Shown here: positions 1 through 64,000 of the stretch, piece by piece
Layout of the letters: the number at the start of each line of letters is the position of its first letter
Position numbering within the stretch: the stretch's first letter is position 1
Assembly (NCBI GenBank): GCA_947453695.1
Contig: CANGHW010000015.1
Location: 1 to 64,000, forward strand
Reading direction: 5' to 3'
Source: Opitutia bacterium
GTDB lineage: Bacteria > Verrucomicrobiota > Verrucomicrobiia > Opitutales > Opitutaceae
DNA length: 64,000 bases
The notes under the pieces: model-generated
Told to the model about the DNA's origin: nothing
Seen by the model: the letters and a program-made list of their open reading frames with translations, nothing else
Database searches by the model: none
Translations under genes and position numbers: made by a program

Positions 1-1428
1 ACCGTCGTCGCGAAAAGCCGCAGCGCCTTCACCTCCCTCTATCCCACCGCCGTGTCCTCCCTCGCCCCCGGCAGTTTCTCCGGCTCGCTCGACAACGGCG
101 GCGAAGTCATCGGCCTCACCCTCCCCGCACCTTGGTATGTCCACATCCTGAACTTCCGCTACGAGCCTTCCTGGTCCTCGCTCGCCGACGGCGGCGGCTA
201 CTCGCTCGTCGTCCGCACTCCCGCTGTCACCGCCGCGCGCGATTGGGACAAGAAGGCCACTTGGCGCACCTCCACCACCGCGCAGGGCAACCCCGGCGTG
301 GCCGACCAAGGCGGCACCAGCATCACACTCGGCAACTCTGCTACGGTCACCACCACGGCCGGCAACGTCACCACCCTCAGCGTCCGCGCCACATCCGACA
401 GCGCCCTCACCTACCAGTGGCAGATCCTCGTGAGCGGCCAATGGGTCAACGTCTCCGGCGCCACCGCTGCGAGCTACACGCTCCCGAGCACGCAGGCATT
501 CAACGCCGGCACCTACCGCGTCCTCGTCACCGCCGCCGGCAACACCACCGTCAGTGATGCCATCACGCTCACCGTCGCCGCCGCCGTCACTTCCACCGCG
601 CGCCTCACCAACCTCGCGACCCGCGCCACCTCCCTCAACGGCGCCAACGCCCTCGTCCCCGGCTTCGTCGTGACCGGCACCGGGACCAAGCGCGTCCTCC
701 TCCGCAACGTCGGCCCCACCCTAGGCGGCTTCGGCGTCAGCGGCACCCTCGTCGATCCTCAGCTCACGTTGAAGCGCTTCAACCCTGCCACCGGCGCTTA
801 CGTCGATGTTGCCAGTAACGACAACTGGGGGTCCGCCACCGCACTCACCACGCTCATGAGCACCACCGCCTCACTCGGAGCCTTCGCCCTCACCACCGGC
901 AGCGGCGACTCCGCCCTCCTCGTCGATCTCCCGCCCGGCCAATACTCCGCCACCGCTGGCGGGGTAAACGACGGCACCGGCATCGCCCTTCTCGAGCTCT
1001 ACGACGCCGACACCGCCGTCACCCCCACCGCCAAACTCAACAACATCGCCACCCGCGGCTTCGTCGGCACCGGCTCCAACATCGTCATCGCCGGCTTCGT
1101 GATCTCGGGCTCCGGCGCCAAGACCCTCCTCATTCGCGCCGTTGGCCCCACCCTCTCCGCCTTCGGCCTCACCGGCGTCCTTGCCGATCCCCAGCTCGCG
1201 ATTTACCGCAGCAGCGAGGTGATTCTCACAAACGACGATTGGTCCACCGGTGCCGCGGCCGCCACGACCTCTAGCGTGGCCACGCAAGTCGGTGCCTTCG
1301 CTCTGCCTTCCGGCAGCAAGGACGCCGCCTTCGTCGTTACCCTCCCTGCCGGCGCCTACACCGTCCAGGTCAACGGCGCCAACGCCACGACTGGGCTCGC
1401 GCTCGTCGAGATCTACGAAGCGCCCTGA
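1..1428 (+). CDS. Left-truncated secreted/surface protein: lamin-tail-like end, Ig-like domain, two ~120-aa C-terminal repeats (possible CotH-type protein C-terminus)
   Basis: Frame is open from base 1 (TVVAKSRSAFTSLYPTAVSS...); SLDNGGEVIGL...SLADGGGYSLVVRTP resembles the end of a lamin-tail domain; Ig-like TYQWQILVSGQWVNVSGATAASYTL; duplicated ARLTNLATRATS.../AKLNNIATRGFV... modules. Confidence 0.7.
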   Translation, partial: TVVAKSRSAFTSLYPTAVSSLAPGSFSGSLDNGGEVIGLTLPAPWYVHILNFRYEPSWSSLADGGGYSLVVRTPAVTAARDWDKKATWRTSTTAQGNPGVADQGGTSITLGNSATVTTTAGNVTTLSVRATSDSALTYQWQILVSGQWVNVSGATAASYTLPSTQAFNAGTYRVLVTAAGNTTVSDAITLTVAAAVTSTARLTNLATRATSLNGANALVPGFVVTGTGTKRVLLRNVGPTLGGFGVSGTLVDPQLTLKRFNPATGAYVDVASNDNWGSATALTTLMSTTASLGAFALTTGSGDSALLVDLPPGQYSATAGGVNDGTGIALLELYDADTAVTPTAKLNNIATRGFVGTGSNIVIAGFVISGSGAKTLLIRAVGPTLSAFGLTGVLADPQLAIYRSSEVILTNDDWSTGAAAATTSSVATQVGAFALPSGSKDAAFVVTLPAGAYTVQVNGANATTGLALVEIYEAP

Positions 1429-1481
1429 CACTTATCCGTAACTCTCAACTGCTTCTGCCCGTCACCCGCCACCTATCCGCT

Positions 1482-2303
1482 ATGGAAAATGATCGCCTGC
1501 AAACCCAGCGCTTCGAACTGAAGTTCCAAGTGCCGGAGGCTACAGCCGTAGCGGTGCGACATTTCGTGCGCCCTTACCTCGCGCCGGACGAGTCCGCTTC
1601 CGATCCCACCTTCCCAGCCTATCCAGTCCATAGTCTCTACCTCGATTCCGGAGACCTTCATACCTACCGCGCCACCATCAACGGCGACCGCGACCGCTAC
1701 AAACTACGCGTGCGCTACTACGACGAAAAACCTGACTCCCCCGTCTTCCTCGAAATCAAACGCCGCGTCGACCGCTGCATCTACAAGCAACGCGCCGCCG
1801 TCGTCCGCAGCCACGTCCCTGCCCTTCTCAGTGGCGCCTGGCCCTCCACTCACGACCTCGTCCGGCCTGGCCCCAAGGGCCTAGCCGCCCTCCAAAAATT
1901 TAGCGAACTCCTCCGCCGCCTCGGCGCCCGGCCCCGCGCACGCGTCTCCTATGACCGGGAAGCCTGGACCAGCGAGGGTCACAACGCCGTGCGCGTCACG
2001 ATGGACCGCACCGTCCTCTGCGAACCCGAACTCGGCCCGCGCCTCGACACCACCTTCCGCCAGCCCGCTCGTCCGTTTGGCAATAACGTCATCCTCGAGA
2101 TCAAATTCACCAACCGCTTCCCTGACTGGCTCGCCGTCATGGTCCGCACCTTCAACCTCGTCCAGGGCGGTGCCGCGAAATACGTCGATGGCGTCAACGC
2201 TCTCGGTCCGGGCCGCTTCGCCGAGGAGCTGAGCCGCAGTCCGTTCGGAACCCATCTCACCCGCGCGAAGAACTCTCCCCCGCTGCCAGTTCCGGCCTTC
2301 TGA
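1482..2303 (+). CDS. VTC domain-containing polyphosphate polymerase
   Basis: RFELKFQVPE..., VHSLYLDSGDLHTYRATINGDRDRYKLRVRYYD, VFLEIKRRVD, NNVILEIKFTNRFPDW are typical of VTC-domain proteins. Confidence 0.85.
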   Translation: MENDRLQTQRFELKFQVPEATAVAVRHFVRPYLAPDESASDPTFPAYPVHSLYLDSGDLHTYRATINGDRDRYKLRVRYYDEKPDSPVFLEIKRRVDRCIYKQRAAVVRSHVPALLSGAWPSTHDLVRPGPKGLAALQKFSELLRRLGARPRARVSYDREAWTSEGHNAVRVTMDRTVLCEPELGPRLDTTFRQPARPFGNNVILEIKFTNRFPDWLAVMVRTFNLVQGGAAKYVDGVNALGPGRFAEELSRSPFGTHLTRAKNSPPLPVPAF

Positions 2304-2307
2304 TCCC

Positions 2308-2994
2308 ATGCTCGATTCCTTCCTCCACGGCGACTACGCCAGCGCCCCGACCCCGCTGGCCGTGCTCGGCCTCTCGCTTCTCCTTTCGTTTCTGATCGGG
2401 CAACTCATTGCCTGGATCTACATGGCTACACATGACGGACTCTCCTACTCACGGGCCTTTGTCGTTTCGCTCGTGGTGCTGCCAGTATCGGTCTCGCTCG
2501 TGATGATGGTCCTCGCCAACAGCCTCGTCACCGCCTTCGGCCTCATGGCCGTCTTCGCCGTCGTCCGCTTCCGCAACATCCTCCGCGACACTCTCGACAC
2601 CGCTTATGTCCTTGCGTCGATCGTCGTCGGCATGGCCTGCGGCACCCAAAAGTTTACCACTGCGGTGCTCGGCGGCGCCGTGCTCGGCGCGATTTTCCTC
2701 TATGCTTGGCTCACCGCGTTCGGCCGCCGCCATCACTACGATTTCATCCTCAACCTCCACTGGGCGCGCCCGGCCGCCGATCTCTCCGCTCTCCGCGACC
2801 TCCTCGAGCGCCATAGCCGCAAAGCCCGTTGCGCGCATCAGCGCGTCTCCTCCAGTGGCGTGGGTGCCGATCTCTCCTACCACCTTCTCCTGCGCGATCC
2901 CGATCGTGCGGATGAACTTCTTCTCGAACTCAACGCGCTCCCCGGAGCCAAAGACGTCAACGGCGTCCGGGCCGACAGCGAATCCGAAGTATGA
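2308..2994 (+). CDS. DUF4956 domain-containing membrane protein
   Basis: Multi-TM N-terminus with GLMAVFAVVRFRNILRDTLDTAYVLASIVVGMACG; directly follows the VTC gene. Confidence 0.8.
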   Translation: MLDSFLHGDYASAPTPLAVLGLSLLLSFLIGQLIAWIYMATHDGLSYSRAFVVSLVVLPVSVSLVMMVLANSLVTAFGLMAVFAVVRFRNILRDTLDTAYVLASIVVGMACGTQKFTTAVLGGAVLGAIFLYAWLTAFGRRHHYDFILNLHWARPAADLSALRDLLERHSRKARCAHQRVSSSGVGADLSYHLLLRDPDRADELLLELNALPGAKDVNGVRADSESEV

Positions 2995-4082
2995 GCGCAC
3001 TCCCGCCCATTCCCACTCCGTCACGTCATCGCTGGACTGCCTTCTGCACGGAGAAACTCCCCTTCGTCGTCTTCGCGCTCGGAGTGATCGGCGCCGCCAT
3101 TCTCTGGAAGGAGTCTGCCTCCGCTCCCACGCTTGTCGCCGAGGCCGAGATCGTCCGGAGCGAAGTCCGTGCCGTGCATCCGGGCACCCTTGTTTCGCTT
3201 GAGGTAGCCCTGCTCCAGCCTGTGACTGCGGGACAGATCATCGGCCGCGTTCGCACCGCTTCCTCTGAGGTTGCAGCTGCCTCACTCAACGTCATTCGCG
3301 CCGAGATTGAACTCCTCCGCGCCAACCTGGAACCCGTCCTCCCTGCTCAACGCGTTGCGCTCGATGCCGCCCGCCTCCAACTCGATTGGATGCGTGAGCG
3401 CGTCACGCTCGCTTCCCTTCGAGTTCAGCTTCAACAAGCCGATGCGGACCTCACTCGTCTCACGCCGCTCCACGCCCAGAATCTTGTTTCCGCCGAGGTC
3501 TTCGACAACGCCAGAAGCCAGCGCGCCAATCTCGCCGCCCAACTCGACGAACAGGAGAAACTCGTCGCCACTCTCGCCCCCGCCGCCGATCGCTTCTCCA
3601 CCCAAAATGCCGACGCCACGCCGCGTTCCCCCTCCGAGACACTGGCCGCCGCTCTGAAAGTGCAGGATGAAAAACTACGACTTACCGAAGCCCAGCTTGG
3701 CCCCGTGACCCTCACCGCCCCGATCAGTGGCTTCGTGATGCTCGTCCACCGGCGACCCGGCGAGATGGTCGCCACGGGTGAGCCCATTGTCACGGTAGCG
3801 GCCGCGGAATCCGCCCGCCTCGTCGGATTTCTGCGCCAGCCGCTCCCAGTTAATCCGAAGACAGGAGCCAAGGTCGAGGTCCGCACCCGTAGCCTCTCCC
3901 GCGCCGCCGGCACCGCGACGGTGCTCGAGACTGGCCGTGCCCTCGAACCCGTGTCGCCGACGCTCCTCGCCCTCGTCAACCGTCCGGGCTCCCCCGAACT
4001 CGGCCTCCGCGTCCACCTCAGCATTCCGCCCGAGCTCAAGCTCCGCCCCGGCGAGCAGGTCGATGTCCTGATCCGGGATTAA
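2991..4082 (+). CDS. HlyD-family periplasmic adaptor/secretion protein
   Basis: N-terminal TM, long coiled-coil, GPVTLTAPISGFVMLVHRRPGEMVATGEPIVTV lipoyl-type motif; 4-bp overlap with the upstream gene. Confidence 0.8.
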   Translation: MSALPPIPTPSRHRWTAFCTEKLPFVVFALGVIGAAILWKESASAPTLVAEAEIVRSEVRAVHPGTLVSLEVALLQPVTAGQIIGRVRTASSEVAAASLNVIRAEIELLRANLEPVLPAQRVALDAARLQLDWMRERVTLASLRVQLQQADADLTRLTPLHAQNLVSAEVFDNARSQRANLAAQLDEQEKLVATLAPAADRFSTQNADATPRSPSETLAAALKVQDEKLRLTEAQLGPVTLTAPISGFVMLVHRRPGEMVATGEPIVTVAAAESARLVGFLRQPLPVNPKTGAKVEVRTRSLSRAAGTATVLETGRALEPVSPTLLALVNRPGSPELGLRVHLSIPPELKLRPGEQVDVLIRD

Positions 4083-4139
4083 ATATTCCAGCAGGGCGCG
4101 TTGTCCCCAACGCGCCGCTTAGAATATCTGCTCACCGGA

Positions 4140-4892
4140 CTACTTCTTCGCTGCGCCGATCCCGAACACCTTCGCAGCGACCTTGTCCTTCAGCGCCGAG
4201 GGATTCGCGCGAATCGCCGCTTCCTGTTTCGCCATGAAACCGAAGCTCGTCTCGATCACCTGCGACAGCACGTAATTTTCGAGGTCCGCCGCACCGGGCA
4301 CGCCGAGCATCGCGGCAAACGGACCCGCCTTGCCGGCGAGTTCCTTGATCTTCGCCGCCGAGCCATTGGCCGCGATGGCTTGGCTCACGAGCGGCATGAG
4401 CTTCGTTCGCAGCGCCGGCTCCGCCACACTGCGGAGGATCTTCGTCGCCGAGTCCGGCGCGCCGCTGGCGAGTCCGCTCACATCGGTGAGCACCATCGCC
4501 TTCAACGACTCCTTCAAAACGACCGCCGCCTGCGGCGAAACGCTCGATGCCGCCTGATTCAGCGAGGCCTTGAAGCTGTCGAGCGCGCCGGACTGGTTGG
4601 CCTTCACGAGCGCGGTCTGCAGCTTAGCCATCGAGGCGGGACCGGAGAGTTGAAACGCATCCGGCTTGGCCAGCTCCGTCGCCGCGAAATCCACCGCCGT
4701 GCCGAGCCCGCTCTTCACGCCGTTCAGCAATTGCGGCTCGGTGAGTCCGGTGGATTTGAGCAATGCCGCGAGACCTTGGACTTTCTCCGCGACCGTCGTG
4801 GTTGCGGCCGGTTTGGCGGAGTCCGCGGCCGACAAAGTCGTGGCGACGGCAACCGAGATCAAAAGAGGCAACACGCGCGGGGTGAATTTCAT
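4140..4892 (-). CDS. DUF4197-like secreted protein
   Basis: Signal peptide MKFTPRVLPLLISVAVATTLSAA; QGLAALLKSTGLTEPQLLNGVKSGLGTAVDFAATEL...; start placed at MKFTP rather than the longest ORF. Confidence 0.65.
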   Translation of the reverse strand: MKFTPRVLPLLISVAVATTLSAADSAKPAATTTVAEKVQGLAALLKSTGLTEPQLLNGVKSGLGTAVDFAATELAKPDAFQLSGPASMAKLQTALVKANQSGALDSFKASLNQAASSVSPQAAVVLKESLKAMVLTDVSGLASGAPDSATKILRSVAEPALRTKLMPLVSQAIAANGSAAKIKELAGKAGPFAAMLGVPGAADLENYVLSQVIETSFGFMAKQEAAIRANPSALKDKVAAKVFGIGAAKK

Positions 4893-4943
4893 CCGGCTAC
4901 GCAGCCGCAAGCTCCGCGCGGCGGCAAGCCCGCACGCGACTTG

Positions 4944-6272
4944 TCACAGTTTCGTCCGAAAAATCGGCACTGGGCGCGGCGGTGTGTCGGGTGATCCTGG
5001 GTCGTCGAAACGCGTCCAACCGGAGTTTCCTACAAAGTAGAGATTCCCACCCATGGCGATGCAGCCGAGCGCCGGCGCCGCCATCGTCGGATGCGCGGCC
5101 TCGAGCACCTGCACGGCAGCGACGACCTCGCCGCCCGCCTCCAGCGTGAGGCGCAGCACGCGATTCGGGCGCAGACCATTTTGAATCGCGAGGAGCTCGC
5201 CCGTCGGCGCGCGCACCAGGCCGTCGAGGCCGATCAGTGTCGTGTTGGGTGGCGTTTCAAGTCGCCGCACCGCACGGGTGTTTAGATCGACGCGCAGTAG
5301 GCCGTTGGCGTGATCTGCGACGAACAGCGCGCCGAGCTCTGGCGCGACCACGGCGCCCTGAAGCGACATGAATTCATTGCTTTGCGCCCAGAGCTCCAGC
5401 GCCGCGCCACCCGGCGCCAGCCGCCAGATCATCGGGCCGCCGCTATCTGGTAAAAACACACTGCCATCGCCGCCGAGCGCGACGTCGCCGAGCACGTGCG
5501 AGAAGCGATCGCCGCCGCCGCGCGCGAGCGGAATCACGCGGCGCACCGCCCCGGTCTCGAGATCGATTTCAGCGAGTGCGGCGGTGCCGTCCATGTTGAC
5601 CTCAAAACCTTTCATCGCGGGCACGGCTGAAGTCGCGGCCCACAGTGCACCACGCTCTTCGTCGACCGCGAGGCCGAGCACGCCGAGCAGTTCATCCCCT
5701 TCCGGCGTGAAGCGCCGCAGCGTCGCCTCGGTGCCTTTGGCGCCCGGCGTGCGCAGCCACACGCAGCGATGATGCGGATCGCCGAAGTAAAATGTGCCGG
5801 TCTTCTCGCGCCACGCGATGCCTTCGATCACGCCCGTCACGCCGGTGAGTGAGAAATCGATGTCGCCACGGCCCTGCGAGACCATGTTCTCCGCGAGCTT
5901 TTTTACCACGGCCTGAAACTCTTTCTGTCCGCGCAATCCGATAAATTCCGCCGATTTCTCCACGGGTGAATGCGTGCCGAGTGCCGCGAGACGCGTGAGC
6001 GTGGCGAGTGCCTCGTCGACGCGCTCGTTGGCGAGTTGGGCCGCGGCAAGGTTCACCAAAATGCGCGGGAAATCCGGGCGCAGACCGGCGGCCGCTTCCA
6101 TTTTCGCGAGATACGTGGCTTTGTCGTCTGCCTCGGCGGCCGTCGCCGCCTCCCGTGCGAGCGTCATGGCCTCCTCGGCCGTGGAGCGTTCGGCGCCGCG
6201 CAGGCCGGCGCACATGAGGCACAAGGCGACTCGGAGGCAGCGCAGACGGAACGGGTCGAACGCGGGAGACAC
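4944..6272 (-). CDS. SMP-30/gluconolactonase-like beta-propeller protein with N-terminal TPR-like region
   Basis: Signal-peptide-like N-terminus from a GTG at 6272; GVIEGIAWREKTGTFYFGDPHHRCVW, LGDVALGGDGSVFLPDSGGPMIWRL; the longer ORF to 6884 is antisense to the next gene. Confidence 0.6.
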   Translation of the reverse strand: MSPAFDPFRLRCLRVALCLMCAGLRGAERSTAEEAMTLAREAATAAEADDKATYLAKMEAAAGLRPDFPRILVNLAAAQLANERVDEALATLTRLAALGTHSPVEKSAEFIGLRGQKEFQAVVKKLAENMVSQGRGDIDFSLTGVTGVIEGIAWREKTGTFYFGDPHHRCVWLRTPGAKGTEATLRRFTPEGDELLGVLGLAVDEERGALWAATSAVPAMKGFEVNMDGTAALAEIDLETGAVRRVIPLARGGGDRFSHVLGDVALGGDGSVFLPDSGGPMIWRLAPGGAALELWAQSNEFMSLQGAVVAPELGALFVADHANGLLRVDLNTRAVRRLETPPNTTLIGLDGLVRAPTGELLAIQNGLRPNRVLRLTLEAGGEVVAAVQVLEAAHPTMAAPALGCIAMGGNLYFVGNSGWTRFDDPGSPDTPPRPVPIFRTKL

Positions 6273-6368
6273 GAGGGGTAGAGCACGGACTTTTTTCGCA
6301 TTCGCAAGCCACCTTCGGCTTCCGCGCTCGACGCGGCGCACCGGGCGCGTTGTGGTTTTGTCCTCCCC

Positions 6369-7733
6369 ATGAGCACCCCCAATACCCGTCGTGATTTTCT
6401 CCGTCATGTGGCTGGCGCCAGCGCCGGTCTTGCCGTCGCTGCGTCGTTGCGCGCCGCCGAACCAGCCAAGGGCAACGGCGTCGTCGGCCTGCGCGCCCCG
6501 GCGCTCGAGCGAGTGCGCGTCGGTATTATCGGCCTCGGCGCGCGCGGCGGCGGCCACCTCGCGACCTTGATGACGCTCGACGGCGTCGAGATCGTCGCGC
6601 TGTGCGACAATCACCCGCCGACTCTCGCGAAGGCATTTGCGCGCGTGGAGAAGGCGAAGCGTCCGGTGCCCGCGTCCTACGGCAAGGATGACAACGACTG
6701 GAAGCGCATGCTGGAGCGCAAGGACCTTGATGTCGTCTTCGTCGTCACGCCCTGGCACCTGCACGCGCCGATGGGCGTCGCGGTCATGCTCGCCGGCAAG
6801 CATGTGTTCATCGAGGTGCCGATCGCCCTCACGGTGGAAGAAAACTGGCAGCTCGTGGACACGGCCGAAAAGACCCAGCGCCACTGCATGATGCTCGAAA
6901 ACACCTGCTATGGCCGCGAAGAGCTACTTTGTCTGAATCTCTGCCGCGCCGGTGTGCTCGGCGAACTCCTCCACGCTGAGGGCGCCTACATCCACGACCT
7001 CCGTTCGCAGATGAACGAGGTCGAACATGGCACTGGGTCGTGGCGCACGCCGCACTACGCGAAACGCAACGGCAACCTCTACCCGACCCACGGCATCGGC
7101 CCCGTCGCCCAATACCTCGGCATCAACCGTGGCGACCGTTTCGACTATCTCTCGTCCGTCTCGTCGCCCGCCCGGGGCCGCGAGCTGCACGCGAAGAAAA
7201 AGTATCCCGCCAATCACCGCTGGAACACTGAAATCACGAGTTGGACCGGCGGTGACATCAACACCTCGATCATCAAGACGGTGCGCGGCCGCTCGCTCAT
7301 GATGCAATGGGACGAAACATCGCCGCGTCCCTATACGCGCCTCAATCTCATCCAGGGCACCAAGGGCACGTTCGCGAGTTACCCGAGCCGGCTCGTGATC
7401 GAAGGTGAGACCAAGAGCACGCATACTTGGGCCGAAGGTGAGACGCTCGAAGCACTTTTCAAAAAATACGAGCACCCGCTTTGGAGTAAAATGGGCGACC
7501 TCGCTAAGGCCAACGGCGGTCACGGCGGCATGGATTTCGTCATGCTCTGGCGCGTGATCACCTGTCTGCGCCAAGGCGAACCGCTCGATCAAGACGTCTA
7601 CGACGGCACCAGCTGGTCCGTGCTCAGTCCACTTACCGAGTGGTCGGTCGCGCATCGCAGCCAATCGATCGACGTTCCGGATTTCACGCGCGGCCGTTGG
7701 GAAAAGACGGCGCCGCTCGGGATTGTGACCTGA
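6369..7733 (+). CDS. Gfo/Idh/MocA-family oxidoreductase (GH109-like), Tat-type leader
   Basis: TRRDFLRHVAGASAGLAVAASLRA leader; VGIIGLGARGGGHLATLMTLDGVEIVALCDNHP; GKHVFIEVPIALTVEE. Confidence 0.85.
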   Translation: MSTPNTRRDFLRHVAGASAGLAVAASLRAAEPAKGNGVVGLRAPALERVRVGIIGLGARGGGHLATLMTLDGVEIVALCDNHPPTLAKAFARVEKAKRPVPASYGKDDNDWKRMLERKDLDVVFVVTPWHLHAPMGVAVMLAGKHVFIEVPIALTVEENWQLVDTAEKTQRHCMMLENTCYGREELLCLNLCRAGVLGELLHAEGAYIHDLRSQMNEVEHGTGSWRTPHYAKRNGNLYPTHGIGPVAQYLGINRGDRFDYLSSVSSPARGRELHAKKKYPANHRWNTEITSWTGGDINTSIIKTVRGRSLMMQWDETSPRPYTRLNLIQGTKGTFASYPSRLVIEGETKSTHTWAEGETLEALFKKYEHPLWSKMGDLAKANGGHGGMDFVMLWRVITCLRQGEPLDQDVYDGTSWSVLSPLTEWSVAHRSQSIDVPDFTRGRWEKTAPLGIVT

Positions 7734-7744
7734 GGTGTTGAAAT

Positions 7745-7808
7745 GTGGCATGGGCTTTCCAGCCCATGTCATTCCGTTCGGAAACACGGGCTAGAATGCC
7801 CGTGCCAC
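7745..7808. repeat. Intergenic compound palindrome (two 24-bp self-complementary arms, palindromic loop)
   Basis: gtggcatgggctttccagcccatg / cacgggctagaatgcccgtgccac; 20 of 24 arm positions complementary; loop contains ttccg-tt-cggaa. Confidence 0.75.
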
Positions 7809-8525
7809 TCACTTGGTTGGCGGCAGCAGCGGCGTGAGCCTCGCGACGACGGCGTCGGCGAGCTGTTCGTAGCCGTCTTTCGTGAAGTGGACGTTTTTCG
7901 GCAGCTGGATTTTCGCCTGCTGTGTGGTGGCGAGCGTGTGAAGATCGTCTACCGCAACGCCGTTTTCCTGCATCACCCGCACGGCGGCGGCGTTGTAGCG
8001 GATCTCGTCATGCTCGACTCGGCCGAGTGTGCCACCCGGGACGGGAGTAGTGGTGGCGAAGATGAGCTTGGCGCCGGTCTTCTTTAGGCGTGCGACAATC
8101 TCGCGGAGGTTTTTTTCATATTTCTCCACTGAGGCGACTTGCTTGCCCTTTTCCGGTGGGACGTAGGTGCCTTTTTCGTCGAGGTATTTTACGTCGTGCA
8201 GGCCGAAGTTGAAATGGATTACATCCCACTTTCCATCGCCGAGCCACTTGTCGAGCGTGCGCACGCCCTTGGCGCTGTCGCTGCAGTTTTCGGCGGGACG
8301 ATGGACGTTGGCCTTGCCTGCGAGCTGAGCGCGCACAGGCAGCGTGTAGCCGATAGAGATTGAGTCACCGATTAGCAGCACGCGCGGCAAGCCGGCGACG
8401 TCGGTGATTGGGGTGAGTGCCGGATCGGGCGCTTTTTTTGCGGGGGTCTTCGCTTTGGGTTCGGCCGCGCAGAGAACAACCGAGGCGAAGCAGGTCAGCA
8501 GGACGACGAGAGGACGTAGGTTCAT
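7809..8525 (-). CDS. SGNH/GDSL-family hydrolase, secreted
   Basis: Signal peptide MNLRPLVVLLTCFASVVLCAAE; VLLIGDSISIGYTLPVRAQLAGKANVHRPAENCSDS; FNFGLHDVK; NVHFTKDGYEQLADAV. Confidence 0.8.
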   Translation of the reverse strand: MNLRPLVVLLTCFASVVLCAAEPKAKTPAKKAPDPALTPITDVAGLPRVLLIGDSISIGYTLPVRAQLAGKANVHRPAENCSDSAKGVRTLDKWLGDGKWDVIHFNFGLHDVKYLDEKGTYVPPEKGKQVASVEKYEKNLREIVARLKKTGAKLIFATTTPVPGGTLGRVEHDEIRYNAAAVRVMQENGVAVDDLHTLATTQQAKIQLPKNVHFTKDGYEQLADAVVARLTPLLPPTK

Positions 8526-8582
8526 GGGGATATCAGCGTGACGACTGTAAACCGGCGCGGTTTCGACGCGCGAGGCAGGCGC

Positions 8583-8613
8583 AAAAAAACACCCGCATTT
8601 CGGCGGGCGTTTG
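8583..8613 (-). terminator. Rho-independent terminator downstream of gltD
   Basis: Minus strand: acgcccgccgaaatgcgggtg followed by ttttttt. Confidence 0.75.
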
Positions 8614-8641
8614 GAAGTGATCGTCGCAATTGGCAGCCGGG

Positions 8642-10120
8642 TTACGGCAGATCCGTCGCGCCCATCAGGTAGCGGTCGCACTCGCGGGCGGCGCCGCGGC
8701 CTTCGTTAATGGCCCAGACCACGAGGCTCTGGCCACGGCGGCAGTCTCCCGCGGCGAAGACGCTCTTGAGGCTGGTCGTGTATTTTTCGTGCTCGGCTTT
8801 GATGTTCGAGCGAGCGTCGGTTTCGAGACCGATCTCCTTGAGGAGTGCCTGTTCGGGCCCGAGGAAACCCATGGCGAGCAGCACGAGCTGCGCAGGACGG
8901 GTTTTCTCGGTGCCGGGCTGTTCCTTCGGAATGAACTGACCCTTTTCGTTTTTCTCCCACTTGATCTCGACGGTCACGAGCGACTGCACGTTGCCGTCGG
9001 CGTCGCCGATGAACTTCTTCACGGTGGTGAGATAGACGCGGGGATCGGCACCAAACTTGGCGGCGGCCTCTTCCTGGCCGTAGTCCATCTTGTAGGTCTT
9101 GGGCCACTCCGGCCAAGGGTTGTCGGCAGTGCGCTCGAGCGGGGGTTTCGGCAGGATTTCGATTTGCGTAACGCTCTTGCAGCCGTGGCGCATCGAAGTG
9201 CCGACGCAGTCAGTGCCGGTGTCGCCGCCGCCGATGACGATCACGTCCTTGTCCTTCGCGTGAATCGGACTCGTGCCGTCAGCGAGGACGGCCTTGGTGT
9301 TGGCCGTGAGGAGCTCCATCGCGAAGTGCACACCCTTGAGGCTGCGGCCTTCAATCGGGAGATCGCGGGGCTGCGTAGCGCCGGTGCAGATAACAGTGGC
9401 GTCGTATTCCTTGAGGAAAATCTGCGGCTCGACGTTGTCGCCGACGTTGGCGTTGCAGATGAATTTGATGCCGGACTCCTCCATCAACTTGATGCGGCGG
9501 AGGACGACTTCCTTCTTGTCCAACTTCATGTTGGGGATGCCATACATGAGGAGGCCACCGGGGCGGTCTGCGCGCTCGAAGACGGTCACGGTGTGGCCGG
9601 CCTTGTTGAGTTGCTCGGCGGCCGAGAGACCGGCGGGGCCGGAGCCGATGACGGCAACTTTCTTGCCGGTGCGGACCTTGGGCTGCTCGGGGAGGACCCA
9701 GCCCTCGTCCCAACCTCGGTCGGTGATCTCGCACTCGATGTTCTTGATCGTGACCGGCGGGTTGTTGATGCCGAGGACGCAGGAGCCTTCGCACGGGGCG
9801 GGGCACACGCGGCCGGTGAACTCCGGGAAGTTGTTCGTCTTATGGAGGCGCTCGAGGGCTTCCTTCCAGAGGCCGCGGTAAACGAGATCGTTCCACTCGG
9901 GGATCAGGTTATTGATCGGGCAGCCGGCGGCCATCCCGCTGATGAGTTTGCCCGTATGGCAAAACGGCACGCCGCAGTTCATGCAGCGGGCGCCTTGATT
10001 GCGGAGTTTCTTCTCCTCCATGTGCGAGTGGAATTCCTTCCAGTCCTTCGTGCGCTCGGTGGGCGAGCGATCGACGGGAAGTTCGCGGAGGTATTCGATG
10101 AAGCCAGTGGGTTTGCCCAT
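8642..10120 (-). CDS. gltD: Glutamate synthase small subunit
   Basis: [88 protein letters not shown]. Confidence 0.95.
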
Positions 10121-10159
10121 GGTAGTAAGGTGCTATGCGGGTTGCGCGGTCGTGGTGGG

Positions 10160-13100
10160 TTAGTTGCCGCCGACGCGCGAGGTGTCGCGGGCGTTTTCTT
10201 CGAAGGCGGCCATGACGGCCTCGTCGCCGGTGAGGCCCTGCGCCTCGGCTTTCTCGATACAGGCGAGCATGCGCTTGTAGTCCTTCGGGAGGACTTTCAC
10301 GAACTTCGGCACGTAGGTGTCGAAGTTGGCGAGCACCTGCTGGCCGCGCGCGCTCTTGGTGTAATCGACGTGGCGCTGGATGATCGCGCGGAGCTCGGCG
10401 ATCTCGGTGGGCTTCTCAACTTTTTCTAGACCGACCATCGAGACGTTGGCCTGCTTGGCGAAGTCGCCATTCACATCAAGCACGTAGGCGACGCCACCGG
10501 ACATGCCGGCGGCGAAGTTGCGGCCCGTGGGTCCGAGGACGACGACGCGGCCACCGGTCATATATTCGCAACCGTGGTCGCCGACACCTTCAACGACGGC
10601 GGTCACGCCGGAGTTGCGGACGCCGAAGCGCTCGCCGGCGCGGCCATTGACGTAGATTTCACCAGCCGTGGCACCATACATGGCGACGTTGCCGATGATG
10701 ATGTTGTCCTCTGCCTTGAAGCCGGCGTTGGCCGGTGGGTGGACGATGAGTTTGCCGCCGGAGAGGCCCTTGCCGAAGTAGTCGTTGGCGTCGCCCTCGA
10801 TGGAGAGCGTCATGCCGCGCGTGACGAACGCGCCGAAGCTCTGGCCGGCGGAGCCCTTGAATTTGAAGCGGATGGTGTCCTCGGGGAGGCCCTTGGCGCC
10901 GTGCTTCTTGGTGACTTCGTAGCTGGTGATCGTGCCGGTGACGCGGTTGACGTTCTTGATCGGCAGCTCGGCGATGACCTTCTCGCCATTCTCGATCGCG
11001 GGTTGCGCGAGGCCGAGGAGGGTCGTGAGGTCGAGGGACTTGTCGAGGCCGTGGTCCTGCTTGATAGAGCAGAACCGGCCGACTTCGGGTCCGACGTCCG
11101 GCGAGTAAAGGATCTTGGAGAAGTCGAGGCCCTTGGCTTTCCAGTGGGTGACGGCGCGCTGGGGCTCGAGGCGATCGGTGCGGCCGACCATCTCTTCGAT
11201 GGTGCGGAAGCCGAGTTGCGCCATGAGCTCGCGGACTTCAGTCGCGATATACGTCATGAAATTCACGACGTGCTCGGGCTTACCGGCGTATTTCGCGCGG
11301 AGACGCGGGTCCTGCGTCGCAACGCCCGCGGGGCAGGTGTTGAGATGGCAGACGCGCATCATGATGCAGCCGGTGGCAACGAGTGGAGCGGTCGCGAAAC
11401 CGAACTCCTCGGCGCCGAGCAGCGCGGCCATGATGACGTCTCGGCCCGTCTTGAGCTGGCCGTCCGTCTCGACGGCGATGCGCGAGCGGAGGTTGTTCAA
11501 GACGAGGGTCTGGTGGGTCTCTGCGAGACCTAGTTCCCACGGGAGACCGGCGTGCGTGATGGAGGTCTGCGGCGAGGCGCCGGTGCCACCGTCGTAGCCG
11601 GAGATGAGGACGACATCGGCGTGGGCCTTGGCGACGCCGGCAGCGATGGTGCCGACGCCGACTTCAGAGACGAGCTTCACACTTACGCGCGCATGGCGGT
11701 TGGCGTTCTTCAGGTCGTGGATGAGCTCCGCGAGATCTTCGATGGAGTAGATATCGTGGTGCGGCGGGGGCGAGATTAGGCCGACGCCAGCGGTGGTGCC
11801 GCGGGTCTTGGCGACCCACGGATACACCTTCGTGCCGGGCAACTGGCCGCCTTCGCCGGGCTTCGCGCCCTGGGCCATCTTTATCTGGATTTCCTTGGCG
11901 TTGGTGAGGTAGTCGCTCGTGACGCCGAAGCGGCCGGAGGCGACCTGCTTGATGGCGGAGTTCTTTGAGTCGCCGTTGGGCATGGGCACGAAGCGCGCGG
12001 GATCTTCGCCGCCTTCGCCCGTGTTGGATTTGCCGCCGATGCGGTTCATCGCGATGGCGAGCGTCTCGTGCGCTTCGCTGGAGATGGAGCCGTAGGACAT
12101 GGCGCCCGTCTTGAAGCGCTTCATGATCGCCTGGATCGACTCAACTTCCTCGATCGGCACCGGCGTGGAGCCGGCCTTGAAATCGAGGAGCGAGCGCAGG
12201 GTGCAGTGCTTGGCGCCCTGATCGTTGACGATCTTCGAGTAGTCTTTGAATGCGGTGTAGCTCGAGGTGCGCACGGCCTTTTGCAGGCGGTGGATGGATT
12301 CGGGCGTGAAGAGGTGGGCTTCGCCGTCATTGCGCCACTGGTATTGGCCGCCGGAGGGCAGCACGGCGGCGTTGGCGGTGCGGTCCGGATAGGCGGCGTG
12401 GTGGCGGGCGAGGACTTCCTGGGCGACGACATCGAGGCCGATGCCGCCGACGCGCGAGGGCGTCCAGGTGAAGTAGTGGTCGACGACGTCCTGGCGGAGG
12501 CCGAGGGCTTCGAAGACCTGCGCACCGCGGTAGGACTGGATCGCGGAGATGCCCATTTTGGACATGACCTTGACGACGCCTTTGGAGGCGGCCTTCACGA
12601 GGTTGAGGCAGGCTTTCTTGTGGTCGATGCCAGTGAGGAGACCTTCCTGGATGAGGCCATCGATCGTCTCGAAGGCCACGTAAGGATTGATCGCCGAGGC
12701 GCCGTAGCCGATGAGGAGCGAGAAGTGATGCACTTCTCGCGCGTCACCGGTCTCGATCACGAGAGAGACGCGCGTGCGGAGGCCTTCGCGGATGAGATAG
12801 TGGTGCAGGCCGGCGACGGCGAGGAGAGCCGGGATCGGCGCGAATTCCTTGGTCACACCGCGGTCGGAGAGGATGAGGACGTTGGCCTCGTCTTCCTCGA
12901 TGTGGCGGCGGGCCATCATGCAGAGTTCTTCCATCGACTTCGCGAGGCCCTTCTCACCTCGGGCGGTGCGGAAGAGGATCGGAAGCACGGCGGTCTTGAG
13001 GCCGGGAAGATCGGTGCGGCGGATTTTCGCGAAATCCTCATTGGTGAGGATCGGGTATTTCAACTCCACACGGCGGCACGCGGTCGGCTGCGGGTTGAGA

Positions 13101-14809
13101 AGATTGCCCTCGGAGCCGAGGCGGGTCTCGGAGGAGGTGATGATTTCCTCACGGATACAGTCGATCGGCGGGTTGGTGACCTGCGCGAAGAGCTGCTTGA
13201 AATAATCGTAGAGGAGACGCGGCTTGTTGGAGAGCACCGCGAGGGCGGCGTCGTTGCCCATGGAACCGGTGGCTTCCACGCCGTCCTTGGCCATCGGGAG
13301 TAGGATGATGCGCTCGTCTTCGTTGGTGTAACCGAAGGCGATCTGACGCTGGAGCAGAGTCGCGTGGTCGGGCTGCTCGACCTTGGGCGCCTCGGGGAGG
13401 TCGCTGAGGTGGACGAGGTGCTCGTTGAGCCACTGACGGTAGGGACGCGCCGTGCAGATTTCTTTTTTGATCTCTTCGTCGGAGATGATGCGACCCTGGG
13501 CGGTGTCCACGAGGAACATCTTGCCGGGCTGCACACGGCCCTTCTCGGCGATCTCTTCATTCGGGATCGGGAGCACGCCGGCCTCGGATGCGACGACAAC
13601 AAAGCCGTCCTTGGTCACGTAATAACGCGAGGGGCGCAGGCCGTTGCGGTCGAGGACGCCACCGATCTGGATGCCGTCGGTGAATGCGATGGCGGCCGGG
13701 CCGTCCCACGGTTCCATCAGACAGGAGTGATATTGGTAGAACGCGCGGCGGTCGTCGTCCATGGTCTCATGGTTGGACCACGGCTCGGGGATCATCATCA
13801 TCACGGCGTGTGCCAGCGGCCGGCCGGCGAGGACGAGGAGTTCGAGGGTGTTGTCGAACATCGACGAGTCCGAGCCGTTCGGATTGATGATCGGGAGGAT
13901 CTTCTTGATGTCGTCGCCGAAGGCCGGGCTGTCGAAGAGTGCCTGGCGGGCGTGCATCCAGTTGATGTTGCCGCGGAGCGTGTTGATTTCGCCGTTGTGC
14001 GCGATGTAGCGGTAAGGATGCGCGCGCTCCCAGCTGGGGAACGTGTTTGTCGAGAAACGCGAGTGGACGATGGCGAGAGCCGACTCCATCGCCGGGTGCG
14101 CGAGGTCGGGGAAATATTGCCCGACTTGCTCGGTGAGGAGCATGCCCTTGTAGACGAGCGTCTTCATCGAGAGGCTCGCGACATACCAGGCTTCGGCGCC
14201 GGCGATGGTGGAGGTGCGGATGTCGTTATAGGCGCGCTTGCGAATCACGTAGAGCTTCCGCTCGAACTCAAGATCGCTGGTGATGTCCGGGCCGCGGCCG
14301 ATGAAGACCTGACGCATGAACGGTTCGCAGGAGATGGCGGTGTTGCCGAGGGTCTTGTTTTCGGTCGGGACCGTGCGCCAGCCGAGGAAGACTTGGCCTT
14401 CGGATTGCACGACCTGTTCGAAGACCTCTTCGACCTTGCGGCGGACGGTGCGGTTGCGCGGGAGATAGATGAGGCCGGCGCCATACTGGCCGGGCTCGGG
14501 TAGCGTGATGCGCGCAGTCTTGGAGACCTCGGCGAAAAACTTGTGCGGCATCTGGATGAGGATGCCGGCGCCGTCACCGGTGTTGGGTTCGCTACCGGCG
14601 GCGCCGCGGTGATCGAGGTTCGTCAGGACTTGGAGTGCGTCGGAGACGATTTTGTGCGATTTCCGGCCCTTCATATCGACCACAAAGCCGACGCCGCAGG
14701 CGTCGTGCTCAAATGCGGGATCATAGAGGCCCTGCTTGCCGGGCGCACGCGTCGCGGGAGCGGCGGTATCGTCGTGGGAGGCGGGGGTGGGGATGGTATC
14801 GTTATTCAC
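10160..14809 (-). CDS. gltB: Glutamate synthase large subunit
   Basis: 1549 aa; [67 protein letters not shown]. Confidence 0.97.
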
Positions 14810-14876
14810 GGGCTTGGAAAAAGTGTGCGGGGGCGGTGGTGGTGACGTGGTAGCGGCCCTTGTGCCGAATGCGCAT

Positions 14877-14911
14877 AAAAAAAGGCCGTCTCGTCCTGTG
14901 CGAGAGCGGCC
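14877..14911 (-). terminator. Rho-independent terminator between the glutaredoxin gene and gltB
   Basis: Minus strand: ggccgctctcg-cacagga-cgagacggcc followed by ttttttt. Confidence 0.75.
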
Positions 14912-14946
14912 CGGTATGCGTTATGTGCGGTGGCTCTCAGCGTCAG

Positions 14947-15282
14947 TTAAAAGAAGCGGATCGTTTTAGTGGCCATTTTGGCGTGCTCCTCATCCGAGCA
15001 GCCCGCGTTGGTGGGGGCGGCGGCGGGAGCGTCGGTCGGTTTCACAAGGGCGTTGCTGAGCAGGTAATTCTCGACTTCCTCGCCCGAGATGTCGGCGAGC
15101 ATGACGCCGTCGATTTCGACACAGGGGGAAAGGGGCTGGCCCGACTTCTGGACCATCTCCGCGTAGTTGGCGCGGTTGTTGATGATATCGATGTCCTCGA
15201 AGGCGAGGTTGTGCTTGCGCATGATCGCACGGACACCGTTGGACCACCCACAGGAGGGTTTGAGATAGGCTTTGATCTTCAT
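14947..15282 (-). CDS. Glutaredoxin-like protein
   Basis: MKIKAYLKPSCGWSNGVRAIMRKHNLAFEDIDIINNRANYAEMVQKSGQPLSPCVEIDG. Confidence 0.75.
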   Translation of the reverse strand: MKIKAYLKPSCGWSNGVRAIMRKHNLAFEDIDIINNRANYAEMVQKSGQPLSPCVEIDGVMLADISGEEVENYLLSNALVKPTDAPAAAPTNAGCSDEEHAKMATKTIRFF

Positions 15283-15386
15283 GCGGTGAACGTGTGCGTG
15301 GACAGAAGCGGGGCAAGGTAAAGGGCGCGTTTTCCGGCAATCAAGCACGCGTTTTGGAAATTTTCGGGGAAGCTTGTCATAGCAAA

Positions 15387-15539
15387 CCGCGCTGTGAAAC
15401 GCGGAGCGCTCAACGTTTAACTCTGAACGTCCAACGCTCAAGTGGCGCGGCGCACGAGGTGTGGAGTCCTCTCGTTGAACCAAAATTAAACTTTAACAGT
15501 TGAGCGGTGAACGTTCGCTCCGCGATCACAGCGGTGCGG
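15387..15539. repeat. Putative MITE-like/dispersed element with imperfect terminal inverted repeats
   Basis: gctgtgaaacgcggagcg (15391-15408) versus reverse complement gctgtgatcgcggagcg (15516-15532); interior has short Caacg/ctc-type units. Confidence 0.45.
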
Positions 15540-15545
15540 AGCCGT

Positions 15546-16616
15546 CTACCCTTTCGGCGCGAAGATGGCCTTGAAGTCGGGATCGTTCGCCAGCGACTCG
15601 AAGTCCGGGTTAAGCAGCAAATCGGTGTGCAACTTGAAGCCGGCCACTTCGGCGGCGAACTGCGCCTTCGCCTCGCGGAGGAGACGCAGGACATCGTCGC
15701 GTTGGCCGAGCAGCGCCGAGATTTGTGCCCGAAGAACAAAGTGTTGGCCGAAGCGGTATTTCGGATCGACCGCGCGCAGCCACGCCAGCGCCGCGCGGGC
15801 CGCTTCGGTGTCGTCGAGCCGCGCCGCGCAGGAACCGATGAAGCCGCGATAGATAAGGTTGTCGGGTTTTTCCCGCATCAGCACCTCGCACTCCGCGCGC
15901 GCCTCTGCATAACGGCCGGCCAGATAGCGCACCCGGGCCCGGTCGTAGCGCTGCGCCTCGCTCGCCGCTTCCTGCGGCGGACGCGAGGTGAACCACGCCT
16001 CGGCCTGTTGCGCCAAGGCGGCAAACTCGGGCGTGCCGGCGCGACCGAGCCGGCGCACTTGCGCTAGCGCCACGACAAAGTGATACCCGGGATAGTGCTC
16101 CCGGCCCTCCGAACGCAGCCCGCTGGCTTCGTCGAGCAGCCGGCCGGCCGCGGCATAGTCGCCGTGGCGAAGGTGCGCCCAGACGCAGAATTGGAGCGCC
16201 TGTTGCTGATTAGGCCACAGTTCGCGGTAGCGCAGAGCGGCGGCGAGCATGGCGGCATCGTCGCCGAGCAAAAAATGAGCGATGGTCCGCCACGTCCAAA
16301 CGACAGGGTCTTTCTCGCGCGTAGTGCCCGGTGCAACTGCGGCCAACTCCGCGAGGATGGCCTGCGGCTGAAAGGTCACCGCCAACCCCAAGAGCGCTTG
16401 ATTGCTCCACGCGTCTTCGTTCGGCGCCCACGCGTGCAAACGCTGGGCGGCGGCGAGCATGGCGCGCACGTCGCTCTGAGTCACCGCTCGCACCCAAGCC
16501 ACGCGTTCGTGATCATAGGGAGTCAGGCGCCCGGACAGGAGCGCATCGATTTCCTGCAGCATCGTCTCCGCTCCGGCGTAGTCCAGTCGGGGGGGGGCCT
16601 GCCTTTCTCGTGGCAA
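15546..16616 (-). CDS. TPR-rich C-terminal portion of the frame-interrupted TIR protein
   Basis: Helical repeats (WAPNEDAWSNQALLGLAVTFQPQAILAELAAV...) continue to a normal stop; the nominal start is a TTG just upstream of the C9 tract. Confidence 0.6.
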   Translation of the reverse strand: MPRERQAPPRLDYAGAETMLQEIDALLSGRLTPYDHERVAWVRAVTQSDVRAMLAAAQRLHAWAPNEDAWSNQALLGLAVTFQPQAILAELAAVAPGTTREKDPVVWTWRTIAHFLLGDDAAMLAAALRYRELWPNQQQALQFCVWAHLRHGDYAAAGRLLDEASGLRSEGREHYPGYHFVVALAQVRRLGRAGTPEFAALAQQAEAWFTSRPPQEAASEAQRYDRARVRYLAGRYAEARAECEVLMREKPDNLIYRGFIGSCAARLDDTEAARAALAWLRAVDPKYRFGQHFVLRAQISALLGQRDDVLRLLREAKAQFAAEVAGFKLHTDLLLNPDFESLANDPDFKAIFAPKG

Positions 16617-17892
16617 TCATGACGAGCGCGGCGGCGGCGCCTTTGGGATCGAGTTCGTAGCTGCGGCGGTGTTGGGCGTCTCTTTGCTCCTGGCTCAACC
16701 CGGTATCATAGAATTTCACCATACGCTGCGAATCCCAGCGCCGGGGCACGGCGAAGTTGTTCATCGCCGCGACATCCCGCCCGCCCTGCCGATCCGCGCC
16801 CAATTCCGCGGCGATGCCGAGGAGCCGCTCGGCCATGTCTTCCACGGCGGCGGACGCGTCGGCCACCGGTCCCTCGATGGGCGCGAGATCGGCCCAAGTC
16901 TTGCCGCGCACGAGGTCGAACACTCGGCCGCGCAGGACCAACTTGTCGCCCTGCCGATGGTAGGTGCCCGCGATCAAGGCATCGGCATCATTGTTCCGCG
17001 CGAAGCGGCTGAGGTCTGCGGCGGTGAGCTCAACGGAAATTTTTTCGGTCGCGGGCAACATGACTGCCTCGCGGACCCACTCCAGCTCGGGCAAATGACG
17101 TCGGATGTGGTCCGCGATCAACTCTCCGGTGAGATCGAGCGCGGGCTCGCCGCTGAGATTCTCGAACCGCGCGACCAGCACGCGGCTCTCTTTTTTCACT
17201 GGCTCGGCCTGTGCGAGCACCGGGCGGATTGCCGCCGGTCGGATTACCCCCGAGCCGCGGGCGACGTAGGTGCGATAACCGAAATAGCCGCTGGCACCGA
17301 GGACGGCGACCAGCACAGCGATCCATGCCGCCGCAGGGACGTGTCGGCCCACCTTGGCTTGAGTGGGAGGCGCGGCGCCCTTGCCGCGTTCTGCGGGACG
17401 GGGGCGTCCCGGCTGCAGCTCCGCGTGCGCCACCGCTCCCACCCGATGCGACCACAACTTGAGAAACCGGTCGCATAACTCGGGGGTGACTTCGCCGCTG
17501 GGCAGACGCGTCCACTGCACTTTGCGAAAACGATCCGGCACGAGCGCATCGGGCTCGCGGGTTCCGTCGATAATGATCGGCAAAATGAACGCGACGCCCG
17601 AGGCGATGCTCATCGCGCGCTCGGCGGCGAGTTCCCACTCGAGGCGGAAGTAACCCTCGTGCCGCGCCTGCGTGTTAGCCGAGATGAGCGGAATGAAGAG
17701 CACGCACTCTTTGATCTGGCGGCGGATTTTCGCGTCCCACTCGTCGCCGTGCTCCAACCCGCCGTCGACGTCGAACCACACTTCGATCCCGCTCGCTCGC
17801 AGCGTATCGCAAATGCGCCGCGCGGCTTCCGCGTCTTGCGATGCGTAGCTGAGAAACACGGCGCGGGCGGAGAGGGACGACTCGGCGGACAT
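16513..17892 (-). CDS. TIR domain - TM - TolB/FlgO-like domain, N-terminal portion of the frame-interrupted gene
   Basis: ARAVFLSYASQDAEAARRICDTLRASGIEVWFDVDGGLEHGDEWDAKIRRQIKECVLFIPLIS; TM AAWIAVLVAVLGASGYFGYRTYVA; RVLVARFENLSGEPALDLTGELIADHIRRHL; frame degenerates after the C9 tract. Confidence 0.8.
   Translation of the reverse strand: MSAESSLSARAVFLSYASQDAEAARRICDTLRASGIEVWFDVDGGLEHGDEWDAKIRRQIKECVLFIPLISANTQARHEGYFRLEWELAAERAMSIASGVAFILPIIIDGTREPDALVPDRFRKVQWTRLPSGEVTPELCDRFLKLWSHRVGAVAHAELQPGRPRPAERGKGAAPPTQAKVGRHVPAAAWIAVLVAVLGASGYFGYRTYVARGSGVIRPAAIRPVLAQAEPVKKESRVLVARFENLSGEPALDLTGELIADHIRRHLPELEWVREAVMLPATEKISVELTAADLSRFARNNDADALIAGTYHRQGDKLVLRGRVFDLVRGKTWADLAPIEGPVADASAAVEDMAERLLGIAAELGADRQGGRDVAAMNNFAVPRRWDSQRMVKFYDTGLSQEQRDAQHRRSYELDPKGAAAALVMIATRKAGPPPTGLRRSGDDAAGNRCAPVRAPDSL
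16589..16597. repeat. G9 (coding-strand C9) homopolymer splitting the TIR-TPR gene
   Basis: gtccagtc-ggggggggg-cctgcc; removal of one C on the minus strand joins the two ORFs. Confidence 0.9.
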
Positions 17893-17970
17893 GCGTGGGA
17901 CGCGGGGAGACTCGGAGGCGGCGGCGGATGCGGCAAGGCGGATGTAGATGTGGGCCGGCTATCTCACGGA

Positions 17971-18062
17971 GGGGCGCGGTTGGTCCGCGCCTGTCGGATC
18001 AGGGCGCGCATGAGGCGCGCCCCTAGTTGAATTTGGAGCTTCCCGCCGTTTGCAGCGGGCCC
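17971..18062. repeat. Three tandem hairpins in a divergent intergenic region
   Basis: gcgcgg-ttggt-ccgcgc; gggcgcgc-atgag-gcgcgccc; cccgc-...-gcggg. Confidence 0.6.
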
Positions 18063-18075
18063 TATCACGCCCCGA

Positions 18076-19050
18076 ATGAAAGTCCTCGTGACCGGCGCCG
18101 CCGGGTTCATCGGTTACCACGTCGCGCGCCGTCTGGCGGAGAGCAAACGCTGCGAGGTGCTGGGCGTGGACGTGATCGGCGACTACTACGACCCCGCGCT
18201 TAAAGGTGCGCGGCTCGAACAGCTCGCGCAGCTGGAGAAGTTTCGATTCGTGCAGGGAGATTTTGCCGAAGCGGAAAAATTTTCGGCGCTCGTCGCACAG
18301 TTTAAGCCGCACTACGTCGTCCACCTCGGCGCGCAGCCCGGCGTGCGCTACAGCATGGAAAACCCCGGCGCCTACCAGCACAGCAACCTCGATGGATTCA
18401 CCAGCGTGCTCGAAGCCTGCCGGCGCACGCCGCCGAAGCACCTCGTGTTTGCCTCGAGCAGCAGCGTTTACGGATCGGGGGCGAAGGCGCCTTATCGCGA
18501 GGACGATAACACGGATCAGCCTGTGTCGTTCTACGGTGCGACGAAGAAGGCCAATGAGGTCATGGCGCACAGCTACGCGCACGTGCACGGCCTCAATGTC
18601 ACTGGGCTGCGCTTCTTCACGGTTTATGGCCCCTGGGGCCGGCCAGACATGGCGCCGACGATTTTTGCGCGCGCAATCTGCGAGGGAAAACCACTGAAGC
18701 TCTTCAACCACGGGAAAAACCTCCGCGATTTCACGTTCGTCGACGACATCGTGGACGGTGTCGTGAAAGTTCTCCTCTACCCGCCCGCCGAGCGCCCCAC
18801 CCCGTCGATGCGGATTTTCAATCTCGGCCACCATCGCCCCGTCGAGACGCTGCTTTTCGTGCGCATGCTTGAAGAACTCCTGCGCAAAAAAGCCGAGATC
18901 GAGCTCCTACCGCCGCAGCCAGGCGATATGTTCGAGACCTGTGCCGACCTCACGCGTGTGCAGGCTGCCATCGGCTTTGCGCCCAAGGTTCCGCTCGAAG
19001 AGGGATTGAAACGTTTCGTCGAGTGGTTCCGCGGTTACTATAATCTGTAG
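18076..19050 (+). CDS. NAD-dependent epimerase/dehydratase (UDP-glucuronate 4-epimerase-like)
   Basis: MKVLVTGAAGFIGYHVARRLAE; HLGAQPGVRYSMENPGAY; FASSSSVYG; TGLRFFTVYGPWGRPDMA. Confidence 0.88.
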   Translation: MKVLVTGAAGFIGYHVARRLAESKRCEVLGVDVIGDYYDPALKGARLEQLAQLEKFRFVQGDFAEAEKFSALVAQFKPHYVVHLGAQPGVRYSMENPGAYQHSNLDGFTSVLEACRRTPPKHLVFASSSSVYGSGAKAPYREDDNTDQPVSFYGATKKANEVMAHSYAHVHGLNVTGLRFFTVYGPWGRPDMAPTIFARAICEGKPLKLFNHGKNLRDFTFVDDIVDGVVKVLLYPPAERPTPSMRIFNLGHHRPVETLLFVRMLEELLRKKAEIELLPPQPGDMFETCADLTRVQAAIGFAPKVPLEEGLKRFVEWFRGYYNL

Positions 19051-19157
19051 GCTAAACGGTCTCTGCACGCTGCGCACTCGCGGTCAGCAGCGTAACCGCT
19101 GAGGCTATGGGTTGAATTCGTCCGCCGGTGCCCTCCACTCTCCAGCGCGCTTCGCCG

Positions 19158-19532
19158 ATGAAAACCATTCTTCTGCTCACTGCTTCCAACGTCTTCATGA
19201 CCTTCGCGTGGTATGGTCACCTGAAGTTCAAGTTTCTCGAGGGCAAATCGCTCTTCACCGTGATCCTCGTGTCGTGGGCCATCGCGTTCTTCGAATATTG
19301 CCTAATGGTGCCGGCCAATCGCAACGGCTACCTCAGTGGCGAGTTCACTGGCTACCAGCTCAAGATCATCCAGGAGTGCATCACGCTCGCCGTGTTCGTG
19401 GTCTTCGCGTGGCTCGTGCTGAAAGAGAAACTCGCGTGGAACTACGCCGTGAGCTTCGCGTTTATCCTGGCGGCGGTTTATTTCGCGGTGGCGTTCAAAC
19501 CGGCGGCCGCCGGCGCGACGGCCGGCCATTGA
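19158..19532 (+). CDS. DMT family protein (DUF486-like)
   Basis: MKTILLLTASNVFMTFAWYGHLKFKF...FFEYCLMVPANRNGY...YQLKIIQECITLAVFVVFA; start chosen at MKT. Confidence 0.8.
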   Translation: MKTILLLTASNVFMTFAWYGHLKFKFLEGKSLFTVILVSWAIAFFEYCLMVPANRNGYLSGEFTGYQLKIIQECITLAVFVVFAWLVLKEKLAWNYAVSFAFILAAVYFAVAFKPAAAGATAGH

Positions 19533-19535
19533 TCT

Positions 19536-20459
19536 TCACTTCTTTTTCGGCGCCGGCTTCGGGTCGAGATTCGCCGCGATTTCTGCGTCGCTCACGCTCG
19601 ACACGACGCCGCCGGCCGGCACTTCGACTTTGGCGAGCCAGACGATCGCATTCAGGATGAGTTTGCGCTGATCTTCTTTTTGCCAACTCGCGTGGTGGTG
19701 TCCGCCAGTGAAGCCGAAACCGCGGCTGCCGTTCGCGTTTTCCGTCACCCACATCACATGCTGCGGCGCGCCATTCGCGACGAGTTCGCGGACCGCCGGG
19801 TTGCCTTGATGCGGGCCGTCTTTGCGACTCATTGTGTTCGCGGGTGGCACATCGGTGAGAATCGGCGTCACGCCCTTCATCCCGGGGCGGAAGCGCATAT
19901 TGAAATACCATTCGTCGTTCGTCGTGAACGGCCGCACGCCGCGCGTGACTGCGTGCACCGGTAGCTCCTTGAAATTTCCGTCCCAGTGCGGATTCACCGA
20001 CCAGTGCGTCTCAAAGGCTCCGCCGATCCAGTCGAGAAACTCGTTCTGCCCTTTTTCCTTCGTAGGCTCGACGGCATAGTGGATCGCGCCAAAGCCCGCA
20101 CCACGCTGGATGTGGCGGCCGAGCACCGCGAGCCGCTCGCCGAGGAGTGCGGGGTGTTTCACACCGCCGTCGCTGTAGATCACGATCGCATCGGCGCCGT
20201 CGAGGGCCGCATCATCGTCGACGCGTTGCCCGTCGACCTGTTTCGTCGGCCAACCGCCGTCAAAAACGGTAACCTTTACGCCGGGAAATCCTGTGAGGCA
20301 CTTCTGAAACAACAAACAACCCGCGCGGTGTTCGTGCGCGCCAGGGGGGTGGCTGGGAGTGCCCGCGATGAGGACGATTTTTTTGTCGGCCGCGAACGCG
20401 GTGGCGCAGAAGGAAACGAAAAAGGCCGCGATGAGTGCACCGGTGGGGAGGAGTTTCAT
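19536..20459 (-). CDS. ThuA-domain protein, secreted
   Basis: Signal peptide; KIVLIAGTPSHPPGAHEHRAGCLLFQKCL; GFGAIHYAVEP; GFGFTGGHHHASW. Confidence 0.8.
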   Translation of the reverse strand: MKLLPTGALIAAFFVSFCATAFAADKKIVLIAGTPSHPPGAHEHRAGCLLFQKCLTGFPGVKVTVFDGGWPTKQVDGQRVDDDAALDGADAIVIYSDGGVKHPALLGERLAVLGRHIQRGAGFGAIHYAVEPTKEKGQNEFLDWIGGAFETHWSVNPHWDGNFKELPVHAVTRGVRPFTTNDEWYFNMRFRPGMKGVTPILTDVPPANTMSRKDGPHQGNPAVRELVANGAPQHVMWVTENANGSRGFGFTGGHHHASWQKEDQRKLILNAIVWLAKVEVPAGGVVSSVSDAEIAANLDPKPAPKKK

Positions 20460-20470
20460 CGCGGCCTTTT
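20420..20470 (-). promoter_or_regulatory. Perfect 15-bp inverted repeat across the ThuA-gene start codon
   Basis: aaaaggccgcgatga (20420-20434) / tcatcgcggcctttt (20456-20470), 21-nt loop; minus-strand copy is followed by T5. Confidence 0.6.
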
Positions 20471-20488
20471 GGTTGTGCTGCGTAATAA

Positions 20489-21334
20489 TTACTTCAGCGC
20501 CTTGCGCAGGAACTTCAGGCCGTCGACGGCGATGTTGTCGCGCTTCGGCTCGATCTTGCGCCAGATGGCGGCGGCGCGGGCGATCACCTTCACGTCCGTC
20601 GTAAACGATTCGATCACGACGTCGCCCTTGTAGCCGATGGCCTTGAGGGCCTTCACGATTTCCGGCCAGGCGATGTGATCGCCGCCGGGTGTGCCGCGGT
20701 CGCTGCCGCAGGCGTGGAAGTGGCCGAGGAGCTTGCCGACTTTGCGGATGGCGGCGGCCTGGTTCTTCTCCTCGATGTTCATGTGGAACGTGTCGAGGTG
20801 GAGCTTCACGGCCTTGGAGCCGACGGCTTTCACGAGCTTGAGACCCTGGTCGGCGGTATTGAGGAAATCGGTCTCGAAACGATTAAGCGGCTCGATGCAG
20901 ATCTCGACGCCCTTGGCTTCGGCGTGTTTCGCGAGGACCTTGAGGTTCTTCACCACGAGCGCCCACTCGATCTTTTGTTGGGCCGGCTCGACGGCATCGG
21001 CCTTGCCGACGACGGAGTAAACCGGGCCGATCAACTTCGGGCAGCCCATGGCCGCGGCTTGGTCGATGAGGGCGACGCAGTAGTCCATGGCGGCCTTCTG
21101 GTCGGCGTCGGAACCGCGGAAATCGCGGCCCGGGCCCATGCATGCGCAGATGCTGCCGATTGCGAGACCCGCCTTCTCGGCGGCGGCCTTGACCTTGGCC
21201 GGATCGATGTGGCTCGGGTCTTCGACCGGGATTTCAACGGTGTCGAAGCCCCACTTCTTGAATTTCGCGAAGAGCTTGGTGCTCTCAGTCGTGAACGGGG
21301 ACGCGTAGAGGAAGGAATTTAGGCCGATTCTCAT
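20489..21334 (-). CDS. Sugar phosphate isomerase/epimerase (xylose isomerase-like TIM barrel)
   Basis: MRIGLNSFLYASPFTTESTKLFAKFKKWGFDTVEIPVEDPSHID; GVEICIEPLNRFETDFLNTADQ; KLHLDTFHMNIEE. Confidence 0.85.
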   Translation of the reverse strand: MRIGLNSFLYASPFTTESTKLFAKFKKWGFDTVEIPVEDPSHIDPAKVKAAAEKAGLAIGSICACMGPGRDFRGSDADQKAAMDYCVALIDQAAAMGCPKLIGPVYSVVGKADAVEPAQQKIEWALVVKNLKVLAKHAEAKGVEICIEPLNRFETDFLNTADQGLKLVKAVGSKAVKLHLDTFHMNIEEKNQAAAIRKVGKLLGHFHACGSDRGTPGGDHIAWPEIVKALKAIGYKGDVVIESFTTDVKVIARAAAIWRKIEPKRDNIAVDGLKFLRKALK

Positions 21335-21598
21335 AGGAGGTTGGGGGATGATCTGACGGGAAACGCAAACGCCGAAGCGAGGCACCAAACCACCAGCGTC
21401 TTCCGCGGGCTCAAGCTTCAAACGCGTCCCATGCCAGCAAATCGCATGTGACCGTTCGCCTATTCCTCGCCCTCACTTTTCTTCCAACCCGGGCTTGCTT
21501 CCGGGCGCGGGGATGGTTGACGTGTTCAGATATACACTCCCCCTGCGCTTCATTTTTCTTCAACCCACCACCCTAAACGCTCAAATCACGCTCCTCAC

Positions 21599-22678
21599 AT
21601 GTCCAAAGCCGCTCCCGCCAAAACTGCTCCCACCACCGCCGCTGTCGCCACCGCCGCCGTCGCGCGCGACAAGAACATCGAACTCGCCGTTTCCTCCATC
21701 ACGAAACAGTTCGGCGAGGGCTCGATCATGCGCCTCGGCAGCAACGCCAAGATGAAGGTTGAGGTGCTCTCTACCGGCTCGCTTGCCATCGATCTCGCGC
21801 TCGGGGTCGGCGGTCTACCCAAGGGCCGTATCATCGAAATCTACGGCCCGGAATCCTCGGGTAAGACGACGTTCTGTCTCAGCGTCATCGCCGAAGCGCA
21901 GAAGAAAGGAGGCCTCGCCGCCTTCATCGACGTCGAGCATGCCCTCGATCCGAAATACGCCAAGATCGTCGGCGTGAAGCTCGACGATCTCCTCGTCTCC
22001 CAGCCCGACTCCGGCGAAGACGCGCTCAACATCATGGAGACGCTCATCCGCTCCAACTCGATCGACGTGATCGTCCTCGACTCCGTCGCCGCCCTCATCA
22101 CCAAGGCCGAACTCGACGGCCAGATGGGTGACATGACCATGGGCAGCCAGGCCCGCCTGATGTCGCAGGCCATGCGCCGCCTCACCGCCGTCGTGAGCAA
22201 GACGAACTGCGTGTGTATTTTCACCAATCAGATCCGCGAAAAGATCGGCGTCATGTTCGGCAGCCCCGAGACGACTTCCGGCGGCCGCGCGCTCAAGTTC
22301 TTCGCCTCCGTCCGCATCGACATCCGCCGCAAAGATCAGATCAAGACCCCCGAGGGCAAGGTCATCGGCAACCGCACGAAGATCAAAGTCGTAAAGAACA
22401 AGATCGCGCCTCCGTTCACCGAGGTGGAGTTCGACATCATGTATGATGAAGGCATCTCGAAGACCGGCTCGCTCATCGACCTCGGCATTGAGCACAAAGT
22501 CCTCGAAAAGAAGGGCGCGTGGATCGCCTACGAGGGCGCCCTCGTCGGCCAGGGCCGCGACGCCGCCAAGGCCGCCCTCAAAGAAAAGCCCGAACTCGCC
22601 GAGAAGATCACCAAGGCCGTCCTCGAGAAGGCCCAAGTCGTCGGTGGCACGGATGTGACGGGTCCGGAGACCGAATAA
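21599..22678 (+). CDS. recA: Recombinase RecA
   Basis: [85 protein letters not shown]. Confidence 0.98.
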
Positions 22679-22740
22679 TCCGACAGAAAAGTCGTGCGCG
22701 CGGTCGCACTCGGGGCGGAGACTATTGTCTTTCGTCCCCT

Positions 22741-24003
22741 ATGAAAACCGTCGTTCACCGGGCCGCCCGTTGGCGGCAAACATTCACTGCTGCCCTCGGC
22801 CTCGTGCTGGTGGGCACGCTGGGGACAAGGGTCTGTGAGGTCGTGGCCGCCGAAGCCACGTCCGGCCCCGTTCTCATTTCGCGCACGGGCGGCGGCGGAG
22901 CCGGCTGGTCCAATCTCGCCGAACTCAAATCCGCCGCCGAGAAAGGAAATCCCCGGGCCTGCGCCGAATATGGCGAACTGCTCTTGCACGACGGCGATGC
23001 GCCGAAAGACGTGCCACGCGCGCTGCAACTCCTCGAACAAGCCGCGCGTGCGGCGCAGGCGCAGGCAGCGTTTCGGATCGGGATGCTCCTCGAAGAAGGC
23101 GAGGTCATCGCGCAAGACCGCGCCCGCGCTGTCGCCTACTTGCGCGCGGCCGCGGTCGGCGGCGTTGCCGAGGCGTTTCGCAACGTCGGCGTCGCCTACT
23201 CCACCGGCCGCGGTGTGAAACTCGACTACGCAGAGGCCCTCGCGTGGTTTATACTCGCGGAAAAACATGGCACGGCTGGCACCGTCGCCGCCGATCTCCG
23301 CACATTTCTTACTAAACAGCGCCGCATCGACCCCATCGCCGCCGGCGAACGCCGCGCACCCGAACTGGAGCGTGAGCTTGCGCAGACCGATGTCGTGAAA
23401 GCGCTCCCCTCCCCGGCTCCACTCGCGGCGACAGCCGGCGACAGCGCAAACAGCGCTGAGCCGCCGGTGAAGATCGTCGCCCCCTCCGGCCGCGTGCTTA
23501 CATGGTCTAATCTTGCTGTCCTCCAGCGCGCCGCCGAACAAGGCACTGCGGACGGGCTCGCTGCGCTTGGCCAACTCCAGCTCGAAGGAAAACTTGTCCC
23601 CGAAGATTCACGTGCCGCCGTTGCGACGCTCGAGCGTGGGGCCAAGGCCGGCAGCGCCGACGCCGCGCAACTTCTCGCTGATCTCTACACGAAGGGCACG
23701 AAAATCGGCCGCGATCCCGCCAAAGCGTTTTCCTACACCCTGCAAGCCGCACGCGGCGGCGTGCGCACGGCGATTTTCAACCTCGGCGCATGCTATGCGA
23801 ATGGCACTGGCACCAAGACTAACTACACCGAGTCGCTCGCGTGGCTCATTGTCGCCAAGCACTACAATCTCGATTCCGGCTCACTCGGCCGTATCCGCGA
23901 CTACCTCGCGAAAGCCGATGCGAAACAGATTCCGCTCGCTGAGCGCCGGGCCGCCGAACGCATTAAAGAAATCGACGCCGCGCGAGCAAAGCAGGGTGAC
24001 TGA
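22741..24003 (+). CDS. Sel1/TPR-like repeat protein, secreted
   Basis: AAVGGVAEAFRNVGVAYSTGRGVKLDYAEALAWFILAEKHG and similar Sel1-type repeats after a signal-like N-terminus. Confidence 0.75.
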   Translation: MKTVVHRAARWRQTFTAALGLVLVGTLGTRVCEVVAAEATSGPVLISRTGGGGAGWSNLAELKSAAEKGNPRACAEYGELLLHDGDAPKDVPRALQLLEQAARAAQAQAAFRIGMLLEEGEVIAQDRARAVAYLRAAAVGGVAEAFRNVGVAYSTGRGVKLDYAEALAWFILAEKHGTAGTVAADLRTFLTKQRRIDPIAAGERRAPELERELAQTDVVKALPSPAPLAATAGDSANSAEPPVKIVAPSGRVLTWSNLAVLQRAAEQGTADGLAALGQLQLEGKLVPEDSRAAVATLERGAKAGSADAAQLLADLYTKGTKIGRDPAKAFSYTLQAARGGVRTAIFNLGACYANGTGTKTNYTESLAWLIVAKHYNLDSGSLGRIRDYLAKADAKQIPLAERRAAERIKEIDAARAKQGD

Positions 24004-24055
24004 CAGGTAGTTTCCGCAGTTGCGCCGCCGGCGCGTGCTGGGCGACGCTGCCGGT

Positions 24056-24577
24056 ATGAATTCGTGGCGCGGCGTTTTTTTCATTCTCGGTGGTCTGCTG
24101 GGAATGTTGGGTGTGACGAGTTGCTCCACGACGGTGGATAGCCTTGGTGGCGCGAAGGCAGATCGTGCGGAAATCGAAAACCGCATCGCGTCGATCCGTG
24201 ATTCGATCCGCGCGCGGAAGGCCGAGGGTATTGTGCACTACGGCACGGCCGACTGGAGTTTCACCGGTCCCGACGGTGTGACGTTTAATCGCGCGAGCTA
24301 CCTGGTGCGCGCTGAGGCCTTGTTTGCGCGCGTGCCGGTCATCGAGTCGTTGGAGACGAAGATTGATCGGCTCGTCACGACGGTCACGACCGCCGAGGTT
24401 GAAATCACGCAGACCATGGTGCGGCGCGAAATCGATCCAGCCACGAAGGCGGAGAGCCGCGTGTGGCTGCGTTATCGCGAGCAGCACCTGTGGCTGAAAA
24501 CCGACCGTGGCTGGTGTGTGCAACGTGTCGCGTTTCTCGGCGCGCCGGAGCGCAAGATATTGCCGCCGGGACCGTGA
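24056..24577 (+). CDS. Hypothetical lipoprotein
   Basis: MNSWRGVFFILGGLLGMLGVTSCSTT lipobox-like N-terminus. Confidence 0.55.
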   Translation: MNSWRGVFFILGGLLGMLGVTSCSTTVDSLGGAKADRAEIENRIASIRDSIRARKAEGIVHYGTADWSFTGPDGVTFNRASYLVRAEALFARVPVIESLETKIDRLVTTVTTAEVEITQTMVRREIDPATKAESRVWLRYREQHLWLKTDRGWCVQRVAFLGAPERKILPPGP

Positions 24578-24589
24578 TCGGATTGGCGG

Positions 24590-25234
24590 CTACCGGCGTG
24601 CTGCCAGCGGAATCACGAACTTCAGCGCTGTGTGCGTCGCGGAGAAGCCGCAAACTTTGTTATCTACAAGGCCGGCGGCCTTGCCGGCGCGCATCACGTC
24701 GACGTCCTTTACGCGTGCAGCTTTGCCCTTGAGTGACACGACCCAGATCGCGCCGGTCGGTGCGAGGTGACGTTTCAGCGCCGCGAGCTTCGTGAGTTCC
24801 ACCTCGCTGTCGGCCGGATAGAATATGAAATCGAGTCCGCCGGGCCGCGGTGTGGCTGGGAGCTTTTCGAGCGGGGGCGCCGCCAATCGCGCTGCGGCTT
24901 GCGTGCGAAATTCCGGATCGTGGACGCCGAGAATCGCCGTCCGCGAGTCCGCTTTCAGGCCGAGTTTGTCGATGAGGCTTCTCGGCGAACGAATCTTTAG
25001 CGCCCATTTCTCCGCCGTCGCCGTATCGCCGAGGAGTAGAGTGAGTGAGCCGCCGGCATGCACGACTGTCAGTTCCCCTGAGTCGCCGCTTGCGACATCC
25101 GCGGATTTTACTGTGGCGAGCGGCACCGTGAGCTTGGTGCTGCCCCGAAAGGCCAATGCGCTTGAGTCGAGGTGCGCGGTGCCGGTGAATTCGTCGCGGC
25201 TGAGGCGAAGGGTGCAGCGGAGTTCGAGGCCCAT
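24590..25234 (-). CDS. Hypothetical protein, DUF3052-like C-terminus
   Basis: LDFIFYPADSEVELTKLAALKRHLAPTGAIWVVSLKG...AGKAAGLVDNKVCGFSATHTALKFVIP. Confidence 0.6.
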   Translation of the reverse strand: MGLELRCTLRLSRDEFTGTAHLDSSALAFRGSTKLTVPLATVKSADVASGDSGELTVVHAGGSLTLLLGDTATAEKWALKIRSPRSLIDKLGLKADSRTAILGVHDPEFRTQAAARLAAPPLEKLPATPRPGGLDFIFYPADSEVELTKLAALKRHLAPTGAIWVVSLKGKAARVKDVDVMRAGKAAGLVDNKVCGFSATHTALKFVIPLAARR

Positions 25235-25262
25235 GGGCGGAGAGCGTGGAGATTCGTGTGAA

Positions 25263-25781
25263 TTACCGAAAGGTCGGAGCAGGTTCGGCGAACTTTTTCG
25301 CGAGGCCTGCGAGATAGGTCTCAAGAGTGGCGGTGTGACCGAACGCAAAGCGCGCGAGAAACCGGAAGAGAACATTTTTCACAAAACCTTCCTCGGTGAT
25401 GCGCAGCTCCGTGCCGCTCGACGTCGCGCGGAATTCAAAAATCCACCGTCCGCCGTATGGGAGATTTTCGTCGGCGATCTCGACCACGAGGCGGGTGTCG
25501 GCGCGTTCCTCGCGCACGACATAGGTCACGGCGCCGTGGCGCGAGGTTTCGCGATAGCTCACGGCACCCTCGTATGCCGGGAGCAATTCGACCGCGGAAA
25601 TCCCGCGGCGCCAGGTAGGCAGCGTCGCGAAGTCTCGCACGACGGCAAAAACGACTGCGGGCGCTTGGCGAAATGTCGCCGTGCGTGTCGCAACGTGTTC
25701 ACGCGGCAGAAGTGCGCCGATGAGCGCGATCAGGACGACGAGCAGCGCGAACGCACCGCCGGCAAGGAGTAGCCAGTTCAT
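25263..25781 (-). CDS. SRPBCC-family protein with N-terminal TM
   Basis: EHVATRTATFRQAPAVVFAVVRDFATLPTWRRGISAVELLP...; overlaps the next gene by 4 bp. Confidence 0.65.
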   Translation of the reverse strand: MNWLLLAGGAFALLVVLIALIGALLPREHVATRTATFRQAPAVVFAVVRDFATLPTWRRGISAVELLPAYEGAVSYRETSRHGAVTYVVREERADTRLVVEIADENLPYGGRWIFEFRATSSGTELRITEEGFVKNVLFRFLARFAFGHTATLETYLAGLAKKFAEPAPTFR

Positions 25782-26245
25782 GCGGGTTTCCTCGACTTGG
25801 GATACTTTACCTGGAGCTGACGCGCAGCGCGGGCGAGTAGAGCCAAGCCGTGGACCGCGCGAGTGCGCCCGTTCGGAGTGAGCTGCACCAGCAATGCGGT
25901 CATGCGGCCGGGATCGAGGATCGACGTGGTGGCCATCGCCTCTGCGCCGATCGGGGTGAGACGAAGTTCGACTTGGCGGCGATCACGGGGGCGGGCGCGG
26001 CGTGAAAGGTAGCCTCGTTCCCCCAATCGTTGCAGTTGAGCGGAGAGGGCGGGTGCCCCGATTCCGAGGTGCCGAGCGAGCGGACCGGCGAGCATCGGCG
26101 TGTTAGTATCAAGATGGCCGAGGAGAACGATGTCCTTGTCGGTCAGTTTATATCGATTGGTGCGTCCGCGCGGGTGAGTGAGATGGCAGGCGTGGTAAAT
26201 CTGCGGGTAATAGCGGAGCACATCTTGAGTGAGCCGGGAGATCAT
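25778..26245 (-). CDS. MarR-family transcriptional regulator
   Basis: [64 protein letters not shown] winged helix; start uncertain (could be 26299). Confidence 0.72.
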
Positions 26246-26348
26246 CGCCCGAGCAGCATACCGGGACCGCGATGCTTCGTCAAAACGAAGCAAATTCATC
26301 GGCGCATTGCGTCGGAGCGGCCAAATCGGTTCGCTGACCTTCTTTCCG

Positions 26349-27104
26349 ATGACCCACTACGCCGCAACTGCCACCGCGAATTCCGCGACCGCCTCCGTGC
26401 GCGAGCCGGTGTTTCATGTGCGTGGTCTCGGACGCGTTTATGGCGAGGGCACCGCGGCGGTCACAGCGCTGCGCGGAGTGGATCTCGATTTCTACGCGAG
26501 TGAGCTGATCGTGCTCCTTGGAGCCTCCGGCAGCGGCAAATCCACGTTGCTCAATCAGCTGGGCGGCCTCGATTCGCCCACGCACGGGACTTTGCTCTAC
26601 CGCGGCTGGAATCTTGGCACGGCTGACGAAGCGGGGCTCACGAATTTCCGCCGCGACGCTGTGGGTTTCGTGTTTCAGGCCTACAATCTCATCCCTAGCC
26701 TCACCGCGCGCGAAAATGTAGCACTCATCACGGAGATCTGCGCCGATCCGATGGCCCCGGAAGAGGCGTTGCAGCTCGTTGGTCTCGGCGAGCGCATGGA
26801 TCACTTCCCCGCTCAACTTTCCGGTGGCGAACAACAACGCGTGGCCATCGCGCGCGCGATCGCGAAGCGCCCCGCCGTGCTCCTTTGCGACGAGCCGACC
26901 GGCGCGCTCGACGTGCGCACGGGCATCACCGTGCTCGAAGCCATCGAACGCATCAACCGCGAGCTCGGCACGCTCGCCGTGATCATCACCCACAACGCGA
27001 TTCTCGCCGACATGGCCGACCGCGTCTTCACGCTCTCCGACGGTCGCGTGGTGAGTGAGCGCACCAACACCCACCGCGGCTCGGCGCGCGACCTTGCCTG
27101 GTAA
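26349..27104 (+). CDS. ABC transporter ATP-binding protein (LolD/MacB type)
   Basis: [59 protein letters not shown]. Confidence 0.92.
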
Positions 27105-27179
27105 GATGAAACCCTCCTTCGCGAGCGTTTTCTTATTCGTAACCGTGAGCGCGAGCGAGTGGATGTGCGCTTGCGCGTT

Positions 27180-29546
27180 ATGAGCCTCCTCGACCGCAAA
27201 CTGCTTCGCGATCTCCGCGCGTTGAAGTCACAGGCGATTGCCGTCGCGCTCGTGATGGCGTGCGGGCTCGCGATGATGATCATGACGCGCTCGCTGATTC
27301 TTTCGCTCGAGACGACGCGCGACACTTACTATAGCGAAAACCGTTTCGCTCAGGTGTTTGCCCGGTTGAAACGCGCACCCAACGCCGTGCGGGAGCAACT
27401 CGCGGCCATCCCCGGGGTCGCCACGGTGCAAACGGGTATCGCGATCCAAGTCACGCTCGACGTGCCGGGTCTGCCGGAGCCTGCGGTTGGCTTGATCAAC
27501 TCGCTGCCGGAGCGGGGCGAGCCGGTGCTCAATCGCCCCTACGTGCGCGCCGGTCGTCTGCCGCTCGGGCGCACGACGCGTGGCGAGATGGCGGTGGGCG
27601 AAGCGTTTGCTGAGGCCCACGGGCTGAAGCCAGGCGACACGGTCTCCGCGATTCTCAACGGCACGAAGCAGACCTTTCACCTTTCGGGCATCATGCTCTC
27701 GCCGGAGTTCATTTTTGAAGCCCCGCCCGGCGCCGCGTTGCCCGACAACAAAACTTACGGCGTCTTTTGGATGCCCTATAAGGAACTTGCGACGGCGTTT
27801 CAGCTTTATGGTGCCTTTAACAACGTAGCGCTCACGCTGTCGCCTGACGCGGCCGAGGGTGAAGTGATCGCCGCTGTGAATAGGGTGCTCGCGCCCTATG
27901 GTGGACGCGGCGCCTACGGTCGCGCCAACCACCCGTCGCACCGACGGGTCGACGACGAGATTCGCGTGCTTCAGGGACTCTCCGTCGCGTTCCCGCTCGT
28001 GTTTCTGAGTGTCGCGGCGTTCATGACGAATTCCGTAATGAGCCGGCAGATTGCACTTCAGCGTGAACAAATCGCGATGCTCAAGGCCTGTGGTTTCAGC
28101 AACAGGCAAGTGGGCGCTCACTACTTCAAGTTCTCGCTCGCGATTGTGGTGCTCGGCGTCGGCGTCGGCGCAATCGGTGGCATCACACTCGGGCACCGGC
28201 TGGTTGAAATGTATCATCTATTTTTCCGGTTTCCTCAGCTCGACTTCGTGCTCGATGCCCGCGTGTTGTTTGCCGCAGCGGCGGTGAGCGCGCTCGCGGC
28301 GTTTGCAGGGGTGGCGGGTGCGGTGCGGCGGGCGGTGGCGTTGCCTCCGGCGGAGGCGATGCGGCCCGAGGCACCGGCGAGTTTTCGCCCAGCGTTTGTC
28401 GAGCGGATCGGTGGTGCGCGCTGGTTCAGTGCGTCGTTTCGCATGGCGCTGCGCAACATCGAGCGCCGGCCTATCCGCAGCGGACTGACGTGTCTCGCCC
28501 TCGCGCTGGCAACGGGAATTCTGATCGTGCCGAACTCGTTTCGTGACGGGATCGCCTACGTGATCGATTTTCAGTGGGACATCGTGCAGCGCCAGACGGT
28601 CACGCTCTCGCTCGTGGAACCGGGGCCAGCTCGCGCGATCGCGGATTTCCGTCACTTGCCCGGGGTGGAACTGGCGGAGCCGTTTCGCTACGTGCCGGTG
28701 GAGCTGCGCTCGGGGCCGATTTCACGCCGCCTCAGCATACAAGGTTTGCCGGCCCGCGGGACGTTGAGTCGCGTGATCGACGCGCGGCCACAGCAGCTCA
28801 CGCTACCCGCCCGCGGAGTCGTCATCTCCGCGAAGCTTGCCGACATTTTGCAGGTGCGACCGGGCGATGAAATTGTGGCCAAGGTCCTCGAGGGCCACGA
28901 GCGCGAGCTCTCGATTCCCGTAGTCGGGCTCGCCGAAGATTTCGCCGGTATGGCAGCCTACATGGAGATCACGGCACTGAACCGGCTGCTGCTGGAAGGC
29001 GACCGCATCAGCGGCGCCCACATCGTCGTGAGCGCCGGACGTTGGCAGGAATTTTTGCAGACGGTGAAGAATACGCCGCGCGCTGCGGGCTGTGTGATCA
29101 AGAATTCGATTCGTGACGGGTTTCGAAAAACTACGGGCGAGAGCATCGGGCTGCTGCAAAAGATGTATATGATGTTTGCGACGATCGTGGCATTCGGCAT
29201 CATCTATAACAGCGCGCGCATCTCGCTCTCGGAGCGCGCGCGCGAATTGGCGACCTTGCGCGTGCTCGGCTTCAGTCGCGGTGAAGTTGGCGCGGTGCTC
29301 GTGGGCGAGCTGGTGCTGCTCACACTGATCGCACTGCCCATCGGCCTCGTGATCGGTTCGCTGTTCGCAAAGGGTATTCTCACCGCGGTGAACACCGAGA
29401 CGGTGCGGCTGCCGCTCGTGCTGACGGCGTCGAACTATGCCTTCGCCGTGCTCGTCGTCGCGTGTGCCTCGGCACTGTCCGCGCTGTTCGCGGCGCGCAA
29501 ACTGGCCGAGATCGATCTTGTGAGTGCGCTAAAGGCCATCGACTGA
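27180..29546 (+). CDS. ABC transporter permease, FtsX-like
   Basis: [25 protein letters not shown]; duplicated FtsX-type TM segments; [30 protein letters not shown]. Confidence 0.9.
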
Positions 29547-29577
29547 GATTTCGCCCGCGCTCCATAAATTTTCCTCC

Positions 29578-30828
29578 ATGAAGAACGACGCTCCCCTGCC
29601 CTCTCCTGCCGCGAAGAAGAACGCTCCACCCGCGTGGCGTCGACGGCTGCCTTGGTTGGGCGGACTCGCGCTCGTGGCGTTGATCGTAGTGGGACTCTGG
29701 CCACGCCCGGTTCCGGTCGAGGCAGGCAAAGTCACCCGTGGGCCGCTCGTCGTGACCGTGGACGAGGAGGGCATGACACGCGTGAAGAACCGCTACCTCG
29801 TCTCCGCACCGGTGGGCGGACAATTGCGTCGCATCGATTGGAAGGCTGGAGCTGTCGTTGAGGCCGGCAAGACGGTGCTTGCGGTGATTGAGGGCGGTGG
29901 GGCCGATTTCCTCGATGCGCGCAGCCAAGCTCAGGCCGAGGCGCGCGTGCGGGCAGCGGAAGCGGCGCACGCGGCGGCGGCGGCGCAGGTTGAGCGGGCG
30001 CGGGCGGCGGCAAAAATGTTTGCCGGGGACTTCGAGCGGCTGAAGCAGTTGTTCGCACAAAAGGTTTTATCAGCACAGGAGTTCGATGCCGCGCAAATGC
30101 GCACCAGCACGGCCGCGCAGGACGAGCGAGCCACAGAATTTTCGCTGAAGGTGGCGGAGTTTGAGTGGCAACAGGCGCGCGCGTTGTTGAGTCGCGGGCA
30201 ACCGGGCGGCGGTAGCGAGCCGCTGGTTATTACCTCGCCGGTGACCGGGCGGATTTTGCGGGTTTTCCAAGAGAGTGCGCGCCTGGTGCCCGGCGGCTTT
30301 TCACTCATGGAGGTCGGTGATCCCACCGATCTCGAGGTGCGCATCGAGGTGCTGTCACGCGACGGCGTCGCGATCCAATCAGGCGCACGCGTGATGCTCG
30401 AGCAGTGGGGTGGCGCGGAGTCGCTCGCAGCGCGGGTGCGTCACGTCGAGCCGTCGGCCTTCACGAAGATCTCGGCCCTCGGTGTGGAGGAGCAGCGCGT
30501 CTACGTCGTGGCGGATTTCACCGATGCGTTGGAAAAACGAACGACACTCGGAGACAGCTATCGCGTCGAGGCGCGGGTCGTCGTCTGGGAGAGTGCTGCG
30601 GCGCTGCGCGCACCGGCCGGGGCGTTGTTTCAGCGCGGCGGTGTGTGGCAGGCGTTTGTGGTCGAAGGCGGTGCGGCGCGCTTACGCACGGTGAAAACGG
30701 GGCGCAGCAACGGAGTAGAAACCGAGGTCGTCGAGGGTCTCACCGAGGGCGCGCAGGTGGTAGTTTATCCCGGGGATAAAGTTTCCGATGGCACCCGCGT
30801 CACGCCGCTCGTCGTGAGCGGGCGCTGA
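29578..30828 (+). CDS. HlyD/RND-type periplasmic adaptor
   Basis: RNRYLVSAPVGGQLRRIDWKAGAVVEAGKTVLAVI-type lipoyl motif, coiled-coil, beta-barrel region. Confidence 0.85.
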   Translation: MKNDAPLPSPAAKKNAPPAWRRRLPWLGGLALVALIVVGLWPRPVPVEAGKVTRGPLVVTVDEEGMTRVKNRYLVSAPVGGQLRRIDWKAGAVVEAGKTVLAVIEGGGADFLDARSQAQAEARVRAAEAAHAAAAAQVERARAAAKMFAGDFERLKQLFAQKVLSAQEFDAAQMRTSTAAQDERATEFSLKVAEFEWQQARALLSRGQPGGGSEPLVITSPVTGRILRVFQESARLVPGGFSLMEVGDPTDLEVRIEVLSRDGVAIQSGARVMLEQWGGAESLAARVRHVEPSAFTKISALGVEEQRVYVVADFTDALEKRTTLGDSYRVEARVVVWESAAALRAPAGALFQRGGVWQAFVVEGGAARLRTVKTGRSNGVETEVVEGLTEGAQVVVYPGDKVSDGTRVTPLVVSGR

Positions 30829-30902
30829 TCGAGTGCGGCCCGTGCGAGCTTGTCGCACGTTTGACTTGGTTCGGTCGGGCAGGAAGCGTGCTCGCCCGTC
30901 CC

Positions 30903-32258
30903 ATGCCACGCCCGTCCGACACCATTGCCGCCCTCGCCACACCGCTTGGCACATCTGCCATCGCGGTCGTGCGTGCCAGTGGTCCCGATACGGCCGAGTT
31001 GGCGCGAGCGATTTTTGGCGCCACTCCCCCGCCCCGGGTCGCCACGCACGCCGACTACCGCGACCACACGGGGACACTCGTGGACGATGTGTTGGTGACG
31101 TTCTTTCAAGGACCGCGCTCCTATACCGGGGAGGATTCGCTGGAGGTGTCGTGCCACGGTAACCCGTTCATTGCTCAAAAAATTCTTGAGGATCTGTTTG
31201 CGCGAGGCTGCCGGCCGGCGGAGGCGGGAGAGTTTACGCAACGGGCTTTTCTGAACGGTCAGATGGACCTGAGCCAAGCCGAGGCGGTAATGGACCTGAT
31301 CCATGCGCGCAGTGAAAGAGCATTGTCTGCTGCCAATCAACAGCTTAGAGGCAGTTTGGGGCGTCAAATGCAGGCGCTTATAGACCGTTTATTGCAAGTC
31401 CTGGCCAGGATAGAGGCGTATATCGACTTCCCGGACGAGGATCTGCCGCCCGAAGACCGGGCCATAGTCGCCCGCGAGCTGTCGATGCTGGGTCGCGAGA
31501 CGGAGCGCTTACTCGCGACCAGCCACTACGGCGAGTTACTACGCGATGGCATCAAGACCGTGATCGTGGGCGCCCCGAATGTCGGTAAAAGCAGCTTGTT
31601 GAACCGCCTAGTCGGCCGAGAGCGCGCCCTCGTGAGTCCGGAGCCGGGCACGACGCGCGACTTCATCGAGGAGCGGATTATCGTCGGCCCGCATTGTCTC
31701 CGTATCATCGACACCGCCGGACTCAACCCCTCCCCTGCCCCCCTGGAAAAGCTCGGCATGGACAAAACCCTCGAGCGCGCAGCCGAGGCCGATCTGTTCT
31801 TACTGGTGTTTGATGCAACGTTACCTCGGCCCGCACTGGCGCCAGAAGTTGCCGCACGAAGCACCCCTGGCAATACGATTATCGTATTGAACAAGAGTGA
31901 CTTAACTAGTAATAAAACCCATTACATAGCCCACGACGGGCAGACTACCATCGCTGTTTCTGCTTTAACCGGAGCCGGGCTCGATGAGCTTTCCATCGCG
32001 ATTGCTCGCTTGGCTGACTCATTTCAAATCGAGGCGGGTAACGACGACATCGCGATCAATTCCCGTCATGCGCACGCTCTCGGGCAGGCACGACAGTGCT
32101 TGGCGGAGGCGCAAGCCAAGGTCACGGCGAACGGTCCCGTGGAGTTACTGGCCAGCGATCTGCGAGGCGTGCTGACGGCCTACGGCGAAATCTCAGGTAA
32201 GGTGGACAACGAGCGCATGCTCGATGCGCTGTTCGCCACGTTCTGCATCGGAAAATAG
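30903..32258 (+). CDS. mnmE: tRNA modification GTPase MnmE
   Basis: DTIAALATPLGTSAIAVVRASGP; GAPNVGKSSLLNRLVGRERALVSPEPGTTRDFIEE; ends FATFCIGK. Confidence 0.97.
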   Translation: MPRPSDTIAALATPLGTSAIAVVRASGPDTAELARAIFGATPPPRVATHADYRDHTGTLVDDVLVTFFQGPRSYTGEDSLEVSCHGNPFIAQKILEDLFARGCRPAEAGEFTQRAFLNGQMDLSQAEAVMDLIHARSERALSAANQQLRGSLGRQMQALIDRLLQVLARIEAYIDFPDEDLPPEDRAIVARELSMLGRETERLLATSHYGELLRDGIKTVIVGAPNVGKSSLLNRLVGRERALVSPEPGTTRDFIEERIIVGPHCLRIIDTAGLNPSPAPLEKLGMDKTLERAAEADLFLLVFDATLPRPALAPEVAARSTPGNTIIVLNKSDLTSNKTHYIAHDGQTTIAVSALTGAGLDELSIAIARLADSFQIEAGNDDIAINSRHAHALGQARQCLAEAQAKVTANGPVELLASDLRGVLTAYGEISGKVDNERMLDALFATFCIGK

Positions 32259-32315
32259 CGCCCTTGCCCTGCTTTGGCCTACCTCGCAACGTCGGCCGCC
32301 ATTTCAACCACACCG

Positions 32316-34199
32316 ATGTTTCACGAAGGGACAATCTACGATGTTATCGTCTGCGGAGCTGGCCATGCCGGAGTAGAGGCCGCCTTGGCCGCCGCGCGTA
32401 TGGGAGCCCCTACCCTGCTTCTCACGGGCAACATTGATACAATTGCCCAGATGAGCTGTAATCCGGCGATCGGCGGCCTGGCCAAGGGCCAAATGGTCCG
32501 CGAGATCGATGCCCTCGGCGGCGAGATGGCGATCAACACCGATGTCACCGGCATCCAATTTCGCCTCCTTAACGAGTCAAAAGGCCCAGCCGTCCAATCG
32601 CCTCGCGCCCAATGCGACAAGAAGGCCTATCAGTTTCGCCTCAAGCACACCCTGGAGCTCCAGCCGAATCTCGAGATCTTTCAGGCCACCGTCACCGGCC
32701 TGATCTTCGAAAACGGCAAAGTCGTCGGCTGTCGCACCAACCTCGACATCGAGTTTCGCGCACGGGCGGTTGTCGTTACGACCGGCACCTTCCTGCGCGG
32801 CTTGATGCACATCGGCCAAAACAAGAACGAAGGCGGACGCTTGGGCGACTTCAGTGCCAAGACCCTCTCGGCTAGCTTCGTCGAAGCCGGTATCGAGCTC
32901 CGCCGCCTCAAAACCGGCACGCCACCGCGCTTGCTGGGCCGCAGCCTCGATTTCAGCAAGATGGAGGAGCAAAAGGGCGATCCCTCGCCTACCTTCTTTG
33001 CGTTCCACGACACCCGCGATCCCCAGGATTTGTTCCACGTGGAACACACCGGCGAGCGCCGCCTCGGCTGGGCGCCCGGTTGTGAACAAGTTTCGTGTTG
33101 GATGACCTACACGACCGCCGAGACCGCGCAGCTCGTCCGCGACAACCTCCACAAATCCGCCATGTATAGCGGTGAGATAGAAGGCGTCGGGCCAAGGTAT
33201 TGCCCAAGTATTGAGGACAAATTTGTGCGCTTCGCAGATAAGCCACGGCACCTGCTTTTCCTCGAACCAGAGGGCAGGGCGACCAACGAATTTTATGTGA
33301 ACGGCTTGTCAACAAGTCTGCCGTTCGACGTCCAGCTCCGCATGGTGCGCAGTATTCCCGGCCTCGAAAAGGCCCATCTCCTCCGGCCAGCCTACGCCGT
33401 GGAATACGACTTCGCGCCGCCCACTCAGCTCTTTGCGTCGCTTGAATCCAAGAAGGTCGAAAATCTCTTCTTCGCCGGCCAAATCAACGGCACCTCCGGC
33501 TACGAAGAAGCTGCCTCCCAGGGCCTTATCGCCGGCGTGAACGCCGTGAACAAGGTGAGGGGAGGGGAGCCACTGATTTTGCAGCGCCACGAAGGCTATA
33601 TCGGCGTCCTGATCGACGACCTCGTAACCAAAGGCACCAATGAGCCCTATCGCATGTTTACGAGTCGCGCCGAGCATCGCCTGCTTTTCAATCACGGCAG
33701 CGCCGAACTCCGCCTACTTCATCACGCCAAAGCCCACGGACTTCTTTCCGCCTCCCGCATTCGTGCCGTCGAGGCCAAGCAGGTCGCCGTCACCCGTTGG
33801 GTGGAGTTCCTTGAGAAACAGCGCACGCACGGCGGGACGTGGGCTGAGGCTATCCGCCGAAATTACACCACCGCGCACACGTTGCCGGACGAGTTTGCGA
33901 AAACACCCGCCGCCCTCCGCGATGAAGTGCTCTACCGCGTGAGTTACCGCGGCTATCTCGAACGCGAACATCGCCACGTCGAGAAACTCTCCCACATCGA
34001 CAAGATCCGCCTTCCCGCCGACTTCGACTATAAATCCCTCCGCGGCCTGCGGCGTGAAAGCGCACTAAAACTCGCCGAGGCAAAGCCTCTGACACTTGGT
34101 CAGGCGAGCCGAATTAGTGGCGTAAATCCTTCTGATATAAGTATTTTGATGATTTTTATGGAAGCGGGCAGGGGAAGGGAGCCGTCGGTTTCACCCTGA
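32316..34199 (+). CDS. mnmG: tRNA uridine-5-carboxymethylaminomethyl modification enzyme MnmG
   Basis: [64 protein letters not shown]. Confidence 0.97.
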
Positions 34200-34252
34200 T
34201 TACACATCTCTCCGCAATCGCTTCATCCTATCACCTTCGTCCCCCCCTCGCC

Positions 34253-34879
34253 TTGGACAATCCCGACCGCACCGCCCAATTTCTCGCCATGATGGAAGAG
34301 CGCCGCCGCGATCTGCGCACGCGCTTTACCCAGATCCTCCCAACCGGGAAACCCTTCGTCTGGGAAATTGGCTGCGGCCACGGACACTTCCTTACAGCCT
34401 ACGCGCAAGCCCACCCAGACGAGACCTGCATTGGCGTGGACCTCGTCAGCGAGCGGATTGAGCGGGCCAACAAGAAGCGCGATCGCGCCAAACTCGCTAA
34501 TCTTCACTTCCTCCACGCCGAAGCGCGCTTATTTCTAGAGATGCTCCCCACTGAGGCCCGTTTCTCCCGCCTGTTTATCCTTTTCCCGGATCCGTGGCCG
34601 AAGCTTCGCCACCACAAGCACCGCATCATGCAGCCGGACTTCCTCTCCGACGCCGCCAAGCGGGCAGGGGAGGGGGGTCGCCTCTATTTCCGCACCGATT
34701 TCACGCCCTATTTCGACGACACCCGCCTCGTTTTCATCGAACACCCCGTTTGGTCACTCGACGCCACCGCCGGAGAGACGTGGCCGTTTGAGCAGGAAAC
34801 GGTGTTTCAGAGCCGCGCCGAAAGCTATCACTCGCTGATCGCGGCCGTTCGCACGGACAAAAAAGCAGCAGCGACCTGA
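34253..34879 (+). CDS. trmB: tRNA (guanine-N7)-methyltransferase
   Basis: VWEIGCGHGHFLTAYAQAHPDETCIGVDL; LFILFPDPWPKLRHHKHRIMQPDFL; TTG start. Confidence 0.9.
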   Translation: MDNPDRTAQFLAMMEERRRDLRTRFTQILPTGKPFVWEIGCGHGHFLTAYAQAHPDETCIGVDLVSERIERANKKRDRAKLANLHFLHAEARLFLEMLPTEARFSRLFILFPDPWPKLRHHKHRIMQPDFLSDAAKRAGEGGRLYFRTDFTPYFDDTRLVFIEHPVWSLDATAGETWPFEQETVFQSRAESYHSLIAAVRTDKKAAAT

Positions 34880-35048
34880 CTCAAAAATCCCGCTTTATCC
34901 GCTCTCGCCATAAGTTTACCGCCGGAAAATCCCGGCGCGGCTAATTTGTCTCCGCCGCCTTCGGGACGCGCGATTTCAGAGGTTGACGGAGGGTAGGGCG
35001 GTCGGCTTGCTCTTCCGCTTTCTCTCCGGCTTCACCCGTTTACGCAGC

Positions 35049-35939
35049 ATGTCACGAGGCACATCCATCGCCACTTTTATCGCATCCCTCGCTTTCGCCA
35101 CTATCGCGCAAGCCGAAGGTGTTGCGCCCAGCGCGGCCAAACTCGTCGACTTCGGCGGCGGTTGGGCGATTACCAACAGCATGCTCACCGGCTGGGTGAT
35201 TTCAGGCCTGCTCGTCACGCTCATCCTCGCACTTGTCGGTCAGCCCAAAATCCTCCCCGGCAAAGGCCAAGCTGTCGTCGAGTCCCTCATAGAAGCTCTT
35301 CGCGACCTCTTTGAGCCCATCGTCGGCAAAAAAGCCTTCCCGCTAGCCTTTCCGGTTCTCGTTACATTCTTCGTCTTCATCCTCTTTCATAACTGGATGG
35401 GCCTGATCCCGGGCGTTGGCACCATGGGCTGGGGACACGATGTCGATGGTCACTTCCATATCACCCGGCCGCTGATTCGTCCGCACAACTCCGACTTCAA
35501 CGGAACGATCGCACTCGCGCTCATTTCCTTCGGAGCTTGGGCCATCATCGTCTTCAAGATCGCCGGGACCAAACTCATCCTCTGGGACCTCTTCGGCAAC
35601 AAAGCCGACAAGAAGGAAACTCCCGGCTGGCTGTATCCGATTCTCGCGCTCGTCTTCTTCATTGTCGGATTTATCGAAGTCTTCTCGATCGTCATCCGCC
35701 CCTTCACCCTTTCGGTCCGTCTTTTTGGTAATGTCTTCGGCGGCGAAAACCTCCTCCACGGCACGAGCTTCTTCTTCGTGTTCTATTTTATGGAGCTCCT
35801 CGTCGGCCTCATTCAGGCCCTCGTCTTCACGCTCCTGACCTCCGTTTACATCGGCCTACTCTGCAACCACGGCGATGATCACGACCACGATCACTCGCAC
35901 GATGACAAACACGGCGGCGCCGCCGAGGCCCATCACTAA
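35049..35939 (+). CDS. atpB: F0F1 ATP synthase subunit a
   Basis: IEVFSIVIRPFTLSVRLFGNVFGGENLLHG; first gene of the atp operon; His/Asp-rich C-terminus. Confidence 0.95.
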   Translation: MSRGTSIATFIASLAFATIAQAEGVAPSAAKLVDFGGGWAITNSMLTGWVISGLLVTLILALVGQPKILPGKGQAVVESLIEALRDLFEPIVGKKAFPLAFPVLVTFFVFILFHNWMGLIPGVGTMGWGHDVDGHFHITRPLIRPHNSDFNGTIALALISFGAWAIIVFKIAGTKLILWDLFGNKADKKETPGWLYPILALVFFIVGFIEVFSIVIRPFTLSVRLFGNVFGGENLLHGTSFFFVFYFMELLVGLIQALVFTLLTSVYIGLLCNHGDDHDHDHSHDDKHGGAAEAHH

Positions 35940-36011
35940 GAAACCCTCTCCCGTCGGGAGCGTGCCCTACGTGCGCACGACGGAAATCCAACAACCACGA
36001 TAAATACCACC

Positions 36012-36221
36012 ATGATCAACCTCATCGCTGAAATCCAAGGCAACATCGCCAGCGCATTCGGCCTCCTCGGCGCCGCCATTGGCGTCGGTCTCATCGGCCA
36101 AAAAGCCGCCGAAGCCGTCGGTCGTAATCCCGCCGCTTCCGGCAAGGTCCTCGTCCAAGCCATCATCGGCATGGCGCTCGCCGAAGGTCTCGGCATCCTC
36201 GCGCTCTTCCTCGCCAAGTAA
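36012..36221 (+). CDS. atpE: F0F1 ATP synthase subunit c
   Basis: [40 protein letters not shown]. Confidence 0.95.
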
Positions 36222-36289
36222 TTTGTCCGTTTTCTGAACCGGCGGCGCGGCTCAACCCGCGTCGCCATTCCCTTTCCCGCCTCCCCGTC

Positions 36290-36847
36290 ATGACGCTGCC
36301 TCTCTTCCTCGCCGCCGCCGCTGAAGCTCACGCCCACGCCGCCGAGTCCGGCCTTGCCGAGAAATTCGGTCTCGAGTGGAAATACATCGCCATCCAGGCG
36401 TTCAGTTTCCTCGTCGTCTTGGTCGTCCTCTACAAGTTCGGCATCAAGCCGACCATCGCGACCATGGAAGAGCGCAACGCGAAGATCGCGTCCGGTCTCC
36501 AACACGCCGAAGAGATGCAGGCCAAGCTCGCCGCCGCCCAGCAAGAGAGCGCCGCGATCGTCAAGAAGTCCCAGGCTGAAGCCACCCGCATCATCGAAGA
36601 TGCCCGCAAGTCCGCCAAGGATTTCGCCGACAAACAACAAGCCGAGGCCACCGCCCGCGCCGCCGAGACGATCACCAAGGCCCAGCAGGCCATCGAGCTT
36701 GAGCACAAAAAGATGCTCGCCGACGCCCGCACCGAGATCGCCCGCCTTGTCGTCACCACGACCGAACGCGTCCTCGCCAAGAAGCTCACCGACGCCGATC
36801 GTTCCGCCTACAACGACGCCGCGTCCCGCGAGCTGACCAACGTCTAA
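36290..36847 (+). CDS. atpF: F0F1 ATP synthase subunit b
   Basis: Single TM then long charged helix; position between c and delta. Confidence 0.92.
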
Positions 36848-36892
36848 TCTTACTTCGACTCTGAGCGCTTAGCTCTCAGCTCTGCAACCGCC

Positions 36893-37288
36893 ATGGCCTC
36901 CGGCAAAAAACAAGTTCAGCTCCTCGCCCGACAGTTTTTCAAACTGAGCGTCGTGAACGGCACGCTCTCCGCCGACCGCGTCGCGGGCGTGTTGGAGTAT
37001 ATTGAGAAGCACCGCCCGGCCAACACCCTCGCTGTCCTCAAGGCCTACCAGCGTCTCGTAACAGCCGAGTTCGCGCGCGGTCGCGCCGTCGTCGAACATG
37101 CCGGCTTCGTCAACGCCGCCGCTCTCGATGCCATCGCCGCCGCCCTCTCGAAAAAATACTCCCGTCCCGTCACTTGGGTCGCCAAGCCGAATCCCGCGCT
37201 AATCGCCGGTGTTCGCGTTCGCGTCGGCGACGACACCTACGAGTCCTCTGTCGCCGGCCAACTCACGGCCCTCGCCGCCGCTGTCTAA
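36893..37288 (+). CDS. atpH: F0F1 ATP synthase subunit delta
   Basis: Position; C-terminal AGVRVRVGDDTYESSVAGQLTAL is delta-like. Confidence 0.88.
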   Translation: MASGKKQVQLLARQFFKLSVVNGTLSADRVAGVLEYIEKHRPANTLAVLKAYQRLVTAEFARGRAVVEHAGFVNAAALDAIAAALSKKYSRPVTWVAKPNPALIAGVRVRVGDDTYESSVAGQLTALAAAV

Positions 37289-37340
37289 GAATTTTTAACA
37301 CGTCACGCGCACTGCGCCTCCAACCCCTTCCACTTTCCCG

Positions 37341-38867
37341 ATGAGCACCGTCCTCGACCAAATCGAACAGCAGATCGCCAAGCTCTCCAGCAAGGCCGTC
37401 AAGAAGAACACCGGCACCATCCGCACCGTCGCCGACGGCGTCGCCAAAATCGACGGCCTCTCCGAAGTGATGTATAACGAGATGGTGCAATTCCCTGGCG
37501 GGGCCATAGGCATCGCACTCAACCTCGAAGAAGACGAAGTCGGCTGCGTCGTCCTCGGCGACGTCTCGAAGCTCAAAGAAGGCGACGAAGTCCAGACCAC
37601 CGGCAAGCTCCTCTCCGTTCCCGTCGGCAAGGCCCTCCTCGGCCGCGCGGTCGACGCTCTCGGCAATCCGCTCGACGGCAAAGGCCCCATCGCCGCCACC
37701 GAATCCTATCCCGTCGAGAAGATCGCGCCCGGCATCATGGCGCGCAAATCCGTCAACCAGCCCCTCTTCACCGGCATCATGGCCATCGACTCCATGATCC
37801 CGATCGGTCGCGGTCAGCGCGAGCTCATCATCGGCGACCGCGGCACCGGCAAGACCACGATCTGCATCGATACGATCATCAATCAGGCCAAGATCAACAA
37901 AGTCGGCCTCGCCAGCAAAGATCCGAAGTTCCGCCCCGTTTACTCTATCTACGTCGCGGTCGGTCAGAAGAATTCCAACATCGTTCGCACCATCTCGGCC
38001 CTCGAGGCCGCCGGCGCTTTGGAATACACCATCATCGTCTGCGCTCCCGCTGCCGATAACCCCGCTAACCAATACCTCGCCCCGTTCTCTGGTGCCGCGA
38101 TGGGCGAGTGGTTCATGGAAAATGGCATGGATGCGCTGATCGTTTATGACGATCTCTCGAAGCACGCCGTCGCCTACCGCCAGATTTCCCTGATTCTGAA
38201 ACGTCCCTCCGGCCGCGAAGCGTATCCCGGCGACGTGTTTTACCTCCACTCCCGCCTCCTGGAGCGCGCCGCGCGCCTCGACGGCAAGGGATCGCTTACC
38301 GCGCTCCCCATCATCGAAACGCAGGCCGGCGACGTGTCCGCCTACATTCCGACGAACGTCATCTCGATCACCGACGGCCAGATCTTCCTCGAGACCGACC
38401 TGTTCAACCAAGGTATCCGTCCCGCCGTTTCGGTCGGTCTTTCCGTCTCTCGCGTCGGTTCGTCCGCTCAGATCAAGGCCACCAAGCAGGTCGGCGGTAA
38501 ACTCAAGGGCGAACTTGCCCAGTTCCGCGAACTTGCCGCCTTCGCGCAGTTCGGTTCCGACCTCGATGCCAAGACCAAAGCTCAGCTTGAGCGCGGCGCC
38601 CGCATCGTCGAACTCTTCAAGCAGCCCGCCCTCAGCCCGCTGCCCATCGAGCTCCAGGTCGCCGTCCTCTTCGCGATGCAGAAAAACATCTTTGACGCCA
38701 TCGACGCCAAGAAGGTCGTCGCCGCCGCTGCGTCGTTGAAAGAATTTTTCGTCACCCGCAAGGACGCTCTCCTCACAGAGATCCGCACCAAAGCCGCCCT
38801 CGACAAGGATCTCGAAGCCAAGCTTCAGGCCGCATGCGACGAGTGGAAGCCGACCTTCACTGCCTAA
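37341..38867 (+). CDS. atpA: F0F1 ATP synthase subunit alpha
   Basis: [74 protein letters not shown]. Confidence 0.98.
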
Positions 38868-38916
38868 TTTGCCTCGCGCCTTCAGCGTAACCCGCGGTCT
38901 CAACTAACTCCTACTC

Positions 38917-39804
38917 GTGGCCTCAACACGCGATATCCGCCGCCGCATCAAGTCGGTCAAAAACACCCGCCAGATCACCAAGGCGATGGAGCTGGTGGCT
39001 GCGTCGAAGATGAAGAAGGCACAGCAGGCCGCTCTCTCCGGCCGGCCCTATGCCGAGCTCATGGCCCGCATGCTGGGCGCGCTCGCCGATCGTGTCGAAG
39101 AGTCGCACCACCCGTTCCTCGCCAAGCGCGACGTGAAGGTCCGCGGCATCATCCTCATCACCTCAGACAAGGGCCTCTGCGGCGCACTCAATTCCAACGT
39201 TCTCAAGCTCGTCACCGACATCAAAACGCCGGCGAAATACGCCGTCATCGGCCGCAAGGGCGCGCAGTTCATCGCCCGCACTCGCCGCGAATTGCTCGCA
39301 GATTTTCCCGCGAATGACCGCACTACGTTCGCCGACATCAAGACTGTGGCGGAATTCATGGTGAAGCAGTTCCTCGATGGCGTCGTCGACACCGTTGAAG
39401 TCATCTGGCCGCGCTTCCGCAACACCCTCGCTCAAGTCCCGACGATCATGCCCATCCTCCCGCTCTCCAGCGTGAAGGACGTGATCGCCGACCTCCATTC
39501 CGACGCCGGTGTCGTCGCCTCGGCATCGACCAATGTGAAGGCTGTGGACAGCCAGATGCTCTTCGAGCCCGACCCCGCTGTCGTTCTCGACGCGCTCCTC
39601 CCGCTCTACGTCAACCGTGAGATCTATCAGCACGCGCTCGACGCCAAGGCCTCTGAGCACAGCGCCCGCATGGTCGCCATGAAGACGGCCAAGGACAATG
39701 CCACCAAGCTCCTCGGTGACCTCACCCTCGAATACAACAAGGCCCGTCAGGCCGGCATCACGCAGGAAATCCTCGAAATCGCCGCCGCGCAGTTCGCCGC
39801 CTAA
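38917..39804 (+). CDS. atpG: F0F1 ATP synthase subunit gamma
   Basis: RDIRRRIKSVKNTRQITKAMELVAASKMKKAQ; GTG start. Confidence 0.96.
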   Translation: MASTRDIRRRIKSVKNTRQITKAMELVAASKMKKAQQAALSGRPYAELMARMLGALADRVEESHHPFLAKRDVKVRGIILITSDKGLCGALNSNVLKLVTDIKTPAKYAVIGRKGAQFIARTRRELLADFPANDRTTFADIKTVAEFMVKQFLDGVVDTVEVIWPRFRNTLAQVPTIMPILPLSSVKDVIADLHSDAGVVASASTNVKAVDSQMLFEPDPAVVLDALLPLYVNREIYQHALDAKASEHSARMVAMKTAKDNATKLLGDLTLEYNKARQAGITQEILEIAAAQFAA

Positions 39805-39812
39805 TTTTTTAA

Positions 39813-41273
<1,461 letters not shown>

Positions 41274-41279
41274 TCCGTC

Positions 41280-41687
41280 ATGGCCCTCACGCTCGAAATC
41301 GTCACGCCCGAGGCCCGGGTCTATTCCGACACCATCGACACCGTCGTCATCCCGACGACGTCCGGTGAGGTTGGCATCCTCCCTGGCCACATCCCGCTGC
41401 TCACGCAGGTTGAGCACGGCGAATTGCGCGTGACGAAAAACGGCCAGACCAGCCTCCTCGCCGTGAGTGGCGGTTTCGCCCAAGTCGAGGGCGATCGCGT
41501 TCACGTCCTCGCCGAACACGCGATCACCGAGGAAAAGATCGACGAAAACGCCGTGGAAGCCGCCCTCAAGCGCGCCGAAGAACAGCTCAAGGCCGCCAAA
41601 GATATCGATCCACAGCAATACGAGCATCTCCAAAACCTCGTGCGCTACAGCGGCGTCCAACTCGCCGTTAAGCGCCGCCGCCGCTAA
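41280..41687 (+). CDS. atpC: F0F1 ATP synthase subunit epsilon
   Basis: LTLEIVTPEARVYSDTIDTVVIPTTSGEVGILPGHIPLLTQVEHGELRV. Confidence 0.95.
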   Translation: MALTLEIVTPEARVYSDTIDTVVIPTTSGEVGILPGHIPLLTQVEHGELRVTKNGQTSLLAVSGGFAQVEGDRVHVLAEHAITEEKIDENAVEAALKRAEEQLKAAKDIDPQQYEHLQNLVRYSGVQLAVKRRRR

Positions 41688-41711
41688 GCGCGACGACGAT
41701 CTTTACGAGAA

Positions 41712-41747
41712 AATAAAAAGGCGCGGATTAATCCGCGCCTTTTTATT
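41712..41747. terminator. Bidirectional terminator: perfect 36-bp palindrome
   Basis: aataaaaaggcgcggatt|aatccgcgcctttttatt; A/T tracts on both sides. Confidence 0.9.
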
Positions 41748-43731
41748 TTTTTGCCCCACTTGCATCCGTTTTGGCTGGGTGGCCCGGATCATCGGCCATG
41801 TGTTTTGCTAAGAATTTTTCCACGCGTGTGTAGAACTCCACTTGGTTTTTGAGCACTCGAAATCCATGCCCCTCTTCCTCTTTTACGATGAGTTCTACCG
41901 GCGTGCCTTGGCTCTTAAGTTTCGCCGCCAATCGCTTTCCGTGTGAAACGTTCACACGCTCATCTTTCGCGCCATAGGCCAACAACACTGGCGCGCGAAT
42001 TTTATCCGCGTTTAGTAACGGTGAAACCGCGTCCAATTTCGCACGTTCCTTGCTTGGATTTCCCGTCAGGGCCTGATCCAGCTCCTCGAAAACCCACGCA
42101 TGATTCGGACGGGAATTGATCAACAGGGCCACATCCGTGACTCCGACATAACTGATTCCGCAACGATAGATTTCCGGCGTAAATGCCAAGCCGGCGAGCG
42201 CCGCAAAGCCCCCATAACTTGCCCCGAATATCGCAACCCGCCTCGGGTCGGCATATCCCTCCGCAATCGCCCACTTCACGGAGTCAGTTACATCGTCCTG
42301 CATCTTCAAACCCCATTGTCCGAATCCCGCGCTCAGGAATGCACCACCATAGCCAGTAGACCCGCGAAAATTTATCTGCAGCACCGCATAGCCACGGCTC
42401 GCCAGAAACTGAACCTCCGGATCGAAGCCCCAACGATCTCGCGCCCATGGTCCGCCGTGCGGGAGCATGACGAACGGAAGGTTTTTACCGCTGGAATCTA
42501 CGGGCAGCGTCAGGTAGCCACTTAACTTCACTCCATCGCGCGCGGTTACAGTAATCGGGCGCATCGCGGAAAACACTCCGCCTTGCAGCGAGGGATAGCT
42601 GGGGGTCAGCAGCACCAGTGTTCCCGCGTCTGCATCGAAGAGATAGTAGGCTCCGGGTTGACGGTCCCCGTAGGAATAGACCAAGACCTTTTTTCCACCG
42701 AGCGACTCGCTCAATACCCGATTGATCACGCCAGGCCGAAGACGGTTAATGCGTTCTTGGCGCGACGCCGCGGCGACGTCGAACCAAACATTTCTGGGCA
42801 CATCCGCCTCGTAAAAAGCTCCGACTACCTGAGGGGAGCCATTCGGCCAATAGACTCCGCCCACGTCCCACTTGTCATGTTCGACCAACGCTTCGCCAAA
42901 TTCCCTCGTGGCAAGATTGAAGCGATGAAGACCCAGCGTATCGCCCTTTCGACTGGCCTTCACCAGTAGCGTAATCCCGTCCGCCTCAAACCCCAAGGGG
43001 CTGAAACTATCCTTCAACGCATCGAAGCTCTTGATGGTTTCCCACTTTTCTGCGCCCACCGCGCGATGACGAACGATGATTTTCGTTCCATCCAAATCGA
43101 CCGCAATGCGCACCACTCCGCTATCATCGGTCAACCACTCCACCGTTTGACCGCGATTTCGTTCCACCAGGCGCAGAGAGCCGTCGCGCACATTCATCTT
43201 GGACACATCCCAGAGGTTCGACACGGTGTCCCGGCCGCGGGTCAACATGAGAATCCAGCCATCCTTGTCTGCTCGCGCATCAAATACTTCGGCCTGCCGA
43301 AAGCGTGGGTCTTTTGCCGGAGTATACAGCTCACGCAGATGTTTTCCATCACGGTCGACCGCTATCACCCCGCCAAGCCGATAACGTCCCTCGGCAATAT
43401 CGAAAATCAACCGCGTGTTTGTCGCCCAGTGAATATCGTAGGCGTCATAGTGGTCGAAATTAGTCAGCTGTCTGGCTTCACCGGTCGCGATCTCCAGCAC
43501 GGCGACGTTGAAAACTTTGTCGTTACCCACCAAAAACGCCAAAAATTTCCCGTCCGGCGACAACCGCGCTTCGTCGACCTCCGCTCGCTTGAAGAAGCTC
43601 TCTACCGGCAAACGTGCCGACGTCTCCGCCGCATTCCCCGACACTCCATGGATCACTACGGCTAGCATCCAACCGAGCGCCAACCCGGCCTGCCACAGCA
43701 ACCTAGATCCGGACATGCATAATTCCTTCAT
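41743..43731 (-). CDS. Prolyl oligopeptidase family (S9) peptidase
   Basis: LPFVMLPHGGPWARDRWGFDPEVQFLASRGYAVLQINFRGSTGYG; AIFGASYGGFAALAGL; APVLLAYGAKDERV. Confidence 0.92.
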   Translation of the reverse strand: MKELCMSGSRLLWQAGLALGWMLAVVIHGVSGNAAETSARLPVESFFKRAEVDEARLSPDGKFLAFLVGNDKVFNVAVLEIATGEARQLTNFDHYDAYDIHWATNTRLIFDIAEGRYRLGGVIAVDRDGKHLRELYTPAKDPRFRQAEVFDARADKDGWILMLTRGRDTVSNLWDVSKMNVRDGSLRLVERNRGQTVEWLTDDSGVVRIAVDLDGTKIIVRHRAVGAEKWETIKSFDALKDSFSPLGFEADGITLLVKASRKGDTLGLHRFNLATREFGEALVEHDKWDVGGVYWPNGSPQVVGAFYEADVPRNVWFDVAAASRQERINRLRPGVINRVLSESLGGKKVLVYSYGDRQPGAYYLFDADAGTLVLLTPSYPSLQGGVFSAMRPITVTARDGVKLSGYLTLPVDSSGKNLPFVMLPHGGPWARDRWGFDPEVQFLASRGYAVLQINFRGSTGYGGAFLSAGFGQWGLKMQDDVTDSVKWAIAEGYADPRRVAIFGASYGGFAALAGLAFTPEIYRCGISYVGVTDVALLINSRPNHAWVFEELDQALTGNPSKERAKLDAVSPLLNADKIRAPVLLAYGAKDERVNVSHGKRLAAKLKSQGTPVELIVKEEEGHGFRVLKNQVEFYTRVEKFLAKHMADDPGHPAKTDASGAKK

Positions 43732-43900
43732 ACTGAAAACCCAGCCGATCTCTTTCGCCAATGCCACCCGATAGAAGCCAATCTGCGTCACACGCCTTTC
43801 ATTCCTCCCATCGCCGACCTCGCACCGCCCAAACCGGCCTTTTCCTTGCCCATTCACTGAAACTCAGTCTCATCTTCCGCTCCCACTCGTCTCTCCACCC

Positions 43901-44155
43901 GTGAGTCATACGTCGTCCAACACCCGTCTCCCGCTCTGCCAGCTCCCCGCTGGCGCACTGGGGCGGGTCTGTGAATTGGCCGGTGATGCCGAGTTCTGCC
44001 AGCGCGTGCGCGAGATGGGTTTCGGCGAATCTGCCTTCGTAACCAAAGTCTCCGGCACCGGCACGATCCTCTGTCAGGTCAACGGCAACCGCATCGCCCT
44101 CAGTCACGGTGCAGCCAAGAGCATCTTGGTCGAACCCGTCGGCCGCCGCGTTTGA
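43901..44155 (+). CDS. FeoA-domain protein (first copy)
   Basis: LCQLPAGALGRVCELAGDAEFCQRVREMGFGESAFVTKVSGTGTILCQVNGNRIALS; GTG start. Confidence 0.82.
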   Translation: MSHTSSNTRLPLCQLPAGALGRVCELAGDAEFCQRVREMGFGESAFVTKVSGTGTILCQVNGNRIALSHGAAKSILVEPVGRRV

Positions 44156-44174
44156 GGCACCCGCCACCGCCCGC

Positions 44175-44414
44175 ATGTCCGCGTCGCTTAAACTCTCCGA
44201 ACTCACCGTGGGTGCTTCTGCCATCGTCCGCGAATACCCGAAAACTGGCTCAGCCTTCGTCCGCCTCCGCGAAATGGGGCTCCTCACCGGCACGCGCATC
44301 ACCTTGATCCGCACCGCGCCAATGGGTGATCCCCTCGAAATTAAAGTCCGCGGCTACAACCTCACGCTCCGCAAATCGGAGGCTGAACACGTCCTCGTCG
44401 AACTCGTCGCCTGA
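44175..44414 (+). CDS. feoA: FeoA-domain protein (second copy)
   Basis: KLSELTVGASAIVREY...RLREMGLLTGTRITLIRTAPMGDPLEIKVRGYNLTLRKSEAEHVLVE. Confidence 0.85.
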   Translation: MSASLKLSELTVGASAIVREYPKTGSAFVRLREMGLLTGTRITLIRTAPMGDPLEIKVRGYNLTLRKSEAEHVLVELVA

Positions 44415-44431
44415 TCCGCGCGCCGCTCACC

Positions 44432-46561
44432 ATGGCCCTGCCGTCGCACATCTCCGCCAATCCCGCCGGCCCGTCGTCCTCGCGCACACCCGTCTATGCG
44501 CTCGTCGGCAATCCCAACTGCGGCAAATCCACGCTCTTCAACGCCCTCACCGGCCTGAAACAAAAAGTCGGTAACTACCCCGGCGTCACCGTCGAGAAAA
44601 AGGTCGGCACCGCCTATTCGCAGCACGGTCAGCCCATCACCGTCATCGATTTGCCCGGCGCGTATTCACTCGCCGCCCGCTCGCCCGACGAAGCCGTAAC
44701 CCGCGACGTTCTCCTCGGTCGCCGCGCCGACACAGCCCAACCCGACCGCATTCTCTGCATCATCGATGCCACGAATCTCGAGCGAAACCTCTACCTCGTT
44801 CACCAGATACTCGATCTCGGTCGTCCCGTCATTCTAGTCGTCAACATGATGGACCTCGCGGCCGCCTCTGGCGTGACGGTCCGCATCAACCGACTCGAAC
44901 AAGAACTCGGCATCCCCGTCATCGCCTGCGAAGCCGTGAACGGCAAAGGCCTCATCGAGCTCAAGGTCGCGATGAGCCGCCCCGATCTCCCGCTCGCACG
45001 CCACGCGTGGGACATCCCCGCCGCCATCGCGCCCGCCGTCGCCGAGCTGCAGGCCTCCTTGGTCGCCAACGACCGCAAGGCGCCCTTCATCGCCCGCGCC
45101 GAGGCCCTCCTGCTCCTCACGGATCAGGACAGCGTGCGCGTTTCCGGCTCCACGCCGCTCCACGCGCGCACCGAAGAAATTCTCCGCGCCTGGCAGAAAC
45201 GCTGGGAAGGCGAGGGGACGGATTGGGCCGGCACGCTCGTCAACTCCCGCTACGACGCCATCGGGCGCATCGCCGCCGACACCATTCTCCAAACCGGAAC
45301 CTCCGCCGGCCCTACCATCTCGGATAAAATCGACTCCGTCGTCACGCACCCTGTCTGGGGCTGGGCCACACTCGGCGCGGTGATGACGCTCCTCTTCCTC
45401 AGCATCTTCACGCTCGCTGAGTATCCCATGAACCTCATCGACGCGCAGATGGCTGCGCTCGGCGATTGGGTGAAAAACGCGATGGCTCCCGGCGATCTCC
45501 GCGACCTCATCACGTCCGGCGCCATCGGTGGAGTAGGGGGGGGCATCATTTTTCTCCCGCAGATTCTCATTCTGTTTTTCTTCATCGGGCTCCTGGAGAG
45601 CACCGGCTACATGGCGCGGGCCGCGTTTATCATGGACCGCCTGATGAGCCGCGTCGGCCTCAACGGCAAAAGCTTCATCCCGCTCCTCAGCTCCTACGCC
45701 TGCGCGATTCCAGGCATCATGGCCACGCGCACGATCGAGGATCAAAAGGATCGTCTCGTTACCATCCTCGTCGCGCCGCTGATGAGCTGCTCCGCGCGCC
45801 TTCCCGTCTACCTTCTGATGATTGCCGCCCTCGTCCCCGGCGACCGCGTGCCCGTCGCGACGAAGGTCGGCATCATGGTGCTCATGTATGCGCTCGGCAC
45901 GCTCGGCGCCTTCGGCTTCGCCTGGCTCTTCAAGCGCACGCTCCTCAAGGGCGCACCGCCGCTCATGATCATGGAGCTGCCGCCCTACCGTCTCCCGCGC
46001 GTCAAAGACGTCGCCCTCCACATGCTCGAGCGCGCCTGGATTTTCCTCCGCCGTGCCGGCACCGTCATCCTCGGCATCAGCATCGTCCTCTGGTTCCTCT
46101 CGGCGTATCCGAAAGCTACCGAGGGCGCGACGGAGCAGCAGCAACTTGCCCAAAGTTTCGCGGGCCGCGCCGGTCATGCGCTCGAACCCGTCATCAAACC
46201 CCTCGGCTTCGATTGGCAGATCGGCATCGGCCTCATCACCTCGTTCGCCGCTCGCGAAGTCTTCGTCTCCACGATGGGCGTCGTCTTCAACGCCGAGGCT
46301 AAGGACGACGACACCACACCGCTCCGCCAAGCCATGGCCGCGGCCAAGTGGCCCGACGGCCGCCCGCTCTTCACTCCGCTCGTCTGCATCACCCTCATGG
46401 TCTTCTACGTCTTCGCGATGCAGTGCATCAGCACCATCGCGGTCGTGAAGCGTGAGACCAACGGCTGGAAATGGCCCCTCTTCCAAATCGCCTACATGAC
46501 CGGCACCGCTTGGCTCGTTTGCTTCATCGTCTTCCAAACCGGCACCGCCCTCGGTTTCTGA
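44432..46561 (+). CDS. feoB: Ferrous iron transport protein B
   Basis: ALVGNPNCGKSTLFNALTGLKQKVGNYPGVTVEKK; IDLPGAYSL; GGGIIFLPQILILFFFIGLLESTGYMARAAFIMDRLM. Confidence 0.97.
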   Translation: MALPSHISANPAGPSSSRTPVYALVGNPNCGKSTLFNALTGLKQKVGNYPGVTVEKKVGTAYSQHGQPITVIDLPGAYSLAARSPDEAVTRDVLLGRRADTAQPDRILCIIDATNLERNLYLVHQILDLGRPVILVVNMMDLAAASGVTVRINRLEQELGIPVIACEAVNGKGLIELKVAMSRPDLPLARHAWDIPAAIAPAVAELQASLVANDRKAPFIARAEALLLLTDQDSVRVSGSTPLHARTEEILRAWQKRWEGEGTDWAGTLVNSRYDAIGRIAADTILQTGTSAGPTISDKIDSVVTHPVWGWATLGAVMTLLFLSIFTLAEYPMNLIDAQMAALGDWVKNAMAPGDLRDLITSGAIGGVGGGIIFLPQILILFFFIGLLESTGYMARAAFIMDRLMSRVGLNGKSFIPLLSSYACAIPGIMATRTIEDQKDRLVTILVAPLMSCSARLPVYLLMIAALVPGDRVPVATKVGIMVLMYALGTLGAFGFAWLFKRTLLKGAPPLMIMELPPYRLPRVKDVALHMLERAWIFLRRAGTVILGISIVLWFLSAYPKATEGATEQQQLAQSFAGRAGHALEPVIKPLGFDWQIGIGLITSFAAREVFVSTMGVVFNAEAKDDDTTPLRQAMAAAKWPDGRPLFTPLVCITLMVFYVFAMQCISTIAVVKRETNGWKWPLFQIAYMTGTAWLVCFIVFQTGTALGF

Positions 46562-46574
46562 GGTCTCTCGTTCC

Positions 46575-46727
46575 ATGAGCGCCGAACTGCAAACTCTCCT
46601 CGCCCTCGCCGTCGTCGCCCTCGCCGCTGTGTGGCTCGTGCGCCGCGCGTTCGCGAAGAAAAAGCACCCCGGCTGCGGCTCCGGCTGCGCCTGCCCCGCG
46701 CCAAAGTTCACCCCGCCTTCGCGTTAA
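46575..46727 (+). CDS. 50-aa single-TM Cys-rich protein (FeoB-associated type)
   Basis: Read manually: MSAELQTLLALAVVALAAVWLVRRAFAKKKHPGCGSGCACPAPKFTPPSR*; 13 bp after feoB; absent from the supplied ORF track. Confidence 0.7.
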   Translation: MSAELQTLLALAVVALAAVWLVRRAFAKKKHPGCGSGCACPAPKFTPPSR

Positions 46728-46817
46728 CGCACGTAGGGCCGCCGCTCGTCGGCGGGCTGTCACGGCTATCGTGTCCTCTGCGCCGCGCACCGGCGCCGCC
46801 CCTCCATCGCCCTCGCC

Positions 46818-47861
46818 TCACTTCGCGGCCGGCAGTCGCACCTTCGCCAGATAGATCGCCGTCTTCCCTTCGTGACTCGAGTAGTAGCTCGTCCAGAGCA
46901 ACCCGTCGTGCCACACAAACGCCGAGTAGCTCGTATCGCCGCCGCTCGGCAGCGTGACGAGCGGCGTCAGTTGAAATTTGTCCACGCTCGCGATGATCGT
47001 GCCCGTCTTCTCGGCCGGCCCGCCCTGCGTTTTGGCGTAGATTCGTGTTCCTGCAATCCAGCGCCCATCCGGTAGCACCACGAGGTCTGGCCCGCCCCAG
47101 CGCAGATTGCTCTCGTGCCACGTCCACTGCGTATACGGCGCACGCGCCTCGCCAAACCATCCCAGCTTGCTGCTCGCCTCGCGTCGCACCATCGCGACCA
47201 TCCGTCCGTCGGGCAGAAATCGCAGCGTCGTCTCATTCGGCCGATCGGGCACGTCCATTTTTACGACTACGCTCCACGTGACTCCGTCGCTGCTTTTGCA
47301 CAGGAAAACTTCCTCGCCGCTACCCGTCGCCGTCTTCACCGACCGATACGACACGCCATACGCTGTGCCCTCGTGCCACGTCACGCGCCATAGCCAGTCG
47401 CCCTCCGCCAATATTTTTACTGGCTCGGTCCATGACCGCCCATCCTTCGAAAAACTCACGCGGGGACGGCGGCCCTTGAGCTCTTTCGTCCCGAGATAAA
47501 TCGAGCCGCCGCACACCAGCATCAGCCGTCCATCCGGAGCGACGGACAATTTCGGATCACGCAGATCCACATCCTTCTCCGCGAGCGCCGCCGCCGATTC
47601 CCACGTTGCCCCATCCGCCGACATGATCACGCGGATCACGCCATCACCTCCCACGTGTCCCACCGCCTCGCGAAACGTGCACCACCAGCGACCCTGCCAG
47701 CGCAGCAGATCGGTGAACGCATTGTGACCGCCCGCGTCCCAGATTTTCTTCACCTCGACGATCTCTGCGCCCGCGGGAGCCGACTCGGCTGCACCGGCCC
47801 GCGCGCCCGGCAAAACGGCGGCGATGAACAGCAAGGCGCGGAATAAATAGTTCGTTTGCAT
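46818..47861 (-). CDS. Sialidase-like exo-glycosidase (BNR-type beta-propeller), secreted
   Basis: GRWWCTFREAVGHVGGDGVIRVIMSADGATWESAAAL; SFSKDGRSWTEPVKIL; LCKSSDGVTWSVVVKM. Confidence 0.75.
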   Translation of the reverse strand: MQTNYLFRALLFIAAVLPGARAGAAESAPAGAEIVEVKKIWDAGGHNAFTDLLRWQGRWWCTFREAVGHVGGDGVIRVIMSADGATWESAAALAEKDVDLRDPKLSVAPDGRLMLVCGGSIYLGTKELKGRRPRVSFSKDGRSWTEPVKILAEGDWLWRVTWHEGTAYGVSYRSVKTATGSGEEVFLCKSSDGVTWSVVVKMDVPDRPNETTLRFLPDGRMVAMVRREASSKLGWFGEARAPYTQWTWHESNLRWGGPDLVVLPDGRWIAGTRIYAKTQGGPAEKTGTIIASVDKFQLTPLVTLPSGGDTSYSAFVWHDGLLWTSYYSSHEGKTAIYLAKVRLPAAK

Positions 47862-47969
47862 CGGGGGTAAGGGGGAAAATGCTGTGCCTGTCATTGCCAG
47901 CGCCGCCCCGCGGCACAAGCCTCGCCTCTCCTTTTCCTCTCCCGAGTAACCCTACGTTTACCTCCCACC

Positions 47970-48755
47970 ATGGAAGTCATCATCCGCGACAGTGCCGAAA
48001 TCGGCTGCATCCTCGGCGCCAAGATCATCGCCAGCGTCGTCCGCGAAAAGCCCGACGCCGTCCTTGGCCTCGCCACCGGCCGCACTCCCCTCCGCCTCTA
48101 TCAGGAGCTGATTCGCATGCACCGGGAAGAGGGCCTCGATTTCAGCCGCGTGACGACGTTCAACCTCGATGAATACGTCGGCCTCGGCGGCGACCACGTG
48201 CAGTCCTACCGCTATTTCATGCGGGAAAATCTCTTCCGCCACATCAACATCGACCAGAAGCGCACGCACGTCCCCGATGGTGTGGCGAAGGACCTCCATG
48301 CCGAATGCCGCAGCTACGAGCAGCGCATCCTCGACGCCGGCGGCATCGATATCCAGCTCCTCGGCCTCGGCCGCAACGGCCACATCGGCTTCAACGAGCC
48401 CACCGGCTCCCTCCGCTCCCGCACCTGGATCAAGATCCTCTCCGAGCAGACACTCCGCGACAACAGCGCCGTCTTTGGCTCTTTCGAAACCATGCCAAAG
48501 CATGCGGTGACCATGGGCGTCGGCACCATCCTTGATGCCCGCCGCTGCCTGCTCCTCGCCTTCGGCCCCGCCAAAGTCCGCGCCGTCGAGCACATGGTCG
48601 AGGGCCCGCTCTCCGCGATCTGCCCCGGCTCCGCGCTCCAGCTTCACCCGCGCGCGACCGTGATCCTCGACGAGACCTCCGCGGCCGGCCTCCGCTACGC
48701 CGATCACTACCGCTGGATCGATTCGCACAAGTTCGATTGGCAGCGCACGAAGTAA
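47970..48755 (+). CDS. nagB: Glucosamine-6-phosphate deaminase
   Basis: LGLATGRTPLRLYQELIRMHREEGLDFSRVTTFNLDEYVGL; LLGLGRNGHIGFNEPTGSL. Confidence 0.95.
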   Translation: MEVIIRDSAEIGCILGAKIIASVVREKPDAVLGLATGRTPLRLYQELIRMHREEGLDFSRVTTFNLDEYVGLGGDHVQSYRYFMRENLFRHINIDQKRTHVPDGVAKDLHAECRSYEQRILDAGGIDIQLLGLGRNGHIGFNEPTGSLRSRTWIKILSEQTLRDNSAVFGSFETMPKHAVTMGVGTILDARRCLLLAFGPAKVRAVEHMVEGPLSAICPGSALQLHPRATVILDETSAAGLRYADHYRWIDSHKFDWQRTK

Positions 48756-48784
48756 TCTGACGCGCCCCGCGCGGCTCCCCGCTG

Positions 48785-49666
48785 ATGTCCGCCCCCGTCC
48801 TCTGTTTCGGCGAAATCCTCTGGGATCTGCTCCCGCACGGCGCCTTCCCCGGCGGCGCGCCCTTCAACGTCGCATATCACCTCCACCGCCTCGGCGTGCC
48901 CGTGCTGCCCGTCTCGGCAGTGGGCTCCGACGACCTCGGCGCCCAACTCCTCGCGCGCCTCGCCGCGTGGGGCATCGCCACCGCCGCCATCGCGCGCCAC
49001 GCCACGGCTCCCACCGGCACCGTCACCGCTACGCTCGGCCCGTCCGGGGATGCGCACTACACCATCGCTCTCGACACTGCGTGGGATCAGATCCCCGCCA
49101 CCGGCGCCCCGCTCGCCGCCGCCGCCTCGGCCCTCGCCCTCGTCTTCGGCTCGCTGGCCCTCCGCTCTGCCGCCAACCGCGAATCCCTCACCCGCCTCGT
49201 CGCCGCGCTCCCACCCACCGCGTGGCGCGTCTTCGACGTCAACCTCCGCGCCCCGCACGACGACCTCGCCCTCGTGCGTCGCACCGCACCCCTCGCCAAC
49301 GTCATCAAACTCAACGCCGCCGAGGCCGCCCGCCTCGCCGCCGGCGAACCCGAGACACCCGGCCGCGAGGAAACCCACGCGCGCCTCCTCGCAGCCCAAC
49401 TTGGCATCCCCATCATCTGCGTCACCGCCGGCGCTCGCGGCGCTGGCCTGCTCCGCGACAATCGTTGGACCTGGGAACCCGCCCGCCCCGTTGTCGTCGC
49501 CGATACCGTGGGCTCCGGTGACGCCTTCCTCGCCGCCTTGCTCGCCGGCCTCCTGCGCAGTTCGCCTTCCGACGCCGCGCTCCTCGCCTCCGCCTGCCGG
49601 CTCGGCGAGTGGGTTGCTTCGCGGACCGGCGCCACGCCCGATTACGCCGGCACCGCCGCGCCCTGA
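48785..49666 (+). CDS. PfkB-family carbohydrate kinase (fructokinase-like)
   Basis: VLCFGEILWDLLPHGAFPGGAPFNVAYHLHRLG; VADTVGSGDAFLAALLAGLL. Confidence 0.88.
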   Translation: MSAPVLCFGEILWDLLPHGAFPGGAPFNVAYHLHRLGVPVLPVSAVGSDDLGAQLLARLAAWGIATAAIARHATAPTGTVTATLGPSGDAHYTIALDTAWDQIPATGAPLAAAASALALVFGSLALRSAANRESLTRLVAALPPTAWRVFDVNLRAPHDDLALVRRTAPLANVIKLNAAEAARLAAGEPETPGREETHARLLAAQLGIPIICVTAGARGAGLLRDNRWTWEPARPVVVADTVGSGDAFLAALLAGLLRSSPSDAALLASACRLGEWVASRTGATPDYAGTAAP

Positions 49667-50937
49667 GGTCTCTTTGCGATGGGCAACACTCCCACCGCAG
49701 CGATCAGGCACAGCAGCCCGGCCCCGATAAACGCTGGCGCGTAACTCCCGAAATTGGTGCGTAGCGCCCCTGCCGTGTAGGCCGCAAACGCCGCGCCCAC
49801 TTGGTGACTCGCGACCACCCAGCCGAAGACGATGCTCGCCTTCTCGCGGCCGAAAACTTCCGCCGTCAACCGCACCGTCGGCGGCACGGTGGCGATCCAA
49901 TCGAGCCCGTAAAACACCGCGAACACCCCGAGCCCCAGCGTCGGCCCGAGCAACGCCTGCGGCAGAAAGAGCAGCGACAACCCGCGCAGCCCGTAATACC
50001 CGAAGAGCAGATAGCGGCAATTGTAGCGGTCGCTCAACCACCCGCTCGCCGTCGTGCCCACGAGATCAAACAATCCCATCGCGGCCAGCAGCGACGCCGC
50101 GCGCACCTCGGGAATTCCGCAGTCAAACGCCGCCGGAATCAGGTGCGTGCCGATCAACCCATTGGTGCTCGCCCCGCACACGAAAAACGATCCCGCCAAC
50201 AGCCAGAAATCCCGCACCCGCACCGCCTCCACGAGCACCGCGATCGCCCGCCTCGCCGGATTCCCTGCCGTGTAGCCGCGAGCCCCAGCGAGTGGACCTT
50301 CCGGCTCACCTTTCTCCCCATACGCCCTCACGCCTGCATCCCTCGGATCATCCTTCATCAGCCACGCAATCAACGGCACCACGGCCAGCGTCGCCGTCGC
50401 CACGATCCACGGAGCCGCCCGCCAACCGCCCGCCGTCGTCGCGGCCGCCATCGCCGGCAAAAACACGAGCTGTCCTGTCGCCGTGCTCGCCGTGAGCACG
50501 CCCATCACTAGGCCGCGCCGCTCGGTAAACCACCGGTTCGCCACCGCTGCGCCGAGCACCGTCGCCGCCATCCCTGAGCCCGCACCCACTACAAACCCCC
50601 ACAATACCACGAAGTGCCAATACGCCGTCGCCAGCGTCGAGAGCCCGTAGCCCGCGCTCAGCAGCACCATCGCCGCCATCATCGTCCGCCGCAGTCCGAA
50701 CCGTTGATACAACGCCGCCGCAAACGGTCCGATCAACCCGTAGAGAAATATGTTCACCGCTACGATCGACGACACCTTGGCCCGGCTCCACTGAAACTCG
50801 TTCCCCAGCGGCAACAGCGTCACTCCCGGCGTCGCCCGCGCTCCCGCCGCCGCGAGCAAGGTCACAAATGTCACCCCCGCGACGATCCACGCATAGTGAA
50901 TTTTACCGTTTCCGCCCGTGCTCTCGCGACTCGTCAT
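49642..50937 (-). CDS. MFS transporter
   Basis: 12-TM-like; YAWIVAGVTFVTLLAAAGARATPGVTLLPLGNEFQWSR; overlaps the convergent kinase gene by 25 bp; start chosen at MTSRES. Confidence 0.85.
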   Translation of the reverse strand: MTSRESTGGNGKIHYAWIVAGVTFVTLLAAAGARATPGVTLLPLGNEFQWSRAKVSSIVAVNIFLYGLIGPFAAALYQRFGLRRTMMAAMVLLSAGYGLSTLATAYWHFVVLWGFVVGAGSGMAATVLGAAVANRWFTERRGLVMGVLTASTATGQLVFLPAMAAATTAGGWRAAPWIVATATLAVVPLIAWLMKDDPRDAGVRAYGEKGEPEGPLAGARGYTAGNPARRAIAVLVEAVRVRDFWLLAGSFFVCGASTNGLIGTHLIPAAFDCGIPEVRAASLLAAMGLFDLVGTTASGWLSDRYNCRYLLFGYYGLRGLSLLFLPQALLGPTLGLGVFAVFYGLDWIATVPPTVRLTAEVFGREKASIVFGWVVASHQVGAAFAAYTAGALRTNFGSYAPAFIGAGLLCLIAAVGVLPIAKRPQGAAVPA

Positions 50938-51065
50938 GCCTGCCCACGCTGCACGCGCCGTGCACCCCCGCAAGCAACCAGCGGCTGTGCGCACCGCTTC
51001 TCCGCGCCGCTGTCCGGCTACTTCCGCGTCGCCAGCACCGCCGAAATTCGCACGCTTCCGACTTC

Positions 51066-52238
51066 GTGAACGCGTCCCACCCCGTCCGCCAAAAAATTCG
51101 CGCCGAACTGGAAGCTCCGTCCGCCTTGCGCCGTTTCGGCAGCGGATGGATCAGCGGCGTCCTCGGCCTCGTTCTCGGCGTCGCCGGCCTGCTTCTCGTG
51201 CTTTCACTGCGCGCCCCCGGCTCGTTCTCCATGCCCGAGATCCGCGCGCTCCACCCTCAAGTGTGGTTTCGTCTAGTGCTCCATGGGATTCTCCTCGCGG
51301 CCTTTGCCTGCTCCGCGCTCAGTCTAGCGCTGCGTCGCGACCGCACACTAGGCACCGCCGGTCTCCTCTCCGCACTCTCCTCCGCGCTCCTCGGCGGCTC
51401 CAGTGCCAGTGCTCTAGCGCCCGACCCTACACCCTTCTTTCTCGGCCTCGATTTCTTTGTCCTCAACGTCCTCTTCACCGGCTTCCTCTTTATCCCTGTC
51501 GAGCGCCTCTTTCCGAAAAACGCCGAGCAAGCCGTCTTCCGCGAAGAATGGCGCGAGGATCTCTTCTACTACCTCGTAAGCAGTCTCCTCGTTCAGGTGC
51601 TCACATTCCTCACCTTTGCACCCGCCAAATCGATCCTCGCTTTCGCTCCGCTCACCGGGCTCCGCGCTTGGATCGGGGCGCTTCCCTTCATCGTGCAGTT
51701 CGTCGCCATCATGTTTCTCACCGACGTCGTGCAATACTGGGTGCACCGCGCCTTTCATCGCGTCCCATGGCTCTGGCGCTTCCACGCCGTGCATCACTCG
51801 GCGAAGAGCATGGATTGGATGGCCGGCGCCCGCATGCACTTCCTCGAAATCCTCGCTCTCCGCAGCACCACCGTGATTCCCATGTTCGTCCTCGGCTTTA
51901 GTGCCGCCGCGATGAACTCCTACATCCTCCTCGTCTACGTCTACTCGACCTTTGTGCACGCCAACCTCGGTTGGTCCTTACCCGTCCTCGAAAAATTCCT
52001 CGTCACGCCGCGCTTTCACCACTGGCACCACGGAATCGAGCGCGAGGCCATCGATGTAAATTTTGCGATTCACTTCCCGCTCCTCGATCGCCTTTTCGGC
52101 ACGCACTATCTGCCCGCGGAAAAATGGCCCTCCGGCTACGGTATCGACGGGCATCCCGTCCCCTCTGGCTATGTCGAGCAGCTCAAATACCCCTTCCGGC
52201 GTGCCGACGAAAAATCCCCGCCCACTGGCTCGCCCTGA
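51066..52238 (+). CDS. Sterol desaturase/fatty acid hydroxylase family protein
   Basis: FLTDVVQYWVHRAFHRVPWLWRFHAVHHSAKSMDW; FVHANLGW; RFHHWHHGIER His-box motifs; GTG start. Confidence 0.88.
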   Translation: MNASHPVRQKIRAELEAPSALRRFGSGWISGVLGLVLGVAGLLLVLSLRAPGSFSMPEIRALHPQVWFRLVLHGILLAAFACSALSLALRRDRTLGTAGLLSALSSALLGGSSASALAPDPTPFFLGLDFFVLNVLFTGFLFIPVERLFPKNAEQAVFREEWREDLFYYLVSSLLVQVLTFLTFAPAKSILAFAPLTGLRAWIGALPFIVQFVAIMFLTDVVQYWVHRAFHRVPWLWRFHAVHHSAKSMDWMAGARMHFLEILALRSTTVIPMFVLGFSAAAMNSYILLVYVYSTFVHANLGWSLPVLEKFLVTPRFHHWHHGIEREAIDVNFAIHFPLLDRLFGTHYLPAEKWPSGYGIDGHPVPSGYVEQLKYPFRRADEKSPPTGSP

Positions 52239-52264
52239 TTCCGCTTCGAACGGCCCCCGTTATC

Positions 52265-52660
52265 TCACCGTTTCTCTTCCATCAATCCTACGAGATTCCT
52301 GTCCGGGTCGCGCACAAAGCCGATCCACAGCTCGTGGTCCGGCATTTTTGCTGTGAGCTGCGGCGCCCTCTCGTTGATCGCGCCGCGCGCCACGATCGCC
52401 GCGTGCGTGCCGACGACATCCGTCACCTTAAAATACAGAATCGAATTCTTCCCGACCTCCCCGTGCCCCTGCGGCGTCGTCAGCATCACCCGCACCGATC
52501 CCGCTGCGAGAAACGCGAGGTTCGGTCCCGCTGGAAACAAGAACTTCAACCCCAGCACGTCGCGGTAAAACACCGTCGCCGTCGCCACGTCACTGACCAC
52601 GAGTGCGATCTGACCGATTTCGACCGCCGATGAGGGGAGGGGAGTGAGCGGGGCATTCAT
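52265..52660 (-). CDS. VOC-family (glyoxalase/bleomycin-resistance-like) protein
   Basis: IGQIALVVSDVATATVFYRDVLGLKFLF...HELWIGFVRDPDRNLVGLMEE. Confidence 0.88.
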   Translation of the reverse strand: MNAPLTPLPSSAVEIGQIALVVSDVATATVFYRDVLGLKFLFPAGPNLAFLAAGSVRVMLTTPQGHGEVGKNSILYFKVTDVVGTHAAIVARGAINERAPQLTAKMPDHELWIGFVRDPDRNLVGLMEEKR

Positions 52661-52792
52661 GCGGGCAAAAGATATGGTGCCGGGACGTTGATCGATGGAG
52701 GTGCTGGAAACAACCCCGCGGTTTTCCAGACCAGTTACCCTTGTCCCTTTGCCAGCAGTGCGTTGCCTCGCCCCCTTCACTTACGCCTCTCC

Positions 52793-53818
52793 ATGAATTC
52801 TTCGCTGATTCTCTTTCCTCTCGCCGACTACTGGTGGTTCTACGGCCTCTTCACCACCTTCGTCCTCGGCATGCTCGCCCTCGATCTGGGTGTGTTTCAC
52901 CGCAAGGCCCACGTGGTCTCGCCCAAAGAGGCCTTCGCCTGGACCGTCGTCTGGACGAGCCTCGCCCTGGCCTTTGCCGGCGGCCTCTGGCTCTATGCCG
53001 GCTGGAAACTTCCACTCGACCCGCGGCTCGTGGGCCTCGACCACGCCGCGTTGGCCAAACAGACCGCGCTCGAGTTCCTCGCCGGCTACGTCGTCGAGGC
53101 TTCTCTCTCGGTCGACAACATCTTCGTCTTCGTCGTGGTGCTTGGCTATTTCGCCGTGCCCCCCGCGCTTCAGCACCGTGTGCTGTTCTTTGGCATCCTT
53201 GGAGCCCTCGTGTTTCGGGCGATCTTCATCTCGCTCGGCTCCGTGCTGATGCAGTTTCACTGGGTGATTCTCGTCTTCGGTGGCTTCCTGATTCTCACCG
53301 GACTCAAGATCCTGTTTGCGCCGGAAAAGCCCATCGAGCCCGAGAAGAATCCGATCATCCGTCTGCTGCGTCGGCTCATGCCTGTGACGCCCGCGCTCGA
53401 AGGTGACCGCTTCTTTTCCCGGATCGGCGGCGTCTGGCACGCCACGCCGCTCTTCGTGTGCCTTGTGTTCATTGAGTTCAGCGACATCGTGTTCGCCGTC
53501 GATTCCGTCCCGGCGATCTTCGCCCTCACCCGCGAGCCGCTCGTCGTCTTCACGTCCAATGCGTTCGCGATCATGGGGCTCCGCTCGATGTTCTTTCTGC
53601 TGGCTGGCGTGATGCACAAATTCCGTTTCCTAAAATACGGCCTCGGCTTTGTGCTCATGTTCGTCGGCCTGAAGATGGTGTGGCTCAATGAAGCCTTTGG
53701 CGGAAAATTCCCGATCGTCTGGTCGCTCGGCATTATCGCCGTGCTCCTCGGCGCGGCCATCGGAGCCTCGCTGCTGATTCCCGCCCGCCCGGAGACTACC
53801 CCGCGATCCACGTCTTAA
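52793..53818 (+). CDS. TerC/Alx-family integral membrane protein
   Basis: LDLGVFHRKAHVVSPKEAFAWTVVWTSLALAF; LEFLAGYVVEASLSVDNIFVFVVVLGYF; FSDIVFAVDSVPAIFA. Confidence 0.93.
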   Translation: MNSSLILFPLADYWWFYGLFTTFVLGMLALDLGVFHRKAHVVSPKEAFAWTVVWTSLALAFAGGLWLYAGWKLPLDPRLVGLDHAALAKQTALEFLAGYVVEASLSVDNIFVFVVVLGYFAVPPALQHRVLFFGILGALVFRAIFISLGSVLMQFHWVILVFGGFLILTGLKILFAPEKPIEPEKNPIIRLLRRLMPVTPALEGDRFFSRIGGVWHATPLFVCLVFIEFSDIVFAVDSVPAIFALTREPLVVFTSNAFAIMGLRSMFFLLAGVMHKFRFLKYGLGFVLMFVGLKMVWLNEAFGGKFPIVWSLGIIAVLLGAAIGASLLIPARPETTPRSTS

Positions 53819-54443
53819 TCTTCTCGAACAACTCGATCACCACGCCCGCAAACGTCGCGAAATACACCAGCGTCGCCACCAAAATACCGTAGGCCGCCGC
53901 CACCGCTACACCGTCACGCTCCATCATCCCGAGCGTGCCGATCACGACGACGAGCGCCGGCAGGGTGTTGGTGAACGGAATTCCGCCCAACGGCAGCAGG
54001 AGCAAAAGAGCTCCGCTGCACACCAGCAGACCGTGCACTCGCAACAAGGCGGTCGTGCTCGTCACCCACGCCCAACGCGGATGCAGGCGGCGCTCAATCC
54101 AGCCGATGAACTTGCTCGCACCTTCCAACACCATGCGGAAAAATTTCGGCGGCAGTTCGACGGCGAGCAATCGTTGCGGCAACCACGGCGGTCGACCGAC
54201 CACGTAGCACCCACCGAGCACCAGAATCACCGCTCCAAACGGCACCGACAGCCCCGGAATCGAAATGGGTGAGCAAAACGGCAGCGCCAAAATCACAATC
54301 ATCAGGCCCGAGGCCCGCCCGCCCAGCGTCGACATCACTTCGCGCAGCGTCACCTTCCGCTCGCGAAACTGCTCGGCCAGCGCGTGGAGTTCGTCAGATA
54401 GTTTCCGCAGCGGATCAGGCCCGGTGGGCGAGGGGAGATTCAT
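53796..54443 (-). CDS. ExoD-like exopolysaccharide synthesis membrane protein
   Basis: VTLREVMSTLGGRASGLMIVILALPFCSPISIPGLSVPFGAVILVLGGCYVVGRPPWLPQRL. Confidence 0.85.
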   Translation of the reverse strand: MNLPSPTGPDPLRKLSDELHALAEQFRERKVTLREVMSTLGGRASGLMIVILALPFCSPISIPGLSVPFGAVILVLGGCYVVGRPPWLPQRLLAVELPPKFFRMVLEGASKFIGWIERRLHPRWAWVTSTTALLRVHGLLVCSGALLLLLPLGGIPFTNTLPALVVVIGTLGMMERDGVAVAAAYGILVATLVYFATFAGVVIELFEKIKTWIAG

Positions 54444-54462
54444 TGGCGAAAAGCTCCGGCTC

Positions 54463-55158
54463 TCAGGTCCCGCGCTTGTTGCCGTAAAGTTCGATGTGCA
54501 GGCGGTGCGCGTAGCGATAGCCGCGCGCCTTGCACAGCTCGCCGAGCCACGTCGCGCGCCCGCGCATCTTGTCGAGCGTCGTTGCCTCGGGCATGAGCAG
54601 CACCTTGTGCCGCGGGATTTCGCGCTGCAGTGCCGCAAGCATATGCTCGAGCTCGTCCACATCTTCCGGCCGGGCCACGACAAATTTGAACTGATACGGG
54701 TAGCGGTCGATCCACGCGCGCACCGCCTCGGGGTTCCACCGCGTCGCCTCGTGCTTCTTCCGCCACGTCGCATGCTCGAGCGGATCGGGCGCCGAGTTGA
54801 GGAGCTTCGGCGAGAGCGACGCCAGATCACATGCGATGCCTTCCGGCTTCACCGTCGCCGCCGTCTCGATGGTGATGTGGTGACCGAGCTTCTTGATTTC
54901 CGCCGCGAGCACATGGATATCCTTCGCGATCATCGGCTCGCCGCCCGTCAGCACCACATGCCGCGCCGTCCGCTGCTCCGACACCGCTGCGACGAGCTGC
55001 GGCACCGTGCGCTGCTCGCCCTCGGGATTCCACGAGGCATACGGCGTATCGCACCACGCGCAGCGGAGATTGCACCCGCTCGTGCGCACAAACACCGACG
55101 GCACGCCCGTGAGCTCACCCTCGCCTTGGATCGAATAGAAAATCTCTGAAATCAGCAT
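54463..55158 (-). CDS. queE: 7-carboxy-7-deazaguanine synthase
   Basis: ISEIFYSIQGEGELTGVPSVFVRTSGCNLRCAWCDTPYA; VVLTGGEPMI. Confidence 0.93.
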   Translation of the reverse strand: MLISEIFYSIQGEGELTGVPSVFVRTSGCNLRCAWCDTPYASWNPEGEQRTVPQLVAAVSEQRTARHVVLTGGEPMIAKDIHVLAAEIKKLGHHITIETAATVKPEGIACDLASLSPKLLNSAPDPLEHATWRKKHEATRWNPEAVRAWIDRYPYQFKFVVARPEDVDELEHMLAALQREIPRHKVLLMPEATTLDKMRGRATWLGELCKARGYRYAHRLHIELYGNKRGT

Positions 55159-55168
55159 CGAAGTTTTT

Positions 55169-55240
55169 GACCACGGATAACGCGGATGAGCACGGATAAA
55201 ACCCTGCCTTGATCCGTGTTCATCCGTGTTATCCGCGGTT
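55169..55240. repeat. 72-bp inverted repeat between queE and queC
   Basis: gaccacggataacgcggatgagcacggat / atccgtgttcatccgtgttatccgcggtt; 25/29 complementary, 14-nt loop, internal cggat units. Confidence 0.8.
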
Positions 55241-55928
55241 AATTTTTCCCCGGCTTCCCCGGCAGTGCCTCGTTGCTCGCATATACCGTCGGGTCCGCCA
55301 CGCCGGCCAGTGCAAACGCCTCACGCCGCTCCACGCACGTGCCGCATTTGCCGCAGTGGATCGCCCCGCCCTTGTAGCACGACCAGGTCCGCGCAAAATC
55401 CACGCCGAGCTTCACACCCGCCGCCGCGATCTCCCCTTTGTTCATCGCGATAAACGGCCGCAGCAGCTGCACGCCCGCATACGTCCCGAGGCGCATCGCG
55501 TCGCCCATCGCGCGCATGAAATCTTCGCGGCAATCTGGATAGATCGCGTGGTCGCCGCCGTGCGCCGCGATCACGAGCCCCTCGGCCCCGACGCTCTCGG
55601 CAAATCCGCACGCGATCGACAGCATGATCGCATTCCGAAACGGCACCACCGTCTGCTTCATGTTCGCCGCCTCGTAGTGTCCATCGGGTATATCCCCGCC
55701 GCTCTTCAGCAGATCCGACGCAAACAACCGCTCCACAAATTCCATGTGCACGATCTCGTGGCGCGTGCCGACGAGCCTTGCGTGTTCCGCTGCGAAAGGG
55801 ATTTCGCAGTGATTGTGCTTCGCCCCGTAGTCGAAACTCATCGCCGCCACCACGTCATGCTCCGCCCGCGCCCAATGGAGCGCGGTCACCGAATCCATCC
55901 CACCCGAACACAACACGACGACTTTCAT
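55239..55928 (-). CDS. queC: 7-cyano-7-deazaguanine synthase
   Basis: MKVVVLCSGGMDSVTALHWA; GDHAIYPDCREDFMRAM; WSCYKGGAIHCGKCGTCVERREAF. Confidence 0.96.
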   Translation of the reverse strand: MKVVVLCSGGMDSVTALHWARAEHDVVAAMSFDYGAKHNHCEIPFAAEHARLVGTRHEIVHMEFVERLFASDLLKSGGDIPDGHYEAANMKQTVVPFRNAIMLSIACGFAESVGAEGLVIAAHGGDHAIYPDCREDFMRAMGDAMRLGTYAGVQLLRPFIAMNKGEIAAAGVKLGVDFARTWSCYKGGAIHCGKCGTCVERREAFALAGVADPTVYASNEALPGKPGKN

Positions 55929-55963
55929 GCGCGCACCCTGAGGGCCTGTGTTGCGCGATGCAA

Positions 55964-56037
55964 AATCGTTCTCGTTCCACGTTCTCGTAATCGTTCTGCT
56001 CTTTCCGCTGCGCCGGTTGCGCGGCCCGAGAACGAAT
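55964..56037. repeat. cgttctcgt-type short repeats with a short inverted outer pair
   Basis: aatcgttctcgttccacgttctcgtaatcgttctgctc ... cgagaacgaat. Confidence 0.5.
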
Positions 56038-56044
56038 CCCTCCC

Positions 56045-56962
56045 ATGCTCCTCTTCCACGACCCGCAGTGCGCCGATTACGGCTCCGCGATGCGCCCCGA
56101 GCAGCCGGCCCGCGTCGTCCGCACCGCCGCCCACCTCCGCACCGTGCGACCTGCCTGGGAGTTTCGTCTCCCTCCCGGCGCCGACACCGTCACCGACGAC
56201 ATTCTCCAACTTGTTCACACGCCCGCCCACGTCCGCCGCCTCGCCCAACCCCGCGACTTCGACGCCGATACTCCCTTTTTCGACGGCATCGGCGATCACG
56301 CCCGACGGTCCGTCGCGTCCGCCCTCGCCGCTGCGCGTCACGCGCTCGCGCACCGCACGCCCGTTTTTTCGCTCATGCGTCCGCCCGGCCATCACGCGAC
56401 CGCCACGCAGGCCATGGGCTTTTGCTATCTCAACCAGATCGCTCTCGCCGCTGCCTATGCCCATCGCTCACTCGGCGTCGCCCGCGTGGCCGTTTGGGAT
56501 TTCGACGCCCATCATGGCAATGGCACTGAGGCCATTCTCGGTTCGCTGCTCGCCACGCCCGCCACTCGCGACGCTTTTTTCTTCGCCTCCGTCCACCAAC
56601 ACCCCGGCTACCCTGGCACCGGCACACGCGACCTCGGTCCGCAGCTGCGCAACTGGCCCGTCGCTCCGCACACTCCGCGCGCGCAGCACATGGCCGCCCT
56701 CCGCGCCTCGCTCGACGCCGTGATCGCGTTTCGCCCCGGCCTCATCTTGGTCTCCGCTGGTTTTGATGCCTACGCCCGCGACCCCATCACCGCGATGACC
56801 CTCGAACGCGACGATTTCGCCACCCTTGGCCGCTGGCTCGCCGCGGCCGGCCTGCCCACCGCCGCGATCCTCGAAGGTGGCTATAGTCCCGACCTTCCTT
56901 TGTTGGTTGAAGCTTTCCTCGCCGCGTGGGACAACCCTGCCGAGCCACTCACGCCGCCGTAA
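56045..56962 (+). CDS. Histone deacetylase/acetoin utilization family protein
   Basis: MRPPGHHATATQAMGFCYLNQIALAAAYAH; VWDFDAHHGNGTEAI; ILVSAGFDAYARDPI. Confidence 0.92.
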   Translation: MLLFHDPQCADYGSAMRPEQPARVVRTAAHLRTVRPAWEFRLPPGADTVTDDILQLVHTPAHVRRLAQPRDFDADTPFFDGIGDHARRSVASALAAARHALAHRTPVFSLMRPPGHHATATQAMGFCYLNQIALAAAYAHRSLGVARVAVWDFDAHHGNGTEAILGSLLATPATRDAFFFASVHQHPGYPGTGTRDLGPQLRNWPVAPHTPRAQHMAALRASLDAVIAFRPGLILVSAGFDAYARDPITAMTLERDDFATLGRWLAAAGLPTAAILEGGYSPDLPLLVEAFLAAWDNPAEPLTPP

Positions 56963-56970
56963 CCGCCCGC

Positions 56971-58146
56971 ATGATTTCCCGCCTTCTTCCACTGCCTGTC
57001 CGCCGTTTGCTCGGTGTGAAAGTGACCACCCGCCCGCCCGCCTACCAACTCCTCGACCAGCCCGGTTCGCTCGCGCCCTTGCTCGCCGCCCTCGACCGCG
57101 TCGATGAGGTCTTCCTCGATACCGAGGCGGACAACATGTATCACTACAAGACCCGCGTCTGCCTCTTCCAGCTCATGGTGGACGGCGAAGTCTTCCTCGT
57201 CGATGTCCTGGCGCCCGGCCTGAAAGTCGAGCCGCTCGTCGAACTTCTCGCCCACAAGCACCTCGTGATGCACGGCAGCGATTTCGATCTGCGCCTCCTC
57301 CACGACCTCTGCGGCTTCCGCCCGAAAAGCATCTTCGATACGATGCTCGCCGCCCAACTCCTCGGCCGCCAGCGTGTCGGCCTCGCCGGTCTCCTCGAGG
57401 AGCATTTCGGCGTCGCGGTCGACAAATCCGGCCAGAAGGCCAACTGGTCCCAGCGGCCCATCACGCCGAAACTCCTCAACTACGCCGCCCTCGACGTCTG
57501 GCATCTCCCCGCCCTCCGCGACATCCTGACCAAGGACCTCAAGAAACTCGGCCGCCTCGCCTGGCTCGACCAACAGTGCCGCGCACAGATCGAATCCGGC
57601 GCGACCGGCTTCGCACCCGCCACCGACATTGATTGGCGCATCGGCCGCAGCGAACGCCTTCGCGGCGCCGGCCTCGGCGTGCTCCACGCCGTCTGGCACT
57701 GGCGCGAAGCCACTGCTCAGCGCCTCGACACCCCGCCCTTCAAAGTCTGCGGCAACACGTTGCTCCTCCAAATCGCCGAAGCCGCCGATCAGGGCGACTC
57801 CGAGGCCTCCATCCTCGAACGCGTCAACCTCGGCAAGCGCCACCCGCGCCTCATCACTTCGCTCGCCGCCGCCCTCCGTGAAGGCCTCGCTTGCGACCCC
57901 AAGACGCTCCCGCGCCGCCCTGGCCGCGACCCGAACCACGTTTCCCTCACCCAATCCGAGGTTGAGCTCCAGGATCGCATCAAAGCCGACCGCGACCGCG
58001 TCGCCGCCCAACTCGGCATTGAGGGCACCCTCATTGCCAACCGCGCCCAACTCGCCCTTATCGCCCGCGCCCCCAAGAAGATCGACGAGCAGCTCCTCCC
58101 CTGGCAGGCCGACCTCCTCCGCCAAGAACCGTCCCTAAAATCTTAG
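56971..58146 (+). CDS. rnd: Ribonuclease D-like (3'-5' exonuclease + HRDC)
   Basis: EVFLDTEADNMYHYKTRVCLFQLMVDGEVFLVDVLAP; FDTMLAAQLLGRQRVGLAGLLEEHFGV; NYAALDVWHLPAL. Confidence 0.88.
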   Translation: MISRLLPLPVRRLLGVKVTTRPPAYQLLDQPGSLAPLLAALDRVDEVFLDTEADNMYHYKTRVCLFQLMVDGEVFLVDVLAPGLKVEPLVELLAHKHLVMHGSDFDLRLLHDLCGFRPKSIFDTMLAAQLLGRQRVGLAGLLEEHFGVAVDKSGQKANWSQRPITPKLLNYAALDVWHLPALRDILTKDLKKLGRLAWLDQQCRAQIESGATGFAPATDIDWRIGRSERLRGAGLGVLHAVWHWREATAQRLDTPPFKVCGNTLLLQIAEAADQGDSEASILERVNLGKRHPRLITSLAAALREGLACDPKTLPRRPGRDPNHVSLTQSEVELQDRIKADRDRVAAQLGIEGTLIANRAQLALIARAPKKIDEQLLPWQADLLRQEPSLKS

Positions 58147-58267
58147 CGCTGCGCTTGTAGCGGCCCGAAGCGGTGGTCTGGGACCGCCGTCAGCCTCCCT
58201 CATCGCACTCTTGCGAAACTTCCGCCGCTCCCCAGCGTCCCACTCACCGCTCCCGCACCACCGCCCC

Positions 58268-58522
58268 ATGAAATCGAAGCTCTTCCTTTCCGCCGCGCTT
58301 GTTACCGTCTTCCTTGCCGCCGGTTGCGCCACGCGCACCACTGCCAGTGGCGGCCGCGAAACTAATGTCCTCGGCGGTGCCGTCACCGTCACCACCAATT
58401 CCTTCGAGCCCACGAACTCCGCGACGCTCGACGCCGATACCTCGAAGCTCGCCAGCGCCGGCAATCCCACTGGCAAGAAGACCACCCTCTTCTGGGGCCT
58501 CATCACTCTTCACGACTATTGA
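58268..58522 (+). CDS. Small hypothetical lipoprotein
   Basis: MKSKLFLSAALVTVFLAAGCATRTTASGG lipobox. Confidence 0.65.
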   Translation: MKSKLFLSAALVTVFLAAGCATRTTASGGRETNVLGGAVTVTTNSFEPTNSATLDADTSKLASAGNPTGKKTTLFWGLITLHDY

Positions 58523-58645
58523 GCGTCTGCGCCGTGGCGCTGTAGATGCGGTCTATGCCGCCGATTTTTGGAGACCCCGCCGGCCCTTCGCCCGCGGGGT
58601 TTTTCTTTGCCCCGTCCCTGCCTTCCTCCGAGCTTCGCGCTACTC

Positions 58646-60358
58646 GTGCCCGACTCCGCCGCCAACGCAAACATCGCGCGCCACCTCGCTCTGATGGCTG
58701 CCGCGCACCCGACGCGTGCTGCACTCAAAATTCCCCGCGGCCGCACCCGCGCGGGCGACATCGATTACCTCGCGCTCACCTTCGCCGAACTCGACGCCGA
58801 GGTCTCCGCTTGGTGCGCCCGCCTCACCACCGCCGGCGTCGCCCGCGGCGACCGCACCCTGCTCATGGTGCGCCAAGGCCTCCCGCTCATCGCCTCCGCC
58901 TTCGCTCTCTTCCGCCTCGGCGCGGTTCCCGTCGTGATCGATCCTGGCATGGGCCGGAAAAACTTCCTCGCCTGCGTCGCGCGCTCCCGCCCCACCGCCC
59001 TCGTCGGCATCCCGCTCGCGCAGCTCCTCAGCCATTTCTTCCGCCCCACCTTCCGCACCGTTCGCTCGCGCGTCACCGCGAGCGGCTCCCTCACCGCTCG
59101 TCTCACCCCTCCCAGCTCTCAGCTCTCAACTCTCAGCTGTCAAACTGCCGCCGTGGCGGCGGCCTCCGACTTGGCCGCCGTGTTGTTCACCTCCGGCTCC
59201 ACCGGCGCACCCAAGGGTGTTTGCTACGCCCACGGCCAGTTCGACGCCCAAGTCCGCCTCATCCGCGAAACCTACGGCATTGGCCCCGGCGAAATCGACC
59301 TACCGCTGCTCCCGATCTTCGCCCTCTTTAACCCCGCCCTCGGCATGACGACCATCGTTCCCGAGCTCGACCCCCGCCGCCCCGCCGCCATCGACCCCGG
59401 CAAGATCGTCCAGGCTATCCTTCAGGAAAACGTCACCAACTCTTTTGGTTCGCCCACGCTCTGGCGCAAAATCGGCGACCACTGCCTCGCCGAAAAAATC
59501 ACGCTCCCCACGCTCCGCCGCGTCCTCTGCGCCGGCGCCCCCGTCCCCGCCGCCCTCTGGCAAAACTCCCACGCCTTCCTCCCGCGCGGCCAGCTCCATA
59601 GCCCCTACGGTGCCACCGAAGCCCTCCCGCTCGCCACCATCTCCGCCTCGGAAATCGAAACCCTAAAATCCGAAACCGAAAATCCCCTCGGCGCCTGCGT
59701 TGGCCGCCCCGTGTTCGGCATCGCGATTCGCATCATCGCCCCTGTCGACGGCCCCATCGCCACGCTCGCCGACACGCGTGAACTTCCCTGCGGCAAAATC
59801 GGCGAAATCATCGCCCGCGGCCCCGTTGTCACCCAATCCTACGACGCGCTCCCCGAAGCCACAGCCGCGGCAAAAATCTCCGACCTTCCGGTCTCTCACC
59901 TCTCAACTCTCCGCTCTCAACCCGGCAGCACTGCCGCCGTCTGGCACCGCATGGGTGACTGCGGTTACCTCGACGCCCAAGGCCGCCTTTGGTTTTGCGG
60001 CCGCAAAGCCGAACGCGTCGAAACCTCCGCCGGCACACTTCACACCGAACCCTGCGAACAAGTCTTTCGCACCCACCCCCGCGTCACCCGCTGCGCTCTG
60101 ATCGGTCTCGGCGAACCCGGTCGCCAACGCGCCGCCCTCGTCGTCGAAGCCCTCGTCTCCGACTCCGGTGAAGCTCGTCGCTTCGCTCGCGAACTCCGCG
60201 CACTCGCGCTCGAGCACACGCACACACTCCCGATCAAAACCTTTTACTTCCACCCGCAGTTCCCGGTCGACGTCCGCCACAACGCGAAGATCCACCGCCT
60301 CACCCTCGCTAAGTGGGCCGCCACCGCCAAAGGCTACGAGTCCGACCCCAAAAAATAG
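58646..60358 (+). CDS. AMP-binding acyl-CoA ligase family protein, OleC-like
   Basis: AAVLFTSGSTGAPKGVCYAHGQFDAQVRLIRETYGIGPGEIDLPLLPIFALFNPALGMTTIVPELDPRRPA; SPYGATEALPLA; HRMGDCGYLDAQGRLWFCGRKAERV; followed by an OleD-like gene. Confidence 0.85.
   Translation: MPDSAANANIARHLALMAAAHPTRAALKIPRGRTRAGDIDYLALTFAELDAEVSAWCARLTTAGVARGDRTLLMVRQGLPLIASAFALFRLGAVPVVIDPGMGRKNFLACVARSRPTALVGIPLAQLLSHFFRPTFRTVRSRVTASGSLTARLTPPSSQLSTLSCQTAAVAAASDLAAVLFTSGSTGAPKGVCYAHGQFDAQVRLIRETYGIGPGEIDLPLLPIFALFNPALGMTTIVPELDPRRPAAIDPGKIVQAILQENVTNSFGSPTLWRKIGDHCLAEKITLPTLRRVLCAGAPVPAALWQNSHAFLPRGQLHSPYGATEALPLATISASEIETLKSETENPLGACVGRPVFGIAIRIIAPVDGPIATLADTRELPCGKIGEIIARGPVVTQSYDALPEATAAAKISDLPVSHLSTLRSQPGSTAAVWHRMGDCGYLDAQGRLWFCGRKAERVETSAGTLHTEPCEQVFRTHPRVTRCALIGLGEPGRQRAALVVEALVSDSGEARRFARELRALALEHTHTLPIKTFYFHPQFPVDVRHNAKIHRLTLAKWAATAKGYESDPKK
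59116..59143 (+). repeat. In-frame CTCTCA-type repeat, copy 1, inside oleC-like gene
   Basis: ctctcagctctcaactctcagctgtcaa; 25/28 identical to copy 2. Confidence 0.75.
59893..59920 (+). repeat. In-frame CTCTCA-type repeat, copy 2, inside oleC-like gene
   Basis: ctctcacctctcaactctccgctctcaa; 777 bp (259 codons) downstream of copy 1, same frame. Confidence 0.75.
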
Positions 60359-60490
60359 GGCAGACTTCAGTCCTTCCCTCAACGCGCCGCACGCTCGATC
60401 ATAGCCGCACCCTCATTCGTAGCCGCACGCGCCAGCGAGTGGACTGTCCACCCGCCGCCCGCCGTCACACTCTCCTCTGGTTTTCCCCGG

Positions 60491-60516
60491 TTTTCGTGTG
60501 TTTCGTGTGCTTTGTG
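60491..60516. repeat. Half-copy of the ttcgtgtgtttcgtg repeat at the 5' end of the oleD-like gene
   Basis: tttcgtgtgtttcgtgtgctttgtgg versus tttcgtgtatttcgtgtgttccgtgg near 62991-63016; 23/26 identical. Confidence 0.7.
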
Positions 60517-61572
60517 GTTCCTCCCTCCGACACCTCCGTTTCCGCCGCACCCGCCCTCGTCACCGGCGGCACCGGCTTCCTCGGCCGTCGCCTCGTGGAA
60601 CACCTCCTCGCCGCCGGCCGTCCCGTGACCGTCCTCGCCCGACGCGCCGATCCCACCCTCACCGCCCGCGGGGTCCGCTTCATCACCGCCTCCCTCGACG
60701 ACACCGCCGCCGTCACCGCCGCCTGCGCCGGCCACACCACCGTCTTCCACACCGCCGCCAAAGTCGGCGTTTGGGGCCGCTACGACGATTTCTACCGCAC
60801 AAACGTCCTCGGCACCCGCGCCATCCTCGCCGGCTGCCGCGCCCACGGCGTCGCCCACCTCGTTTACACCTCTTCGCCCAGCGTCGTTTACAACGGCCGC
60901 TCCCTCGCCAACGCCGACGAAACGCTTCCGCTCACCACCTCCTGTCCCAGTCCTTATCCGCTCACCAAGGCGATCGCCGAGCGCGAAGTCCTCGCCGCCA
61001 ACTCGCCCTCGCTCCGCACCGTCGCCCTCCGTCCCCACCTCATTTGGGGCGTCGGTGATCCTCACCTCGTCCCTCGCGTCCTTGCGCGCGCCCGCGCGGG
61101 CCGCCTCCGCATCGTCGGTGACGGCACCAACAAGGTCGACATGGTCCACGTCGAAAACGCCGTCGACGCTCACCTCGCCGCCGAATCCGCCCTATCCAGC
61201 CCTCAACCGGATTTGCCCGCGGCCGCCGGCCACGCCTACTTCATTACCAACGGCGAGCCCGTCGTCCTCTGGGACTGGATCAACCAACTCCTGACCGCCC
61301 TCGGTGAGCCCCCCGTCACGCGCCGCCTCTCGCTCTCCACCGCTTCCGCCATCGGCGCCGTCTGCGAAACCCTCTGGCGCCTCCTACCCGTCCAGAGCGA
61401 ACCGCCGATGACGCGCTTCATTGCCGCCGAACTCGCCAAAGACCACTGGTTCAACCTCGCCGCTGCTCGTCGCGACCTCGGCTACTCGCCGCGCATCTCC
61501 ATTGCCGCCGGCACCGCTGAACTCGTGGCCACCCTCCGCGCCGCGCGTTCCGCTTCCTATTCTTTACCGTGA
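60509..61572 (+). CDS. NAD-dependent epimerase/3-beta-HSD family, OleD-like
   Basis: PALVTGGTGFLGRRLVEHLLAAGRPVTVLARR; VYTSSPSVVYNGRSLANADETLP; start approximate (a GTG around 60500-60515, within the repeat). Confidence 0.82.
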
Positions 61573-62081
61573 CACCACGCCAAATCCTTCCGCCCGCGCT
61601 CGCGATGTCCGCGATCGTGCTCCTCTCCAACATCCTCGTGCAGTTCCCGATCAACGCGTGGCTCACGTGGGGCGCGTTTTCCTATCCGATCGCCTACTTC
61701 GTCACCGACGTCTGCAACCGCACCTCCGGCCCCGCCGTCGCGCGCCGCGTCGCGTGGGTCGGCTTCGCCGTCGGCCTCATTCTCTCTGCCGTCTTCGCGC
61801 CCGCCCGGGTCGCCTTTGCCTCCGGCGCCGCCTTCATCGTCTCCCAACTCCTCGACGTCGCCGTTTTCAACCGCCTCCGCCAACAATCCTGGTGGAAAGC
61901 CCCGCTCTTCGGTTCGGCCGCCGCGTCCATCGTCGACACCTCACTCTTCTTCGGCGTCGCCTTCATCGGAACGCCCGTCCCCTGGCTCCCCCTCGCGGGC
62001 GGCGACCTTGCCATCAAACTCTTCATGGCCCTCGCCCTCCTCCCGCCCTACCGCGCACTCGTGAATCGCCTGACCGCGTAG
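61569..62081 (+). CDS. VUT-family queuosine precursor transporter
   Basis: IVLLSNILVQFPINAWLTWGAFSYPIAYFVTDVCNRTSG...FIVSQLLDVAVFNRLRQQSWWKAPLFGSAAASIVDTSLFF; GTG start, 4-bp overlap with upstream gene. Confidence 0.85.
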   Translation: MTPRQILPPALAMSAIVLLSNILVQFPINAWLTWGAFSYPIAYFVTDVCNRTSGPAVARRVAWVGFAVGLILSAVFAPARVAFASGAAFIVSQLLDVAVFNRLRQQSWWKAPLFGSAAASIVDTSLFFGVAFIGTPVPWLPLAGGDLAIKLFMALALLPPYRALVNRLTA

Positions 62082-62107
62082 GGGCGTGGCTCGTCCGCGC
62101 CGGACGT

Positions 62108-62926
62108 TTATTGCTGCGGGCCAACGCCGCACCGCTGACGCACAGCCTCAAACAGCGTGATGATTGTCGCCATCGCTACATTCAACGAATCCGCCTGCCC
62201 CGCCATCGGGATGCGCACCGGCGTGTCACAGTTCTCCAGCCAGAATTTGCTCAGCCCATACTGTTCGCTCCCCATCACCACCGCGAGCGGCCCGCGCAAA
62301 TTCACGTCCGAGTAGATCTTCTCCGCTGCCGGCGTCGTTGCCGCCATGTGCACGCCCTTTTCTTTCAACCACGCGTGCACCCGCGTGCTCTCCTCGACGA
62401 CGAGAGGCACGGAAAACAGCACGCCCGTTGACGCCCGCACCACGTTAGGATTGAAAATATCCGTCACCGGGTCGCACACGATCACGGCATCGCATCCCGC
62501 CGCATCCGCGCTCCGCAAAATCGTCCCTAGATTCCCCGGCTTCTCGATCGCCTCCACCACGAGGTAAAACGGCTCCGCTTTCACCGGCAGATCCGCCAGC
62601 GCCCGTCGCCACTGCGGCGCCACCGCCAGCAACCCATCCGGCCGCTCGCGATAAGCGACCTTCGCAAAGGCGTCCTTCGACAACTCGAAAACCTGCGCCC
62701 CCGCCGCGCGTGCCTGCTCGATCAGCGCCGGCTCATTCTCCCCTAAAAACCACTCCGGCGAGAAATACATCTCTACCAGCTTCACGTCCTTCTCCAGCGC
62801 CCGCCGGATCTCCCGATAGCCTTCGACCAAAAACACACCCGCTTCGTCGCGCGGACGCCGGTCGCGCAACTTCACGAGCTGCTTCACGCGCGGATTCTGG
62901 AGACTGGAGATTTTTTCGACGGCCAC
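62108..62926 (-). CDS. TrmH/SpoU-family RNA methyltransferase
   Basis: ISSLQNPRVKQLVKLRDRRPRDEAGVFLVEGYREIRRAL; EAIEKPGNLGTILRSADAAGCDAVIVCDP; VMGSEQYGLSKFWLENCDTPVRIPMAGQADSLNVAMA; GTG start proposed because longer N-terminus is translated repeat. Confidence 0.88.
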   Translation of the reverse strand: MAVEKISSLQNPRVKQLVKLRDRRPRDEAGVFLVEGYREIRRALEKDVKLVEMYFSPEWFLGENEPALIEQARAAGAQVFELSKDAFAKVAYRERPDGLLAVAPQWRRALADLPVKAEPFYLVVEAIEKPGNLGTILRSADAAGCDAVIVCDPVTDIFNPNVVRASTGVLFSVPLVVEESTRVHAWLKEKGVHMAATTPAAEKIYSDVNLRGPLAVVMGSEQYGLSKFWLENCDTPVRIPMAGQADSLNVAMATIITLFEAVRQRCGVGPQQ

Positions 62927-62938
62927 GCTGCCGAATTC

Positions 62939-63016
62939 ACCACGAAACCCGCGAAACACACGCCCGAAAAACCATCTCGTTTCCGCCGCTTTCGTGTATT
63001 TCGTGTGTTCCGTGGG
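62939..63016. repeat. Inverted repeat (accacgaaacccgcgaaacacacg / tttcgtgtatttcgtgtgttccgtgg) between divergent RNA methyltransferase genes
   Basis: Arms about 22-26 nt with about 4 mismatches; right arm homologous to 60491-60516. Confidence 0.75.
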
Positions 63017-64000
63017 CAAAAAACCAAAATTCCAAGATATCCCTTTCGCGTATCACCAAGAGATCGAACTCGAGATCACCACGCTCACCAACCTCGGCTC
63101 CGGCCTCGGCCGCGTGACGCTTCCCGGTGAAACCGAAGCCAAGTGGGTGGTCATGGTCCCCTTTACGCTCCCCGGCGAGCGCGTCCGTGCCCGCGTTTTC
63201 CGCAACCAGAAGAATTTCTCCGAAGCCGACGTCGTCGCAGTCCTCACCCCGTCGCCCCACCGCACCGCCGCCACCTGCCCGCTCTTCACCCGCTGCGGTG
63301 GCTGCCAATACCAACACCTCGCCTACACCGAACAGCTCCTCTGGAAACAGCGCCAAGTCGCCGAACTCCTCCAGCACATGGCCGGCATCGCCGATTACCC
63401 CGTCGCCCCCGTCGTCCCGTCCCCGCGCGAACTCGGCTACCGCTCGAAAATCACCCCCCACTTCAATCCTCCGCGCGACCCTGCCACGCCGCCCCCCATC
63501 GGTTTCCTCCGCCAAGGCACCCGCTTCGACATCGTCGATGTCCCGCGCTGCCCCATCGCGACCGACGCCATTAACGCCAAGCTCCCCGAGGTCCGCGCCC
63601 GTGTCCACGCCCGCGCCGCCGCTGGCGAATACGAACGCTCCGCCACGCTGCTTCTTCGCGAGGCCAGCGGCGTCGTCACGACCGACTACGATGCCATCAT
63701 CACCGAGAGCATCGACACCGGCGCCGCCACACCCCTGCGCCTCCGCTTCCTCGCCCGCGACTTCTTCCAAAACAACCCCTTCATCCTCCCCGCCTTTACC
63801 GGCTACGTCCGCGCCCAAGCCGCCGCCAGCGGCGCCCGCTACCTCGTCGACGCCTACTGCGGCAGCGGCCTCTTTGCTCTCACCGCCGCGCCGTCGTTTA
63901 CCCGCGTCGCCGGCATCGAACTCAGCGAATCCTCTATCCGCTTCGCCCGCGAAAACGCCACCGCGAACAATCTCCCCAACGTTACCTTCCAATCCGGCGA
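63012..64000 (+). CDS. Right-truncated class I SAM-dependent RNA methyltransferase (TrmA/RlmD-like, TRAM-type N-terminus)
   Basis: Manual translation from GTG: VGKKPKFQDIPFAYHQEIELEITTLTNLGSGLGRVTLPGE...; ATCPLFTRCGGCQYQHLAYTEQLLWKQRQV; FLARDFFQNNPFILP; LVDAYCGSGLFAL; runs off the window; absent from the ORF track. Confidence 0.88.
   Translation, partial: MGKKPKFQDIPFAYHQEIELEITTLTNLGSGLGRVTLPGETEAKWVVMVPFTLPGERVRARVFRNQKNFSEADVVAVLTPSPHRTAATCPLFTRCGGCQYQHLAYTEQLLWKQRQVAELLQHMAGIADYPVAPVVPSPRELGYRSKITPHFNPPRDPATPPPIGFLRQGTRFDIVDVPRCPIATDAINAKLPEVRARVHARAAAGEYERSATLLLREASGVVTTDYDAIITESIDTGAATPLRLRFLARDFFQNNPFILPAFTGYVRAQAAASGARYLVDAYCGSGLFALTAAPSFTRVAGIELSESSIRFARENATANNLPNVTFQSG

What the first reader, a model, noticed from the sequence alone, without database searches (positions are those of the whole stretch)
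15546..17892. TIR-TM-TolB-like-TPR gene split by a C9 homopolymer: phase-variable switch, decaying gene or sequencing error
Seen in sequence: on the minus strand a TIR domain, TM segment and TolB/FlgO-like domain run in frame until ...MIATRKAGPPPTGL, then drift to an early stop. A TPR-rich region continues in another frame through the same stretch. The switch point is exactly a C9 run (G9 on plus, 16589-16597). With C8 the junction reads ...MIATRKAGPPRLDYAGAETMLQEIDAL..., giving one 781-aa protein. Established: bacterial TIR domains can be NADases or signalling/defence effectors, and long mononucleotide runs are classic slippage sites. Inference: C8/C9 slippage may switch between a full-length membrane TIR-TPR receptor and a TIR form lacking its TPR sensor.
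Basis: partly seen in the sequence, partly recalled or inferred. Interest (0 to 1): 0.72.

Follow-up and report, generated by a model that had tools for sequence, protein, structure and literature searches.

The report
Frameshifted membrane TIR gene, probably decaying
A gene for a membrane-anchored TIR-domain protein (a domain often used in bacterial immunity) is broken in two by a frameshift at a run of nine Cs; its counterparts in two sister species are clearly dead genes, so this is most likely a recently broken gene rather than a designed on/off switch.

Summary
On the minus strand a TIR-TM-TolB/FlgO-like frame and a TPR frame meet at a C9 run (16589-16597), the codon-phase bias flips there, and reading across gives 781 aa, the length and layout of intact relatives. 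The phase-switch interpretation is not supported. The gene sits between glutaredoxin/gltB and a nucleotide-sugar epimerase. At that site two sister species carry only wrecked copies (stop, frameshifts, large deletions) and four have no gene. The wrecked copy that still covers the tract position has no C run there. Of twelve C/G>=9 runs in this draft genome, this is the only one seen to break a gene; no intact relative examined has an internal tract of 9 or more. The window's TIR domain has kept its conserved residues (including E85) while the sister copy lost many, so the lesion is recent, or a consensus error, or a minority allele. Best reading: recent slippage knocked out, or truncated to TIR-TM-TolB, a dispensable member of a large Opitutaceae TIR receptor family. 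Assembly error, true phase variation and leaky +1 frameshifting at CCC-C cannot be excluded without reads.

The parts
17500..17859 (-). TIR domain (residues 12-131); invariant E85 in YFRLEWELA at 17638-17640
   Evidence: Pfam TIR_2 1.8e-18; fold matches SARM1, AbTir and SPARTA TIRs; E85 invariant in 26 family sequences
17263..17334 (-). predicted transmembrane helix (residues 187-210), basic residues just before it (N-terminus inside, inferred)
   Evidence: AlphaFold helix 187-210; hydrophobic sequence
16867..17187 (-). TolB-N/FlgO-like domain (residues 236-342)
   Evidence: sub-threshold Pfam FlgO; Foldseek matches to FlgT, PelC, TolB, LpoB
16589..16597 (-). C9 run where the reading frame changes
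16513..16588 (-). out-of-frame tail of the TIR-half ORF to its stop
   Evidence: residues 432-459 modelled with pLDDT below 50
15546..16588 (-). TPR-rich remainder, in the other frame
   Evidence: weak TPR_19/TPR_9 matches; 72% identity of its end to the remnant in sister species G005
14947..15381 (-). downstream neighbour: glutaredoxin-like gene (then gltB 10160-14809), conserved synteny
18076..19050 (+). upstream neighbour: NAD-dependent epimerase, 85-88% identical in six congeners, conserved synteny

Best explanation
A formerly functional membrane TIR receptor gene (cytoplasmic TIR NADase-like domain, one TM helix, outside TolB-like and TPR domains) has recently been broken by replication slippage in a C run. 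The gene was present at the grx-epimerase site in the ancestor of three related species and is being lost in all of them. In the window's lineage the loss is at its first step: a frameshift that ends the protein shortly after the TolB-like domain and drops the TPR part. Shown: the frameshift in the assembly, the synteny, the wrecked orthologs, and constraint on the window's TIR until recently. Inferred: that the lesion is real in the organism, that slippage made it, that it is not a useful reversible switch, the membrane topology, and the NADase activity.
For: Synteny gltB-grx-[TIR gene]-epimerase in G000 and G007, and next to the epimerase in G005, whose contig begins inside the remnant region; in G003, G004, G006, G008 grx and epimerase are adjacent with no TIR match. 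The G007 copy has an in-frame TGA just after the TIR, several frame changes and lacks most of the TPR part; the G005 copy lacks the TIR and is shifted. Against six intact relatives the window's TIR has 4-6 private changes, the G007 TIR 12-21, and of 103 columns invariant in the relatives the window departs at 9 and G007 at 17, including W to stop. Pairwise dN/dS is 0.23-0.60 for gene pieces versus 0.08-0.11 for the epimerase, as expected when at least one copy has lost constraint. Other members in the genus are broken too (L146, L147, L148, L151).
Against: The window copy has only this one lesion, which is also what a consensus error or a reversible slippage site would look like. The rest of its frame is open and TIR residues are conserved. 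In a wider sample most family members are intact (91 of 99 that do not run off a contig), so decay is not the rule for the family.
Confidence: 0.57

Rival explanations
1. Assembly or consensus error, or a strain mixture in the metagenome: the true or majority tract has a length that keeps the frame, and the gene is intact.
For: The genome is a 356-contig draft, most likely metagenome-assembled. It contains poly-C runs of 13-26 at three contig ends. A single frameshift in an otherwise constrained gene, not shared by relatives, is the usual signature of a sequencing error or a fresh indel (singleton class in PMC3711429).
Against: Several runs of 8 G/C lie inside long open frames of the same assembly without breaking them (L131, L134, L135, L136, L138, L139). 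The window run is internal and 9 long, not at a contig end. Orthologs are decaying anyway, so a real lesion is expected here.
Confidence: 0.25
2. Phase variation: slipped-strand mispairing at the C run switches reversibly between a full-length receptor and a TIR-TM-TolB form without TPR.
For: A run of 9 C inside a coding frame; both halves otherwise open; TIR residues conserved.
Against: No tract at the position in the sister copy that covers it. Of twelve C/G>=9 runs in the genome three are at contig ends, most others lie between genes or near open-frame starts and one lies in an apparently open frame, so such tracts do not mark contingency loci. Family loci hold almost no G/C>=8 runs; the long ones found inside TIR genes sit at a contig end and at a scaffold gap. 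Orthologs are dead genes.
Confidence: 0.1
3. Leaky or programmed +1 frameshifting: ribosomes slip on CCC-C in the run and make some full-length protein from the C9 allele.
For: The frame reads GGC CCC CCC CCG; E. coli tRNA-Pro(UGG) is naturally prone to +1 and +2 slippage on CCC-CG (PMC4519876).
Against: The site is not found in any relative; there is no stop codon at the slip site as in prfB; a conserved stimulator could not be sought because no relative shares the site.
Confidence: 0.06

Closest known systems
TIR NADases with solved structures (AbTir, SPARTA TIR-APAZ, SARM1)
   Same: TIR fold and an invariant glutamate E85 in the YFRLEW motif
   Different: Fused to a TM helix and TolB-like/TPR domains, not to APAZ/Argonaute or SAM-ARM; activity untested
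Opitutaceae/Verrucomicrobia TIR-TM-(TolB or cyclase)-TPR proteins found here
   Same: The window gene is a member by TIR identity (up to about 80%) and layout
   Different: Its TolB-TPR half is close only to the remnants in two sister species; it carries the frameshift
Homopolymer phase-variable genes (slipped-strand mispairing contingency loci)
   Same: Long C run in a coding frame, out of frame in this assembly
   Different: Tract not conserved, not seen to vary, orthologs dead

Membership tests
Bacterial TIR domain protein | Significant TIR profile match and TIR fold | tested here: met
   TIR_2 67.6 bits over cut-off 28; TIR structures AbTir, SARM1, SPARTA among matches
Bacterial TIR domain protein | Catalytic glutamate present | tested here: inconclusive
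   E85 invariant in 26 aligned members; that it is the catalytic one is inferred, not assayed or superposed
Bacterial TIR domain protein | NADase activity | not testable with these tools
   needs an enzyme assay
Phase-variable gene by slipped-strand mispairing | Repeat tract whose unit change moves the frame | tested here: met
   C9 at the frame junction
Phase-variable gene by slipped-strand mispairing | Tract length varies between cells or strains of the species | not testable with these tools
   no reads; one genome per species held
Phase-variable gene by slipped-strand mispairing | Tract kept in orthologs or recurrent in the family | tested here: not met
   no tract in the G007 ortholog; no internal run of 9 or more in the family members examined apart from contig-end and gap artefacts
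Pseudogene | Frame-breaking lesion in a gene whose relatives are continuous | tested here: met
Pseudogene | Relaxed constraint on the window's own copy | tested here: not met
   the window's TIR has few private changes, so inactivation, if real, must be recent
Known defence system (PADLOC) | Full-length match to a system protein and its partner genes | tested here: not met
   only partial TIR-domain matches; neighbours are housekeeping genes

The most novel reading that the evidence does not exclude
The C run is a real contingency switch that toggles a membrane TIR receptor between a sensor-bearing form and a TIR-TM-TolB form lacking the TPR part, i.e. phase-variable TIR signalling in Opitutaceae.
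Probability: 0.08. Interest if true: 0.6.

Novelty: new member of a known kind. Interest (0 to 1): 0.2.

Why it matters
As it stands it is a gene-loss snapshot: one syntenic site shows absence, a freshly broken copy and heavily eroded copies of a TIR receptor among congeners, which fits the fast turnover expected of immunity-like genes. If the tract did switch, it would be a rare case of phase-variable TIR signalling.

Tried and rejected
A scan of genome contigs with the TPR half found no relative, so this half is close only to the two remnants in the genus. A codon-score scan for other frame shifts in the window was not reliable (it missed the target itself) and is not used. Long G/C runs beside TIR genes in L171 and L206 looked at first like family tracts but lie at a contig end and a scaffold gap. 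PADLOC and NCBIfam gave only partial TIR matches. No paper was found that joins TIR genes with homopolymer phase variation.

Full report
Observation. The run G9 on the plus strand (C9 on the coding minus strand) is at 16589-16597 and is the only run of nine in the window. Upstream of it the frame of ORF 16513-17892(-) carries the coding bias; downstream the bias passes to the frame of ORF 15546-16616(-). The tract alone is not surprising for the base composition (51 of 100 shuffles have at least one).

Anatomy. TIR domain (residues 12-131, Pfam 1.8e-18); helix 187-210 as a single TM segment; then a TolB-N/FlgO-like domain at 236-342. The AlphaFold model has pLDDT of about 90 in both folded domains. 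Foldseek matches are SARM1, AbTir and SPARTA TIRs for the TIR fold and FlgT, PelC, TolB and LpoB for the TolB-like fold (which part of the query each match covers was inferred from the fold, not printed). E85 in YFRLEW is invariant in 26 family members. Residues 432-459, after the frame change, are modelled with very low confidence. The TPR part has weak TPR profile matches. Topology with TIR inside and TolB-TPR outside is inferred from one TM helix and the basic residues before it.

Family. Relatives are numerous in Opitutaceae-type MAGs; the own genome holds several other TIR members. The TIR is coupled to different C-terminal parts: TolB-like plus TPR, long TPR, or a class III cyclase plus TPR. 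Intact TolB-type members are continuous proteins of similar length, so the window's fused frame is what a normal member looks like. In the named collection 125 TIR copies were examined: 91 open for 600 aa or more, 26 run off a contig, 8 short or with a stop.

The site. The epimerase next door is 85-88% identical in six congeners and marks the locus. In G006, G004, G003 and G008 glutaredoxin and epimerase are neighbours without a TIR gene. In G007 (L056) the gene lies at the same place but has a stop right after the TIR, several frame changes and a missing TPR middle. In G005 (L057) the TIR and more are gone and the rest is shifted. The G007 sequence aligned at the tract has no C run. Thus the tract is, as far as can be seen, private to the window's lineage.

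Age of the lesion. Compared with six intact TIR relatives the window's TIR has 4-6 private changes, G007's 12-21. dN/dS between window and remnants is 0.23-0.60, for the epimerase 0.08-0.11. So the window's copy stayed under selection until recently, or still is if the frameshift is not real.

Is the tract a switch? Twelve distinct C/G>=9 runs exist in the 6.38-Mb draft; three are at contig ends (13, 18 and 26 long), most others are between genes or near the edges of open frames, one lies in an apparently open frame, and only the window's is seen to break a gene. In family loci the G/C>=8 runs inside TIR genes are one C8 and artefacts at a contig end and at a scaffold gap. A contingency locus would be expected to keep its tract; this one does not. 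Variation itself could not be tested: no reads, one genome per species.

Error? Several G/C runs of 8 lie within long open frames of this assembly, so runs are generally resolved; a run of nine may still be miscalled or mixed. Leaky recoding: the frame reads CCC CCC CCG, and E. coli tRNA-Pro(UGG) slips on CCC-CG (PMC4519876); the site is not conserved, so a programmed use is unlikely.

Verdict. Real frameshift in the assembly; most likely the first step of loss of a TIR receptor gene that is being lost across the clade; error next; phase variation and recoding possible but unsupported.

Noticed in passing
G000 contigs C254:1-26, C117:15889-15906, C271:5277-5289 (L125, L119, L126); L171:4130-4160; L206:4471-4596: Runs of 13-31 G or C at contig ends or beside a scaffold gap, likely assembly-end artefacts; two lie just after a TIR domain, where contigs may break because the TIR sequence is repeated.
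   Followed up: partly
G029:C20:86000-119500 (L096, L097): Array of about 15 TIR genes or fragments in 33 kb with different C-terminal parts, many intact.
   Followed up: partly
L106:1793-4261 and L065:4070-6538: TIR fused to a class III adenylate/guanylate cyclase domain and TPRs, a combination that joins two nucleotide-signal enzymes in one protein.
   Followed up: no
whole genome G000: C/G runs of 9 or more (12 distinct in 6.38 Mb) are roughly ten times rarer than the window's shuffles predict (1.14 matches per 64 kb), suggesting selection against them.
   Followed up: partly
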